Assembly (NCBI GenBank): GCA_027482195.1
Contig: JAIXWE010000092.1
Span: forward strand, 1-45,062
Reading direction: 5' to 3'
Source of the DNA: Alphaproteobacteria bacterium
GTDB lineage: Bacteria > Pseudomonadota > Alphaproteobacteria > Micavibrionales > Micavibrionaceae
Length of the DNA: 45,062 bases
Position 1 is the stretch's first letter, and each line of letters opens with the position of its first letter. Below the pieces are notes generated by a model. That model ran no database searches. It was not told the DNA's origin and saw only the letters and a program-made list of their open reading frames with translations. The translations under genes were made by a program, and so were the position numbers. Below are positions 1-45,062 of the stretch, piece after piece.

Positions 1-642
1 ATGGTGCAAAGCGGCCTAGTGGACCGCCCAAGCGTCAGCCATTACCGCTTGGCCATGCATTTGTCGTTGGCGTTGATTATTTATTCCCTCTTGCTGTGGA
101 CGGCGTTGCAATATTTTGATCGTGCGCGTGGCACACCAAAAAAATCTGATGTGAGACCACCTAAATTTTTGCGCCCGTTTGGAATCATCAGCGGCGTGTT
201 TTTGACTGTCACGATTGTGTGGGGAGCGTTTGTTGCGGGGCTTGATGCCGGGTTGGTTTATAACCAATTTCCCAAAATGGGCGATGGGTTTATGCCGCCC
301 GAAATGTGGGCGAAAACACCGCAATGGCTTAATCTTTTTGAAAACCATGCCGCGGTGCAATTTGTGCATCGTTGGATTGCGATGTTCACGGGATTGGTGC
401 TCGTGGCCTATGCGCTTTCAGGATTAAAATATTATCCGGCGCGCTTTGCCCCTTTGGGATTATTGGTTTTTGTCCAGATTGGTTTGGGAATTAAAACTTT
501 GATTGCCTTTGATCAAACAAGCCCGCTTCATGACAACGCCATTCTTTATGCGGCGCTTCATCAATTCGGTGCGGTGATTTTATTGACGTTATTGCTCAAA
601 GCCCATTATTGGGTCATGAGCGTGCGGTATAATTCCAAATAA
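1..642 (+). CDS. ctaA: Heme A synthase (COX15/CtaA), 3' part
   Basis: C-terminal 213 residues of the inner-membrane enzyme that oxidises heme O to heme A for cytochrome c oxidase. The reading frame is open at the window edge, and the first visible residues (MVQSGLVDRP) match an internal W-M-V-x-S-G-L stretch of the family, so the real start lies upstream. Several hydrophobic membrane segments are visible, together with the second pair of conserved heme-ligand regions (ENHAAVQFVHRW near residue 114 and LHDNAILYAALHQFG near residue 178). The end overlaps the convergent glycosyltransferase gene by 37 bases, with no terminator between them. The family call is firm; only the N-terminal part is missing. 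Confidence 0.93.
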   Translation: MVQSGLVDRPSVSHYRLAMHLSLALIIYSLLLWTALQYFDRARGTPKKSDVRPPKFLRPFGIISGVFLTVTIVWGAFVAGLDAGLVYNQFPKMGDGFMPPEMWAKTPQWLNLFENHAAVQFVHRWIAMFTGLVLVAYALSGLKYYPARFAPLGLLVFVQIGLGIKTLIAFDQTSPLHDNAILYAALHQFGAVILLTLLLKAHYWVMSVRYNSK

Positions 643-1637
643 GAATCGGCGGTTTTTTCTTTGGTGAATTCGTTTTTGAATCGGGTGAATCCGCGTGTCA
701 CTAACTGGTCACGCAATGCGGGGTTCTCCATCAACCGCGCCAAACATTCTTGCAAAGATTGCACATCATCAATGGGGAATAATAATCCATCTTCTCCATC
801 ACGCATGTAAAATCCCGGGCCTTCGGAGGTGGATGCAATCACCGGGCAACGCGCCGCCCATGCTTGAATAAACACATTGCCAAACGGTTCTTGACGTGAC
901 GGAATCACACACACATCACACGCCTTCAAAAGGGCGGCCGCATCATCGCGCCAACCTAAGAAATGAACACGCTCTTTGATGTGAATTCTGTCTGCAAGTT
1001 GTTCAAGATTTTTACGCTCTGGCCCATCGCCCGCCAACCATACATGCATGTTGGGAAATTTTTCTGTGGCCTTGATTAAAACATCAAGTCCCTTATTCGG
1101 ATGATACCGCGCAAGTGTCAACACGACATAAGCCTCATCGGGTGTGTTCATGTCACGACGCATCGCCGGAACTTGCGTTGATTCTTGCGCAAAATTTGTG
1201 ATGACCTTCACACGCGCCGCGTCAATTTTTTGATCTGTCAGCCACGTCTTTAACGCCGGTGTGTTGGTCACAAAATAATTTGTCGTCGCAAAATTTTTTA
1301 AATGATAATACCCGCCCAAACGCGCAACATGGGCCTTCGCGCCATGTTTTTTCGGAATAACAGACGCGGCACGCGCCATCCAACTTTGAATAATATCTGG
1401 CTTTTCTTTTTTTAAAATGTGACGCACGACAAAAGGTGTGATGATGTCAATCTTGCCACGAAACGGAACACCATAAACTTTCATGCCTTTTTTCTTGAGA
1501 ATTTCAACACGCGGGGTAAAGGCACGGGTGACAATCACCTGATCCACACCGCGTTCATGAAGGGCGGTGCAAATATCAACAAAGGCGGTTTCCGCACCGC
1601 CGTGATGTGCGCCGGCCATAATGTTGAGGATTTTCAT
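606..1637 (-). CDS. Glycosyltransferase family 4 (GT-B)
   Basis: A 343-residue cytoplasmic or peripheral GT-B glycosyltransferase that transfers a sugar from a nucleotide donor, probably into lipopolysaccharide or another surface glycan. The N-terminal GxxxGGAE-type acceptor motif (AGAHHGGAETAF) and the C-terminal donor-site pattern EPFGNVFIQAWA, followed by P-V-I-A-S and DGEDGLLF, are typical of family GT4. Its ATG overlaps the stop codon of the upstream exported protein (ATGA), so it is the third gene of an rne operon. Acceptor and sugar cannot be read from sequence. The 3' end overlaps convergent ctaA by 37 bases. Confidence 0.88.
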   Translation of the reverse strand: MKILNIMAGAHHGGAETAFVDICTALHERGVDQVIVTRAFTPRVEILKKKGMKVYGVPFRGKIDIITPFVVRHILKKEKPDIIQSWMARAASVIPKKHGAKAHVARLGGYYHLKNFATTNYFVTNTPALKTWLTDQKIDAARVKVITNFAQESTQVPAMRRDMNTPDEAYVVLTLARYHPNKGLDVLIKATEKFPNMHVWLAGDGPERKNLEQLADRIHIKERVHFLGWRDDAAALLKACDVCVIPSRQEPFGNVFIQAWAARCPVIASTSEGPGFYMRDGEDGLLFPIDDVQSLQECLARLMENPALRDQLVTRGFTRFKNEFTKEKTADSYLELYRTLMTQ

Positions 1638-2200
1638 GTTGCGGGCTTAATTGACAAATCTTGATCAAGACCCAAATTTTCAATCAAAAGTTCGGGCAAC
1701 TCTTTTTCTGATTTATCCATTTCTTTCAGCATGCGTTGACAGGCTGCTTTGTCCGACACGGGAATTGCTGTGATGTTTTTATCACGCTCCGCAATTGCGT
1801 CATCAAATAATTTCAAATAGGCACGAACCTCCGACGGCTTTGCCACATCTTGTAATAAAATCATTTTTTCCAAGCGTGATTTGCCTTGTTGCAAACTTGG
1901 GCGCACACTCAACCGCCAATCACCCAAACGCGCGCTCAAAGCCTCTTTCATCTCAGGGTTTTTTTCACCACATGATTTGACCGCACGCATAAGGCTTGAT
2001 TGCACATTTTCAACCGCCTTCATAATGCCGTGTGCGGCGCGAATGGCTTCGAATTGCTTGATTTGGTTATCGCTTTTTTTATCCAAAAGCGCGGTGGTGC
2101 GCGCATCCAATTTTTCGATCATGGTTTTTTCCGAAGCTAAGGCCGAAGCCGCTCCGACAAACATGACAAAAACAAGTGCAAAGAAAATTGCGGCGCGCAT
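1634..2200 (-). CDS. Exported protein of unknown function
   Basis: A 188-residue protein that I do not recognise. It begins with a clear Sec signal peptide (MRAAIFF, a hydrophobic core, then A-S-A-L-A), so it should be periplasmic. The mature part is charged, probably mostly helical, with cysteines near residues 77 and 154 of the mature-plus-signal chain. A GTG at 2209 also opens the frame, but it starts with the last G of a GGAG ribosome site (2209-2212), whereas the ATG at 2200 sits 8 bases downstream of that GGAG and directly starts the signal peptide, so I chose 2200. It lies between rne and the glycosyltransferase, and overlaps the latter by four bases. Confidence 0.75.
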   Translation of the reverse strand: MRAAIFFALVFVMFVGAASALASEKTMIEKLDARTTALLDKKSDNQIKQFEAIRAAHGIMKAVENVQSSLMRAVKSCGEKNPEMKEALSARLGDWRLSVRPSLQQGKSRLEKMILLQDVAKPSEVRAYLKLFDDAIAERDKNITAIPVSDKAACQRMLKEMDKSEKELPELLIENLGLDQDLSIKPAT

Positions 2201-2205
2201 CAAAA

Positions 2206-4893
2206 TCACTCCACCAATTTATTCCACCAACCCTTTTTTTTGGGCGCAGAATCATTGGTCACCGATTCATCATTCGACGGATTATGTGGTGCCACGTGCG
2301 GGGCCTCTGTTTGTGGCTCTGCACGGCGCGCATGAAAACGCTTGGCTTGGAATGTTGGTTTTGTCGGTGGCGGCGTTGTTGGCAAAACCGCATCGTCATC
2401 CGTCTCAATAATCGGTGGCGGGGCAACATTGCCATTCACGTCACCATGCTCATCACGCGGCAAATTCTGGCGATTGCGATCACGACCACGCCCGCGATGA
2501 TTGCGATCCCCACGTTCATTTTGCGGACGATCTGCGCGTTCTGTGCGCTCTGGCCGGTCATTGCGGTCATTGCGTTCGCGGCCACGCCCGCGTTGAGTAT
2601 GACGGTCATTACGGTCACGATTGCGGTTTTGGGAACGCGGTTGTTCGTCCGCATCCCCCGCATCGGGTGCAAGCTCTTGATCATCCGCTTCCTCATCGGA
2701 ATCATCGTCCCGCTCGGTGCGTGTTACAACCTCAACGGCTTTCACACCTTCAATGCGGAAACGGCTTTGGATCAATTCATCATCAACCGCGACAAAAACT
2801 TTAAAGCCGTAACGCTGTTCAATATCCGCCATCATATCGCGTTTGTGATTGAGCATATAAATCGCAACAGCAGAATTAAGGTATAAATTCACGTGTGACA
2901 CACGGTTGCGAATGCCTTCATCTTCCAAAGCGCGTAAAGCCAAAATAGCAACCGAGTCAGCCGTGCGCACATGTCCCACGCCGGCGCAGGTTGGACATTT
3001 TTCAAATTGTGCTTCGGTCAAGGACGGATTCAGACGTTGGCGTGATAATTCCAACAAACCGAAATTCGAAATGCGCCCAACTTGAATCCGCGCGCGGTCC
3101 GAACTTAAGGCATCACGCAATTTGCGTTCCACCTTTGCATTATTTCGGTAGTCTTCCATGTCGATAAAATCGATCACAACCAAGCCGCCCAAATCGCGCA
3201 AACGCAATTGGCGCGCCACTTCTTCCGCCGCTTCCAAATTGGTTTTAAGCGCGGTTTCTTCGATATGGCGTTCTTTGGTCGCACGGCCTGAGTTGACATC
3301 AATCGACACCAAAGCTTCGGTCGGGTTGATCACCAAATATCCACCCGAACGCAACGTCACAACCGGTTCACCAATTTCGGCGATTTGATTTTCAACTTGG
3401 TAACGATGGAAAAGAGGAATTTTTGGATCATCATATTTCTTCACCGTATCCACCTGATCCGGCATCAACATGCTGATGAAATGATGGGCATCGTGATAGG
3501 CTTGATCCCCCGATACAAAAATTTCAGAAATTTCGGAGTTATAAATATCGCGTACGGCGCGTTTGACCAAACTGCTTTCCTCATAAATCACGGATGGTGC
3601 CGATGATTGCAAGGTCAATTCCCGCACATTGTCCCAAAGGCGCATCAGGTAATCAAGATCACGTTTAATTTCGTCCTTGCCACACGACACACCGGCGGTA
3701 CGCAAAATGACCGACATGCCGTCAGGTACCGCCAACTCAGAAAGAATTTCGCGCATGCGGCGACGTTCCGCAAAACTTGCGATTTTACGGCTGACCCCGC
3801 CACCACGTGGGGAGTTTGGCATGAGAACCGAATAACGACCGGGCAGTGAAAGATATGAAGTAACAGCCGCACCTTTATTGCCGCGTTCTTCTTTTTGAAC
3901 TTGCACAAGCATGATTTGCCCACGCTTGATCACTTCTTGAATTTTATAATTCTTGCGTGGATTGAAACGATAAGACGAGCTGTTATCAACGCCGTCGCCG
4001 CCAATCATTTCCGAACGTCGGCCCCGCAAATTGTGACGCCCACGGCCACGGCCGCGCTGCTGATCGCGCCCACCGTTGCGTCCGCGCCCACGGCGAAAAC
4101 GACGCCGCCCCGGGCCTTCTTGTTGATCTTGCGATTCAGGTGAAACATTTTCTGATTCCGTTTGCGATGCGGGCTCTTGCTCGTCGTGAGCTAAACCTTC
4201 TTCGGGGGATGCGGAATCTTCGTCTAATTCTGATTCTGAATCCTCATCGTCTTCATCTTCTTCATGATCGTTCTCATCTTCGTCCTCTTGGTCATCCGAT
4301 TCCAAAGATTCCAATTGATCTTCTGATTGATCTTCCCGCTCATCCGAAAGACCAACATCATCATTGTTATGTTGTTGAAATTCCGGTTCATCCGAAGGGG
4401 CATTTTCATTAGAAATTGCACCAGGCTCAATTGCCGATTCATCTTCTGTGACAACTGGAATCACACCCAAAGGTTGATTGCGGCGCACTTGTTCTTCTAA
4501 AACCGATAAGGCTTCTTCTTCGGTTTTGCCTTCGGCCTGAAGGGCGGCTAAGGCCTCCTCTTCGGCGGCGATTTGTGCCGCTTCTTCCGCTGCTAACGCT
4601 TCCAACATGGCTTGTTGTTCGGCCAATAAGGCTTCGCGGTCGGCCACAGGAATGCGGAAATAATCAGGATGAATTTCAGCAAAGGGAAGAAAACCATGGC
4701 GGTTTCCACCAAAATTCACAAAGGCGGCTTGTAACGATGGTTCAACCCGCGTCACTTTGGCCAGGAAAATGCTTCCCTTAAGCTGTTTGCGAACTTTACT
4801 TTCGTAATCAAATTCCAAAAGGCGGTTATTATCAACGACGGCGACCCGTGTCTCTTCGACATGGGTGGCGTCAATCAGCATCCGTTTAGTCAT
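2206..4893 (-). CDS. rne: Ribonuclease E
   Basis: An 895-residue endoribonuclease E/G-family protein for mRNA decay and rRNA/tRNA processing. The S1 domain starts near residue 36 and is interrupted by a roughly 200-residue low-complexity insertion (acidic D/E-rich, then R/G-rich) before it resumes near residue 318, as in other alphaproteobacterial RNase E proteins. Catalytic aspartates are D532 (IDVNSGR) and D575 (VIDFID); their 43-residue spacing equals that of D303/D346 in E. coli. The zinc-link C633-P-T-C636 sits 101 residues after the first aspartate, again as in E. coli. The tail after about residue 720 is arginine-rich and disordered and probably binds RNA and degradosome partners. A hairpin covers its ribosome site (see 4902-4919). 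Confidence 0.96.
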   Translation of the reverse strand: MTKRMLIDATHVEETRVAVVDNNRLLEFDYESKVRKQLKGSIFLAKVTRVEPSLQAAFVNFGGNRHGFLPFAEIHPDYFRIPVADREALLAEQQAMLEALAAEEAAQIAAEEEALAALQAEGKTEEEALSVLEEQVRRNQPLGVIPVVTEDESAIEPGAISNENAPSDEPEFQQHNNDDVGLSDEREDQSEDQLESLESDDQEDEDENDHEEDEDDEDSESELDEDSASPEEGLAHDEQEPASQTESENVSPESQDQQEGPGRRRFRRGRGRNGGRDQQRGRGRGRHNLRGRRSEMIGGDGVDNSSSYRFNPRKNYKIQEVIKRGQIMLVQVQKEERGNKGAAVTSYLSLPGRYSVLMPNSPRGGGVSRKIASFAERRRMREILSELAVPDGMSVILRTAGVSCGKDEIKRDLDYLMRLWDNVRELTLQSSAPSVIYEESSLVKRAVRDIYNSEISEIFVSGDQAYHDAHHFISMLMPDQVDTVKKYDDPKIPLFHRYQVENQIAEIGEPVVTLRSGGYLVINPTEALVSIDVNSGRATKERHIEETALKTNLEAAEEVARQLRLRDLGGLVVIDFIDMEDYRNNAKVERKLRDALSSDRARIQVGRISNFGLLELSRQRLNPSLTEAQFEKCPTCAGVGHVRTADSVAILALRALEDEGIRNRVSHVNLYLNSAVAIYMLNHKRDMMADIEQRYGFKVFVAVDDELIQSRFRIEGVKAVEVVTRTERDDDSDEEADDQELAPDAGDADEQPRSQNRNRDRNDRHTQRGRGRERNDRNDRPERTERADRPQNERGDRNHRGRGRDRNRQNLPRDEHGDVNGNVAPPPIIETDDDAVLPTTPPPTKPTFQAKRFHARRAEPQTEAPHVAPHNPSNDESVTNDSAPKKKGWWNKLVE

Positions 4894-4901
4894 GGTAAAA
4901 A

Positions 4902-4919
4902 CTCCTGCAATTGGCAGGA
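4902..4919 (-). promoter_or_regulatory. Hairpin covering the rne ribosome binding site
   Basis: On the minus strand TCCTGC (4919-4914) and GCAGGA (4908-4903) form a 6-bp stem with a 5-base loop. The right arm holds most of the AGGAG ribosome site (4906-4902), which is 8 bases ahead of the rne ATG. Folding would therefore hide the site. RNase E genes elsewhere are known to be autoregulated through their 5' leader; that this hairpin serves the same purpose is inference. Confidence 0.5.
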
Positions 4920-5403
4920 AAACCGCATAAATCCTTTTGCGACAGAAAGGACATCAACGGCATCCGGCCGCGTGTCATGTGTCAAGTTCGGGGCGCGCAC
5001 TCTTTTTTAACGCGAACAAACCTAGGGTTTGCTTCTATTCGCGGGGCCCTTTTATTTCGGCATTGCAGCTAGCGAAACCTTTCATTCAATCACGCCTGCT
5101 AAAACCACAATGGTCGCTTTATTACAGTAGAGGGGTTTGCCGCGCGTCACAAGATATAAATTATATACATAATGCGAAGCGGGGGTGGGGATGCGGGAAT
5201 ACTTATTTCAAAATATTGGATTATGACAATATTTACATGAAATATTACTTAGGTTTTTCGAGAATATGTATTTACATAATGCAAGATAATGGAAACTAAT
5301 AATCTTGTTTATGCGTCTTCACTTCCCCGTTATCACAAATTGCTTGTTTTTCGCGCGCCTTTCCCCTTGACAAGCAAACTTAAGAAAAATCTTAGTTTAG
5401 GTC

Positions 5404-5433
5404 GAATTATAGTACTCCCCCGTACTATAATTC
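5404..5433. repeat. Perfect 12-bp inverted repeat with 6-base loop
   Basis: GAATTATAGTAC (5404-5415) and GTACTATAATTC (5422-5433) are exact reverse complements around the loop TCCCCC. No T-run follows on either strand, so it is not a standard terminator. It lies about 35 bases upstream of the -35 box of the repeat-protein gene, a position suited to an operator or to a structured RNA end. Confidence 0.85.
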
Positions 5434-5467
5434 AGCGCAAGAACCATTTTCGAAATCATGAAAAAAC

Positions 5468-5496
5468 TTGCCTTTTGTTTTCATATTCACTATAAC
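5468..5496 (+). promoter_or_regulatory. Sigma-70-type promoter of the repeat-protein gene
   Basis: TTGCCT (5468-5473) and TATAAC (5491-5496) are separated by exactly 17 bases. The ATG of the gene starts at 5502, so transcription would begin at or next to the start codon. There is no ribosome binding site between them, which points to a leaderless messenger. Confidence 0.65.
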
Positions 5497-5501
5497 AGCG
5501 C

Positions 5502-7124
5502 ATGCGTTCCAAGACTCCATCATTAACCATAAATGGAAAACGCGGGCCAGCCAAGCCGCGCCCGGGTAAAAATCTGGCTTTTGCCCCCCTCTCTGATCTT
5601 GAGAGAGAAAATTTGCGCGGGTGGGTGGAGATTGCCTTTGACCAGGCCGTGCATTTCAACGGATCACAAACGGCGGAGGAAGATTTAATTGAATCCCTCG
5701 CCGCGTTGGAGAAAATTTTTAATGGGGTTGTGACAGATCATCAAAATTTAAATCGCGATGACATCGAAGCGGCCATTATCGAATCCCTTGATGTGGGGCG
5801 CGCCATTCCGCGCACCATCGATTCTTTCTTAAGTGTCGCGAGTGAATTTTACCACCGCCTTGAAACCGCAAATAATTTTGAAACCAGCTTAAATATTTTG
5901 GAACGCGCCGGTGTGCCGGTCGTGCACACACATGATCTTCACATTCCCCCCGGCGAAGGTGAGATTCAAAATGCGTTAAGCGAAGACCCCACAAAGTTTA
6001 AAATCGAAACACAACCGCGTTTGGCGTGGCTTGTCGCGGCGATGAAAGAAAAAGGAATTTTCACCAGCGACATCATGATCACCGTCGGTCAAACACCCAA
6101 AAATATTATGCGCCAACACCCCTATGTCATCATCGATATTCCGTATGTGCCGTGTCAAATTGCGGTGTGTGACCAAGTGGGCGAACGTACCTTTATCACC
6201 AATAAAATTTATGAGATGGATTTTTGGAAAAATTTTAACAAGGATTTGTTAAAAGCCACGCAAGGTGTCACCGGAATTATTTGCCGCAGTCAAGACCAAT
6301 GGATCCGTGATATCTTAGATCACATTGAACAGATGCGCGCACCAGAAAGCCAACGCGTCGATATGAAGGCATTCGCCGCAACCCCCACCCGCGCGAAAAT
6401 GCCAATCACGTTAGAGGCAATTGAGCAATCTATACGCGCAACCTATGACGCAAGCGGAAAATGGCCAGGGGTAAGAAATGAGATAATCATGTATGGTCCT
6501 TTAAAAGATCAAATTAAATGGGGTGGAATTGATGCGCGCTTTAAAAAAGGAAACTATGAGGGCTACATCTCGCTCGCAGATTTCATGGAGAAAAAAGGAT
6601 TCAGGAAGAATCACTTAAATATCGAGCATTATACATTTGATGATATAGTAGACTCCATTCAAGCAACCTATGACGCCACTGATAAATGGCCTGCACACCA
6701 TTATGGTGTGATTGAGTATGGAGCCCTGAAAGATCTGATAACATGGGCCGCGCTACATCAACGTTTCAAAAACGGAAAATATGAAGGCTACAGCTCACTG
6801 GCGGATTTCATGGAGAAAAAAGGGTTTAAGAAAAACTACTTCAATATCGAACATTACCCGCTGGACGATATTAAAGACTCCATTCAAGCAACTTTTGACG
6901 TTACTGGAAAATGGCCCGCACAACATCATGGCATGATCATGATTGAGTATGGGGTCTTGAAAAATAAGATCACATGGATTGCGCTTAATCGGCGTTTCAG
7001 ATCTGGAAAGTATGAAGGGTATAAATCCCTTGCGGAGTTTAGAGACAAAGTGAAAGCGGAGTATGAGGCCGCACTTAGTCATGCGCCGTCGCCTGTATCG
7101 CCGCCCGCGCCATTCGCGCCTTAA
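5502..7124 (+). CDS. Unknown protein with three C-terminal ~75-residue repeats
   Basis: A 540-residue soluble protein I cannot name. Residues 1-300 form an unrecognised region. Residues 302-377, 378-452 and 453-about 522 are three closely similar repeats, each with the pattern I-x-x-S-I-x-A-T-(Y/F)-D, G/D-K-W-P, a YG-x-L centre, ITW or IKW, R-F-x-x-G-x-Y-E-G-Y and SLA-x-F. Their layout recalls helicase-associated-type repeats that often bind nucleic acid, but I infer that only from the pattern. The tail is Ala/Pro-rich. No signal peptide or membrane segment. The start has no ribosome site and lies 5 bases after a -10 box, and the next in-frame ATG is far inside, so the ATG at 5502 is likely used leaderless. 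The structured upstream spacer suggests an accessory locus. Confidence 0.7.
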   Translation: MRSKTPSLTINGKRGPAKPRPGKNLAFAPLSDLERENLRGWVEIAFDQAVHFNGSQTAEEDLIESLAALEKIFNGVVTDHQNLNRDDIEAAIIESLDVGRAIPRTIDSFLSVASEFYHRLETANNFETSLNILERAGVPVVHTHDLHIPPGEGEIQNALSEDPTKFKIETQPRLAWLVAAMKEKGIFTSDIMITVGQTPKNIMRQHPYVIIDIPYVPCQIAVCDQVGERTFITNKIYEMDFWKNFNKDLLKATQGVTGIICRSQDQWIRDILDHIEQMRAPESQRVDMKAFAATPTRAKMPITLEAIEQSIRATYDASGKWPGVRNEIIMYGPLKDQIKWGGIDARFKKGNYEGYISLADFMEKKGFRKNHLNIEHYTFDDIVDSIQATYDATDKWPAHHYGVIEYGALKDLITWAALHQRFKNGKYEGYSSLADFMEKKGFKKNYFNIEHYPLDDIKDSIQATFDVTGKWPAQHHGMIMIEYGVLKNKITWIALNRRFRSGKYEGYKSLAEFRDKVKAEYEAALSHAPSPVSPPAPFAP

Positions 7125-7185
7125 AAACGTCACCCTCTTGTGTTCTGACTTGTGTTCTGTGCGCGTGGTTTGTATCTTGAGCATC

Positions 7186-8415
7186 ATGCGTGTCTTTTTT
7201 CTTTTTCTGGCTTTTCTTTTTTGTGCGTTCCCCGCTTTCGCTTTGGAAGTCAGGGGGTTTCGCATTGGCGAAGATCATTCCGGTGCGCGCATTGTTTTGG
7301 AGCTTTCTGACACTGCGCAATTTCGAAGCTTTACCCTGACGAACCCCGATCGCGTGATGATTGATATGCCGACCTTTCGCTGGGCGACATCACCACCCGC
7401 CATTCCCGCCAACAGTCAATTTATCAAAGCGGTGCGTTACGGGGCTTTGGGTGCGGGGCAAGCGCGCATCGTCATTGAGGCGAAAACATCGGTTCAAATT
7501 AAAAGTGCGTTTTTGCTTCCCCCCAAGCAAGGCCAACCCCACCGTTTGGTGGTGGATGTTTCATCGGTTGCGGCGCAAACGGCGAATGATTCCCAATCAC
7601 AAATTTTGGGTGTGTTGCGTCCACCCACGCGCGATGAAGAGACCACAACGCAAGATTTCACCATTCAAGAAAATGATGCGGCGAAAAATGCGCAAGCCCC
7701 TTCAAACACATCATCAAAAGCGCATAAACCATTGATCATTATTGATCCCGGTCATGGCGGCCCCGACCCCGGCGCCACCGCCGTCAACGGCATTCATGAA
7801 AAAACCATTGTGTTATCGATCGGCAAAGAATTGCGTGACATGTTGATGGAGTCCGGGCGGTATCGCGTCAAAATGACACGCGACCGCGATATTTTTATCC
7901 CCTTGCGCGGACGGGTGAATTTCGCCCGCCAACATAAAGGTGATTTATTTATCTCGATCCATGCCGACAGTATCGGCAACGCCGCCACGACCGGTGCATC
8001 TGTTTACACGCTTTCCAACACCGCATCAGATGCCGAGACCGCAAAATTGGCGGAGCGTGAAAATAAATCCGACTTGATTGCTGGTGTGAATTTGAACCAA
8101 CAAGAAGATGACGTGACCACCATTTTATTGGATTTGGCGGCACGCGATACCATGAACCAATCACGCTTTTTGGCGAACACGGTGGTCGATACATTTCAAG
8201 ATCATGGTGTTGATGTCTTGGACCGTCGCCCGCACCGCTCCGCCGGATTTGCCGTGTTAAAAGCGGTTGATATTCCATCCATTTTGGTGGAGACCGGGTT
8301 TTTGACCAACTCCCAAGAAGCCAATAAATTAGCCTCCCCCGAATATCGCCGCCGCATCGCCCGCGCCCTTCACAAAAGCGTTGATAATTACTTCGCCCGC
8401 GTCACCAACCAATGA
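7186..8415 (+). CDS. amiC: N-acetylmuramoyl-L-alanine amidase (AMIN + Amidase_3)
   Basis: A 409-residue periplasmic zinc amidase that cuts the stem peptide from peptidoglycan, chiefly at division. A signal peptide (MRVFFLFLAF..., ending A-F-A) is followed by an N-terminal AMIN targeting domain (LEVRGFRIGEDHSGARIVLE onwards), a polar linker, then the catalytic Amidase_3 domain. Zinc-site motifs are visible: IDPGHGGPDPGA, the E of HEKTIVLSIG, SIHADS, and VETGFLTN with its catalytic glutamate. The frame is open 41 codons upstream, but that part is basic and overlaps the previous gene, while the ATG at 7186 directly starts the signal peptide. Reading amiC rather than amiA/B is by domain order. 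Confidence 0.9.
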   Translation: MRVFFLFLAFLFCAFPAFALEVRGFRIGEDHSGARIVLELSDTAQFRSFTLTNPDRVMIDMPTFRWATSPPAIPANSQFIKAVRYGALGAGQARIVIEAKTSVQIKSAFLLPPKQGQPHRLVVDVSSVAAQTANDSQSQILGVLRPPTRDEETTTQDFTIQENDAAKNAQAPSNTSSKAHKPLIIIDPGHGGPDPGATAVNGIHEKTIVLSIGKELRDMLMESGRYRVKMTRDRDIFIPLRGRVNFARQHKGDLFISIHADSIGNAATTGASVYTLSNTASDAETAKLAERENKSDLIAGVNLNQQEDDVTTILLDLAARDTMNQSRFLANTVVDTFQDHGVDVLDRRPHRSAGFAVLKAVDIPSILVETGFLTNSQEANKLASPEYRRRIARALHKSVDNYFARVTNQ

Positions 8416-8541
8416 CATAATCACCGAAGGGTGGGCGCGGAAATGCGAGGGAGTGGCACGTGTGGGGTGATGATGGCAAAAACATGTCCCGAAACGGGTC
8501 CCGTCTTATGCCCTGAGCTTACGCGCTGTCATAAAACAGGG

Positions 8542-8569
8542 TTGTGTCGCAAGATAAGTCGTGTATAAA
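8542..8569 (+). promoter_or_regulatory. Promoter of the first small lipoprotein gene
   Basis: TTGTGT (8542-8547), 16-base spacer, TATAAA (8564-8569). It would give a leader of about 60 bases carrying the palindrome TCTTCGAAGA (8588-8597), which also occurs ahead of the third lipoprotein gene. Confidence 0.5.
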
Positions 8570-8638
8570 GGAAAACAGGTTACCCTTTCTTCGAAGAGAG
8601 CCTGTCTTTTTAACTTCAAAAATCTAATGAGGATCCCT

Positions 8639-8812
8639 ATGAAAAAAATCATCGCATCTTTTTGCTTGTTGGCTGCTGTTGGCTTAACCGCATGTGGCAC
8701 AGATAACGCAGGATATGTTGGCCAAGCTCCTTACGCACAAGAGCGTACAGCAGGAGCCACAACCGACGTTCAGTCAGCTGCACCCGTATTCGAGAAAAAA
8801 GTAACCAAGTAA
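8639..8812 (+). CDS. Small lipoprotein, 57 residues
   Basis: A short signal sequence with the lipobox L-T-A-C (Cys19) predicts a lipid-anchored envelope peptide of about 39 mature residues, polar and ending in VFEKKVTK. The ATG at 8639 follows GAGG (8629-8632) by 6 bases; the longer open frame from 8561 would destroy the signal peptide. First of three neighbouring small lipoprotein genes with similar lysine-ending tails (KKVTK, NKNTK, RSVTK). Size and place recall entericidin-type lipoproteins, but similarity is too low to claim that. A strong terminator follows. Confidence 0.82.
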   Translation: MKKIIASFCLLAAVGLTACGTDNAGYVGQAPYAQERTAGATTDVQSAAPVFEKKVTK

Positions 8813-8839
8813 TCTTTGGTTTCTTTTAAAAAAATTCCG

Positions 8840-8875
8840 CCCCCGCCCGGATCTTTCGGTGCGGGGGTTTTTTTT
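8840..8875 (+). terminator. Rho-independent terminator
   Basis: CCCCCGC-CCG (8840-8849) pairs with CGG-TGCGGGGG (8857-8867) with a single bulge, followed by eight T residues. It ends the first lipoprotein transcript, so the three lipoprotein genes are probably separate units. Confidence 0.9.
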
Positions 8876-8946
8876 AGCCTTGCAGGCATGGCAAAATTAT
8901 GTCTCAATCATCGCGTTGGTTTCATCTAATCATAAGGAGCTTTGTG

Positions 8947-9180
8947 ATGAAAAAATTCTCTCCCGTTTTGTTGGCCGCTGTGGCCGTTGTTGGTTTGTCT
9001 GGTTGCGGATGGTGGGGCGATGACGATACCGGTTATGTTGACACCCAAATGCCAACCGCAAGCTCAGGCCAACGCGTTGTTGACGCGGCTCCTGCGCAAA
9101 CGGCCCCCGTTGTTGCACCTGAGCCAAAAGCTCCTGTTTCCACGGCTGAGCCAGTGTTTGAGAACAAAAACACCAAGTAA
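8947..9180 (+). CDS. Small lipoprotein, 77 residues
   Basis: Signal sequence with lipobox L-S-G-C (Cys20), then a mature part starting GWWGDDDTGYVDT and running through an Ala/Pro/Val-rich stretch to the tail EPVFENKNTK, which echoes APVFEKKVTK of the previous gene. AAGGAG (8934-8939) lies 7 bases ahead of the ATG at 8947. The middle looks like a flexible spacer between membrane anchor and a short conserved end. Probably an outer- or inner-membrane-anchored periplasmic peptide of unknown role. It has its own terminator downstream. Confidence 0.82.
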   Translation: MKKFSPVLLAAVAVVGLSGCGWWGDDDTGYVDTQMPTASSGQRVVDAAPAQTAPVVAPEPKAPVSTAEPVFENKNTK

Positions 9181-9201
9181 TTTAAGGATTTTCCTTTTCG
9201 G

Positions 9202-9234
9202 ACGGGCGTATCCACAGCGGATGCGCCCGTTTTT
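9202..9234 (+). terminator. Rho-independent terminator
   Basis: ACGGGCG-TATCC (9202-9213) pairs with GGATG-CGCCCGT (9219-9230), a 12-bp stem with one T-G pair, then TTTTT. It ends the second lipoprotein transcript. Confidence 0.88.
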
Positions 9235-9245
9235 CATTTCGGGGC

Positions 9246-9274
9246 TTGATTTTATAACCCGTTGACGGTAAAGA
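9246..9274 (+). promoter_or_regulatory. Possible promoter of the third small lipoprotein gene
   Basis: TTGATT (9246-9251), 17-base spacer, TAAAGA (9269-9274). The -10 is only moderately good. The palindrome TCTTCGAAGA follows at 9289-9298, in about the same place as in the first lipoprotein gene. Confidence 0.35.
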
Positions 9275-9334
9275 CAAAAGTTCTTGGCTCTTCGAAGATT
9301 CAAGATTTTTAACCTGACTTGTATGGAGACTAAC

Positions 9335-9463
9335 ATGAAGAAACTTGCTTTGGCTGTATGCCTTTTGGCTTCGACTGTTGCTCTGTCAGCTTGCGGCACC
9401 GCACAAGGTGGCGAAGGCGTGACCAGCGCAAACAAAACCATGGAGCGTTCCGTAACCAAGTAA
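9335..9463 (+). CDS. Small lipoprotein, 42 residues
   Basis: A very short gene: signal sequence with lipobox L-S-A-C (Cys20), then 22 mature residues (GTAQGGEGV ... MERSVTK). GGAG (9325-9328) is 6 bases ahead of the ATG. Size and form resemble entericidin-like lipoproteins; I infer only that it is lipid-anchored. Its ending VTK matches the first lipoprotein (KKVTK), and its leader shares the elements TCTTCGAAGA and TTTTTAAC with that gene, which suggests duplication of gene plus leader. Confidence 0.78.
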   Translation: MKKLALAVCLLASTVALSACGTAQGGEGVTSANKTMERSVTK

Positions 9464-9466
9464 TGA

Positions 9467-9521
9467 CGAAGCAAACCGCCGAAGCATTCGCTTAGCGAGT
9501 GTTCGGATTAAGGTTTGTTCG
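9467..9521 (+). other. Long imperfect hairpin downstream of the third lipoprotein
   Basis: CGAAGCAAACC (9467-9477) pairs with GGTTTGTTCG (9512-9521) with one bulge, and inside it CCGAAGCATTCGC (9479-9491) pairs with GCGAGTGTTCGG (9495-9506) around a TTA loop. No T-run follows directly; a separate terminator comes 26 bases later. It could protect the 3' end of the short messenger or be a small RNA body. Confidence 0.55.
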
Positions 9522-9547
9522 TGATTAAATTTGGTTGCTTGCTTCAC

Positions 9548-9583
9548 AAAAAAGACTGCACACGCAAGTGGCAGTCTTTTTTT
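9548..9583. terminator. Bidirectional terminator
   Basis: AAAAAAGACTGC (9548-9559) and GCAGTC-TTTTTTT (9571-9583) form a stem with A-run on one side and T-run on the other, so it can stop transcription from both the lipoprotein gene (plus) and the L,D-transpeptidase gene (minus). Confidence 0.9.
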
Positions 9584-9609
9584 ATTATATCTGTTTTCAA
9601 TTTATTCTT

Positions 9610-10704
9610 TTAGTCGCGGTAGAAAATTTTCGGCGCGGGTTCTTGATCTTTTTTCTCAGCCACTTTTTGTGATGTTTCTTTTTTCACATCTTTTTTTTCT
9701 GTTTTCTCAGCAACTGGTTTTGCAATTTCTGGTTTTGGCACAGATACCGACGCGGCCGCCGATTGCACCACCGGGCGGTTTGCTGCACGCTCGGCAATCT
9801 CAATCGGATAACCTTTACGTTCTTTGACGACTTTGCGAATTTTATCCCAATCCAATTTCTCAACGGCCGGGCCCGCAACGCGCATGATATACGCCAAATC
9901 ACGTTCAGACAGTTCGTAATCGGGCACAGCGCCTTCGCGTTCCATCAAGGTTGCTTGTTCTTGTGTGGGATGTACTTCCAAAAATAAATCATCACCGATC
10001 CACGCCGCTTTGATCGGTTGATCGACAACCGTCACCTTGGCACCAACGGGGATCATACGAAACACATCATCGATATCTTCGGGGAACATGCGGATACATC
10101 CCGAACTCACCCGTCGGCCAATCCCGTAGGGTTTGTTTGTTCCGTGAATCGCAATGTGGGGAAAGCCCAAATATAAGGAATGTGACCCCATCGGATTATC
10201 AGGCCCCGGCGGTACAACAGCCGGCAAGGTTGGATCTTCATCACGCATGCGTTGAGTTGGGTACCATGTCGGATCCGCCGCCTTGCGTGTCACACGTGTA
10301 ATCCCCAAAGGGGTTTGCAAACCATCACGACCAATACCAATCGCATAGGTGATCGGTGGTTGATTGCTCCCACGGAAAATATACATGCGCATTTCCGCCA
10401 AATTAATCACCACACTGTCACGCGGCGCATCGGGAAGAAGATTTTTAAGCGGCACAACCACCCGCGCACCCGCCCCCGGAATCCAGGGATCAAGATGTGG
10501 GTTCGCCGCCCGCATTTCCACAAACCCAACACCGTAATCACGGCCAATATGCACCAGCGTGTCTTCATATTTCGCCGTGACGGTTTTATTTTCCCCGATA
10601 AAATTATCGGTAAAGCGGACATTTCCCGCATTGTTCGATGCCCCTGCAAAAGCCGGAAATGTCACAAAGCACGTAGCAAGTAAAAACAAACGAAAACCAG
10701 ACAT
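9610..10704 (-). CDS. L,D-transpeptidase (YkuD/ErfK family)
   Basis: A 364-residue exported enzyme that forms 3-3 cross-links in peptidoglycan or attaches proteins to it. A signal peptide (MSGFRLFLLATCF ... AFA) is followed by a short LysM-like segment (near residues 45-95: ARVVVPLKNLLP) and the YkuD catalytic domain (about 96-225), with the motif HGTNKPYGIGRRVSSGCIRM carrying the active-site His and Cys. The last 60 residues are lysine/glutamate-rich and probably disordered. An AAGG ribosome site is 8 bases upstream. It faces the third lipoprotein gene across a shared terminator; transpeptidases of this family can anchor small lipoproteins to the wall, so a link is possible but unproven. Confidence 0.9.
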   Translation of the reverse strand: MSGFRLFLLATCFVTFPAFAGASNNAGNVRFTDNFIGENKTVTAKYEDTLVHIGRDYGVGFVEMRAANPHLDPWIPGAGARVVVPLKNLLPDAPRDSVVINLAEMRMYIFRGSNQPPITYAIGIGRDGLQTPLGITRVTRKAADPTWYPTQRMRDEDPTLPAVVPPGPDNPMGSHSLYLGFPHIAIHGTNKPYGIGRRVSSGCIRMFPEDIDDVFRMIPVGAKVTVVDQPIKAAWIGDDLFLEVHPTQEQATLMEREGAVPDYELSERDLAYIMRVAGPAVEKLDWDKIRKVVKERKGYPIEIAERAANRPVVQSAAASVSVPKPEIAKPVAEKTEKKDVKKETSQKVAEKKDQEPAPKIFYRD

Positions 10705-10799
10705 TCTGAAAACCTTAAACTGTGTTTGAGAGAGTGTGTTTAAAACCGTTATTTAATTATTTATAGTATTTTTCGCGACTTTGTCCATAAATTGAAAGA

Positions 10800-11435
10800 A
10801 TGTCAATGTTACATCGCTTCGTTTTTTTGATGCTGATCACCGCCTGGATCCCAAGCGCGGCACAGGCACGCCCTCTTTCTTACCCAGGGGGAGTGATGGT
10901 CATGACCGAGAACCAAGGGGCGGAGCATAATTTAGATGTGATTTATACTCTGACACCTCATTTTGGGATGGGGGTTCATGTGGCGACAGACACGGATGAC
11001 GACATCACCCATATAGCCCTTGCGGCCAACGGACTTTTGTGGCGCGGAAATTACCCGGATGCTCAGGCGAATATCTTTCTTCTTTCTGGCGTTGGATATA
11101 GCGAAGATGATCATACCTCCTCTGCGCTTGCTTATGCCGGGATTGAAACAGATTGGGAAAACCGCCGCTTTTATACCCAATATCAAAATCGTTATCTTTA
11201 TGCCGGAGATGTTGAAAAAAATTTCGAACAAAAAGTACGCCTTGGTGTTGCTCCTTACATCGGTGAGGCCGGAGAGCTTCACACCTGGCTGATTTTTCAG
11301 GCTGATCACACCCCGGAAGAAAAAGAAAATATAACCTTGACCCCCCTTGTCCGGATGTTTTACACCACCCACCTTATGGAGATAGGATCAAGTTTGGATG
11401 GGGATTTTTTATTCAATTATACCTATCAATTTTAA
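10800..11435 (+). CDS. Outer-membrane beta-barrel-like protein
   Basis: A 211-residue exported protein with a signal peptide ending A-Q-A. The mature part alternates polar and hydrophobic residues, as in beta strands, and ends in Tyr-Gln-Phe, the terminal aromatic typical of outer-membrane barrels. It lies 15 bases upstream of a periplasmic HMA metal-binding protein gene, apparently in one operon, so a role in metal (for instance copper) transport or defence is inferred. A second ATG six bases into the gene (10806) is an equally possible start. No specific family recognised. Confidence 0.6.
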   Translation: MSMLHRFVFLMLITAWIPSAAQARPLSYPGGVMVMTENQGAEHNLDVIYTLTPHFGMGVHVATDTDDDITHIALAANGLLWRGNYPDAQANIFLLSGVGYSEDDHTSSALAYAGIETDWENRRFYTQYQNRYLYAGDVEKNFEQKVRLGVAPYIGEAGELHTWLIFQADHTPEEKENITLTPLVRMFYTTHLMEIGSSLDGDFLFNYTYQF

Positions 11436-11450
11436 GAAAGGATTTTCATT

Positions 11451-11762
11451 GTGATGACCCGTTTTTTATTGGCTTTGCTGGCCGCCCTGACTTTAAGCCC
11501 CGCAAGCTTTGCGGCGCAAAATTGTACGCAAAATCAGATGGTTCTTGAGGTTGACGGCATGGTGTGTGATTTTTGCACGCAAAGCGTCAAAAAAGTTTTG
11601 GAACGTGAAGACGGGGTCGCAAATGTCACCATTGATTTGGGCAAGAAAACCGTCACCATGGTCATGAAAGACAATTCCGTGATGGATGATGCCTATGCCA
11701 CCGAGCTTATCCGCCAGGCCGGATATAAAGCGACCAGCATTACCCGATCATGTAAGGGATAA
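11451..11762 (+). CDS. Exported heavy-metal-associated (HMA) domain protein
   Basis: A 103-residue protein with a signal peptide (ending SFAAQ) followed by one ferredoxin-like HMA domain. The metal site is GMVCDFC (Cys-x-x-Cys), a variant of the GMTCxxC of copper or mercury chaperones; two more cysteines lie near the mature N-terminus and the C-terminus (NCTQ and SCKG). It would therefore be a periplasmic metal carrier rather than a cytosolic one. The GTG at 11451 is 8 bases from AAAGGA (11437-11442); the ATG at 11454 is an alternative start. Cotranscribed with the outer-membrane-like gene before it. Confidence 0.83.
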   Translation: MMTRFLLALLAALTLSPASFAAQNCTQNQMVLEVDGMVCDFCTQSVKKVLEREDGVANVTIDLGKKTVTMVMKDNSVMDDAYATELIRQAGYKATSITRSCKG

Positions 11763-11774
11763 TGGTATTATCCC
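11756..11774. terminator. Hairpin joining two convergent stop codons
   Basis: GGGATAAT (11756-11763) and ATTATCCC (11767-11774) form a perfect 8-bp stem with a GGT loop. The TAA of the HMA gene and the complementary stop of the minus-strand gene both lie in the stem. There is no T-run, so termination is likely but not certain. Confidence 0.5.
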
Positions 11775-12193
11775 AATTTGCGTTCGGGCGGTGAGGGCGC
11801 GGTGATCACAGCACGGAAATGGCGTACGCGATCAAGAAGATCCGCATCGCGTTCCAAGCGTTGAAACCAATTTTCAGCATGCTGTTGCAAGACCCCAAAA
11901 TTAATCGTCTTAAAGTCTGAGGCAAAAGGGGTGTTGAGGCTGTATTCAGGAAGACGCGTTCCCTTGGTCACGCCTTTTAAAATGGTAACAAGACTTGAAC
12001 AATAGGGATTAAGCGTGATTTGCACGCCGACGCAACTCACTCCCGTGAAATAACGCACATCGGCAACGTCAAAGCGATTCACCCGCGGAAGAAGCCCACA
12101 CAAATAATCCATCTCACGATCGGTGAATTTGGTCATTGCGGTTGTCGAATCATTTGCTTTCCGCCAAATTCCCGCTAAGCCGAAGATACTCAT
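11768..12193 (-). CDS. Hypothetical protein, 141 residues
   Basis: Unrecognised soluble protein without signal peptide or membrane segment. It has a central cysteine pair region (VSCVGV and PYCSSL) and a basic C-terminus. The start has a GAGGGA purine run about 10 bases upstream on the minus strand. It stands alone between the HMA gene (convergent) and yfgM (divergent). Length and clean boundaries favour a real gene, but I see nothing to name its role. Confidence 0.55.
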   Translation of the reverse strand: MSIFGLAGIWRKANDSTTAMTKFTDREMDYLCGLLPRVNRFDVADVRYFTGVSCVGVQITLNPYCSSLVTILKGVTKGTRLPEYSLNTPFASDFKTINFGVLQQHAENWFQRLERDADLLDRVRHFRAVITAPSPPERKLG

Positions 12194-12302
12194 TGATACG
12201 CATCCCTCATCATCTAAATTGACTTTAGAATATAATCACAAGAAGCCACCAAATTGCAATCTATTTTTCGTAATTCTGAATTTATACCCAAGATCTGATG
12301 AT

Positions 12303-12331
12303 TTGTGTCCTGCAAAGGCTTGAGTTATGGT
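12303..12331 (+). promoter_or_regulatory. Promoter of the yfgM-bamB-der operon
   Basis: TTGTGT (12303-12308), 17-base spacer, TATGGT (12326-12331), about 50 bases before the yfgM ATG, which has AAAGGA as ribosome site. Confidence 0.45.
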
Positions 12332-12380
12332 GTAAGCCCCTTATAAACACATCAGAATTAAGATTTTTAAAGGATATCTC

Positions 12381-13028
12381 ATGACCGACCTGACCCGTGA
12401 TGTGAATGACGCGTTGCGCGCCGATAAAATGCAAGAATTGTGGAAGGAATATGGCCCCGCCCTTTTGGTGGGTGCGGTGACCTTGGTTTTGGGGACGGCG
12501 TTTTTTTCCGGATGGAATGCATGGACCTTAAGCCAAAATCAAAAAGCCACAACACAGCTTATCGCGGCGTTGGAATCCGCAAACCCCGCGCAAGCGTTAA
12601 GTGAAAAAATTCCTGAGCTTAAAGGTCAAACCAAAGCGTTGGGATTGATGAACGCGGCCGGTCTTGCGTTGCAAGAAAAAGATGCCCCAAAAGCAATCGG
12701 ATTTTTTGATGAGATCATCAAGGATCGCACCGCACCCGACCTTGTGCGCGATCTTGCCCGCGTGCAAAAAGCCAGTGTGATGTTCGATCAAAAAGACACA
12801 ACGGCCGTCATGATCCGTGATGTGTTGCAACCCATTTTGAAAGAAAAAAATGGCGCGGCGTTGCCGTCTGCAAAATTTTTGAATGGCGCGGCACAAATCA
12901 TGTTAAAAGAAGGCAACAAGGACGAAGGCAAAAAAATGTTGGAAGAGATTTTATCCGACCCCACCTTGCCAGCATCGTTGAAAGAACGCGCAGCCGCCAT
13001 CATGGCCGTGAGTGAGGTCGCGTCATGA
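12381..13028 (+). CDS. yfgM: YfgM-like tetratricopeptide membrane protein
   Basis: A 215-residue inner-membrane protein: short cytoplasmic N-terminus, one membrane segment (about residues 26-47: PALLVGAVTLVLG...), then a periplasmic helical TPR-like domain. The family (ancillary SecYEG subunit, often DUF2133-annotated in alphaproteobacteria) helps periplasmic chaperone traffic. Its place directly before bamB and der is the conserved order, and its stop overlaps the bamB start as ATGA, so the two are translated together. Confidence 0.85.
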   Translation: MTDLTRDVNDALRADKMQELWKEYGPALLVGAVTLVLGTAFFSGWNAWTLSQNQKATTQLIAALESANPAQALSEKIPELKGQTKALGLMNAAGLALQEKDAPKAIGFFDEIIKDRTAPDLVRDLARVQKASVMFDQKDTTAVMIRDVLQPILKEKNGAALPSAKFLNGAAQIMLKEGNKDEGKKMLEEILSDPTLPASLKERAAAIMAVSEVAS

Positions 13029-14344
13029 AAAAAACTTTCCTTCTTACAGTTTTAAGCGCGGTGGCGTTGAGTGGATGCAGTTGGTTTGAAGATGATGAAA
13101 AACCACCGCTTCCCGGCGAACGTATTTCCGTGATGCAAATGCAAAAATCGCTCGACCCCAAAGATGCGGGCATGGATGCCACCGGTTTTGTCATGCCGGA
13201 AATGTGGGCGAATGAATTTTGGCCACAAGCCGGCGGATACCCCACCCATGTGTTGCAACATGTCGGATTAAACACGGGTGCGTTGAAAAAAATTTGGGAT
13301 GTGCGCATTGGCCGCGGAACGCAAGACCGTTTACCCCTCACCGCGCAACCTGTTGTGTTTCAAGGCCGTGTTTTCACCCTTGATACTGATAATAAAGTGA
13401 GCGCGTTTGACATCAAAACCGGAAAACAAATTTGGCGCAATTCCGTCACATCGAAAAATGAAGATGAAGATGTGATTTCGGGCGGGTTGGCGATTGGGTC
13501 GGGTTTGTTATTTGTCACCAACGGATATAACGAGCTTCTTGCCTTAAATCCCGCATCGGGCGGCATTGTGTGGCGCGTGAAATTATCATCTCCCGCGCGC
13601 GCAGCCCCAAGCGTGTTGGACGGGCGCGTTTACGTGATGACCGTTGATAACATGTTGCATGCGCTTGATGTGCGCGACGGCCAAAAAATTTGGGATTACC
13701 AAGGCTTAAGTGAGACAGCCGGATTGGTCGGTGCGGCCAGCCCCGCAGTGAATGGGGAAATTGTTGTGCCCGCTTTTTCATCCGGTGAGATTGTTGCTTT
13801 GCGTGTTGAAAACGGATCCGTCGCATGGTCAGACAGTTTGGCCCCGGCGGTGAATGTTGGCGGGTTGTCCGCCCTTCCCGATATTCAAGCGTTTCCGTTA
13901 ATGGATAAAGGGCAAATTTTTGCCTTAAGTTTCGGCGGACGCATGGCCGCGTTTGATGAACGCACAGGGCAACGTATTTGGCAAAAAGATATCACCGGTG
14001 CCGACACGCCGTGGCTTGCGGGAAATATGTTGTTCCTGATTGCCGACAATAATGAATTAACCGCATTAAGCCGTGATACGGGCGGAATTTTGTGGGTGAC
14101 GGCGTTGGATGATTTTGTCAAAGACAAAGAAAATCGCAATGCGTTGGCGTGGAATGGGCCTGTTCTGGCTGGTGGGCGTTTAATCGTCACGGGGCCGGAG
14201 CGTTTGATGTTGGAGATTGACCCCATAACGGGTAAAAATCTGCGTACTTTAAAATTGCCCGACACGGCGGCCGTTCAGCCGATTGTCGCTTCGAATATTT
14301 TATTTATTTTGACCAATGATGGGCGTTTGATCGCTTATCAATAA
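13025..14344 (+). CDS. bamB: Outer-membrane assembly lipoprotein BamB
   Basis: A 439-residue lipoprotein of the BAM complex, which inserts outer-membrane barrels. The signal sequence ends in lipobox L-S-G-C (Cys18). The rest is an eight-bladed PQQ-type propeller with recurring repeats such as SAFDIKTGKQIWR, LLALNPASGGIVWRV, LHALDVRDGQKIWDY and AAFDERTGQRIWQKD. Starts inside the yfgM stop codon and is followed 17 bases later by der. Confidence 0.93.
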   Translation: MKKTFLLTVLSAVALSGCSWFEDDEKPPLPGERISVMQMQKSLDPKDAGMDATGFVMPEMWANEFWPQAGGYPTHVLQHVGLNTGALKKIWDVRIGRGTQDRLPLTAQPVVFQGRVFTLDTDNKVSAFDIKTGKQIWRNSVTSKNEDEDVISGGLAIGSGLLFVTNGYNELLALNPASGGIVWRVKLSSPARAAPSVLDGRVYVMTVDNMLHALDVRDGQKIWDYQGLSETAGLVGAASPAVNGEIVVPAFSSGEIVALRVENGSVAWSDSLAPAVNVGGLSALPDIQAFPLMDKGQIFALSFGGRMAAFDERTGQRIWQKDITGADTPWLAGNMLFLIADNNELTALSRDTGGILWVTALDDFVKDKENRNALAWNGPVLAGGRLIVTGPERLMLEIDPITGKNLRTLKLPDTAAVQPIVASNILFILTNDGRLIAYQ

Positions 14345-14361
14345 CAAGAATGTGAATCACC

Positions 14362-15780
14362 ATGTTGACCCTTGCCATCATTGGCCGCCCGAATGTTGGC
14401 AAATCGACTTTTTTTAACCGCCTTGCGCGCAAACAATTGGCGATTGTTGATGACCGCCCCGGCGTCACCCGCGATTGGCGTGAATCACCAGCACGCCTTC
14501 TTGATCGTGATATTCGCATTATCGACACCGCCGGATTGGAAGAGCGTTTTGATGATTCCATTCAAGGGCGTATGCGCAAACAAACCGAAGCGGCCTTAGC
14601 CTTAGCCGATGTTATTTTATTCGTCATTGACGGGCGCGAAGGTGTCACAAGTTTGGATGAACATTTTGCGCATTGGTTGCGCCGCCAAAATAAACCAACT
14701 TTATTGTTGGTGAATAAATGTGAAAATGATGCACAGCATGATGCGATGATGGCCAATGCCTATACGCTCAACTTGGGCGATCCGATTGCGATTTCGGGCG
14801 CGCATGGTTTGGGGTTGGATACATTATATATGCGCTTGACCCCGTTTTGGCCGGGGCAAGAACAAGACACGGAAGAATTTCATGACACGCTGCGGTGGAA
14901 TGATGATGATCTTGATGCGCTTGAGGGCAAAGATGATTTTGATTTAACCGCCATTATTAAACAAGATGACACCAAACCCATTCGTGTGGCCATTGTGGGC
15001 CGCCCCAATGCGGGGAAATCAACCTTGATGAATGCGTTGTTGGGGGAAGATCGCGTGATGACCGGGCCCGAAGCGGGATTAACCCGCGATGCGATTGCCG
15101 CCGATTGGGATTGGCATGGCCGAAAATTTCGTCTTGTCGACACGGCCGGTTTGCGCAAAAAAGGCAAGATCAATGACCCGATTGAAAAAATGGCCGTCGA
15201 TGACAGTATGCGCGCCATTCGTTTATCACAGATTGTTATTTTGGTGGTCGATGCCACGCAATTGATGGAAAAACAAGATTTGCAAATTGCCGCCCACGTC
15301 ATTGCCGAAGGCCGCGCGTTGATTATCGCCGTGAATAAGTGGGATATTGTCAATGACCGCACCGAACAATTATCGGAATTTCGTTATCAATTGGAAACGT
15401 CCTTAGCCCAAGTGCGCAACGTTCCGTTTGTCACCTTGTCGGCGTTGCGCGAAACCAATTTGGATAAATTGATGCAAGCGGCGTTGACCACCTATACGTT
15501 GTGGAACAAGCGTGTTTCAACCGGGAAATTAAATCGCTGGCTGGAAGGCAAATATTCCGCTTATCCACCGCCGCTTGTCAACGGACGCCCCAATCGCATG
15601 CGTTACATGACCCAGATTAATATTCGCCCACCCACTTTTGCATTGTGGTTGTCGCACCCAAAAGAATTACCGGAAACTTATCAGCGTTATTTGTTGAATG
15701 CGTTGCGTGAAGATTACGATCTTCACGGTATTCCCGTGCGACTTTTGAAAAAAAAAAAAAAAAACCCCTTCGCGAATTAA
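14362..15780 (+). CDS. der: Ribosome-assembly GTPase Der (EngA)
   Basis: A 472-residue tandem GTPase required for 50S subunit maturation. Domain 1: GRPNVGKST (8-16), DTAGLE, and a G4 motif NKCE in place of NKxD, a variant I have seen in alphaproteobacterial relatives. Domain 2: GRPNAGKST (213-221), DTAGLRKKG, NKWD. A KH-like C-terminal domain follows. The extreme C-terminus is coded by a run of 17 A residues (15748-15764, five lysines) just before the stop codon. The end overlaps the convergent SDR gene by 4 bases. Confidence 0.97.
   Translation: MLTLAIIGRPNVGKSTFFNRLARKQLAIVDDRPGVTRDWRESPARLLDRDIRIIDTAGLEERFDDSIQGRMRKQTEAALALADVILFVIDGREGVTSLDEHFAHWLRRQNKPTLLLVNKCENDAQHDAMMANAYTLNLGDPIAISGAHGLGLDTLYMRLTPFWPGQEQDTEEFHDTLRWNDDDLDALEGKDDFDLTAIIKQDDTKPIRVAIVGRPNAGKSTLMNALLGEDRVMTGPEAGLTRDAIAADWDWHGRKFRLVDTAGLRKKGKINDPIEKMAVDDSMRAIRLSQIVILVVDATQLMEKQDLQIAAHVIAEGRALIIAVNKWDIVNDRTEQLSEFRYQLETSLAQVRNVPFVTLSALRETNLDKLMQAALTTYTLWNKRVSTGKLNRWLEGKYSAYPPPLVNGRPNRMRYMTQINIRPPTFALWLSHPKELPETYQRYLLNALREDYDLHGIPVRLLKKKKKNPFAN
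15748..15764 (+). repeat. A17 homopolymer in the end of der
   Basis: Seventeen consecutive A residues code for five lysines and part of an asparagine. A run this long is prone to polymerase slippage and to sequencing error. It lies 14 bases upstream of the stop codon, so slips would only change the last few residues or extend the protein across the SDR gene end. Confidence 0.9.
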
Positions 15781-16502
15781 ATATCGCGCGGTGTAAATAT
15801 TTTCCCCGTCTGCATGCATGCAGGTGACGCAAGATGAAGAAAAAGTGCCGCCAAGTCAGACGGTTTGTTTAAATCCTTGCCGTGATATCCACCCGGAAAA
15901 ATCTGTGCCAACATAGCGGTGTCCACCGCACCGGGATTAACAAGATTGATTTTGAGATTTGTGTTTTTGGTCTCAGCCGCCCATGTTTGCGCCATCACAT
16001 TCAACGCCGCCTTTGACGCCGCGTAACTTCCAAAAAAAGGCTCCACATCCAAACTCAAACCCGATGTCACAAAAATGGCGCGCCCCGCAGATGATGCGCG
16101 CAAGAGTGGGTCAAGCGTGCGCACAAGTTGCACATTCGCGGTCACATTCAGCGCAAAAGAATCATGCCAATCTTTTATTTTGCTGTGCGCAACCGGCGTC
16201 AGCGCACTTAAAATTCCGGCATTGCCGACAAAAACATCAAGCCCACCGAAACGATCGGCAAGAAGCGGGCCCAAGGCTTCCAACTCATCAATTTTTTTAA
16301 GATCAAAAGGAACAAGGGTGGATTGCCCACCTTGCGCGCGAATGTGATCATCCACCTCTTCCAATTTTTTTTGACCACGCGCAAGAAGCACAACATGCGC
16401 CCCATGTTGCGCATACGATAATGCAACCGCCTTACCAATTCCGCGCGAGGCACCGGTGATCAAGGCGGTTTTACCGAGTAACGTTTGCGGATAAACACTC
16501 AT
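15777..16502 (-). CDS. Short-chain dehydrogenase/reductase
   Basis: A 241-residue NAD(P)-dependent oxidoreductase of the classical SDR family. Visible: cofactor motif TGASRGIG near the N-terminus, NAG (FVGNAG), catalytic Ser in VTSGLS and the YAASK motif. The substrate is unknown. The longer open frame upstream was rejected because it runs into purF; the ATG at 16502 overlaps the purF stop as ATGA, so it is translated with purF. The SDR gene right behind purF is a common arrangement in alphaproteobacteria. Overlaps der by four bases at the end. Confidence 0.9.
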   Translation of the reverse strand: MSVYPQTLLGKTALITGASRGIGKAVALSYAQHGAHVVLLARGQKKLEEVDDHIRAQGGQSTLVPFDLKKIDELEALGPLLADRFGGLDVFVGNAGILSALTPVAHSKIKDWHDSFALNVTANVQLVRTLDPLLRASSAGRAIFVTSGLSLDVEPFFGSYAASKAALNVMAQTWAAETKNTNLKINLVNPGAVDTAMLAQIFPGGYHGKDLNKPSDLAALFLHLASPACMQTGKIFTPRDI

Positions 16503-17965
16503 GCGCCGCTCCCCTTCAACGGTTGGCATGATCCGCGCAGATGATCGGTGAGTGTAACCGGATAATCCCCCGTAAAACAAGCATCACAAAATTGCGGTGC
16601 AGAATTATTACGCCCATCCGTAAAGCCCAATGCATGATAAAGACCATCAAGCGAGATGTAAGAAAGCGAGTCAACGCCGATAAATTTTTGAATCTCAGAA
16701 ACGGAATTTTTATGCGCCAATAATTCTTCCGTTGAGGGTGTGTCGATGCCGTAAAAACAGCTATATTTCGATGGTGGGGAAGAAATGCGCATATGAACCT
16801 CAGCCGCACCGGCGCCACGCACCATCTCAACAATTTTGCGCGATGTTGTTCCGCGCACAATGGAGTCATCAACCAAGACCACGCGCTTATCTTTCAATAA
16901 TGCGCGATTGGCGTTGTGTTTACGCTTGACGCCCAAATGGCGAATGGCTTGGGTTGGTTCAATAAAGGTGCGCCCAACATAATGGTTGCGAATAATTCCA
17001 AAATCAAACGGAATGCCGGATTCTTCCGCATAACCAATAGCCGCCGGCACACCGCTGTCGGGCACGGGCACAATAAGATCCGCCGCAACCGGTGATTCAA
17101 TTGCCAATTGCGCGCCAATCGCTTTGCGCGCATTGTAAACAGAAGAGCCGTTCATGACGCTATCGGGGCGAGCAAAATAAATATATTCAAACACACAAAA
17201 ACGTGATGGCGCATTTTCAAACGGGCGCGAAGATGTGATCCCGTCTTGGGTGATCACCACCATCTCGCCCGGGTCAATGTCACGCACAAATTCCGCACCG
17301 ATAATATCAAGCGCGCAAGTTTCCGACGCAAGAATATAAGACCCGTGAAGCCGCCCCAAAATCAAAGGGCGAAAACCATAAGGATCACGCACGCCAATCA
17401 TATGATGTGCGCTTAAGAACAACAAACTGTACGCTCCTTCAATTTTTTGAAGGGCGGCAATCACACGATCTTGAATATTTTGCCCGCGCCCACGCGCGAC
17501 CAAATGTACAATCACTTCGGTGTCGGTTGTCGATTGAAACAACGCGCCCGTTTCCACCAATTCATCGCGCAAGGTTTGCGCGTTGGTCAAATTACCGTTA
17601 TGCGCCACCGCAAAGCCGCCGAATGATAAATCCGCATAAAGTGGTTGAACATTGCGCAACATCGTATCACCCGTTGTGGCGTAACGATTGTGACCAATGG
17701 CAATGCGGCCTTTTAATTTCGCAATGACGGATGGAGCGTTGAAAATTTCATCCACCAAGCCCAAATCACGATGGGCGTGAAAATGGGCACCGTCATAGGT
17801 GACAATGCCCGACGCTTCTTGCCCGCGATGTTGAAGCGCGTGAAGACCAAGTGCGGTTAAGGTCGCCGCATCATCATGATGGAAGATTCCAAAAACGCCA
17901 CATTCCTCTTTTAATTTATCATCATCAAAAGGATGTGCGGGTTGTAGCATGGATAATCCCATCAT
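16499..17965 (-). CDS. purF: Amidophosphoribosyltransferase
   Basis: A 488-residue enzyme making 5-phosphoribosylamine from PRPP and glutamine, the first committed step of purine synthesis. The N-terminal nucleophile is Cys22 (EECGVFG), so a propeptide of about 21 residues must be removed, as in the B. subtilis type. The PRPP-binding motif VVLVDDSIVRGTT is present, and four cysteines (RFCVFEY, YSCFYG and the pair FCDAC) match the positions that hold a [4Fe-4S] cluster in that type. Starts at 17965, 17962 or 17950 are all possible; the first overlaps the cvpA stop as ATGA and is kept. Order cvpA-purF is conserved. Confidence 0.96.
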   Translation of the reverse strand: MMGLSMLQPAHPFDDDKLKEECGVFGIFHHDDAATLTALGLHALQHRGQEASGIVTYDGAHFHAHRDLGLVDEIFNAPSVIAKLKGRIAIGHNRYATTGDTMLRNVQPLYADLSFGGFAVAHNGNLTNAQTLRDELVETGALFQSTTDTEVIVHLVARGRGQNIQDRVIAALQKIEGAYSLLFLSAHHMIGVRDPYGFRPLILGRLHGSYILASETCALDIIGAEFVRDIDPGEMVVITQDGITSSRPFENAPSRFCVFEYIYFARPDSVMNGSSVYNARKAIGAQLAIESPVAADLIVPVPDSGVPAAIGYAEESGIPFDFGIIRNHYVGRTFIEPTQAIRHLGVKRKHNANRALLKDKRVVLVDDSIVRGTTSRKIVEMVRGAGAAEVHMRISSPPSKYSCFYGIDTPSTEELLAHKNSVSEIQKFIGVDSLSYISLDGLYHALGFTDGRNNSAPQFCDACFTGDYPVTLTDHLRGSCQPLKGSGA

Positions 17966-18645
17966 TGGTTATAGGTTGAAAAAGGTTTGGGCGGCAAGGC
18001 GGGAGATGTTTCATCCGCCTTTGGGGGTTGGTCTTGCGCTTGGTCTGGCGAGGGCGTGCTTTCTTGGGCGCGCAAAAGATCAAGATTTTCAAGAGTCTGG
18101 CGCGCCGTTGCCGCATCAGAATTTTGCGGGCTTTGCCCCGGAATAAATCCGATCATCCAATTCGTGACGGCTTCAACATACGTGAATGTTTGTGACGGGC
18201 CAAACCATTCTTTTTTATTTTCTTCCGGCAAAATATAATGAAACGGCAAGTATAAAACGGCGATGACAATCACCCCGCGTGCCAAGCCAAAGAAAATTCC
18301 CAACAAGCGATCAACCGGCCCCAAGCCCAACGCCTTGATACTGGATGACAAAAGATGACTTAAGAGTTGCAAAAGAACAAACACGCCCAAGAAAATTCCG
18401 GCATAGGCCGTGAACAACGCCACATAATCATTGGGGATAAGGTCGAATAATTTGCCGGGCTCTTTGCCCTCTTCAACGCCGAACCATCCATTGACGATGG
18501 GCAAAAAATCACCGCCCAACGACACAGCCGCCATGACGCCGCCCAGCACACCGACAATGGTCAAAACTTCGCGGATGAAGCCGCGAAAAAACGCAACCCC
18601 CGCCGAGATCACCAAAATGATCAGAACCGCCAAATCAATATACAT
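17962..18645 (-). CDS. cvpA: CvpA family membrane protein
   Basis: A 227-residue inner-membrane protein with four predicted membrane segments in the first 160 residues (MYIDLAVLIILVISAGVAFF onwards, with the characteristic FRGFIREVL loop) and a polar, proline-rich cytoplasmic tail. The family is named for colicin V production and is tied to envelope homeostasis; its molecular activity is not known. It is translationally coupled with purF through a four-base overlap. Confidence 0.9.
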   Translation of the reverse strand: MYIDLAVLIILVISAGVAFFRGFIREVLTIVGVLGGVMAAVSLGGDFLPIVNGWFGVEEGKEPGKLFDLIPNDYVALFTAYAGIFLGVFVLLQLLSHLLSSSIKALGLGPVDRLLGIFFGLARGVIVIAVLYLPFHYILPEENKKEWFGPSQTFTYVEAVTNWMIGFIPGQSPQNSDAATARQTLENLDLLRAQESTPSPDQAQDQPPKADETSPALPPKPFSTYNQ

Positions 18646-18667
18646 GATCCCTCTTTCTCAAATTCCT

Positions 18668-20077
18668 TTACGCAAGTTTCCCCGCCTTGGCAATGGGGGG
18701 TTGTGCCACACCGCCATTGCGCAAGATTTCAATAAGCGAATCGACATGATCCAATTTGTGAAAATCAACCGAATCGTGGCGCGTCACCTTTGACGTTGCC
18801 GCCAAAGCACAGGCCGCAAAGCCCAATTTCCCCGCCTCTTTCACCCGCGCATCGGGCTGCGCCACCGGGCGCACTTCGCCCGACAAACCCACTTCACCAA
18901 AAAAGACCATGTCATGCGGCACGGGTTTATTGGTCAGCGCGCTGATCAACGCCGCCGCCACCGCCAGATCGGCCGCGGGTTCGGTAATTTTCAATCCCCC
19001 CGCCATATTGAGGTAAACTTCGGAGCCAGAAAATTGTAAGCCACAGCGCGATTCCAACACAGCCAAAATCATCGCCAAACGGTTTGTATCCCACCCGACA
19101 ACCGCGCGGCGCGGCGCGCCATAAGGGGCGGGTGCGACCAAGGCTTGCACTTCAACCAACAAGGGGCGCGTGCCTTCTAATCCCGCAAAGACCGCACTGC
19201 CCGTCACATGGGCGTTGCGTTCAGATAAAAACAAAGCGGATGGATTGGCCACCGGCGACAACCCCATCGCCCCCATTTCAAACACACCGATTTCATCGGT
19301 TGGGCCGAAACGATTTTTCACCGTGCGCAAAATGCGAAATTGATGCCCGCGATCGCCTTCGAAATATAAAACCGTATCGACCATATGTTCCAACACGCGC
19401 GGGCCCGCAATTTGCCCGTCTTTCGTTACATGCCCAACAAGAAACAACGCCGTGCCCGATTTTTTACAGGCACGAATAAGTTCTTGGGCGGCGGTGCGCA
19501 CTTGGGTGACTGTTCCTGGTGCGCTGTCGACCGTGTCGGCATACATGGTTTGAATGGAATCAATAATCAATACATCGCAGGGGTTTTGATCAATGGTCGA
19601 AAGAATATCGCGCACATTCGTCGCCGACGCCAAAGCCACAGGTGCGCTTGCCAAATCAAGACGTTGCGCGCGCAGGAGGACTTGATATAGCGCCTCTTCA
19701 CACGAGATATAAACACAACGCATATTTTTTTGTGCCAACGCACAGACAACTTGTAACAACAAGGTGGATTTGCCGATCCCCGGATCACCACCCAACAAGA
19801 TCGCACAGCCCGCAACCAGCCCGCCGCCCGTCACGCGGTCAAATTCACCGATGCCGGTTGTCGCGCGCGCAATGTCTTTTGATCCTTGCGATTGCAACCC
19901 GGCCAATTCCAAAACCGCGCCGCGTGTTTTAGTGGCACCCAAACTTTTTGGGGGACCTGATTCCGCAACTTCCGCCACCAAAGAATTCCACGCATTGCAG
20001 GAGTCACATTTTCCCGCCCAACGTGGTGCGACTGCACCACAATTTTGGCAGACATAAGATGTTTTCGATTTTGCCAT
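18668..20077 (-). CDS. radA: DNA repair protein RadA (Sms)
   Basis: A 469-residue RecA-related helicase that extends branches during homologous recombination. N-terminal zinc finger C10-x2-C13 ... C24-x2-C27; Walker A GGDPGIGKST; RadA-specific motif KNRFG; C-terminal Lon-protease-like domain (about residue 290 onward) without the protease site. Followed after 22 bases by cvpA, with which it probably shares a transcript. Confidence 0.96.
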   Translation of the reverse strand: MAKSKTSYVCQNCGAVAPRWAGKCDSCNAWNSLVAEVAESGPPKSLGATKTRGAVLELAGLQSQGSKDIARATTGIGEFDRVTGGGLVAGCAILLGGDPGIGKSTLLLQVVCALAQKNMRCVYISCEEALYQVLLRAQRLDLASAPVALASATNVRDILSTIDQNPCDVLIIDSIQTMYADTVDSAPGTVTQVRTAAQELIRACKKSGTALFLVGHVTKDGQIAGPRVLEHMVDTVLYFEGDRGHQFRILRTVKNRFGPTDEIGVFEMGAMGLSPVANPSALFLSERNAHVTGSAVFAGLEGTRPLLVEVQALVAPAPYGAPRRAVVGWDTNRLAMILAVLESRCGLQFSGSEVYLNMAGGLKITEPAADLAVAAALISALTNKPVPHDMVFFGEVGLSGEVRPVAQPDARVKEAGKLGFAACALAATSKVTRHDSVDFHKLDHVDSLIEILRNGGVAQPPIAKAGKLA

Positions 20078-20118
20078 GACCTTAGATTAGCAGGAAAAAG
20101 AGCCTTCCCGCAACGGAT

Positions 20119-21783
20119 TTACGCCCGTTGTAACGCCCATTTTATTTGACTTTTCGTTGTGTCGAACACCGATTCGATCACCAATTGGCGGGTTTTTCCC
20201 GCCTCATCTCCAGAGCCGAAATAAACCGAGTTTTCAAGTGTCAATTTCGCCCCGACAACAAAAAAGCGAAACGCCAACCCGTTCGGGGCTTGAAGCAACA
20301 CTTCGTCATCGCGTCCTTGAATGGGTGACACCACAACGCGCGGATGAAGATGAAAACGAATGGCAATATCAGACGGGGTTAAGGGTTGTGTATCACTGGT
20401 CAAGGTTTCTTCGCCGCGCAAATCATGGCCGTGGTCACATAAGAAAAGACGGCGGCGGTAAGTGACATTATGGGTGCGCAAAAATCCGTCATGCGACAAT
20501 TCCATCAAACAGGATTCGCGGGTTTCTTGACGCGCGACTTTTATTTTGCCGCGCGCGCAATTCAACGCCCCGTTCATACGCACCTGTTCCACGGACGTGC
20601 CATTCAACGTCAACGCATTATGCGCGGCCGTGTGGCGCAACACTTGTTGCCATTCCGGATGAAACGGATAGGCCCCGCAATTTGTAAAAATACGTTCCTT
20701 GCCGTACGAAAATTCAAACGCCAAGGGTGATGAATGAAGCGTTTGCGCAGCCGCTTGATCAGACGGTACACCGCCCGTATCAACCATCATATGTCCGCGC
20801 CCGATTGTCACACGTTCAAACCCTGTTTGCGGCAAGTGCCGCAAGGTGCGCGGCGAAGATGGAATTTGTGTTTGTAAAAAATCCATCAAGGCCACATCGC
20901 CCAACGTGCCGCCGTTAAACAGCCCCAATTTTTTATCGGGATAACGAAAGAATCGTAAGGCTTGGCCGGCGCGATCAAGGCCTTGTTGTAAAATTTCCGG
21001 CACGGGCAAATTGGCACGATTGAGAGCACAACGCAGTTCGATCATAATTTTCAACGCCGCGACAACCGATTCAGGCGCGCGCGAGACATGCCCGCCATCA
21101 CTTAAAATTTGTTGCGGCAATTCGCGCAGAATGATTTCAAAACCTTGCACGACCCATGCTTCGCGATTTGGTAATGACAAGCCGGCATAGACCAAACCTT
21201 GCGCGGCTTGTAACAAATCCACCCCGCCTTTTTGTTGCGGCAAAATGCGCGATAAATGGCGGGCTTGCTTTACCACCGATGCCATGACCCGGTCATGAAA
21301 TTCCGTATCGGCGGTGGCGGCAAAAAAATCATGATGTGACAACCAATTGGTAAGGCGCGCCGCCAATAAGGGTGCGTGCCATGTTTGCGCATTCCACCGA
21401 TCATGCGCGTTCAACCATTCTTCAACCAAGTAACGCGCCACACGCCGCGGCACATCACCGCCCAACGCGCGCAAATCACGCAACCACGAAAAATCATGAA
21501 GTTGAAGTGCGGCGTAAGATTGATCGGGAATTTCTGACCATAGATCATTATAAAAACGAATATCAATTCCGCCCGCAACAATATGCCCGCGGCAAATGGC
21601 GCGCCCCATATCAGAATCGCCCGGCCATGGATCCACCAACTTGATCGCCAAAGCACGCGGTGACGCCCCGCTTGAAATCAACCAATGATAAAATTGTGAT
21701 TTGCACGTGGCGGTTTCCACATGTTGTTTTAAGTCTTTCCAGACTTTGGTGGTGTTTTTATCAATGACGGCGGAGCCTTTCAT
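20119..21783 (-). CDS. Heparinase II/III family protein
   Basis: A 554-residue protein with an N-terminal helical (alpha/alpha toroid) part and a C-terminal heparinase II/III-like beta domain (around [11 protein letters not shown], residue 325 onwards; further motif [12 protein letters not shown]). Such proteins are polysaccharide lyases or their inactive relatives; in alphaproteobacteria a member usually sits near rsmB, rpe and purH. No signal peptide, so if it is an enzyme its place of action is unclear. Its ATG overlaps the rpe stop by four bases. Confidence 0.82.
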
Positions 21784-22445
21784 GCCCCACCTCGCAACAC
21801 GTGAATATTTGCCGCGTAATGTGCGGCGCCATCTTTGAATACAGATGTTCCGGCCACCAAAACATTGGCACCAGCGGCAATAATTTCTTTTGCATTGTCA
21901 CGCGTGACACCGCCATCGACCTCGATATCAATCATACGCCCCGTTTTATCCGCAAGCGCGCGCGCCATTTTTATTTTATCAAAAAGCGGAATGAAATTTT
22001 GACCGCCAAACCCGGGATTCACCGTCATGATCAAAATAAGATCAACCAGATCCATCACATGGGTGATCACATCAACAGGTGTTGCGGGGTTTAACGCCAC
22101 GCCCGCCTTTTTCCCCAATGCCTTGATGGTTTGTAAGGAGCGATGAAGATGGGACCCCGCTTCGGCATGGATGGTGATGATATCCGCCCCCGCATCGGCA
22201 AAAGACCCCAAGAGCGGATCAACGGGTGCAATCATCAAATGAACATCGAAAATTTTTGACGTGGTTGCGCGCACAGATTTGATCACCGGCGCACCAAAGG
22301 TCAGATTGGGAACAAAATGCCCGTCCATCACATCGATATGGATGTAATCCGCGCCCGCTTTATCAATCGCTGTTACTTCAGCCCCTAATTGCGAAAAATC
22401 GCAGGAGAGAATCGACGGGGCAATGCGAATCGGCATTTGGGTCAT
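21780..22445 (-). CDS. rpe: Ribulose-phosphate 3-epimerase
   Basis: A 221-residue TIM-barrel enzyme that interconverts ribulose-5-phosphate and xylulose-5-phosphate in the pentose phosphate pathway. Signature motifs: [30 protein letters not shown] (metal ligands His and Asp), [10 protein letters not shown], and DGGV. No ribosome site is evident ahead of either ATG (22445 or 22436). Promoter proposed at 22513-22542. Coupled to the heparinase-family gene. Confidence 0.96.
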
Positions 22446-22512
22446 GAATCGAATAAAATCAAGGACTTAGCGGTGGGTATGCAGCGAGGCGCGGGCGAAA
22501 ACCCGCTTATTA

Positions 22513-22542
22513 TTTATAATCCAAACCGATTCGCGGGGGCAA
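22513..22542 (-). promoter_or_regulatory. Possible rpe promoter with 5'-end hairpin
   Basis: On the minus strand TTGCCC (22542-22537), 18-base spacer, TATAAA (22518-22513). Transcription would start near 22506, exactly where a GCGGG-TTTTCG-CCCGC hairpin (22506-22491) begins, so the messenger would carry a hairpin at its 5' end. Confidence 0.45.
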
Positions 22543-22621
22543 GCCTTATTTTTCAATGACTTGAACAGAATGCTCCACAGGGTGATTTTGAATCACACAG
22601 ATAAAGAATGCGCCCTTTTTT

Positions 22622-23989
22622 TCAGGAAATTTTGCGCAGGCGGGAAACAAAAAATCCGTCCATGCCGCCCATCGCCCCCAAATGATGGGGGAGCACACGC
22701 ACATCCCCCATCGGTGTGATGAGATCAGACAGACCCGCAACTTCATCATTCATGATGCGCACGCGTTGCATATCGGGACGCGACGCCAGAAGATTTTCAA
22801 TTTGATGTTCGCCTTCGTCTTTTTGCAAAGAACATGTGCAATAAATCAATACACCATTTTCCGCGAGCATATCACACGCGTGAAGCAATAAGCGCACCTG
22901 AAGATCCATCAAGCTTTTGAGATCTTGCAATGACTTCAACCACGGCACATCCGGGTTGCGGCGCACGGTGCCCGTCGCCGAACATGGCGCATCCAGCAAA
23001 ATATAATCAAGCTTCTCGCGCGGCTTCCACACACCCGCATCGGCAACTTCGGTTTTAACGCGCGCATCCAAACCAAGGCGTTTCATATTTTCTTGAAGCC
23101 GCAATAATCTTTTTGCGGAACGATCCACCGCGATCACGTCCGCGCCTTGCGCCGCCAATTGCGCCGTTTTGCCGCCAGGGGCGGCGCACAGGTCGACAAT
23201 TTTCTTCCCCGCAATATTTCCAAAAAGTGTTGCGGGAATTGCGGCGGCCGCATCTTGCACCCACCATTCCCCGTCCTGAAAACCGGGAAGATCTTGAATC
23301 ATTTTATGATGCAACAACCGCAAAGATCCGGTTGGTAAAATTTGTGCTTCCAAACTTTGCGCCCACTCGCTCGCTTGGTGTGGGTTTTTCAAGGTGATAT
23401 CCAATGATGGTTCATGCGCATTCGCATTGGCAATATCAATCGCACCGCGCAGTGCGTAATCATTGATCCATAATTTCAACAACCATTCCGGTGTGTTCAA
23501 ACGCGCGGCATCTTGTTTTGTTGTCCATTCCCGCCCGTCATGTGCGACGCGGCGCAAAATGGCATTCACAAAACCTTTCATCCGCCCATGACCTTCGGAT
23601 TCAACCAACAAAACAGACGTGTTGACCGCCGCATGATCGGGCACATGCATGAACAATAATTGCGCAACACCCAAACGCAACACTTGATGAAGAATGGGCG
23701 GCGAAAGGGGTTGATCAGGACGCGAGAGGGATTTGCGGATCACATCATCAATTTGCCCCAGCCTTCGCAACGTCGTGCTCACCAACATGCGCACAAAGGC
23801 GCGATCCCTTTGATTTAAGGTTTGAAAAGCGGATTTGTCATCCAACGCGCTATCAAGATTTTGATGTTTGATAAAGATATCTTGCAAAACTTGTAACGCG
23901 ACACGGCGCGCCGTCAGCATTTCCGAAGCCGGAATCGTATCATATAAATCGGACGGGGAAGATGGCGCGGGGTCGGAATGTTCTGTCAT
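22622..23989 (-). CDS. rsmB: 16S rRNA m5C967 methyltransferase RsmB
   Basis: A 455-residue protein: N-terminal NusB-like RNA-binding domain (about residues 25-160), then the Sun/Fmu S-adenosylmethionine methyltransferase domain with VDLCAAPGGKTA (cofactor loop), DAPCSATGTVRRNPD (general Cys) and YCTCSL (catalytic Cys). It methylates cytosine 967 of 16S rRNA. Its end is followed by a 176-base gap before rpe, which holds a likely rpe promoter. Confidence 0.95.
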   Translation of the reverse strand: MTEHSDPAPSSPSDLYDTIPASEMLTARRVALQVLQDIFIKHQNLDSALDDKSAFQTLNQRDRAFVRMLVSTTLRRLGQIDDVIRKSLSRPDQPLSPPILHQVLRLGVAQLLFMHVPDHAAVNTSVLLVESEGHGRMKGFVNAILRRVAHDGREWTTKQDAARLNTPEWLLKLWINDYALRGAIDIANANAHEPSLDITLKNPHQASEWAQSLEAQILPTGSLRLLHHKMIQDLPGFQDGEWWVQDAAAAIPATLFGNIAGKKIVDLCAAPGGKTAQLAAQGADVIAVDRSAKRLLRLQENMKRLGLDARVKTEVADAGVWKPREKLDYILLDAPCSATGTVRRNPDVPWLKSLQDLKSLMDLQVRLLLHACDMLAENGVLIYCTCSLQKDEGEHQIENLLASRPDMQRVRIMNDEVAGLSDLITPMGDVRVLPHHLGAMGGMDGFFVSRLRKIS

Positions 23990-24050
23990 ATTCTTTTTGT
24001 TTTACCCGTTTAAGCCGTGCGGGGCAAGATTTGAAATGGGCTATGCGGCA

Positions 24051-24386
24051 CTAATACAACCGTGCCCCGTTCTCAACCGTGTGATCGGGCGCAATAAGAC
24101 TGATGCCCCCCGCAGGATGCGGGAAACCGAGCACCAAAACTTCCGACATAAATTTGCCAATTTGGCGGGGTTTAAAATTCACAACCGCACATACACGCCG
24201 CCCCACAAGTGTGGTGGGGGTGTAATGATCCGTGACCTGAGCGGATGTCTTTTTCACACCAATATCAGGCCCGAAATCAATGGTCATTTTGATAGCGGGC
24301 TTACGCGCTTCGGGGAAGTCTTCCGCCGTCAGCACGATACCCACACGAATATCAACCTTTTCAAAATCTGCAAATTCAATTGTCAT
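24051..24386 (-). CDS. csaA: tRNA-binding protein CsaA
   Basis: A 111-residue OB-fold protein of the CsaA/tRNA-binding family with the pattern DFEKVDIRVGIV near the N-terminus, KKTSAQVTDHYTP, and VLVLGFP near the end. Family members bind tRNA and are described as export-related chaperones. It begins 6 bases after htpX and is the last gene of the chorismate mutase-htpX-csaA run. Confidence 0.92.
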   Translation of the reverse strand: MTIEFADFEKVDIRVGIVLTAEDFPEARKPAIKMTIDFGPDIGVKKTSAQVTDHYTPTTLVGRRVCAVVNFKPRQIGKFMSEVLVLGFPHPAGGISLIAPDHTVENGARLY

Positions 24387-24392
24387 GATGTG

Positions 24393-25310
24393 TTAAGCCC
24401 ATGGATTTGTATCGCGCTTGTCCTCATCAAACATGCTGCGAAACGGGTCGTCATGCGACGTGTGTATGCCCCCGCGGGGGACCAAAGCCATAAGTTTCGC
24501 AATGCGTTGTTCCGTCGGTGGGTGCGTGGCGAACAACCCGTCAATTGCATGCATGTGAAGTGGATTAATAATGAACATATGTGCGGAAGATGGGTTGGCT
24601 TCGGCCGCATGATTATCAATCACCTGTGCCTTTTGCGCGATATTTGCCAATGCGGACGCCAAAGCTTGAGGTTTGCCGGAAATTTCTGCACCCAATCGAT
24701 CGGCTTCGAATTCCCGCGCGCGTGAGATCGCCATTTGCACCAGTGATGCCGCAATGGGTGCCAAGATCATCACCAATAATCCCACCAGCGGGTGAGTGCG
24801 CCGCCCGTCACCGCCGCCCATAAACATCGCAAAATTTGACAACATCGAAAGCGCACCTGCAAGCGTTGCCGTCACCGTCATAATGAGTGTGTCACGATGT
24901 TTGATATGTGCCAATTCATGTGCCATGACACCTTCGATCTCATCCGGTGACAGACGCGAGAGCAAACCCGTTGTTGCCGCCACGGCCGCATTCTCAGGGT
25001 TACGTCCCGTTGCGAACGCATTCGGTTGATCATTATCAATCACGTAAACTTTTGGCATGGGAAGACGCGCGCGCAGGGATAAATCACGCACCATGTGAAA
25101 AAGTTGTGGCGCGGTGTTTTCATTGACCTCAATGGCTTTATAATGTTTCAAGACCACTTTGTCGGAATTGAACCACGCCCAGAGATTCATGCCGCCCGCA
25201 AAAATAAGCGCGAACAGCAATCCCTTTGGCCCGCCCAAGACAAAACCCAAAAACCCAACAAAGGCGGTGAGACCCGCCATAAGAATTGTTGTTTTTAAAT
25301 AGCCGGACAT
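24393..25310 (-). CDS. htpX: Membrane metalloprotease HtpX
   Basis: A 305-residue zinc protease of family M48B that removes damaged inner-membrane proteins. Two N-terminal membrane segments ([26 protein letters not shown]), the active site HELAH (zinc ligands both His, catalytic Glu), the third ligand Glu in [10 protein letters not shown], and two further hydrophobic segments after the active site. The open frame extends 52 codons upstream, but that overlaps the chorismate mutase gene; the ATG at 25310 has AGAGG 7 bases ahead and starts the usual N-terminus. It is separated by one base from the upstream stop. Confidence 0.94.
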
Positions 25311-25311
25311 T

Positions 25312-25620
25312 TTATGCCTCTTTCGATTTATGGTGATCGATGATCTCTTCTTCCAGCTCACACGCCAATGCGACAAGAAGTGTATAAATTTCACGCACGC
25401 GGTTTTTGTCCGCCTCACCCGCCTTGTCGCCTGCGCGATCAATGACGGCGCGAATCCGTTCTTCAATCACGACCGGTAAATGATGTTGAATTTTCACCGC
25501 CGCCACCTCGCGGATCACGTCAAAACGCTGGCACAACAAATCCACAATCTGTGTATCCAGCGCATCCAGCTTGGTGCGAAAAGGTGTTAAGGCCGATTGA
25601 TCGAAATTTTTATCCTGCAT
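25312..25620 (-). CDS. aroQ: Chorismate mutase type II
   Basis: A 102-residue all-helical AroQ-class domain protein that turns chorismate into prephenate for Phe/Tyr synthesis. The pattern R[14 protein letters not shown], then R..V...AVKIQH (K in the active site), then [13 protein letters not shown] fits the family. The frame is open up to 25677, but that would overlap the divergent SDHAF4-like gene; the ATG at 25620 gives a standard N-terminus and has AAGGA about 11 bases upstream. First gene of a run with htpX and csaA. Confidence 0.82.
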
Positions 25621-25623
25621 CCC

Positions 25624-25652
25624 GTGACTTTTCCTTTCAAGTGACCTATATA
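25624..25652 (+). promoter_or_regulatory. Possible leaderless promoter of the SDHAF4-like gene
   Basis: GTGACT (25624-25629), 17-base spacer, TATATA (25647-25652); the ATG at 25660 falls where transcription should start. The -35 matches TTGACA in four of six places. Confidence 0.4.
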
Positions 25653-25659
25653 AAAACAT

Positions 25660-25803
25660 ATGAACACTAAAACACAAAATCCACCCGCACCCCCATCACA
25701 AACGCCCGCAAAACCCGCGGTTAAAGAGATTGGCGGGGTTAACGGGCCTGAGCCCACACGTTATAATGACTGGGAACGCAACGGGAAATGCGTCGATTTC
25801 TGA
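25660..25803 (+). CDS. SDHAF4-like DUF1674 protein, 47 residues
   Basis: Short protein with a proline-rich N-terminus and the family signature EIGGVNGPEPTRYNDWERNG, ending in C-V-D-F (usual form E-I-G-G-x-x-G-P-E-P-T-R-Y-G-D-W). The eukaryotic relative SDHAF4 helps to assemble succinate dehydrogenase by binding flavinylated SdhA; the bacterial role is inferred from this. No ribosome site: a TATATA box (25647-25652) lies 7 bases before the ATG, so the messenger may be leaderless. Divergent from the chorismate mutase gene. Confidence 0.88.
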   Translation: MNTKTQNPPAPPSQTPAKPAVKEIGGVNGPEPTRYNDWERNGKCVDF

Positions 25804-25878
25804 ATTTACGCTGATTTTACTGGAATCTCTCTCTTTTTTCCGCTATTGCTGCGGCGCACTTAAACAAAAGAGATTGAG

Positions 25879-27714
25879 ATGACCCACTTACGTAACATTG
25901 CCATTATCGCCCACGTTGACCACGGTAAAACCACCCTTATTGATTCCATTTTAAAACAAGCCGGCGCATTCCGCGAAAACCAGGCGTTTGAAGAACGCGT
26001 GATGGACAGCAATGATTTAGAAAAAGAGCGCGGCATCACCATTTTGGCGAAATGTACCGCCGTCACATGGAAAGACACAAAAATCAACATCATCGACACA
26101 CCCGGCCACGCCGATTTCGGCGGCGAAGTGGAGCGCGTGCTCAACATGGCGGATGGTGTGATCTTACTGATTGATGCGGCCGAAGGCCCGTTGCCACAAA
26201 CAAAATTCGTTCTCACCAAAGCTTTGGCACAAGGCATGCGCCCGATTGTCGTTGTCAACAAAATCGACCGTCAAGACGCCGAGCCCGACCGCGTCTTAAA
26301 CGACGTGTTTGATTTATTCGTGGCGTTGGATGCAAGCGAGCAGCAATTGGATTTCCCAGTTCTTTATGCCTCTGGCCGTGACGGATGGTGCACGCCCGAT
26401 TTAAACGGGGCGCGTGAAAATTTATTCCCGCTTCTTGATTTAATCATTGATCACGTGCCGCCACCACACCACATCACCAATGATGGCCCGTTTAAAATGT
26501 TGGCGACCCTTCTTGATGCGGATCCTTATTTGGGGCGCGTGCTCACCGGGCGCGTCATTGGTGGAACAGCCAAAGTGAACATGAATGTCAAAGCGATGAC
26601 ATTAAATGGCGAATTGATTGAAAATTTCCGCTTAACCAAACTTCTCACCTTTGATGGTATTAAACGTGTTCCGGCGGACACGGTACAGGCGGGTGATATT
26701 ATTTCGATTGCCGGTATGAAAACAACATCGGTGTCGGACACAATTTGTGATCCATCTGTGACCGAACCGGTTCCGGCAACACCGATTGATCCGCCAACCA
26801 TGGCCGTCACCATCACGGTGAATGATTCACCACTTGCGGGACGTGAAGGCAAAAAATTGACCTCAACCATGATCCGTGAGCGTTTATTTTCCGAGGCCGA
26901 AAGCAATGTCGCCATTCGCGTCACGGAATCAGACGGCAAAGACGCGTTCGAAGTGGCGGGGCGCGGCGAATTGCAATTGGGCGTTTTGATTGAAACGATG
27001 CGCCGCGAAGGGTTTGAACTTTCTGTTTCACGCCCGCGCGTTCTCTTTCGCACGAATGAATCGGGCGAATTGGAAGAGCCGTATGAAGATGTCATCGTTG
27101 ATGTGGATGAAATTTATTCTGGCGTGGTCATTGATAAAATGAATCTGCGTAAAGCCGAGATGACCGACATGCGCCCATCGGGCGGCGGAAAAATCCGCAT
27201 CACTTTCTTAGCCCCCTCGCGCGGTTTAATTGGTTATCAAAGCCAATTTTTGACCGACACACGCGGCACCGGAATTATGAACCGTTTGTTTGACTCATAT
27301 GGCCCTTATAAAGGTGAGATTCCCACACGTCATAACGGCGTGCTCATCTCAACCGATAAAGGTCAGGCTGTGGCTTACGCGCTTTTCAATCTTCAAGATC
27401 GCGGCACGATGTTTGTCACACCAGGTGACGATGTGTATCAAGGGATGATTGTTGGTGAAAATGCGCGTGACAATGATTTGGATATTAACGTGCTGAAAGC
27501 CAAGCAATTATCAAACGTGCGCGCTGCCGGTAAGGACGAAAACATGATCCTCACCCCACCGCGCAAATTGTCACTTGAGGACATGATGTCGTATATCAAT
27601 GATGATGAATTGGTGGAAGTCACGCCCAAAGCTTTGCGACTTCGTAAAAAATTCCTGACACCTCAGGAACGCGAAATTGCCAAAAAGCAAGAAAAGAAAG
27701 CCAAATTAGGTTAA
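25879..27714 (+). CDS. typA: Ribosome-associated GTPase TypA/BipA
   Basis: A 611-residue translational GTPase of the EF-G family that helps 50S assembly and stress adaptation. N-terminal G domain with AHVDHGKTT (residues 11-19), [14 protein letters not shown] and NKIDR; then domain II, the EF-G III/V-like domains and the C-terminal basic domain specific to BipA (through [12 protein letters not shown]). Length equals the usual 600-615. It overlaps rimO, which is convergent, by four bases. Confidence 0.97.
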
Positions 27715-29048
27715 GCGGCGTTTGATACCGGCACACCGAACAGATCATAATCATCCGCGTCTTCAATTTTGACACGGATGATGTCACCAGGTTTCACGCC
27801 TTTCGCATCACGCAAAAACACCGTGCCGTCAATATCGGGGGCATCGGCTTGTGACCGTGCATCGGCTCCGCCGTCATCATCCACTTCGTCAATAATCACA
27901 TCCATCTCACGCCCGATTTTTAATTCCTGCCGCTCAGCGGAGATTTGCCGTTGGATCTCCATAAACCGTTCCCACCGCTCTTGTTTCACTTCTTCCGAAA
28001 TATGATTTTCAAGATTATTTGCAACAGCACCTTTGACCGCTTCATATTTAAAGCATCCAGCGCGATCGATTTTCGCTTCCATCATCCATTCCAACAAAAA
28101 TTCGAAATCATCTTCCGTTTCACCCGGGAACCCCACAATAAAGGTCGAGCGCACAGTGAGATCGGGACAAATTTTGCGCCAATTTAAAATACGTTCCAAT
28201 GTTTTTTCCTGATGCGCGGGGCGTTTCATCGCCTTTAAAACATTCGGCGCTGCATGTTGAAACGGAATGTCCAAATACGGCAAAACTTTACCATCCCGCA
28301 TCAATGGAATTACATCATCCACATGCGGGTAGGGATAGACGTAATGAAGCCGCACCCAGATTCCAAGCTCCCCCAACGCTTCGCACAGATCAATAAATTT
28401 TGTGCGGCGTTTTTTTCCGCGCCACGGATATTCAACATATTTTGTATCCAACCCATAGGCACTTGTGTCTTGTGAGATGATCAATAATTCCTTCACACCC
28501 GCATTGACCAATTTCTCCGCCTCGAACATCACGTGATGAATGGGGCGGGACACAAGATCACCGCGTAAAGATGGAATGATACAAAACGTGCAACGGTTAT
28601 TGCACCCTTCGGAAATTTTCAAATAGGCGTAATGACGCGGAGTGAGTTTTAATCCCGCATCCGGCACCAAATCAATGAACGGGTCATGTGCGGGCGGGGC
28701 GGCTTCATGCACCGCATTGACCACCGCCTCATATTGTTGTGGGCCGGTGATGGCCAAAATATTTGGATATTTCGCGGTGATCTGTTCCGGCTCCGCCCCC
28801 ATGCATCCCGTGACAATCACGCGGCCATTTTCTTTCATCGCCTTACCGATCGCGGCCAGCGATTCTTCTTTCGCGGAATCCAAAAATCCGCATGTGTTGA
28901 CGATGACAACATCGGCCCCATCATGTTTGTCGATGAACTGATATCCTTCGGAACGCAATGATGTCATGATGCGTTCGGAATCCACCAACGCCTTGGGGCA
29001 ACCAAGTGAGACAAAACCGATTTTAGGCACATGCAATTGTTTTTCCAT
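27711..29048 (-). CDS. rimO: Ribosomal protein S12 methylthiotransferase RimO
   Basis: A 445-residue radical-SAM enzyme that adds a methylthio group to Asp88 of ribosomal protein S12. N-terminal domain with three conserved cysteines (SLGCPKA, NTCGF, TGCMGAE), radical-SAM motif CNNRCTFC, and a C-terminal TRAM domain. Start at 29048: a strong promoter ends 7 bases upstream, so the messenger may be leaderless, although GCAGG also precedes the ATG directly. Confidence 0.96.
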
Positions 29049-29055
29049 CCTGCGG

Positions 29056-29083
29056 GTTATAATCTGTTTTCGAATTTTTTCAA
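29056..29083 (-). promoter_or_regulatory. rimO promoter
   Basis: On the minus strand TTGAAA (29083-29078), 16-base spacer, TATAAC (29061-29056). Only seven bases separate the -10 from the ATG at 29048, which predicts transcription from or beside the start codon. Same TATAAC and spacing as the promoter at 5468-5496. Confidence 0.6.
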
Positions 29084-29128
29084 AATTTTTCTTGCGCGGC
29101 GCACAAACTTTATGGTCTCATGAAGATA

Positions 29129-29199
29129 TGAACATGTGTCACACCCTTAAAAATTATGCGCACTCCACCCCAAATGGGGCGGGGGAAGTTGCGTTTTAA
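29129..29199 (+). CDS. Possible 23-residue leader peptide
   Basis: ATG AAC ATG ... TTT TAA gives a short basic peptide starting MNMCHTLKNY and ending GAGEVAF. It ends one base before the three-arm attenuator-like structure at 29200-29243 and lies upstream of the GNAT gene. GAAG is only a few bases upstream of the ATG, so translation is uncertain. It is listed because of its place, not because a family is recognised. Confidence 0.3.
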
Positions 29200-29243
29200 G
29201 GGGCTGAGACACCCATCAGCCCGATCCAAAAAGGGCTGATTTT
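29200..29243 (+). promoter_or_regulatory. Attenuator-like alternative hairpins
   Basis: Three short arms: A GGGCTGA (29201-29207), B TCAGCCC (29216-29222) and C GGGCTGA (29233-29239). B can pair with A or with C, not with both. The B-C stem (ATCAGCCC/GGGCTGAT, 8 bp, 10-base loop) is followed by TTTT and works as a terminator; A-B would prevent it. A CCCC-AAAT-GGGG hairpin sits further upstream (29168-29179). Confidence 0.5.
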
Positions 29244-29306
29244 CAAGGATTTTTCACCTTTTTCATCTTCCCCTTTCGGATCATAAAAAATGAACAGGAG
29301 AAGAGT

Positions 29307-29864
29307 ATGGTTGAGATTTTAACACCACGTTTGATTTTTAAAATTCCCACTTTTGATGATGTCGATGAAATTCATGCCGCGAAAGTCAAAATGTGGCCGG
29401 AGTTACAAAAATGGATGTCATGGTCAAATGATGAAAGCGGCACTTACCAAGGCACACATGATTGGGTGACGCGCGCACAATCACCGGAAGATAACATCCC
29501 ACTGATTGGCCGTGATCGTTTAACGCATGATTTTGTTGTTGCAAGCGGTGTGCATGGCGCATCACCCCATTTCTCAACCGGCTATTGGGTGGCACACAAA
29601 TATCTTGGCAAAGGTTATGCAACAGAAACATGCATTGCCATGGTGCGTTTCGCATTTTTGGCGCGCGCCGCCGAAACAGTGCATATTGATCATTTTGAAG
29701 GTAACGACAAAAGCCGCCGCGTGATTGAAAAAACAGGTTTTATATTCACGGAACTTTCACCAAAAATACACCGCAGTCATTATGACGGTCGTATGTTGGA
29801 TAGTTACCGCTACATACTCACTGATCTTTCAAACGTACCTGATTTAGAAATGAGTTGGAGTTAA
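29307..29864 (+). CDS. GNAT acetyltransferase, RimJ/RimL-like
   Basis: A 185-residue N-acetyltransferase of the GNAT fold. Pattern: EILTPRLIFKIPTFDDVDEIH at the start, the acetyl-CoA motif near residues 95-120 (STGYWVAHKYLGKGYATET), N-K-S-R-R-V-I-E-K-T-G-F. Substrate unknown; relatives acetylate ribosomal proteins or small molecules. Preceded by AGGAG-type site (GGAGAAGAGT) and by the attenuator-like leader at 29129-29243. Overlaps the convergent xthA by four bases. Confidence 0.88.
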   Translation: MVEILTPRLIFKIPTFDDVDEIHAAKVKMWPELQKWMSWSNDESGTYQGTHDWVTRAQSPEDNIPLIGRDRLTHDFVVASGVHGASPHFSTGYWVAHKYLGKGYATETCIAMVRFAFLARAAETVHIDHFEGNDKSRRVIEKTGFIFTELSPKIHRSHYDGRMLDSYRYILTDLSNVPDLEMSWS

Positions 29865-30652
29865 GATTTCAGCTCAATCATGACGGGCACGTGGTCGGAG
29901 GCCTTTTCCCAATCGCGGGCGTCTGTGTGAATAAGGTGTGATTTTAAATGCGGGACAAGCGGTTGGGTCATCCACATATGATCAAGACGCCGTCCGCGAT
30001 TTGATTTGCGCCAATCTTGATTGCGGTATGACCACCACGTGTAACATTTTTTGTCCTCTGGTACAAAATGACGAATAGCATCATGCCAATTTAATGATGC
30101 TTGCAATGCAGTTAATTTTTCGACCTCAATCGGTGTGTGCGATACCACATTCAAAAGTTGTTTGTGTGACCACACATCATGCTCCAACGGTGCGATGTTA
30201 AAATCACCCACGGCGATGATTTTTTCACGTGCGTTATGATTTTTACCAAAGAATTTTTTAAGGTCATCGACAAAATCCAATTTGTGGCCGAATTTTTCAT
30301 TCTGATCACGATCGGGAATGTCACCCCCCGCCGGAATATAGATATTATGAAGGTCAATGCCGCCCACATTCACCGCAATGTGACGGCAATCATCACGCGT
30401 GACCCGCGAAAAAATACGCGGATTTGTCAGGGGCAGTTTCGACAAAATGGCCACGCCATTATAGGATTTCATACCGTTAATATGACGATATTTGAAACCA
30501 AATTTTTCAAAGATGTCATGCGGAAAAAATTCATCCGGTGTTTTGGTTTCTTGCAAACACAAAATATCAGGTTTGAGTTTTTTGACCAAACTTTCAAGAA
30601 GAAGCGGCGCACGCAGGCGCACCGAATTAATGTTCCATGTAACAATGCGCAT
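29861..30652 (-). CDS. xthA: Exodeoxyribonuclease III
   Basis: A 263-residue AP endonuclease/3'-5' exonuclease for base-excision repair. Motifs: TWNINSVRLR, CLQETK (catalytic Glu), GDFNIAPLEHDVW (Asp/Asn), and SDHVPVMIEL (Asp-His) near the end. Starts three bases after the ybaB stop, so it belongs to the dnaX-ybaB-xthA run; recR is the more common third gene in this place. Confidence 0.95.
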   Translation of the reverse strand: MRIVTWNINSVRLRAPLLLESLVKKLKPDILCLQETKTPDEFFPHDIFEKFGFKYRHINGMKSYNGVAILSKLPLTNPRIFSRVTRDDCRHIAVNVGGIDLHNIYIPAGGDIPDRDQNEKFGHKLDFVDDLKKFFGKNHNAREKIIAVGDFNIAPLEHDVWSHKQLLNVVSHTPIEVEKLTALQASLNWHDAIRHFVPEDKKCYTWWSYRNQDWRKSNRGRRLDHMWMTQPLVPHLKSHLIHTDARDWEKASDHVPVMIELKS

Positions 30653-30655
30653 GAA

Positions 30656-30976
30656 TTAAAACGGCAATTTCATTCCGGCGGGAAGACCCATGTCACCCAT
30701 GGCCTTTTGCGTTTCATCTTGCATTTTTTGATCGGCCTTTGCGCGCGCATCATTGCACGCCGCCTTGATCATATCTTCGATCATGTCTTTATCTTCGGTC
30801 AGAAGTGACGGATCCAATGCAATGGAACGCATCACACCCTTGCACGTGATCACCACGCGCACCATGCCGCCACCCGCAACACCTTCCACTTCCACTTCGG
30901 CCAATTGCTCTTGCAACGCTTCCATTTTCTTTTGCATTGCCTGGGCTTTTTGCATCATTTGTTGCATATTAAACAT
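30656..30976 (-). CDS. ybaB: Nucleoid-associated protein YbaB/EbfC
   Basis: A 106-residue DNA-binding protein, acting as a dimer. Helical N-terminus (MFNMQQMMQKAQAMQKKMEAL), GGGMVRVVITCKG core and C-terminal helix. An upstream ATG at 30982 is adjacent to AGGAG and too close; the ATG at 30976 stands six bases behind AGGAG and gives the usual N-terminus. Overlaps the dnaX stop by 8 bases, so translation is coupled. Confidence 0.94.
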   Translation of the reverse strand: MFNMQQMMQKAQAMQKKMEALQEQLAEVEVEGVAGGGMVRVVITCKGVMRSIALDPSLLTEDKDMIEDMIKAACNDARAKADQKMQDETQKAMGDMGLPAGMKLPF

Positions 30977-32636
30977 TGTCATCTCCTATCATTACAATTT
31001 CAGCATTCGAAAATTCATTGAGAATTTTTTGCACCAGCGGATCTTTTTTAACATCCTCAAGCCGTAAGTTTTTAAACGCCTTGTCTTGGTCTTGCAAGCT
31101 TGGTTGCGCATCACCATTGACAACAGTGACCATCCAACGCTGACCTGTGATTTTGCTCAACCGCGCGCCCAACTCAGATGCGAGTTTGGGGGGCGCGTTT
31201 TTGGACGTACGAAAATCAAGACGATGTTGTTCCAAGCGCGCAAGCTCGACAAATTGATAAACCTGATTGGCCAAGATCAACGCACCGTCTTGTTCCAACA
31301 ACGCCACGACATCGCGCAAACTCTCTAAATTATTATTTGCGATGGCAACAGGTTCAACGCGCGGGGATAACGCCGCAACCGTGGCCGCCCCATTATTCCC
31401 CACACGCGCCGTCACATGGGACGCAGGCGCAGACGAAACAATCGCACGCGAAGGTGCGGATGTAACCACACCGCCTTGAAGATCACGCAAAAGTTTTTCA
31501 GGGTCCGGCAAATGCGCCGCGTAACACGCGCGCAAAATAACAATCTCGGCCGCACTTTGCGCATTGTTTGACACTTGCACATCATGAAGACCTTTGAGCA
31601 TGATTTGCCACAAGCGTCCCAAAACCGGCATGGTCAAACGCGCCGCCATATCGGCTGCACGCGCTCGTTCGGATGACGCCATATTTGGTTCCACCGTTGC
31701 GGGCGCAGATTTTGCCGCTTGAAACTTGCTGAGAAGATGCGTGATATCAAGAAGATCTTGAATGACTTGCGTGGGGTCAGCGCCCGCGCGATAAAGATTG
31801 GCAACAATTGTCAACGCTGCGTCGGCATCGCCCGCGCACATCTGTTCAAATAAATCCAACAACGCGGTACGATCGGATAACCCCAACATGGATTTGACAA
31901 GATCCGCCGTGATGAGGCCTTGGCTCAACGCCATCGCCTGATCAAGAAGGCTTAAGCCATCACGCACCGAGCCATCCGCCGCACGTGCAATCATCGCCAC
32001 CGCTTCGTCTTCGATCTTCATATTTTCTTTTTCGCACACCGATTTAAAGTGAGCTTGCAAGACATCCACCTCAACACGGCGCAGATCAAAACGTTGGCAA
32101 CGTGATAAAATTGTGACCGGCACTTTGCGAATTTCGGTTGTCGCAAAAATAAATTTCACATGGGGTGGCGGTTCTTCCAATGTTTTTAAAAGCGCATTAA
32201 ACGCATTTTTGGAAAGCATATGCACTTCGTCGATAATATAGACTTTGTAACGCGCTTGGGCGGGCGCATACCGCACACCGTCAAGAATTTCACGAATGTC
32301 ATCAACACCCGTGCGTGACGCCGCATCCATTTCCATCACATCCGGATGACGATCTTCGGCGATGGCTGTGCAAATTTCGCAATCATCCGTGGGCCCCGTG
32401 GTTGGCCCCGCTTTTCCGTCCGCGCCTGTGTAATTGATGGCGCGTGCAATAATACGGGCGGTGGTTGTCTTCCCAACACCGCGCACACCCGTCAGCATAA
32501 ACGCATGCGCCACGCGCCCGGAATCAATTGCATTTTTTAATGTGCGCACCAACGCATCTTGACCAATCAATTGATCAAAATTTTGCGGACGATATTTGCG
32601 CGCCAAAACGCGGTAAGCCGTTTCTTTTTGAGACAT
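30969..32636 (-). CDS. dnaX: DNA polymerase III tau/gamma subunit
   Basis: A 555-residue clamp-loader ATPase. Walker A GVRGVGKTT near residue 49, DEVHMLS, the SRC box (LSRCQRFD), and the domain III clamp-loader collar. The zinc module between Walker A and Walker B carries only two cysteines (CEIC), whereas the E. coli protein has four, so zinc binding may be lost. The C-terminus is shorter than E. coli tau (643 residues); no frameshift signal was examined. Followed by ybaB. Confidence 0.96.
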   Translation of the reverse strand: MSQKETAYRVLARKYRPQNFDQLIGQDALVRTLKNAIDSGRVAHAFMLTGVRGVGKTTTARIIARAINYTGADGKAGPTTGPTDDCEICTAIAEDRHPDVMEMDAASRTGVDDIREILDGVRYAPAQARYKVYIIDEVHMLSKNAFNALLKTLEEPPPHVKFIFATTEIRKVPVTILSRCQRFDLRRVEVDVLQAHFKSVCEKENMKIEDEAVAMIARAADGSVRDGLSLLDQAMALSQGLITADLVKSMLGLSDRTALLDLFEQMCAGDADAALTIVANLYRAGADPTQVIQDLLDITHLLSKFQAAKSAPATVEPNMASSERARAADMAARLTMPVLGRLWQIMLKGLHDVQVSNNAQSAAEIVILRACYAAHLPDPEKLLRDLQGGVVTSAPSRAIVSSAPASHVTARVGNNGAATVAALSPRVEPVAIANNNLESLRDVVALLEQDGALILANQVYQFVELARLEQHRLDFRTSKNAPPKLASELGARLSKITGQRWMVTVVNGDAQPSLQDQDKAFKNLRLEDVKKDPLVQKILNEFSNAEIVMIGDDNV

Positions 32637-32708
32637 GGTGTGAGATTAGAGTGATTCAAAAATGATCACAATTGAAATGAATCGGGGATAAAATCAGGCA
32701 GATAAGGT

Positions 32709-32800
32709 GGAAGGTTGACAACGACCCGATGAAATTCGTTACGGCTGCTGTCTTTCGACCCTGACCGGATTGGCGACACAATCGCCCGCCGCAACCTTCC
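32709..32800 (-). ncRNA. ffs: Small bacterial SRP RNA (4.5S)
   Basis: A 92-base hairpin RNA that binds Ffh. The first nine bases (GGAAGGTTG, 32800-32792) and the last nine (CAACCTTCC, 32717-32709) are exactly complementary and close the molecule. The M-domain-binding loop (32766-32743) has the canonical arrangement GGU-CAGG / GUC-GAAA-GAC / AGCA-GCC, with a GAAA tetraloop in place of the usual GGAA. It sits 72 bases upstream of dnaX on the same strand, near which this gene is often found. Promoter at 32807-32836. The family is clear from the loop; exact 5' and 3' ends are estimated from pairing. Confidence 0.9.
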
Positions 32801-32806
32801 GCAGAT

Positions 32807-32836
32807 GATATAGAAGTGTTTATCCCCCTTTGGCAA
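32807..32836 (-). promoter_or_regulatory. Promoter of the SRP RNA gene
   Basis: On the minus strand TTGCCA (32836-32831), 18-base spacer, TATATC (32812-32807). Six bases later is 32800, the first base of the RNA helix, so the predicted start coincides with the end of the closing stem. Confidence 0.65.
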
Positions 32837-32937
32837 GATGAATTGCCGCATCATTTTGCCTGCTATGATCGCAAATTATACGTAGTCAGGTCATATCGTG
32901 CCAATTTATTACAAATTAATTTTTTCCGACTGTTTGA

Positions 32938-33063
32938 TGGAATTTTTATAAATATCTGATTGACCAGCAGGGTCAGTTCGTTGCAAGTTTCGGATCGCAA
33001 ACCAGCCCGGATGATCCGAAAATTACCCGCGCCATTGAGAGCTTGCTCACAAAAAAGCTATAA
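32938..33063 (+). pseudogene. Relic of a glutathione peroxidase gene (C-terminal 41 codons)
   Basis: An open frame without start codon reads W-N-F-Y-K-Y-L-I, then D-Q-Q-G-Q-F-V, a Phe-Gly, T-S-P-D-D-P, and I-x-x-L-L to a TAA at 33061. This is the standard end of the GPx/BtuE family (WNF-x-K-F-L ... G ... F ... P-x-D). An in-frame TGA (32935-32937) directly precedes it, and the bases further upstream are not GPx-like. It is therefore a truncated remnant. Inside it lies an inverted repeat TTTCGGATC (32988-32996) / GATCCGAAA (33013-33021). Confidence 0.7.
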
Positions 33064-33115
33064 AAATACCAAATAATTGACATATTAAAAATAACTTTTG
33101 CCAAAAAATGACTTC

Positions 33116-33136
33116 TTTGGTACTGATTTGGTACTG
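33116..33136 (+). promoter_or_regulatory. Tandem TTTGGTACTG operator
   Basis: TTTGGTACTG occurs at 33116-33125 and 33127-33136, i.e. with an 11-base period, about one helical turn. It ends five bases before the -35 box at 33142. Two sites on the same face of the helix next to the -35 box fit an activator (or repressor) dimer or two bound monomers. Confidence 0.6.
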
Positions 33137-33141
33137 GTTTC

Positions 33142-33172
33142 TTGCGTCCGGATAAGTGTTACACTATAACAC
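33142..33172 (+). promoter_or_regulatory. Promoter of the unknown cassette, with a dyad over the -10
   Basis: TTGCGT (33142-33147), 17-base spacer, TATAAC (33165-33170). The inverted repeat GTGTTA (33156-33161) / TAACAC (33167-33172) straddles the -10, so a bound protein would block it. Together with the tandem sites upstream this suggests two-sided control. Confidence 0.65.
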
Positions 33173-33202
33173 AACTATCATCCCAATGAACAAGAGTGAG
33201 CA

Positions 33203-33544
33203 ATGACACAAGCGGCCGTAAAATCTGCGCAGGGTTTCGAGGTGAAAGACCATCTTGGTTCTCATGATTTTATCTGGGACAAGCCTTTGGAGCTGCAAAC
33301 CCAACAATCAATTGATCGTGTATTGGAATTTTTCCTGCGCAATGGGCGCATGCTCAATATCCAAGCAAAGGGAGATGTCGTCACCGTCGCCAAAAAAATT
33401 GTGAGCGACATGCGCCATCATATTCCCGACACGCTTCAAAATGATATGAATGAGATGATGAATTATCTTTTGAATTGGTTGTGTGATTATTGCGAAGCAA
33501 CTAATACAAAATTTCTTGATGTTGAATTTTCACTGAAAAAATAA
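33203..33544 (+). CDS. Unknown protein, 113 residues
   Basis: First gene of a three-gene cassette. I do not recognise a family. Soluble, helical, mixed charge, with no signal peptide; a cysteine pair (LCDYC) near residue 94. A GAGTGAG ribosome site precedes the ATG. Five bases separate its stop from the next ATG. The elaborate promoter upstream suggests it is regulated and expressed as part of an operon. Its small size, with the very long gene that follows, could make it a partner or chaperone, but that is guesswork. Confidence 0.65.
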   Translation: MTQAAVKSAQGFEVKDHLGSHDFIWDKPLELQTQQSIDRVLEFFLRNGRMLNIQAKGDVVTVAKKIVSDMRHHIPDTLQNDMNEMMNYLLNWLCDYCEATNTKFLDVEFSLKK

Positions 33545-33549
33545 AAGCC

Positions 33550-36453
33550 ATGAACATTCCCGCACGGATTAATCCTGACCATATTGAAATTGCCTTCCCG
33601 CACAGCCGTCACGCACATGACAAGGCGGCGACCATTGTGGATTTAATGGGCGGCCACAAAGCGCGCCGTTTTGAAATGAACGGCAACGGGTCTTCCGCAA
33701 AAAAAGATTTGGGGCTTTTGAGCGTGATCGCGGGTCAACAATGTTTCTTGCTGACGGGAAGCCGTTTTGACCAACAAGATATTCGCGATTTCGACAACAA
33801 CATAAATGGCGGCCCCGGTCTTGCGATGGCCGGCAATGACCAAGGTGCATCACCTCAAGGCGGCGCGCACCAACCCCGCCCCGATCTTGCGCTTATCCGC
33901 CTGATGGGGAGCGCACTTGATACCACGCCGCCCGCCTTGATCAATGAAATTAGTGCACTTGTTCACACCGCTGTAAGCGAGCAGGAGCAAGAAAAGCAAA
34001 TCGCAATCAACGATGTCTTGACCCAACTTGTTGATTTAAAAAATCTCAGCGAAATTGACGCCCTTCCCGCCGGCCAAGAACGCATGACGGTTTTGCTTCA
34101 AGAACTGACACAAAATATTCTCAGCACCAGCATTGAGAATTTTGACAATCAAACTTTTTCACATGCAATTCTTGATCTTGTCCAAGATCAAATTGTAACC
34201 ATCACGAAAAATACTTCTGTTGATTTAAATATTTTGCAACAAGACATGCAAAGCATTGCGGTCAGGCTTGATCCAACCACGCAATATGCGCAGATCACTC
34301 AAGAAAGTGCAGCTGTTTTAAAAACCTTGTTGGAATCCGGCACCATCACACAGGAACAGCGCGCCGAGATTGAAAATCTTGTCGCCCTTCTTGAAAGTGA
34401 TCCAGAAACAACACCCGCCCTTACACTTTCGCGCAGCCTTGCGACACTTTCCCCGGCAGTGATGGAGATGATTGCCGCACAGAATCTTTCAAATGGCACA
34501 GACATAATTGCGAGCGTGAAAGACGTCCTTCACGTGCGCTTGTCCCAAGAGATGGGGGTGAGTGTTGAAACCGCACGCGCCGTTGATGTTGCGTTTGTTG
34601 CACTTCTTGATAACCACGCGCAGATGATGGCACAACCGGAAAATCTCTCCCCCGCACAACAAGAAATTTTAAGCCAGTTGAATGTAAGCCTTGCGGCCTT
34701 TGAACAAGCCCCCGCATCCCTTGCAAATCTTGCACAAATTTTGACGCTTCAAAATAATATTGCGGAACAATTTACTACCCAAGAGACGAACGTAAACCCT
34801 GGCGCGGCGGCGGAACTTGTGGCGGCGACCACGGCGCTCTCAGAAGCGACAGTGGCTTTAGTCGCGCAAAATTATGATCTTAACCCCGCGCAAATAACTC
34901 TTTTGACTCAAGCCCTCACCGCGCCCGCATCACCTTCATCGCCGAGCCTTGAAAGCTTTGTGGCAACATTAAGCGAGCCGCAAAAATTGGATCTTCAAGC
35001 AGAGATTGCAAAAATTGAAATCTTGTCGGCAAGTGGCATCACAGTGCCGATTTCTGAAACGAATGCGCCTTTGCAAAATGTGCAAAATATTCAGGATGTC
35101 ACGGTAATAACGCCCGAAACTCCGTCTCTTGTTTCCACCTTTGCGCAAATTGCAACTGCGTCAGATAATTTTGATGCACCTGAAAATATATCAACCGTGC
35201 CTTCGGTCACAGAAATTTCGGCCGCATCTGTTGACACAGAACAAACACCCATCACAGTGGCGAACCAAGATTTACAAGAACCTGACCAGCAAATAAATAA
35301 TATCACGGCTGATGAACAAACCAGACCAGACGGCGCAGAGATTGCGGTTGCATCCGTTGCAACTATTGCGGCGACTGAATCAGAAATAAAAACCGAAACA
35401 CCCAGTACACCCGATACACCCAAAACATCGCAAACACAGGTAGAAGCGCGCCCCGCGATAAGCCCAATCACACCGCCCCCACCCGCGAATGAAAATAAAT
35501 CGCCTGTGCAAGTTACAAATCAACCCGCGCCCACGCCAGCATCGCCGCCTCCACCGCAATCTGGGGCGCCGTCACAACCGCCCGCGCCGGCAACCCCGCC
35601 GCCACCCGCACAGCCCGAAAAAAAGGTGGAAGAATTTTTCCAAAAACCAAAAGCGGGCGGAGAAGACACGCAAAAACCAGAAGTCATTTTACCAAAGGCG
35701 GATGTGCCCCCACCTGTCGTCGCGCCCGTGGCTCCGCCTTCATCGCCAATTTTACAACAACCATCCGCGCCACCACCCCCACCCACAAGATTGGACACTT
35801 TTGAAAGCCCGGTTGCGCGCCCCGCTGTCCCAGAAACACCCGAGCCGCCACCTAGACGCAGATTCGAAGGTGAACCAAAAACCTTGGCGGATTTTATGCC
35901 ACCAGCTCCCGTAAATGACGAACCAGGTGACCCATCACCTTGTAAACGATGCCCTTTAGGTGGTGGTAGTTGTGATGGCTTGTGCAAGACAGAATTCAAT
36001 AAAGCTCGTGGAAAAGTTGATGGAGAAAGTCCTGATAATGATCCCAAGAATGATCCAAATAAAGATCCCGATCGTGATCCTGAGCCAAAAATTCCTGAAG
36101 AAGAACTTGAAAAGATTATCAAGGAAACTGGCTTGCCAGAGGATGAAATTGTTAGACTGATAAAGAAAGGGCAAAAGGCTTTGGGTGACGATTTAGAAAA
36201 ACGCGTGCAGGAAAAAGGTCTTGCACAAACACTTTTGGATATCAAACAAGCAAAAGAATTAGAAAGCGAAGCAATCAAAGAAGGAAAAGAAATTGATACG
36301 TCTTTAAAACATCTAAAAAATGATGGGGCAAAGCCCAGCACCATTGTTGTGAGCCCAAATCTTGGTGAGAAAATTGCCGCGCCAACATCTCAAAACACAC
36401 CAAAGACATTTCAAGGAAATGGGATGCGCCAACGCACACCTCGTATGAATTAA
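33550..36453 (+). CDS. Very long unknown protein with proline-rich middle
   Basis: A 967-residue protein without signal peptide or membrane segments. Residues 1-about 100 look like a compact N-terminal part; about 100-500 are long, glutamine- and leucine-rich and probably helical; about 500-780 are disordered and rich in T, P, A and then P (PPPPANENK, PSPPPPQSG-type stretches); near residue 800 a cysteine cluster C-K-R-C...SCDGLC lies between charged segments; the last 140 residues are K/E/D-rich helices. The coding sequence changes character near 35940: the part with the cysteine cluster and charged tail (to about 36330) is poorer in G+C. No ribosome site is evident; translation is probably coupled to the previous gene. 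No family recognised. Confidence 0.7.
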   Translation: MNIPARINPDHIEIAFPHSRHAHDKAATIVDLMGGHKARRFEMNGNGSSAKKDLGLLSVIAGQQCFLLTGSRFDQQDIRDFDNNINGGPGLAMAGNDQGASPQGGAHQPRPDLALIRLMGSALDTTPPALINEISALVHTAVSEQEQEKQIAINDVLTQLVDLKNLSEIDALPAGQERMTVLLQELTQNILSTSIENFDNQTFSHAILDLVQDQIVTITKNTSVDLNILQQDMQSIAVRLDPTTQYAQITQESAAVLKTLLESGTITQEQRAEIENLVALLESDPETTPALTLSRSLATLSPAVMEMIAAQNLSNGTDIIASVKDVLHVRLSQEMGVSVETARAVDVAFVALLDNHAQMMAQPENLSPAQQEILSQLNVSLAAFEQAPASLANLAQILTLQNNIAEQFTTQETNVNPGAAAELVAATTALSEATVALVAQNYDLNPAQITLLTQALTAPASPSSPSLESFVATLSEPQKLDLQAEIAKIEILSASGITVPISETNAPLQNVQNIQDVTVITPETPSLVSTFAQIATASDNFDAPENISTVPSVTEISAASVDTEQTPITVANQDLQEPDQQINNITADEQTRPDGAEIAVASVATIAATESEIKTETPSTPDTPKTSQTQVEARPAISPITPPPPANENKSPVQVTNQPAPTPASPPPPQSGAPSQPPAPATPPPPAQPEKKVEEFFQKPKAGGEDTQKPEVILPKADVPPPVVAPVAPPSSPILQQPSAPPPPPTRLDTFESPVARPAVPETPEPPPRRRFEGEPKTLADFMPPAPVNDEPGDPSPCKRCPLGGGSCDGLCKTEFNKARGKVDGESPDNDPKNDPNKDPDRDPEPKIPEEELEKIIKETGLPEDEIVRLIKKGQKALGDDLEKRVQEKGLAQTLLDIKQAKELESEAIKEGKEIDTSLKHLKNDGAKPSTIVVSPNLGEKIAAPTSQNTPKTFQGNGMRQRTPRMN

Positions 36454-36467
36454 AAAGGAGAGTATCA

Positions 36468-37136
36468 ATGAGTAACCATACCCACACACGTTTTTCCATC
36501 AAAGATCCCGTTTATGTGGGCGATGAACAAAGTTTTGACGAAGCCCGCGCGTTTTTGGATGCGGATATTTTAGACCGCGGCTTGGCGTTGAAAAACTTCA
36601 ACGATTCCAACCGTCAATTTTTTGAATTGACCCCCATTCATTCCGATGAGTATCCAATTTCGTTTTTAAATGAGAAGAATGAATTACAAACCGTGTTGTT
36701 GTGGGTGGATGCAGATCGAAACAATTGGGCCTCAAACTCACAAGGTGTGCTTATTCCACCTTTTGAAACCGCCCTTGCGGTGATCATGGATGTTATCCGT
36801 GACGAGGATGGAAAGCCTGTGGCACAACGCCCCGTCATGGTGGTTGCGGGGGAAGATTTTCAAGGTGTTTTGGAATATCGCGCATCGTGCTGTGGGTCAC
36901 CCGCAGATGGTTTCAGCGCAATCGTTTTCTTGAAAAACGAAGCCGGCCAAACAACAATTGAAATTGCCGATGCCTTCACAACCAAAGAAGATATGAAGCA
37001 ATATTTCCTCAACATGGATGAAAAAGGTGGTGCGTGGTGCAACACCGCATTCTTGAAAGATCTTTATATGAACGATGCGCAATTGAGCGCACACGTATCA
37101 CCCGGGGCGGCCGCACCTTCTGCGCCAGCGCCGTAA
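36468..37136 (+). CDS. Unknown protein, 222 residues
   Basis: Third gene of the cassette, 14 bases behind the long gene, with a good GGAG ribosome site. Unrecognised, soluble, no signal peptide; ends in an Ala/Pro-rich tail (PGAAAPSAPAP). Contains a Cys-Cys pair (ASCCGSPADGF near residue 145). The order small / very long / medium with tight spacing marks one operon, but I can assign no function. Confidence 0.65.
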   Translation: MSNHTHTRFSIKDPVYVGDEQSFDEARAFLDADILDRGLALKNFNDSNRQFFELTPIHSDEYPISFLNEKNELQTVLLWVDADRNNWASNSQGVLIPPFETALAVIMDVIRDEDGKPVAQRPVMVVAGEDFQGVLEYRASCCGSPADGFSAIVFLKNEAGQTTIEIADAFTTKEDMKQYFLNMDEKGGAWCNTAFLKDLYMNDAQLSAHVSPGAAAPSAPAP

Positions 37137-37150
37137 TGGAAATAGCTGGA

Positions 37151-37990
37151 TCAGACTTGCGCCAAAAAATCTAAATCAATATGGCCGGATGATGCGCAAT
37201 AACCGCGCATGTTAAAATCAGAAGGGTGAGCGGCGTAACGGATCGGTTGGCCGTGCCCATCGGTCATGGTGCCGCCGGCGGCAACAAGAATGGCGTGGCC
37301 GGCCGCAATATCCCATTGCGAAATTTCGCGAAAGCGCAAGCTGATATCCGCCTTGCCCGATGCAACCAAACAAAATTTTATTGAGCTTGAGCGGCGCAAA
37401 AGTTTTTCAATTTTAAATTGTTCTAAAAAAGCATTGCGTTTTGGTGTGGCCGCACCGCCACCACTGACCGCAACGGTCAACCCTTCGCGAAGCGGTGTGC
37501 GCACGCGAATATTTTTCTCAAGGCTCGTGTCATCCAAAATACGCCGCGCGGTCCCCGGCCCGTGCCCGGCATAAAGCTCCCCCAAAGCCGGCGCATAAAT
37601 AACACCCAATAACGGTTGACCTTGATGAACAAGGCCGATATTCACCGTAAAATCTTTTTCACCCTTGATGAAACCGCGTGTGCCGTCCAACGCATCGACA
37701 AACCACACATATCCGGATGAATCAAAATGCGGAATGTCGCCGCGCGAAATTAATTCCTCGCCAATCACGGGAATGCCGGGTGTCATGTCATGCAAGATCT
37801 TGATAATTTCTTTTTCCGCCAGATCATCAGCAAGTGTGACCGGAGAACCATCGGATTTTGATGTGAAACCCAACCCGCCCGATTCATCGAAATGATCCAA
37901 TAAAATCTCACCGGCTGCGCGCGCGCAACGTATCACTTGGTTACACAAAGCGGCGGGGTAATTCAAAATAGGCGGCAAAGTTTCAGTCAT
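37151..37990 (-). CDS. cysQ: CysQ-like 3'(2'),5'-bisphosphate nucleotidase
   Basis: A 279-residue magnesium phosphatase of the inositol-monophosphatase superfamily that removes 3'-phosphate from PAP/PAPS. Metal-site motifs: GEEL (Glu), VDALDGTRGF (Asp, Leu, Asp-Gly-Thr) and SQWDIAAGHAIL (Asp) in the C-terminal half. It ends near the unknown cassette (convergent) and follows ugd by nine bases. Distinguishing CysQ from SuhB here rests on its overall pattern and is somewhat uncertain. Confidence 0.8.
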   Translation of the reverse strand: MTETLPPILNYPAALCNQVIRCARAAGEILLDHFDESGGLGFTSKSDGSPVTLADDLAEKEIIKILHDMTPGIPVIGEELISRGDIPHFDSSGYVWFVDALDGTRGFIKGEKDFTVNIGLVHQGQPLLGVIYAPALGELYAGHGPGTARRILDDTSLEKNIRVRTPLREGLTVAVSGGGAATPKRNAFLEQFKIEKLLRRSSSIKFCLVASGKADISLRFREISQWDIAAGHAILVAAGGTMTDGHGQPIRYAAHPSDFNMRGYCASSGHIDLDFLAQV

Positions 37991-37999
37991 TCGAAAATA

Positions 38000-39349
38000 T
38001 TACGAAACATTGCGCAGCATGACACCACGATCGGGACGCACTTCGGGACGCCCGACAGACACGTAATGAAATCCGCGCACTTGCATTTCGGGCAATTTAT
38101 AAATATTGCGCAAATCAATCAAACGCGGCGTCTTCATCAGAGCCTCAAGACGATCAAGCTGAAGCGCACGAAACTCGTTCCACTCGGTCAAAATCACCGC
38201 CGCGTCGGCATCTTTTACGGCTGCGTAAGTGTCTTCACACCACGTGACATTGGGCAATGATTTTTGCGCATGCTCCATCGCCGCCGGATCGAACGCGGAA
38301 ATGACCGCGCCCGCTTTTTGCAATTCGGGAATAATCACCAAAGACGGCGCATCGCGTATGTCATCCGTGTTGGGTTTGAACGCCACACCCAAAATTGCAA
38401 TTTTTTTACCCGCAACCGACCCATCGCACGCATCAATAATACGTTGCGCCATCATCTGTTGGCGTTTGAGATTTGACGCAACAACCGCATTTACAATTGT
38501 TTGCGGCGCCGTGTAAAGTTCCCCCGTTTGCACCAAGGCCAATGTATCTTTCGGGAAACATGACCCACCATAACCGGGGCCCGCATGAAGAAATTTTCCA
38601 CCAATACGCCCATCAAGACCCATGGCGCGCGCGACATCTTGCACATTGGCGTTTGTGCGCTCACATAAATTTGCAATCTCATTGATGAAAGTAATTTTGG
38701 TCGCCAAAAACGCGTTGCTTGCATATTTGATGATCTCGGCTGTCTCAGGCGAGGTCACAACCATCGGCGTTTCATTCAAATAAAGCGGGCGATAAAGTGT
38801 GCGCATCACATCCGTTGCTTGGTCGCTGTCGGTTCCGATCACAACGCGGTCGGGGCGCATGAAATCATTAATCGCCGCACCTTCGCGCAAAAATTCTGGA
38901 TTCGAACACACATCAAATTCCGCATTGGGGTTCACACGGCGAATGGTTTCCGCAACTTTGCGCGCCGTGCCAACGGGCACGGTTGATTTTGTGACAATCA
39001 CCGTATAGCCAGTTAAATGTTTGGCCACTTCTTCCGCCGCTTGGAACACATAAGATAAATCCGCATGGCCATCCGATGCGCGCGGCGGTGTACCCACCGC
39101 AATAAAAACTGCGTCCGCTTGTGTGACCGCTTCTTGGATATCGGTTGTGAAACTTAACCGCCCCGCTTTGACTTGTTTTGCCACAAGTTCATCAAGCCCA
39201 GGTTCAAAAATGGGAATCTCCCCCTTATTTAGGCGCGCGATTTTTTGTGAGTCTTTATCAACACAGGTCACTTGAATACCAAATTCGGCAAAACACGTGC
39301 CCGAGACCAAACCGACATATCCCGTTCCGACAACACCAATTTTCATCAT
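38000..39349 (-). CDS. ugd: UDP-glucose 6-dehydrogenase
   Basis: A 449-residue NAD-dependent enzyme that oxidises UDP-glucose to UDP-glucuronate for surface polysaccharides. N-terminal Rossmann motif VGTGYVGLVSG, catalytic Cys in GYGGSCFPKDT, C-terminal UDP-binding domain (GVAFKPNTDDIRDAPS). Either ATG (39349 or 39346) may be used. Nine bases separate it from the cysQ-like gene downstream, so the two may be cotranscribed; a biosynthetic link is possible but unproven. Confidence 0.95.
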   Translation of the reverse strand: MMKIGVVGTGYVGLVSGTCFAEFGIQVTCVDKDSQKIARLNKGEIPIFEPGLDELVAKQVKAGRLSFTTDIQEAVTQADAVFIAVGTPPRASDGHADLSYVFQAAEEVAKHLTGYTVIVTKSTVPVGTARKVAETIRRVNPNAEFDVCSNPEFLREGAAINDFMRPDRVVIGTDSDQATDVMRTLYRPLYLNETPMVVTSPETAEIIKYASNAFLATKITFINEIANLCERTNANVQDVARAMGLDGRIGGKFLHAGPGYGGSCFPKDTLALVQTGELYTAPQTIVNAVVASNLKRQQMMAQRIIDACDGSVAGKKIAILGVAFKPNTDDIRDAPSLVIIPELQKAGAVISAFDPAAMEHAQKSLPNVTWCEDTYAAVKDADAAVILTEWNEFRALQLDRLEALMKTPRLIDLRNIYKLPEMQVRGFHYVSVGRPEVRPDRGVMLRNVS

Positions 39350-39434
39350 GATTTTTAACCTTTTTGCGATGGAAATGAGAAATTTTTATCCTTTTTTCGT
39401 GTGAAAAGGAAGGGTTTTCTGATAAAGATCCTTT

Positions 39435-40286
39435 ATGACCGAAAAGAACCCAGAGATTGCGCGCGCCATGCTCCCCGTTTTACAAGAAGCGGGACAAATT
39501 GCGAAAGATTATCGCCGCCGCGCTGATGCTGATTTCGCCATTATGATCAAAAAAGATGGATCAAAAGTCACGGGAGGTGATTTGGCCGTTCATGAATTTC
39601 TTGCGCGCGAAATTCCCAAAATCACACCCGACATTCCCGTCGCATCCGAAGAAGATCCCGCATCACATATTGATTATGGTGATCATCCTTATTGGGTTTT
39701 GGATCCGATTGACGGCACAAATAATTTTATCAATGGCCGCGCAAGCGCAAGCAATGATTATTCCATTTTGGCCGCCATTGTTCAAAACCGCTTGCCGCAA
39801 CTTGGTCTTGTTTATGGGCCTGAATCTGAAACATTATATATCGCGATGCAAGCAGGCGGTGCTTATAAGGTTGATGACAATAATATTTCCAACCCACGTG
39901 TTTTAAAAACGCGCACATGGGAAAAAGGTGATGATATTATTATTGGGACAACACATTATTTTGACACATCCCCTTACAAAGATTTTTTAAAACAATCCTT
40001 TGAACGTGCCGGATTCAAACCAATTTTTCAAAAATTTGAGCCCACCATCTCACGCATTTGCAATGTCGCGGAAGGAATTGTGGATGTTTATGCAACTGCC
40101 CTTTCCTCGCCCGCGGGCGAGTGGGATATTGCGGCGGCGCATGTTGTGTTGAATGAAGCAGGTGGCGGCGTGATGAACCTTAAAGACCTTGCAACACCGG
40201 TGCGTTACGGCAACCCCGCACAAGGTATGACCAACATCATGGCGGTGAGTGATATGAAAGCTGCGCAATTGGCCTTGACGTTATAA
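39435..40286 (+). CDS. Inositol-monophosphatase-family phosphatase
   Basis: A 283-residue second member of the family, divergent from ugd. Motifs: GGDLAVHEFLA, SEED (Glu, Glu-Asp metal region), WVLDPIDGTNNF and AGEWDIAAAHVVL. It could hydrolyse inositol phosphates, NADP or PAP; sequence alone does not choose. The neighbouring cysQ-like gene on the other side of ugd is a paralogue with the same fold but different details (VDALDGT rather than DPIDGT). Followed by sapC. Confidence 0.85.
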   Translation: MTEKNPEIARAMLPVLQEAGQIAKDYRRRADADFAIMIKKDGSKVTGGDLAVHEFLAREIPKITPDIPVASEEDPASHIDYGDHPYWVLDPIDGTNNFINGRASASNDYSILAAIVQNRLPQLGLVYGPESETLYIAMQAGGAYKVDDNNISNPRVLKTRTWEKGDDIIIGTTHYFDTSPYKDFLKQSFERAGFKPIFQKFEPTISRICNVAEGIVDVYATALSSPAGEWDIAAAHVVLNEAGGGVMNLKDLATPVRYGNPAQGMTNIMAVSDMKAAQLALTL

Positions 40287-40328
40287 GCAAAGACATTAAC
40301 CTTCAAAAAAAACCTATAGGATTTTATC

Positions 40329-41078
40329 ATGACCGATTCAAACCCTCCTCTTCCTCTTTTTTACAAAAACCCCATTCCTTTGGAAGCCAAAGCGCATGCC
40401 GATCTTGGTTTGAAAGTCAATTTTGGTTTAGGCTTTGCGGTGGAAGTGAACGCCGTTCCAATTAATTTGATTGAGTTCCCACAGATTTGCCATTCCTACC
40501 CGATTGCTTTTAGCGCGGATGCAAACGCAACCCCGGTTGCAATTTTGGGATTGCGCGATAAAGAAAATTTATTTTTGAATGCAAAAAATGAATGGCTTGC
40601 GGATACGTATATTCCCGCTTATATCCGCCGTTATCCGTTTATTTTTTCCGAAGTTCCCAACAGCGATAATTTAACATTATGTGTTGATATGGGTGACGAT
40701 ACGGTCGATTTAAAATCAGAACAGAAATTTTTTACCAAAGACGGAAAAGCAAGCCCGCTTTCCGAAAATGCGTTGGAATTTTGTAAGTCCTATCACACCG
40801 CAGCCAAACAAACAGTCGAGTTCTCACAAGCTTTGCATGAATCTGGATTGTTGGTGACACGCCAAGCGGAAATTACCATTGCGGGTGATAAGAAAATCAA
40901 CTTCTCCGGATTTCGTATTTTGGATGAAGAAAAATTTGCGCAGATGGATGATAAACTTTTCCTGTCCTGGCGCGCCAAAGGATGGTTGCCCTTTCTTTAT
41001 GCCCATTTATTTTCGGGCGCCCAGTGGCAACGCTTAACCCGTCTTTTGAACCAACGCTTGCCGGCCAAGGCTGCCTAA
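40329..41078 (+). CDS. SapC family protein
   Basis: A 249-residue protein with the SapC family pattern: LPLFYKNPIPLEAKAHADLG at the start, QICHSYPIAF, YIPAYIRRYPFIF and GFRILDEEKFAQ. The family occurs mainly in alphaproteobacteria and is named after S-layer-related genes; its function is not firmly known. No signal peptide. Ribosome site AGGA upstream. It stands behind the phosphatase gene and ahead of the HTH gene; no operon partner can be inferred from function. Confidence 0.9.
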   Translation: MTDSNPPLPLFYKNPIPLEAKAHADLGLKVNFGLGFAVEVNAVPINLIEFPQICHSYPIAFSADANATPVAILGLRDKENLFLNAKNEWLADTYIPAYIRRYPFIFSEVPNSDNLTLCVDMGDDTVDLKSEQKFFTKDGKASPLSENALEFCKSYHTAAKQTVEFSQALHESGLLVTRQAEITIAGDKKINFSGFRILDEEKFAQMDDKLFLSWRAKGWLPFLYAHLFSGAQWQRLTRLLNQRLPAKAA

Positions 41079-41116
41079 ACGTCTGATCCACAGGGTTTTT
41101 TAAGGAGTTTCACCTA

Positions 41117-41131
41117 AAAACTTGAAGTTTT
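41117..41131. promoter_or_regulatory. Palindrome upstream of the HTH gene
   Basis: AAAACTT-G-AAGTTTT, a perfect 15-base palindrome. It overlaps a possible -35 (TTGAAG, 41122-41127; weak -10 TACAAG at 41146-41151). It lies 60 bases before the start of a DNA-binding-like gene, so it could be that protein's own operator; this is inference. Confidence 0.4.
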
Positions 41132-41191
41132 GGGAAAGCTCATGCTACAAGTACCACTTCACATAAACTTATTGTCATGAGGGAAAAACAC

Positions 41192-41722
41192 ATGCCCAAA
41201 GTTGGTGCCCAAAAAGCCGCGCATATGACCGGTGTGGCCAAGTCAACCATTCAACGCGCGATGAAATCGGGCAAACTGTCTTACGAAGTGGATGAGCACG
41301 GCCAGAAACTCATCGACACATCCGAATTGGAGCGTGTGTTCGGTTTGAAAAATACGCAAAGCTCATCGGATCCATTGATTCAAGCAGAGCTTCAAAAAGC
41401 CGCCGACATGATTGAGATGGAACGTATGAAAATGCGTATCCGCATGTTGGAAGATCAATTGCACACCACGCAAAACCAATTGGATGATGCAAAGGTGCAA
41501 CGTGACCAATGGCAAAAACAAGCCCAGCAAGTTTTGCTCACCTCACAAGCGTCACAAAAAGCGGCGGATGAGTTGAAACAAGAATTGAAAGACCGCGAAC
41601 AGCGCGAACGCATGGCACGTCAAAAACAAATGGAATTGCGCATGAAAAAACTTCAAGCACAAAACCAAAACAGCCAAGAAGAAGCCCAAAGTTTTTGGGA
41701 GCGTCTGTTCAAACGCGCATAA
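41192..41722 (+). CDS. HTH plus coiled-coil DNA-binding-like protein
   Basis: A 176-residue protein. Residues about 1-55 form a helix-turn-helix of the MerR/excisionase type (GAQKAAHMTGVAKSTIQRAM, then KLSYEVDEHGQKLIDTSELERVFG). Residues about 70-165 are a long coiled coil rich in Q, K, E, R. The architecture resembles KfrA- and related plasmid partition/regulator proteins, but the gene has no plasmid neighbours. The ATG at 41192 follows GAGGG by 8 bases; the earlier ATG at 41177 has no ribosome site. Followed by the perfect hairpin at 41749-41781. Confidence 0.75.
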   Translation: MPKVGAQKAAHMTGVAKSTIQRAMKSGKLSYEVDEHGQKLIDTSELERVFGLKNTQSSSDPLIQAELQKAADMIEMERMKMRIRMLEDQLHTTQNQLDDAKVQRDQWQKQAQQVLLTSQASQKAADELKQELKDREQRERMARQKQMELRMKKLQAQNQNSQEEAQSFWERLFKRA

Positions 41723-41748
41723 AATCCTGTTCGTTTTAAATTTTTATG

Positions 41749-41781
41749 ATAGCGTGTAAGTATTATGATCTTACACGCTAT
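41749..41781 (+). terminator. Perfect hairpin spanning the next gene's start codon
   Basis: ATAGCGTGTAAG (41749-41760) and CTTACACGCTAT (41770-41781) are a 12-bp exact stem with a 9-base loop (TATTATGAT) and TTTT following. As RNA it is a strong rho-independent terminator for the HTH gene. The ATG of the exported-protein gene (41765-41767) is inside the loop and its first five codons are in the right arm. Confidence 0.7.
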
Positions 41782-42235
41782 TTTTCTGGTTTTACTCAGC
41801 TTTCCTGTGGCACACGCGGCCCCCCTTCCCGCACCAGCCGTAGTCAGCGAGGCGCAGATTGCCACGGCACAGGCGGCACAAAATTTGTGTGAATCGTCAA
41901 GCCAAATGCGCACCCATTATGATTGCACCTGTATCGGGGCGCAAAGCCTTGAAACCTTACGGCGCATGCGCCTTGAACAGCTCTCGTTCACACAAGAAAA
42001 CGCGATACAAAAAAGATGCCCCAACATGACCGATGTTGCGGGAAATATGTTCACACGGTGCATGAGTTGGGGAGTCCTCAACAAAAAGACACAAGAAAGT
42101 TTTTGCGAATGTTACGCCAACCGTTATGCGTTAAGCTTTGCACGCAACGCCACAGACAATAACACCCAGCGCGAAGAGATGATGACGGCCGCATTGAATG
42201 CGTGCAACATCTCAACGGCGATTATTCGCCCGTAA
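41765..42235 (+). CDS. Cysteine-rich exported protein
   Basis: A 156-residue protein with a signal peptide (MILHAIFLVLLSFP ... A-H-A). The mature part holds eight cysteines in two similar blocks (YDCTC ... KRC and TRC ... FCEC ... NAC), which suggests paired disulfides in the periplasm and an internal duplication. No ribosome site precedes the ATG, which lies in the loop of a perfect hairpin (41749-41781). No family recognised. Convergent with the acyl-CoA dehydrogenase gene, overlapping it by 14 bases. Confidence 0.7.
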   Translation: MILHAIFLVLLSFPVAHAAPLPAPAVVSEAQIATAQAAQNLCESSSQMRTHYDCTCIGAQSLETLRRMRLEQLSFTQENAIQKRCPNMTDVAGNMFTRCMSWGVLNKKTQESFCECYANRYALSFARNATDNNTQREEMMTAALNACNISTAIIRP

Positions 42236-43901
42236 AATTCAAAACGGAATCGGCCCCATGTATGACCGTATGGCTTAAGCTCGTCACGTGTGGCAAAATA
42301 TGGACAAAGTAAAAATCCGCCAAGGCGATATACTCTTTTTCGTCCTGTGCCAATCCTGCTTGTTTCATACGTTCCATCATCACCCCGCCGGCAAAAACAC
42401 CCATCATGTTTAAAAACGGAACCGCGATCGCCGCCAGATGATCAAGATGTGACGCGTGTTTTTCAATATGCGCAACCGCCGCTTCAATCTGCTTACATGC
42501 ATTTTGTAACGCATTATTCTCAGTGATATGGGTTTGGGATTCTGAGAGATAGGCTTCCAGCGCGCCACCTTTATCACGCAAAATTTTGCGAAAGATCAAG
42601 TCATTCGCCTGAATACCATTTGTGCCTTCGTAAATTGGCAAAATGCGCGCATCACGGAAAAATTGCGCCGCGCCTGTTTCCTCAACAAACCCCATGCCGC
42701 CATGCACCTGAACACCCAGTGATGTGATGGTTACCGCATTATCTGTGCACCATGATTTTACAATCGGCGTTAAAAAATCGACCCGGGCTTGGGATTCCTT
42801 GTTCCCCATACGCGCGTGATCAAGATGGTACGCCGCATCATAAGTCAATGCGCGCCCCGCCAATGTCAAAGCTTGCATCGTCATGATCATGCGCTTGACA
42901 TCCGGATGTTTCGAAATACTCAGCGTGTCGCCGTGACCACTTAAGGCTTTTCCCTGCGCGCGGTTGCGTGCGTAATCCATGGCAGCTTGGGTCGCGCGTT
43001 CCGACACCGCCACACCTTGAAGACCCACAGACAGACGCGCATTATTCATCATCGTGAACATGCATTTTAAACCTTCATGTTCTTGCCCAATCAACCACCC
43101 CACGGCACCACCGTGATCACCAAATTGCATGGTACAGGTGGGGGAGGCATGAATGCCCAATTTATGTTCAAGCGACACACACTTCACATCATTGCGTGTG
43201 CCATCGGGTAAAAATTTCGGCACAAGAAAAAGAGAGATTCCACGCGTACCTTCGGGTGCATCAGAAAGGCGCGCAAGCACAAGATGAATAATATTCTCCG
43301 CCACATCATGTTCGCCGTAAGTGATGTAAATTTTTTGGCCAAAAATACGGTATGTGCCGTCATCATGGCGCGTGGCCTTTGCGCGTAATAACGCGAGATC
43401 GGACCCCGCTTGTGGTTCGGTTAAATTCATCGTTCCCGTCCAATGACCGGAGATGAGTTTTTCCAAATATGTTTTTTTCAAATAATCTGATCCGTGAACT
43501 TCCAAGGCGTCAACCGCCCCTTGATTAAGAAGCGGGCACAGACCAAAAGACAAATTCGCCCCTTGCCACATTTCTTGAATGGGAAATGATAGCAACCACG
43601 GCAAACCTTGCCCACCATGTGTGGGGTCAAAGGGCACGGCGTTCCACCCGCCATCGCGATATTGCTCATAGGCTTGCTTGAAACCCGGCGCGGTTGTGAC
43701 CGACCCGTTATCCCACACCGCGCCGTGTTGATCCCCAACCCAATTCAGCGGTGCCAAAACTTCTTCCGCCAATTTTGCGGCCTCGGTTAAGACGACCGAG
43801 ACCATGTCGCCGTCAATCTCATCACGTCCAAGATGGTGAAGGGGGGTCACATGATCAAGAAGGAAACGCATCGTCGCAACGGGGGCGGTGTAGCTTGGCA
43901 T
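42222..43901 (-). CDS. Acyl-CoA dehydrogenase
   Basis: A 559-residue flavoprotein that oxidises acyl-CoA in beta-oxidation. N-terminal helical domain, middle beta domain (TGTMNLTEPQAGSDLALLRAKA), C-terminal helical domain with the catalytic Glu in PIYEGTNGIQANDL, then an extra C-terminal extension as in the ~590-residue class. AAGGAG lies 7 bases before the ATG at 43901. Alone on the minus strand, convergent with the exported-protein gene and divergent from the transglycosylase gene. Chain-length preference unknown. Confidence 0.93.
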   Translation of the reverse strand: MPSYTAPVATMRFLLDHVTPLHHLGRDEIDGDMVSVVLTEAAKLAEEVLAPLNWVGDQHGAVWDNGSVTTAPGFKQAYEQYRDGGWNAVPFDPTHGGQGLPWLLSFPIQEMWQGANLSFGLCPLLNQGAVDALEVHGSDYLKKTYLEKLISGHWTGTMNLTEPQAGSDLALLRAKATRHDDGTYRIFGQKIYITYGEHDVAENIIHLVLARLSDAPEGTRGISLFLVPKFLPDGTRNDVKCVSLEHKLGIHASPTCTMQFGDHGGAVGWLIGQEHEGLKCMFTMMNNARLSVGLQGVAVSERATQAAMDYARNRAQGKALSGHGDTLSISKHPDVKRMIMTMQALTLAGRALTYDAAYHLDHARMGNKESQARVDFLTPIVKSWCTDNAVTITSLGVQVHGGMGFVEETGAAQFFRDARILPIYEGTNGIQANDLIFRKILRDKGGALEAYLSESQTHITENNALQNACKQIEAAVAHIEKHASHLDHLAAIAVPFLNMMGVFAGGVMMERMKQAGLAQDEKEYIALADFYFVHILPHVTSLSHTVIHGADSVLNFTGE

Positions 43902-43998
43902 TCAAAACTCCTTTTTCACAGATTATCACAAGAAAGAAGCCATTTCTCAATGTGGCACAAAGTTTGCGAAGATACTCTTAAGAAAAGGGTAAAAACGC

Positions 43999-44925
43999 AT
44001 GATTTCGGCCACAAATCCTTATGATATGTCTGATCTTTCCGCGCTCAAGTCCCGTGCGGGGGCAAAAATTGCCGGGGCAATCCAAAATGCCAGTGCGCGC
44101 ACCGGCACTGATTTTTCTTATCTTCTTCAACAAGCCAATGTCGAAAGCAGCTTTCGCCCGACGGTCAAAGCGCGTACAAGCTCCGCCACCGGCCTTTTTC
44201 AATTTATTGAATCAACCTGGATCAGCATGGTGCGCGACCATGGCGCAAAATATGGTCTCTCAAACCTTGCATCGCGCATTGACGAAAATGGGCGCGTGAG
44301 TGATCGCGCAACACGCCAACAAATTTTGAACCTGCGTAAAGACCCGCATTTGGCATCCTTGATGGCGGGCGAATATGCTTCCGATAACAAAGACCATTTG
44401 CAAAAAAAGGTTGGTGGCGAAATTGGATCCACCGAACTTTATATGGCCCATTTCATGGGCCCGGGTGGTGCAGCAAAATTTTTAAATGAATTAAAAGATA
44501 ACCCGAACGCCAGTGCCGCACGCGTATTTCCCCGCGAAGCTCGCGCCAATCCGAATGTATTCTTTAATGAGGGTAAGCCGCGTACCCTGACCCAAGTTTA
44601 TGCATTTTTTGACCGTAAATTTGCGATTGATACTGACCAAACCCCACAACAGATTCAAACGGCGCAGGTTGATGTTCCAAACCAAATCACGGCCGCCCCG
44701 CGGACATATGCCGGGCGGGTTGATGTGTTTGATGAAACAAAAGGCACATGGTTTAAATCATCAGATCCAACGGATATTTATAAAGATCAATTGCTCACCG
44801 CCCTGTTGCCGGAGCGAAGCGGCCAAACTGGTTTTGGGATGCAAGGATTTTTGCACACACCGGTTGATATTTTGACGTTACTTGAGGCGCAAAACACCCG
44901 TCGTGACGAGCGTTATAACGTTTAA
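43999..44925 (+). CDS. Transglycosylase SLT-domain protein
   Basis: A 308-residue lysozyme-like lytic transglycosylase that cuts glycan strands of peptidoglycan. SLT motifs: ANVESSFRP (catalytic Glu), SSATGLFQFIESTW, and ELYMAHFMGPGGAAKFL. No obvious signal peptide; the N-terminus is short and polar, so export (or action by another route, e.g. flagellar or secretion apparatus) is not clear. Ribosome site AAAAGGG, about 9 bases from the ATG. Overlaps the convergent Sua5/TsaC gene by three bases. Confidence 0.88.
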   Translation: MISATNPYDMSDLSALKSRAGAKIAGAIQNASARTGTDFSYLLQQANVESSFRPTVKARTSSATGLFQFIESTWISMVRDHGAKYGLSNLASRIDENGRVSDRATRQQILNLRKDPHLASLMAGEYASDNKDHLQKKVGGEIGSTELYMAHFMGPGGAAKFLNELKDNPNASAARVFPREARANPNVFFNEGKPRTLTQVYAFFDRKFAIDTDQTPQQIQTAQVDVPNQITAAPRTYAGRVDVFDETKGTWFKSSDPTDIYKDQLLTALLPERSGQTGFGMQGFLHTPVDILTLLEAQNTRRDERYNV

Positions 44926-45062
44926 GATTCGTGCGATTTCGCCGCACGTTGTAAACGATCATTGATCGCAATCCCCACACCTTTTTTTGGAATATCCATC
45001 ACCGCAATGGATTGATACGGGCTTTGATCCAACTCACGCAGATAACGAAATAAATATGCGGC
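44922..45062 (-). CDS. L-threonylcarbamoyladenylate synthase (Sua5/TsaC), 3' end
   Basis: Last 46 codons plus TAA of a gene running off the window. The reading RYLRELD near the start, IAVMDIPKKGVG and AINDRLQRAA near the end matches the alphaproteobacterial Sua5/TsaC C-terminus (usual form I-P-x-x-G-L-G-x-A-I-N-D-R-L-x-R-A-A). The enzyme makes the precursor of the tRNA modification t6A37. Only this part is present, so the call rests on the C-terminal pattern. Confidence 0.75.
   Translation of the reverse strand, partial: AAYLFRYLRELDQSPYQSIAVMDIPKKGVGIAINDRLQRAAKSHES

Follow-up and report, generated by a model that had tools for sequence, protein, structure and literature searches.

Among the described systems closest to the cassette reported here, the zrg operons that contain DUF3299 are zinc uptake loci under the control of Zur (Vibrio ZrgABCDE; PMC9817125), and relatives of DUF2946 sense copper in Bordetella and Rhodobacter, the published genes downstream of CruR/CutF (DUF2946) encoding transporters, oxidases or chaperones (PMC9426467, PMC9973294). 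The NifU/Nfu group (PF01106, PF08712) is the third point of comparison. The cassette lies in a 45,062-nucleotide stretch of alphaproteobacterial DNA (hereafter the window) and consists of three open reading frames on the + strand: gene A (33203–33544, 113 residues, no recognised family), gene B (33550–36453, 967 residues) and gene C (36468–37136, 222 residues). The gaps are of 5 bases between A and B and 14 bases between B and C, exactly the tight operon that a sequence-only reading of this DNA had described. That reading had recognised none of the three proteins, and the databases agreed: nothing reached the curated cut-offs of Pfam or NCBIfam, comparison with PHROGs gave nothing at E < 0.01, and searches of solved-structure sequences returned chance-level matches only. 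We found no description of the cassette in the earlier literature.

The zrg operons contain nothing that corresponds to A, B or C. None of these three matches DUF2796 (ZrgA), no homologue of DUF2796 or DUF2607 (ZrgD) was seen, and the window cassette has no adjoining transporter, that is, no ABC ATPase and permease beside it. The published CruR/CutF operons are not organised as A-B-C, and the window copy lacks a DUF2946 leader (no such open reading frame is present in 32637–33202). Finally, A, B and C themselves match neither PF01106 nor Nfu_N, and no NifU-type gene was seen adjoining the window cassette.

B is composed of a conserved domain of some 75 residues at the N-terminus (BN, 33550–33819, + strand; profile A4), an Ala/Leu/Gln-rich middle, a Pro-rich linker (32% Pro over residues 640–800), a four-Cys cluster (CKRCPLGGGSCDGLC, residues 798–812, encoded at 35941–35985 on the + strand) and a charged tail, the final 150 residues being high in Lys, Glu and Asp; the proline-rich region, the cysteine cluster and the charged tail had all been correctly picked out by the sequence-only reading. 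Four of the five cysteines of B fall within these 15 residues, an arrangement with a random-placement probability of 6e-5, and the cluster is a candidate metal or Fe-S site. The same reading had likened the whole to a scaffold or effector system. The anatomy agrees with a scaffold that has a small partner, and this half of the proposal is partly supported. The effector half found no support, since none of the three proteins contains a hydrophobic segment resembling a signal or membrane anchor, and since the promoters and neighbours described below indicate metal handling.

The three-gene order recurs in other genomes. The first search with C led to a relative in G042 (PALX01000005.1, Micavibrio sp. 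isolate SAT33), where A (121 residues) and B (707 residues) lie upstream and the order is conserved. The profiles of A and of BN, run on 142 genomes of the order, matched an identical set (10/142). The C profile matched 13 places in 12 genomes, with B adjoining or a few genes off in every case (13/13). A and B form a single reading frame in G013, G124, G018, G055, G058, G096 and at the second G043 locus; a similar fused frame (E 7e-4) is found in G187, which belongs to a different order. The presence of A and BN in the same genomes, the A–B fusions and the constant association of C with B show that we are dealing with a cassette conserved in a group of Micavibrio-like bacteria. Its unit consists of C together with A-B or the fused AB. 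No homologue was met on its own among unrelated neighbours, nor did any match a known family. G096 was picked up only at E 0.0089, which indicates that the present profiles overlook true members. A weak first match to C in G006 is absent from the list given by the improved C profile; it corresponds to three tandem genes of about 230–240 residues (L005:3680-6303) that are probably unrelated.

The window cassette is preceded by a Zur-like palindrome, GTGTTACACTATAACAC (33156–33172, + strand; core TGTTACACTATAACA at 33157–33171, 46 bases upstream of A). This box has one mismatch to TGTTATANTATAACA, a level equalled in 0/1000 simulated upstream regions, and it differs at 2/17 bases from the Vibrio zrg Zur site GTGTTATATTATAACAC (PMC9817125). 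The 1.80-Mb window genome contains two Zur-like sites with at most one mismatch versus 0.37 expected by chance, and a looser search found fewer sites than in the reversed control; the case for Zur therefore rests on the position of the box and on the gene behind the other site. That site, a perfect one (C96:1207), precedes the gene of a 143-residue membrane-type protein (G000:C96:769-1200, L086, − strand), which has no Pfam match and resembles (E 5.5e-13) the product of the gene directly upstream of DUF2946 in the G124 cassette. As judged from sequence comparison, the sole Fur-family regulator of the window genome is Zur-like (E 9e-19 with PDB 4mtd, the E. coli Zur, versus E 5e-5 with Fur).

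Other copies are associated with other boxes. Cassette Fur boxes are present in G013, G047 and G058, genomes that contain 6, 4 and 6 Fur boxes, respectively (reversed control, 0), including in all three cases one beside the FTR1 iron permease gene. In G013, a Fur box lies at −63 of AB and another at −34 of the NifU-domain gene; in G047, the site of the NifU-domain gene is Fur-like and that of C is Zur-like, with two mismatches in either case. In G049, the dyad AGGACAAANTTTGTCCT (at most two mismatches) occurs twice genome-wide, before A and before the NifU-domain gene. This dyad is found upstream of A or of the NifU-domain gene in L025, L026 and L028 and is nearly cassette-restricted; the regulator that reads it perhaps belongs to the Rrf2 family.

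We then consider the tails of B and the genes that accompany them. The length of B ranges from 550 to 2362 residues across loci and nearly all of its cysteines fall in the final third, in tails of three recurrent types: four-Cys (window, G013, G047, G049, G127, G058 and G187), three-Cys (e.g. CGADCKC and CNGGPDCPHC) and H.CGxxCxH (e.g. HVCGPGCDH). A NifU-domain gene adjoins the cassette in G013, G047, G049 and G127, and it is in this neighbour, alongside the four-Cys tail of B, that the likeness to NifU/Nfu systems lies. Among the loci inside the order, the four-Cys tail is found in 4/4 of those with a Pfam-confirmed NifU neighbour versus 2/12 of the others (Fisher p 0.008), and the Cys/His tails accompany C. 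The window is an exception to this rule, as it combines a four-Cys tail with C and has no NifU neighbour. Three loci (G013, G049 and G127) are devoid of C, and there the NifU-domain gene adjoins B, while the G047 locus contains both C and the NifU-domain gene. Within the C family, a CC pair is invariant (residues 141–142 of the window protein) and a third cysteine is near-invariant; besides the pair, the window protein has a further C-terminal Cys. The B protein of G047 (L023:3414-10502, 2362 residues) has three different Cys tail clusters. One neighbour of the G058 copy resembled Nfu to the eye, but neither Pfam nor profile comparison bore this out, and it was not counted as NifU.

The explanation that we favor, and consider reasonably likely on the strength of gene content and promoter sites, is that the cassette encodes a metal-starvation-induced, tethered metal-binding scaffold that would hand metal to C or to NifU-type partners; the three genes would probably amount to a hitherto undescribed device to capture scarce metals and pass them on. 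A would make up one head unit together with BN, the two genes being fused in several relatives. The long flexible linker of B would present at least one C-terminal Cys or Cys/His cluster binding metal or a cluster, and the metal would be received by a partner, namely C, with its invariant CC pair, in the window, and the NifU-domain protein in the iron-controlled relatives. When zinc is plentiful, Zur would repress the window operon. The parts that we infer are metal binding, the contacts between the proteins, the direction in which metal passes and the identity of the metal in the window copy. Besides the chance level of Zur-like sites and the exception of the window to the tail-partner rule, both given above, three further points count against this explanation: a Zur-like box is present at a G043 cassette, yet only a Fur-type regulator was found in that genome; the G049-type loci use the dyad AGGACAAANTTTGTCCT described above; and the different genomes imply different metals.

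A broader proposal, which we regard as possible but doubtful, is that the cassette is a new metal-allocation machine, with a conserved head, a long disordered tether, swappable tags and, for each copy, a matched partner and metal regulator. The transfer partner, C or the NifU-domain protein, would depend on the tag, control of each copy would lie with the regulator of the metal concerned (Zur, Fur or a DUF2946 leader), and the 2362-residue protein of G047 would bear both kinds of tag, with both partners at hand. If true, three unannotated protein families would acquire a testable role, metal trafficking would be enriched by a design that offers exchangeable binding tags on a disordered tether rather than on a compact chaperone, and the exchange of Zur, Fur and DUF2946 control over one cassette within one order would constitute a natural experiment on metal-specificity change.

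Seven related cassettes begin with a DUF2946-type gene (G042, G037, G128, G124, G018, G055 and G043 locus 2), whose RAPP-like C-terminus recalls CruR/CutF; four of these genes are above the Pfam cut-off, that of G042 is just below it, that of G018 is weak, and that of G055 is supported by the RAPP motif only. Unlike CruR/CutF, these leaders usually have their CXXC motif down to one Cys. As characterised relatives of the genes heading these seven copies respond to copper, and as the tails of B are thiol-rich, the cassette might be a metal buffer or sink, shielding other proteins by binding metal (especially copper) that is in surplus or toxic. This is unlikely, since a Fur or Zur site is usually a sign of repression at plentiful metal, which fits starvation and not excess, and since four to ten cysteines per B would give a sink of small capacity. 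The resemblance to zrg operons is found in G018, in which the cassette is part of a run comprising the DUF2946-type gene, a gene referred to as b, AB, C, an ABC ATPase gene, an FtsX-type permease gene, DUF3299 and a FUR-family gene. Gene b, which lies between the DUF2946-type gene and A (L004:4219-4629, with counterparts in L022, L024, L059-L062 and L130), is small and has no useful Pfam match; its G042 copy has hydrophobic segments.

The NifU-domain neighbours of four genomes could also be taken to mean that the Cys clusters hold Fe-S centres or disulfides and that B and its partner sense iron or redox state. The G058 copy has SufB, Rrf2 and Fur genes nearby, G187 has a peroxiredoxin gene, and a dyad is common to the promoters of A and of the NifU-domain gene, all of which is consistent with such an Fe-S or redox regulator. 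No DNA-binding or enzyme domain was found in A, B or C, however, and neighbours of this kind are absent from the window copy, so that we judge this role rather improbable. In G187, the AB fusion is followed by a 446-residue unrecognised protein (L057:4263-5603) and then by the peroxiredoxin gene.

It is very unlikely that the cassette encodes a structural or envelope scaffold without a metal role, with metal-related neighbours there by coincidence. B is indeed repetitive, of low complexity and very variable in length, and the order includes bacterial predators; however, the Fur, Zur and DUF2946 associations arose separately across genomes and at specific positions.

As to the fold of the head, gene A is a homologue of the N-terminal domain of the fused A-B proteins, and in a model of the G013 A-BN head the A part adopts a helix-strand-helix-helix-strand arrangement (pLDDT about 90), while the BN part is of low confidence. 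Foldseek gave no significant match with this head. To the eye, an HS motif and the order of strand and helix suggested that BN has an HPr-like fold. This was rejected: the hhalign probability was 2%, and the HPr active-site His is not conserved, relatives having Arg, Ser or Ala in its place. It is extremely improbable that the head resembles 2-oxoglutarate/Fe(II) oxygenases in function as well and works on the Pro-rich linker: prolyl hydroxylases and related 2OG oxygenases dominate its structural list (Z 5-6.6, below the meaningful level; best match, Z 6.6 with 4.7 A across 138 residues), but a Z below 8 may reflect merely a common arrangement, the BN model is of low confidence, other folds rank first in Foldseek, none of them significantly, and no conserved HxD...H pattern is visible. 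The AlphaFold model of C (pLDDT 79, pTM 0.77) is mixed alpha/beta, with no significant Foldseek match in the PDB or among viral models and no convincing match by VIA (best Z 4.8). Such absent fold matches, for C as for the A-BN head, are no proof of new folds.

Lastly, a mobile-element origin was considered and rejected, since plasmid and phage records contained no match to C and the genes that follow C recur in G047. In both the window and G047, C is followed on its 3' side by CysQ-type, SapC and HTH genes (39, 59 and 49% identity, respectively), and owing to this recurrence the window copy looks vertically inherited.
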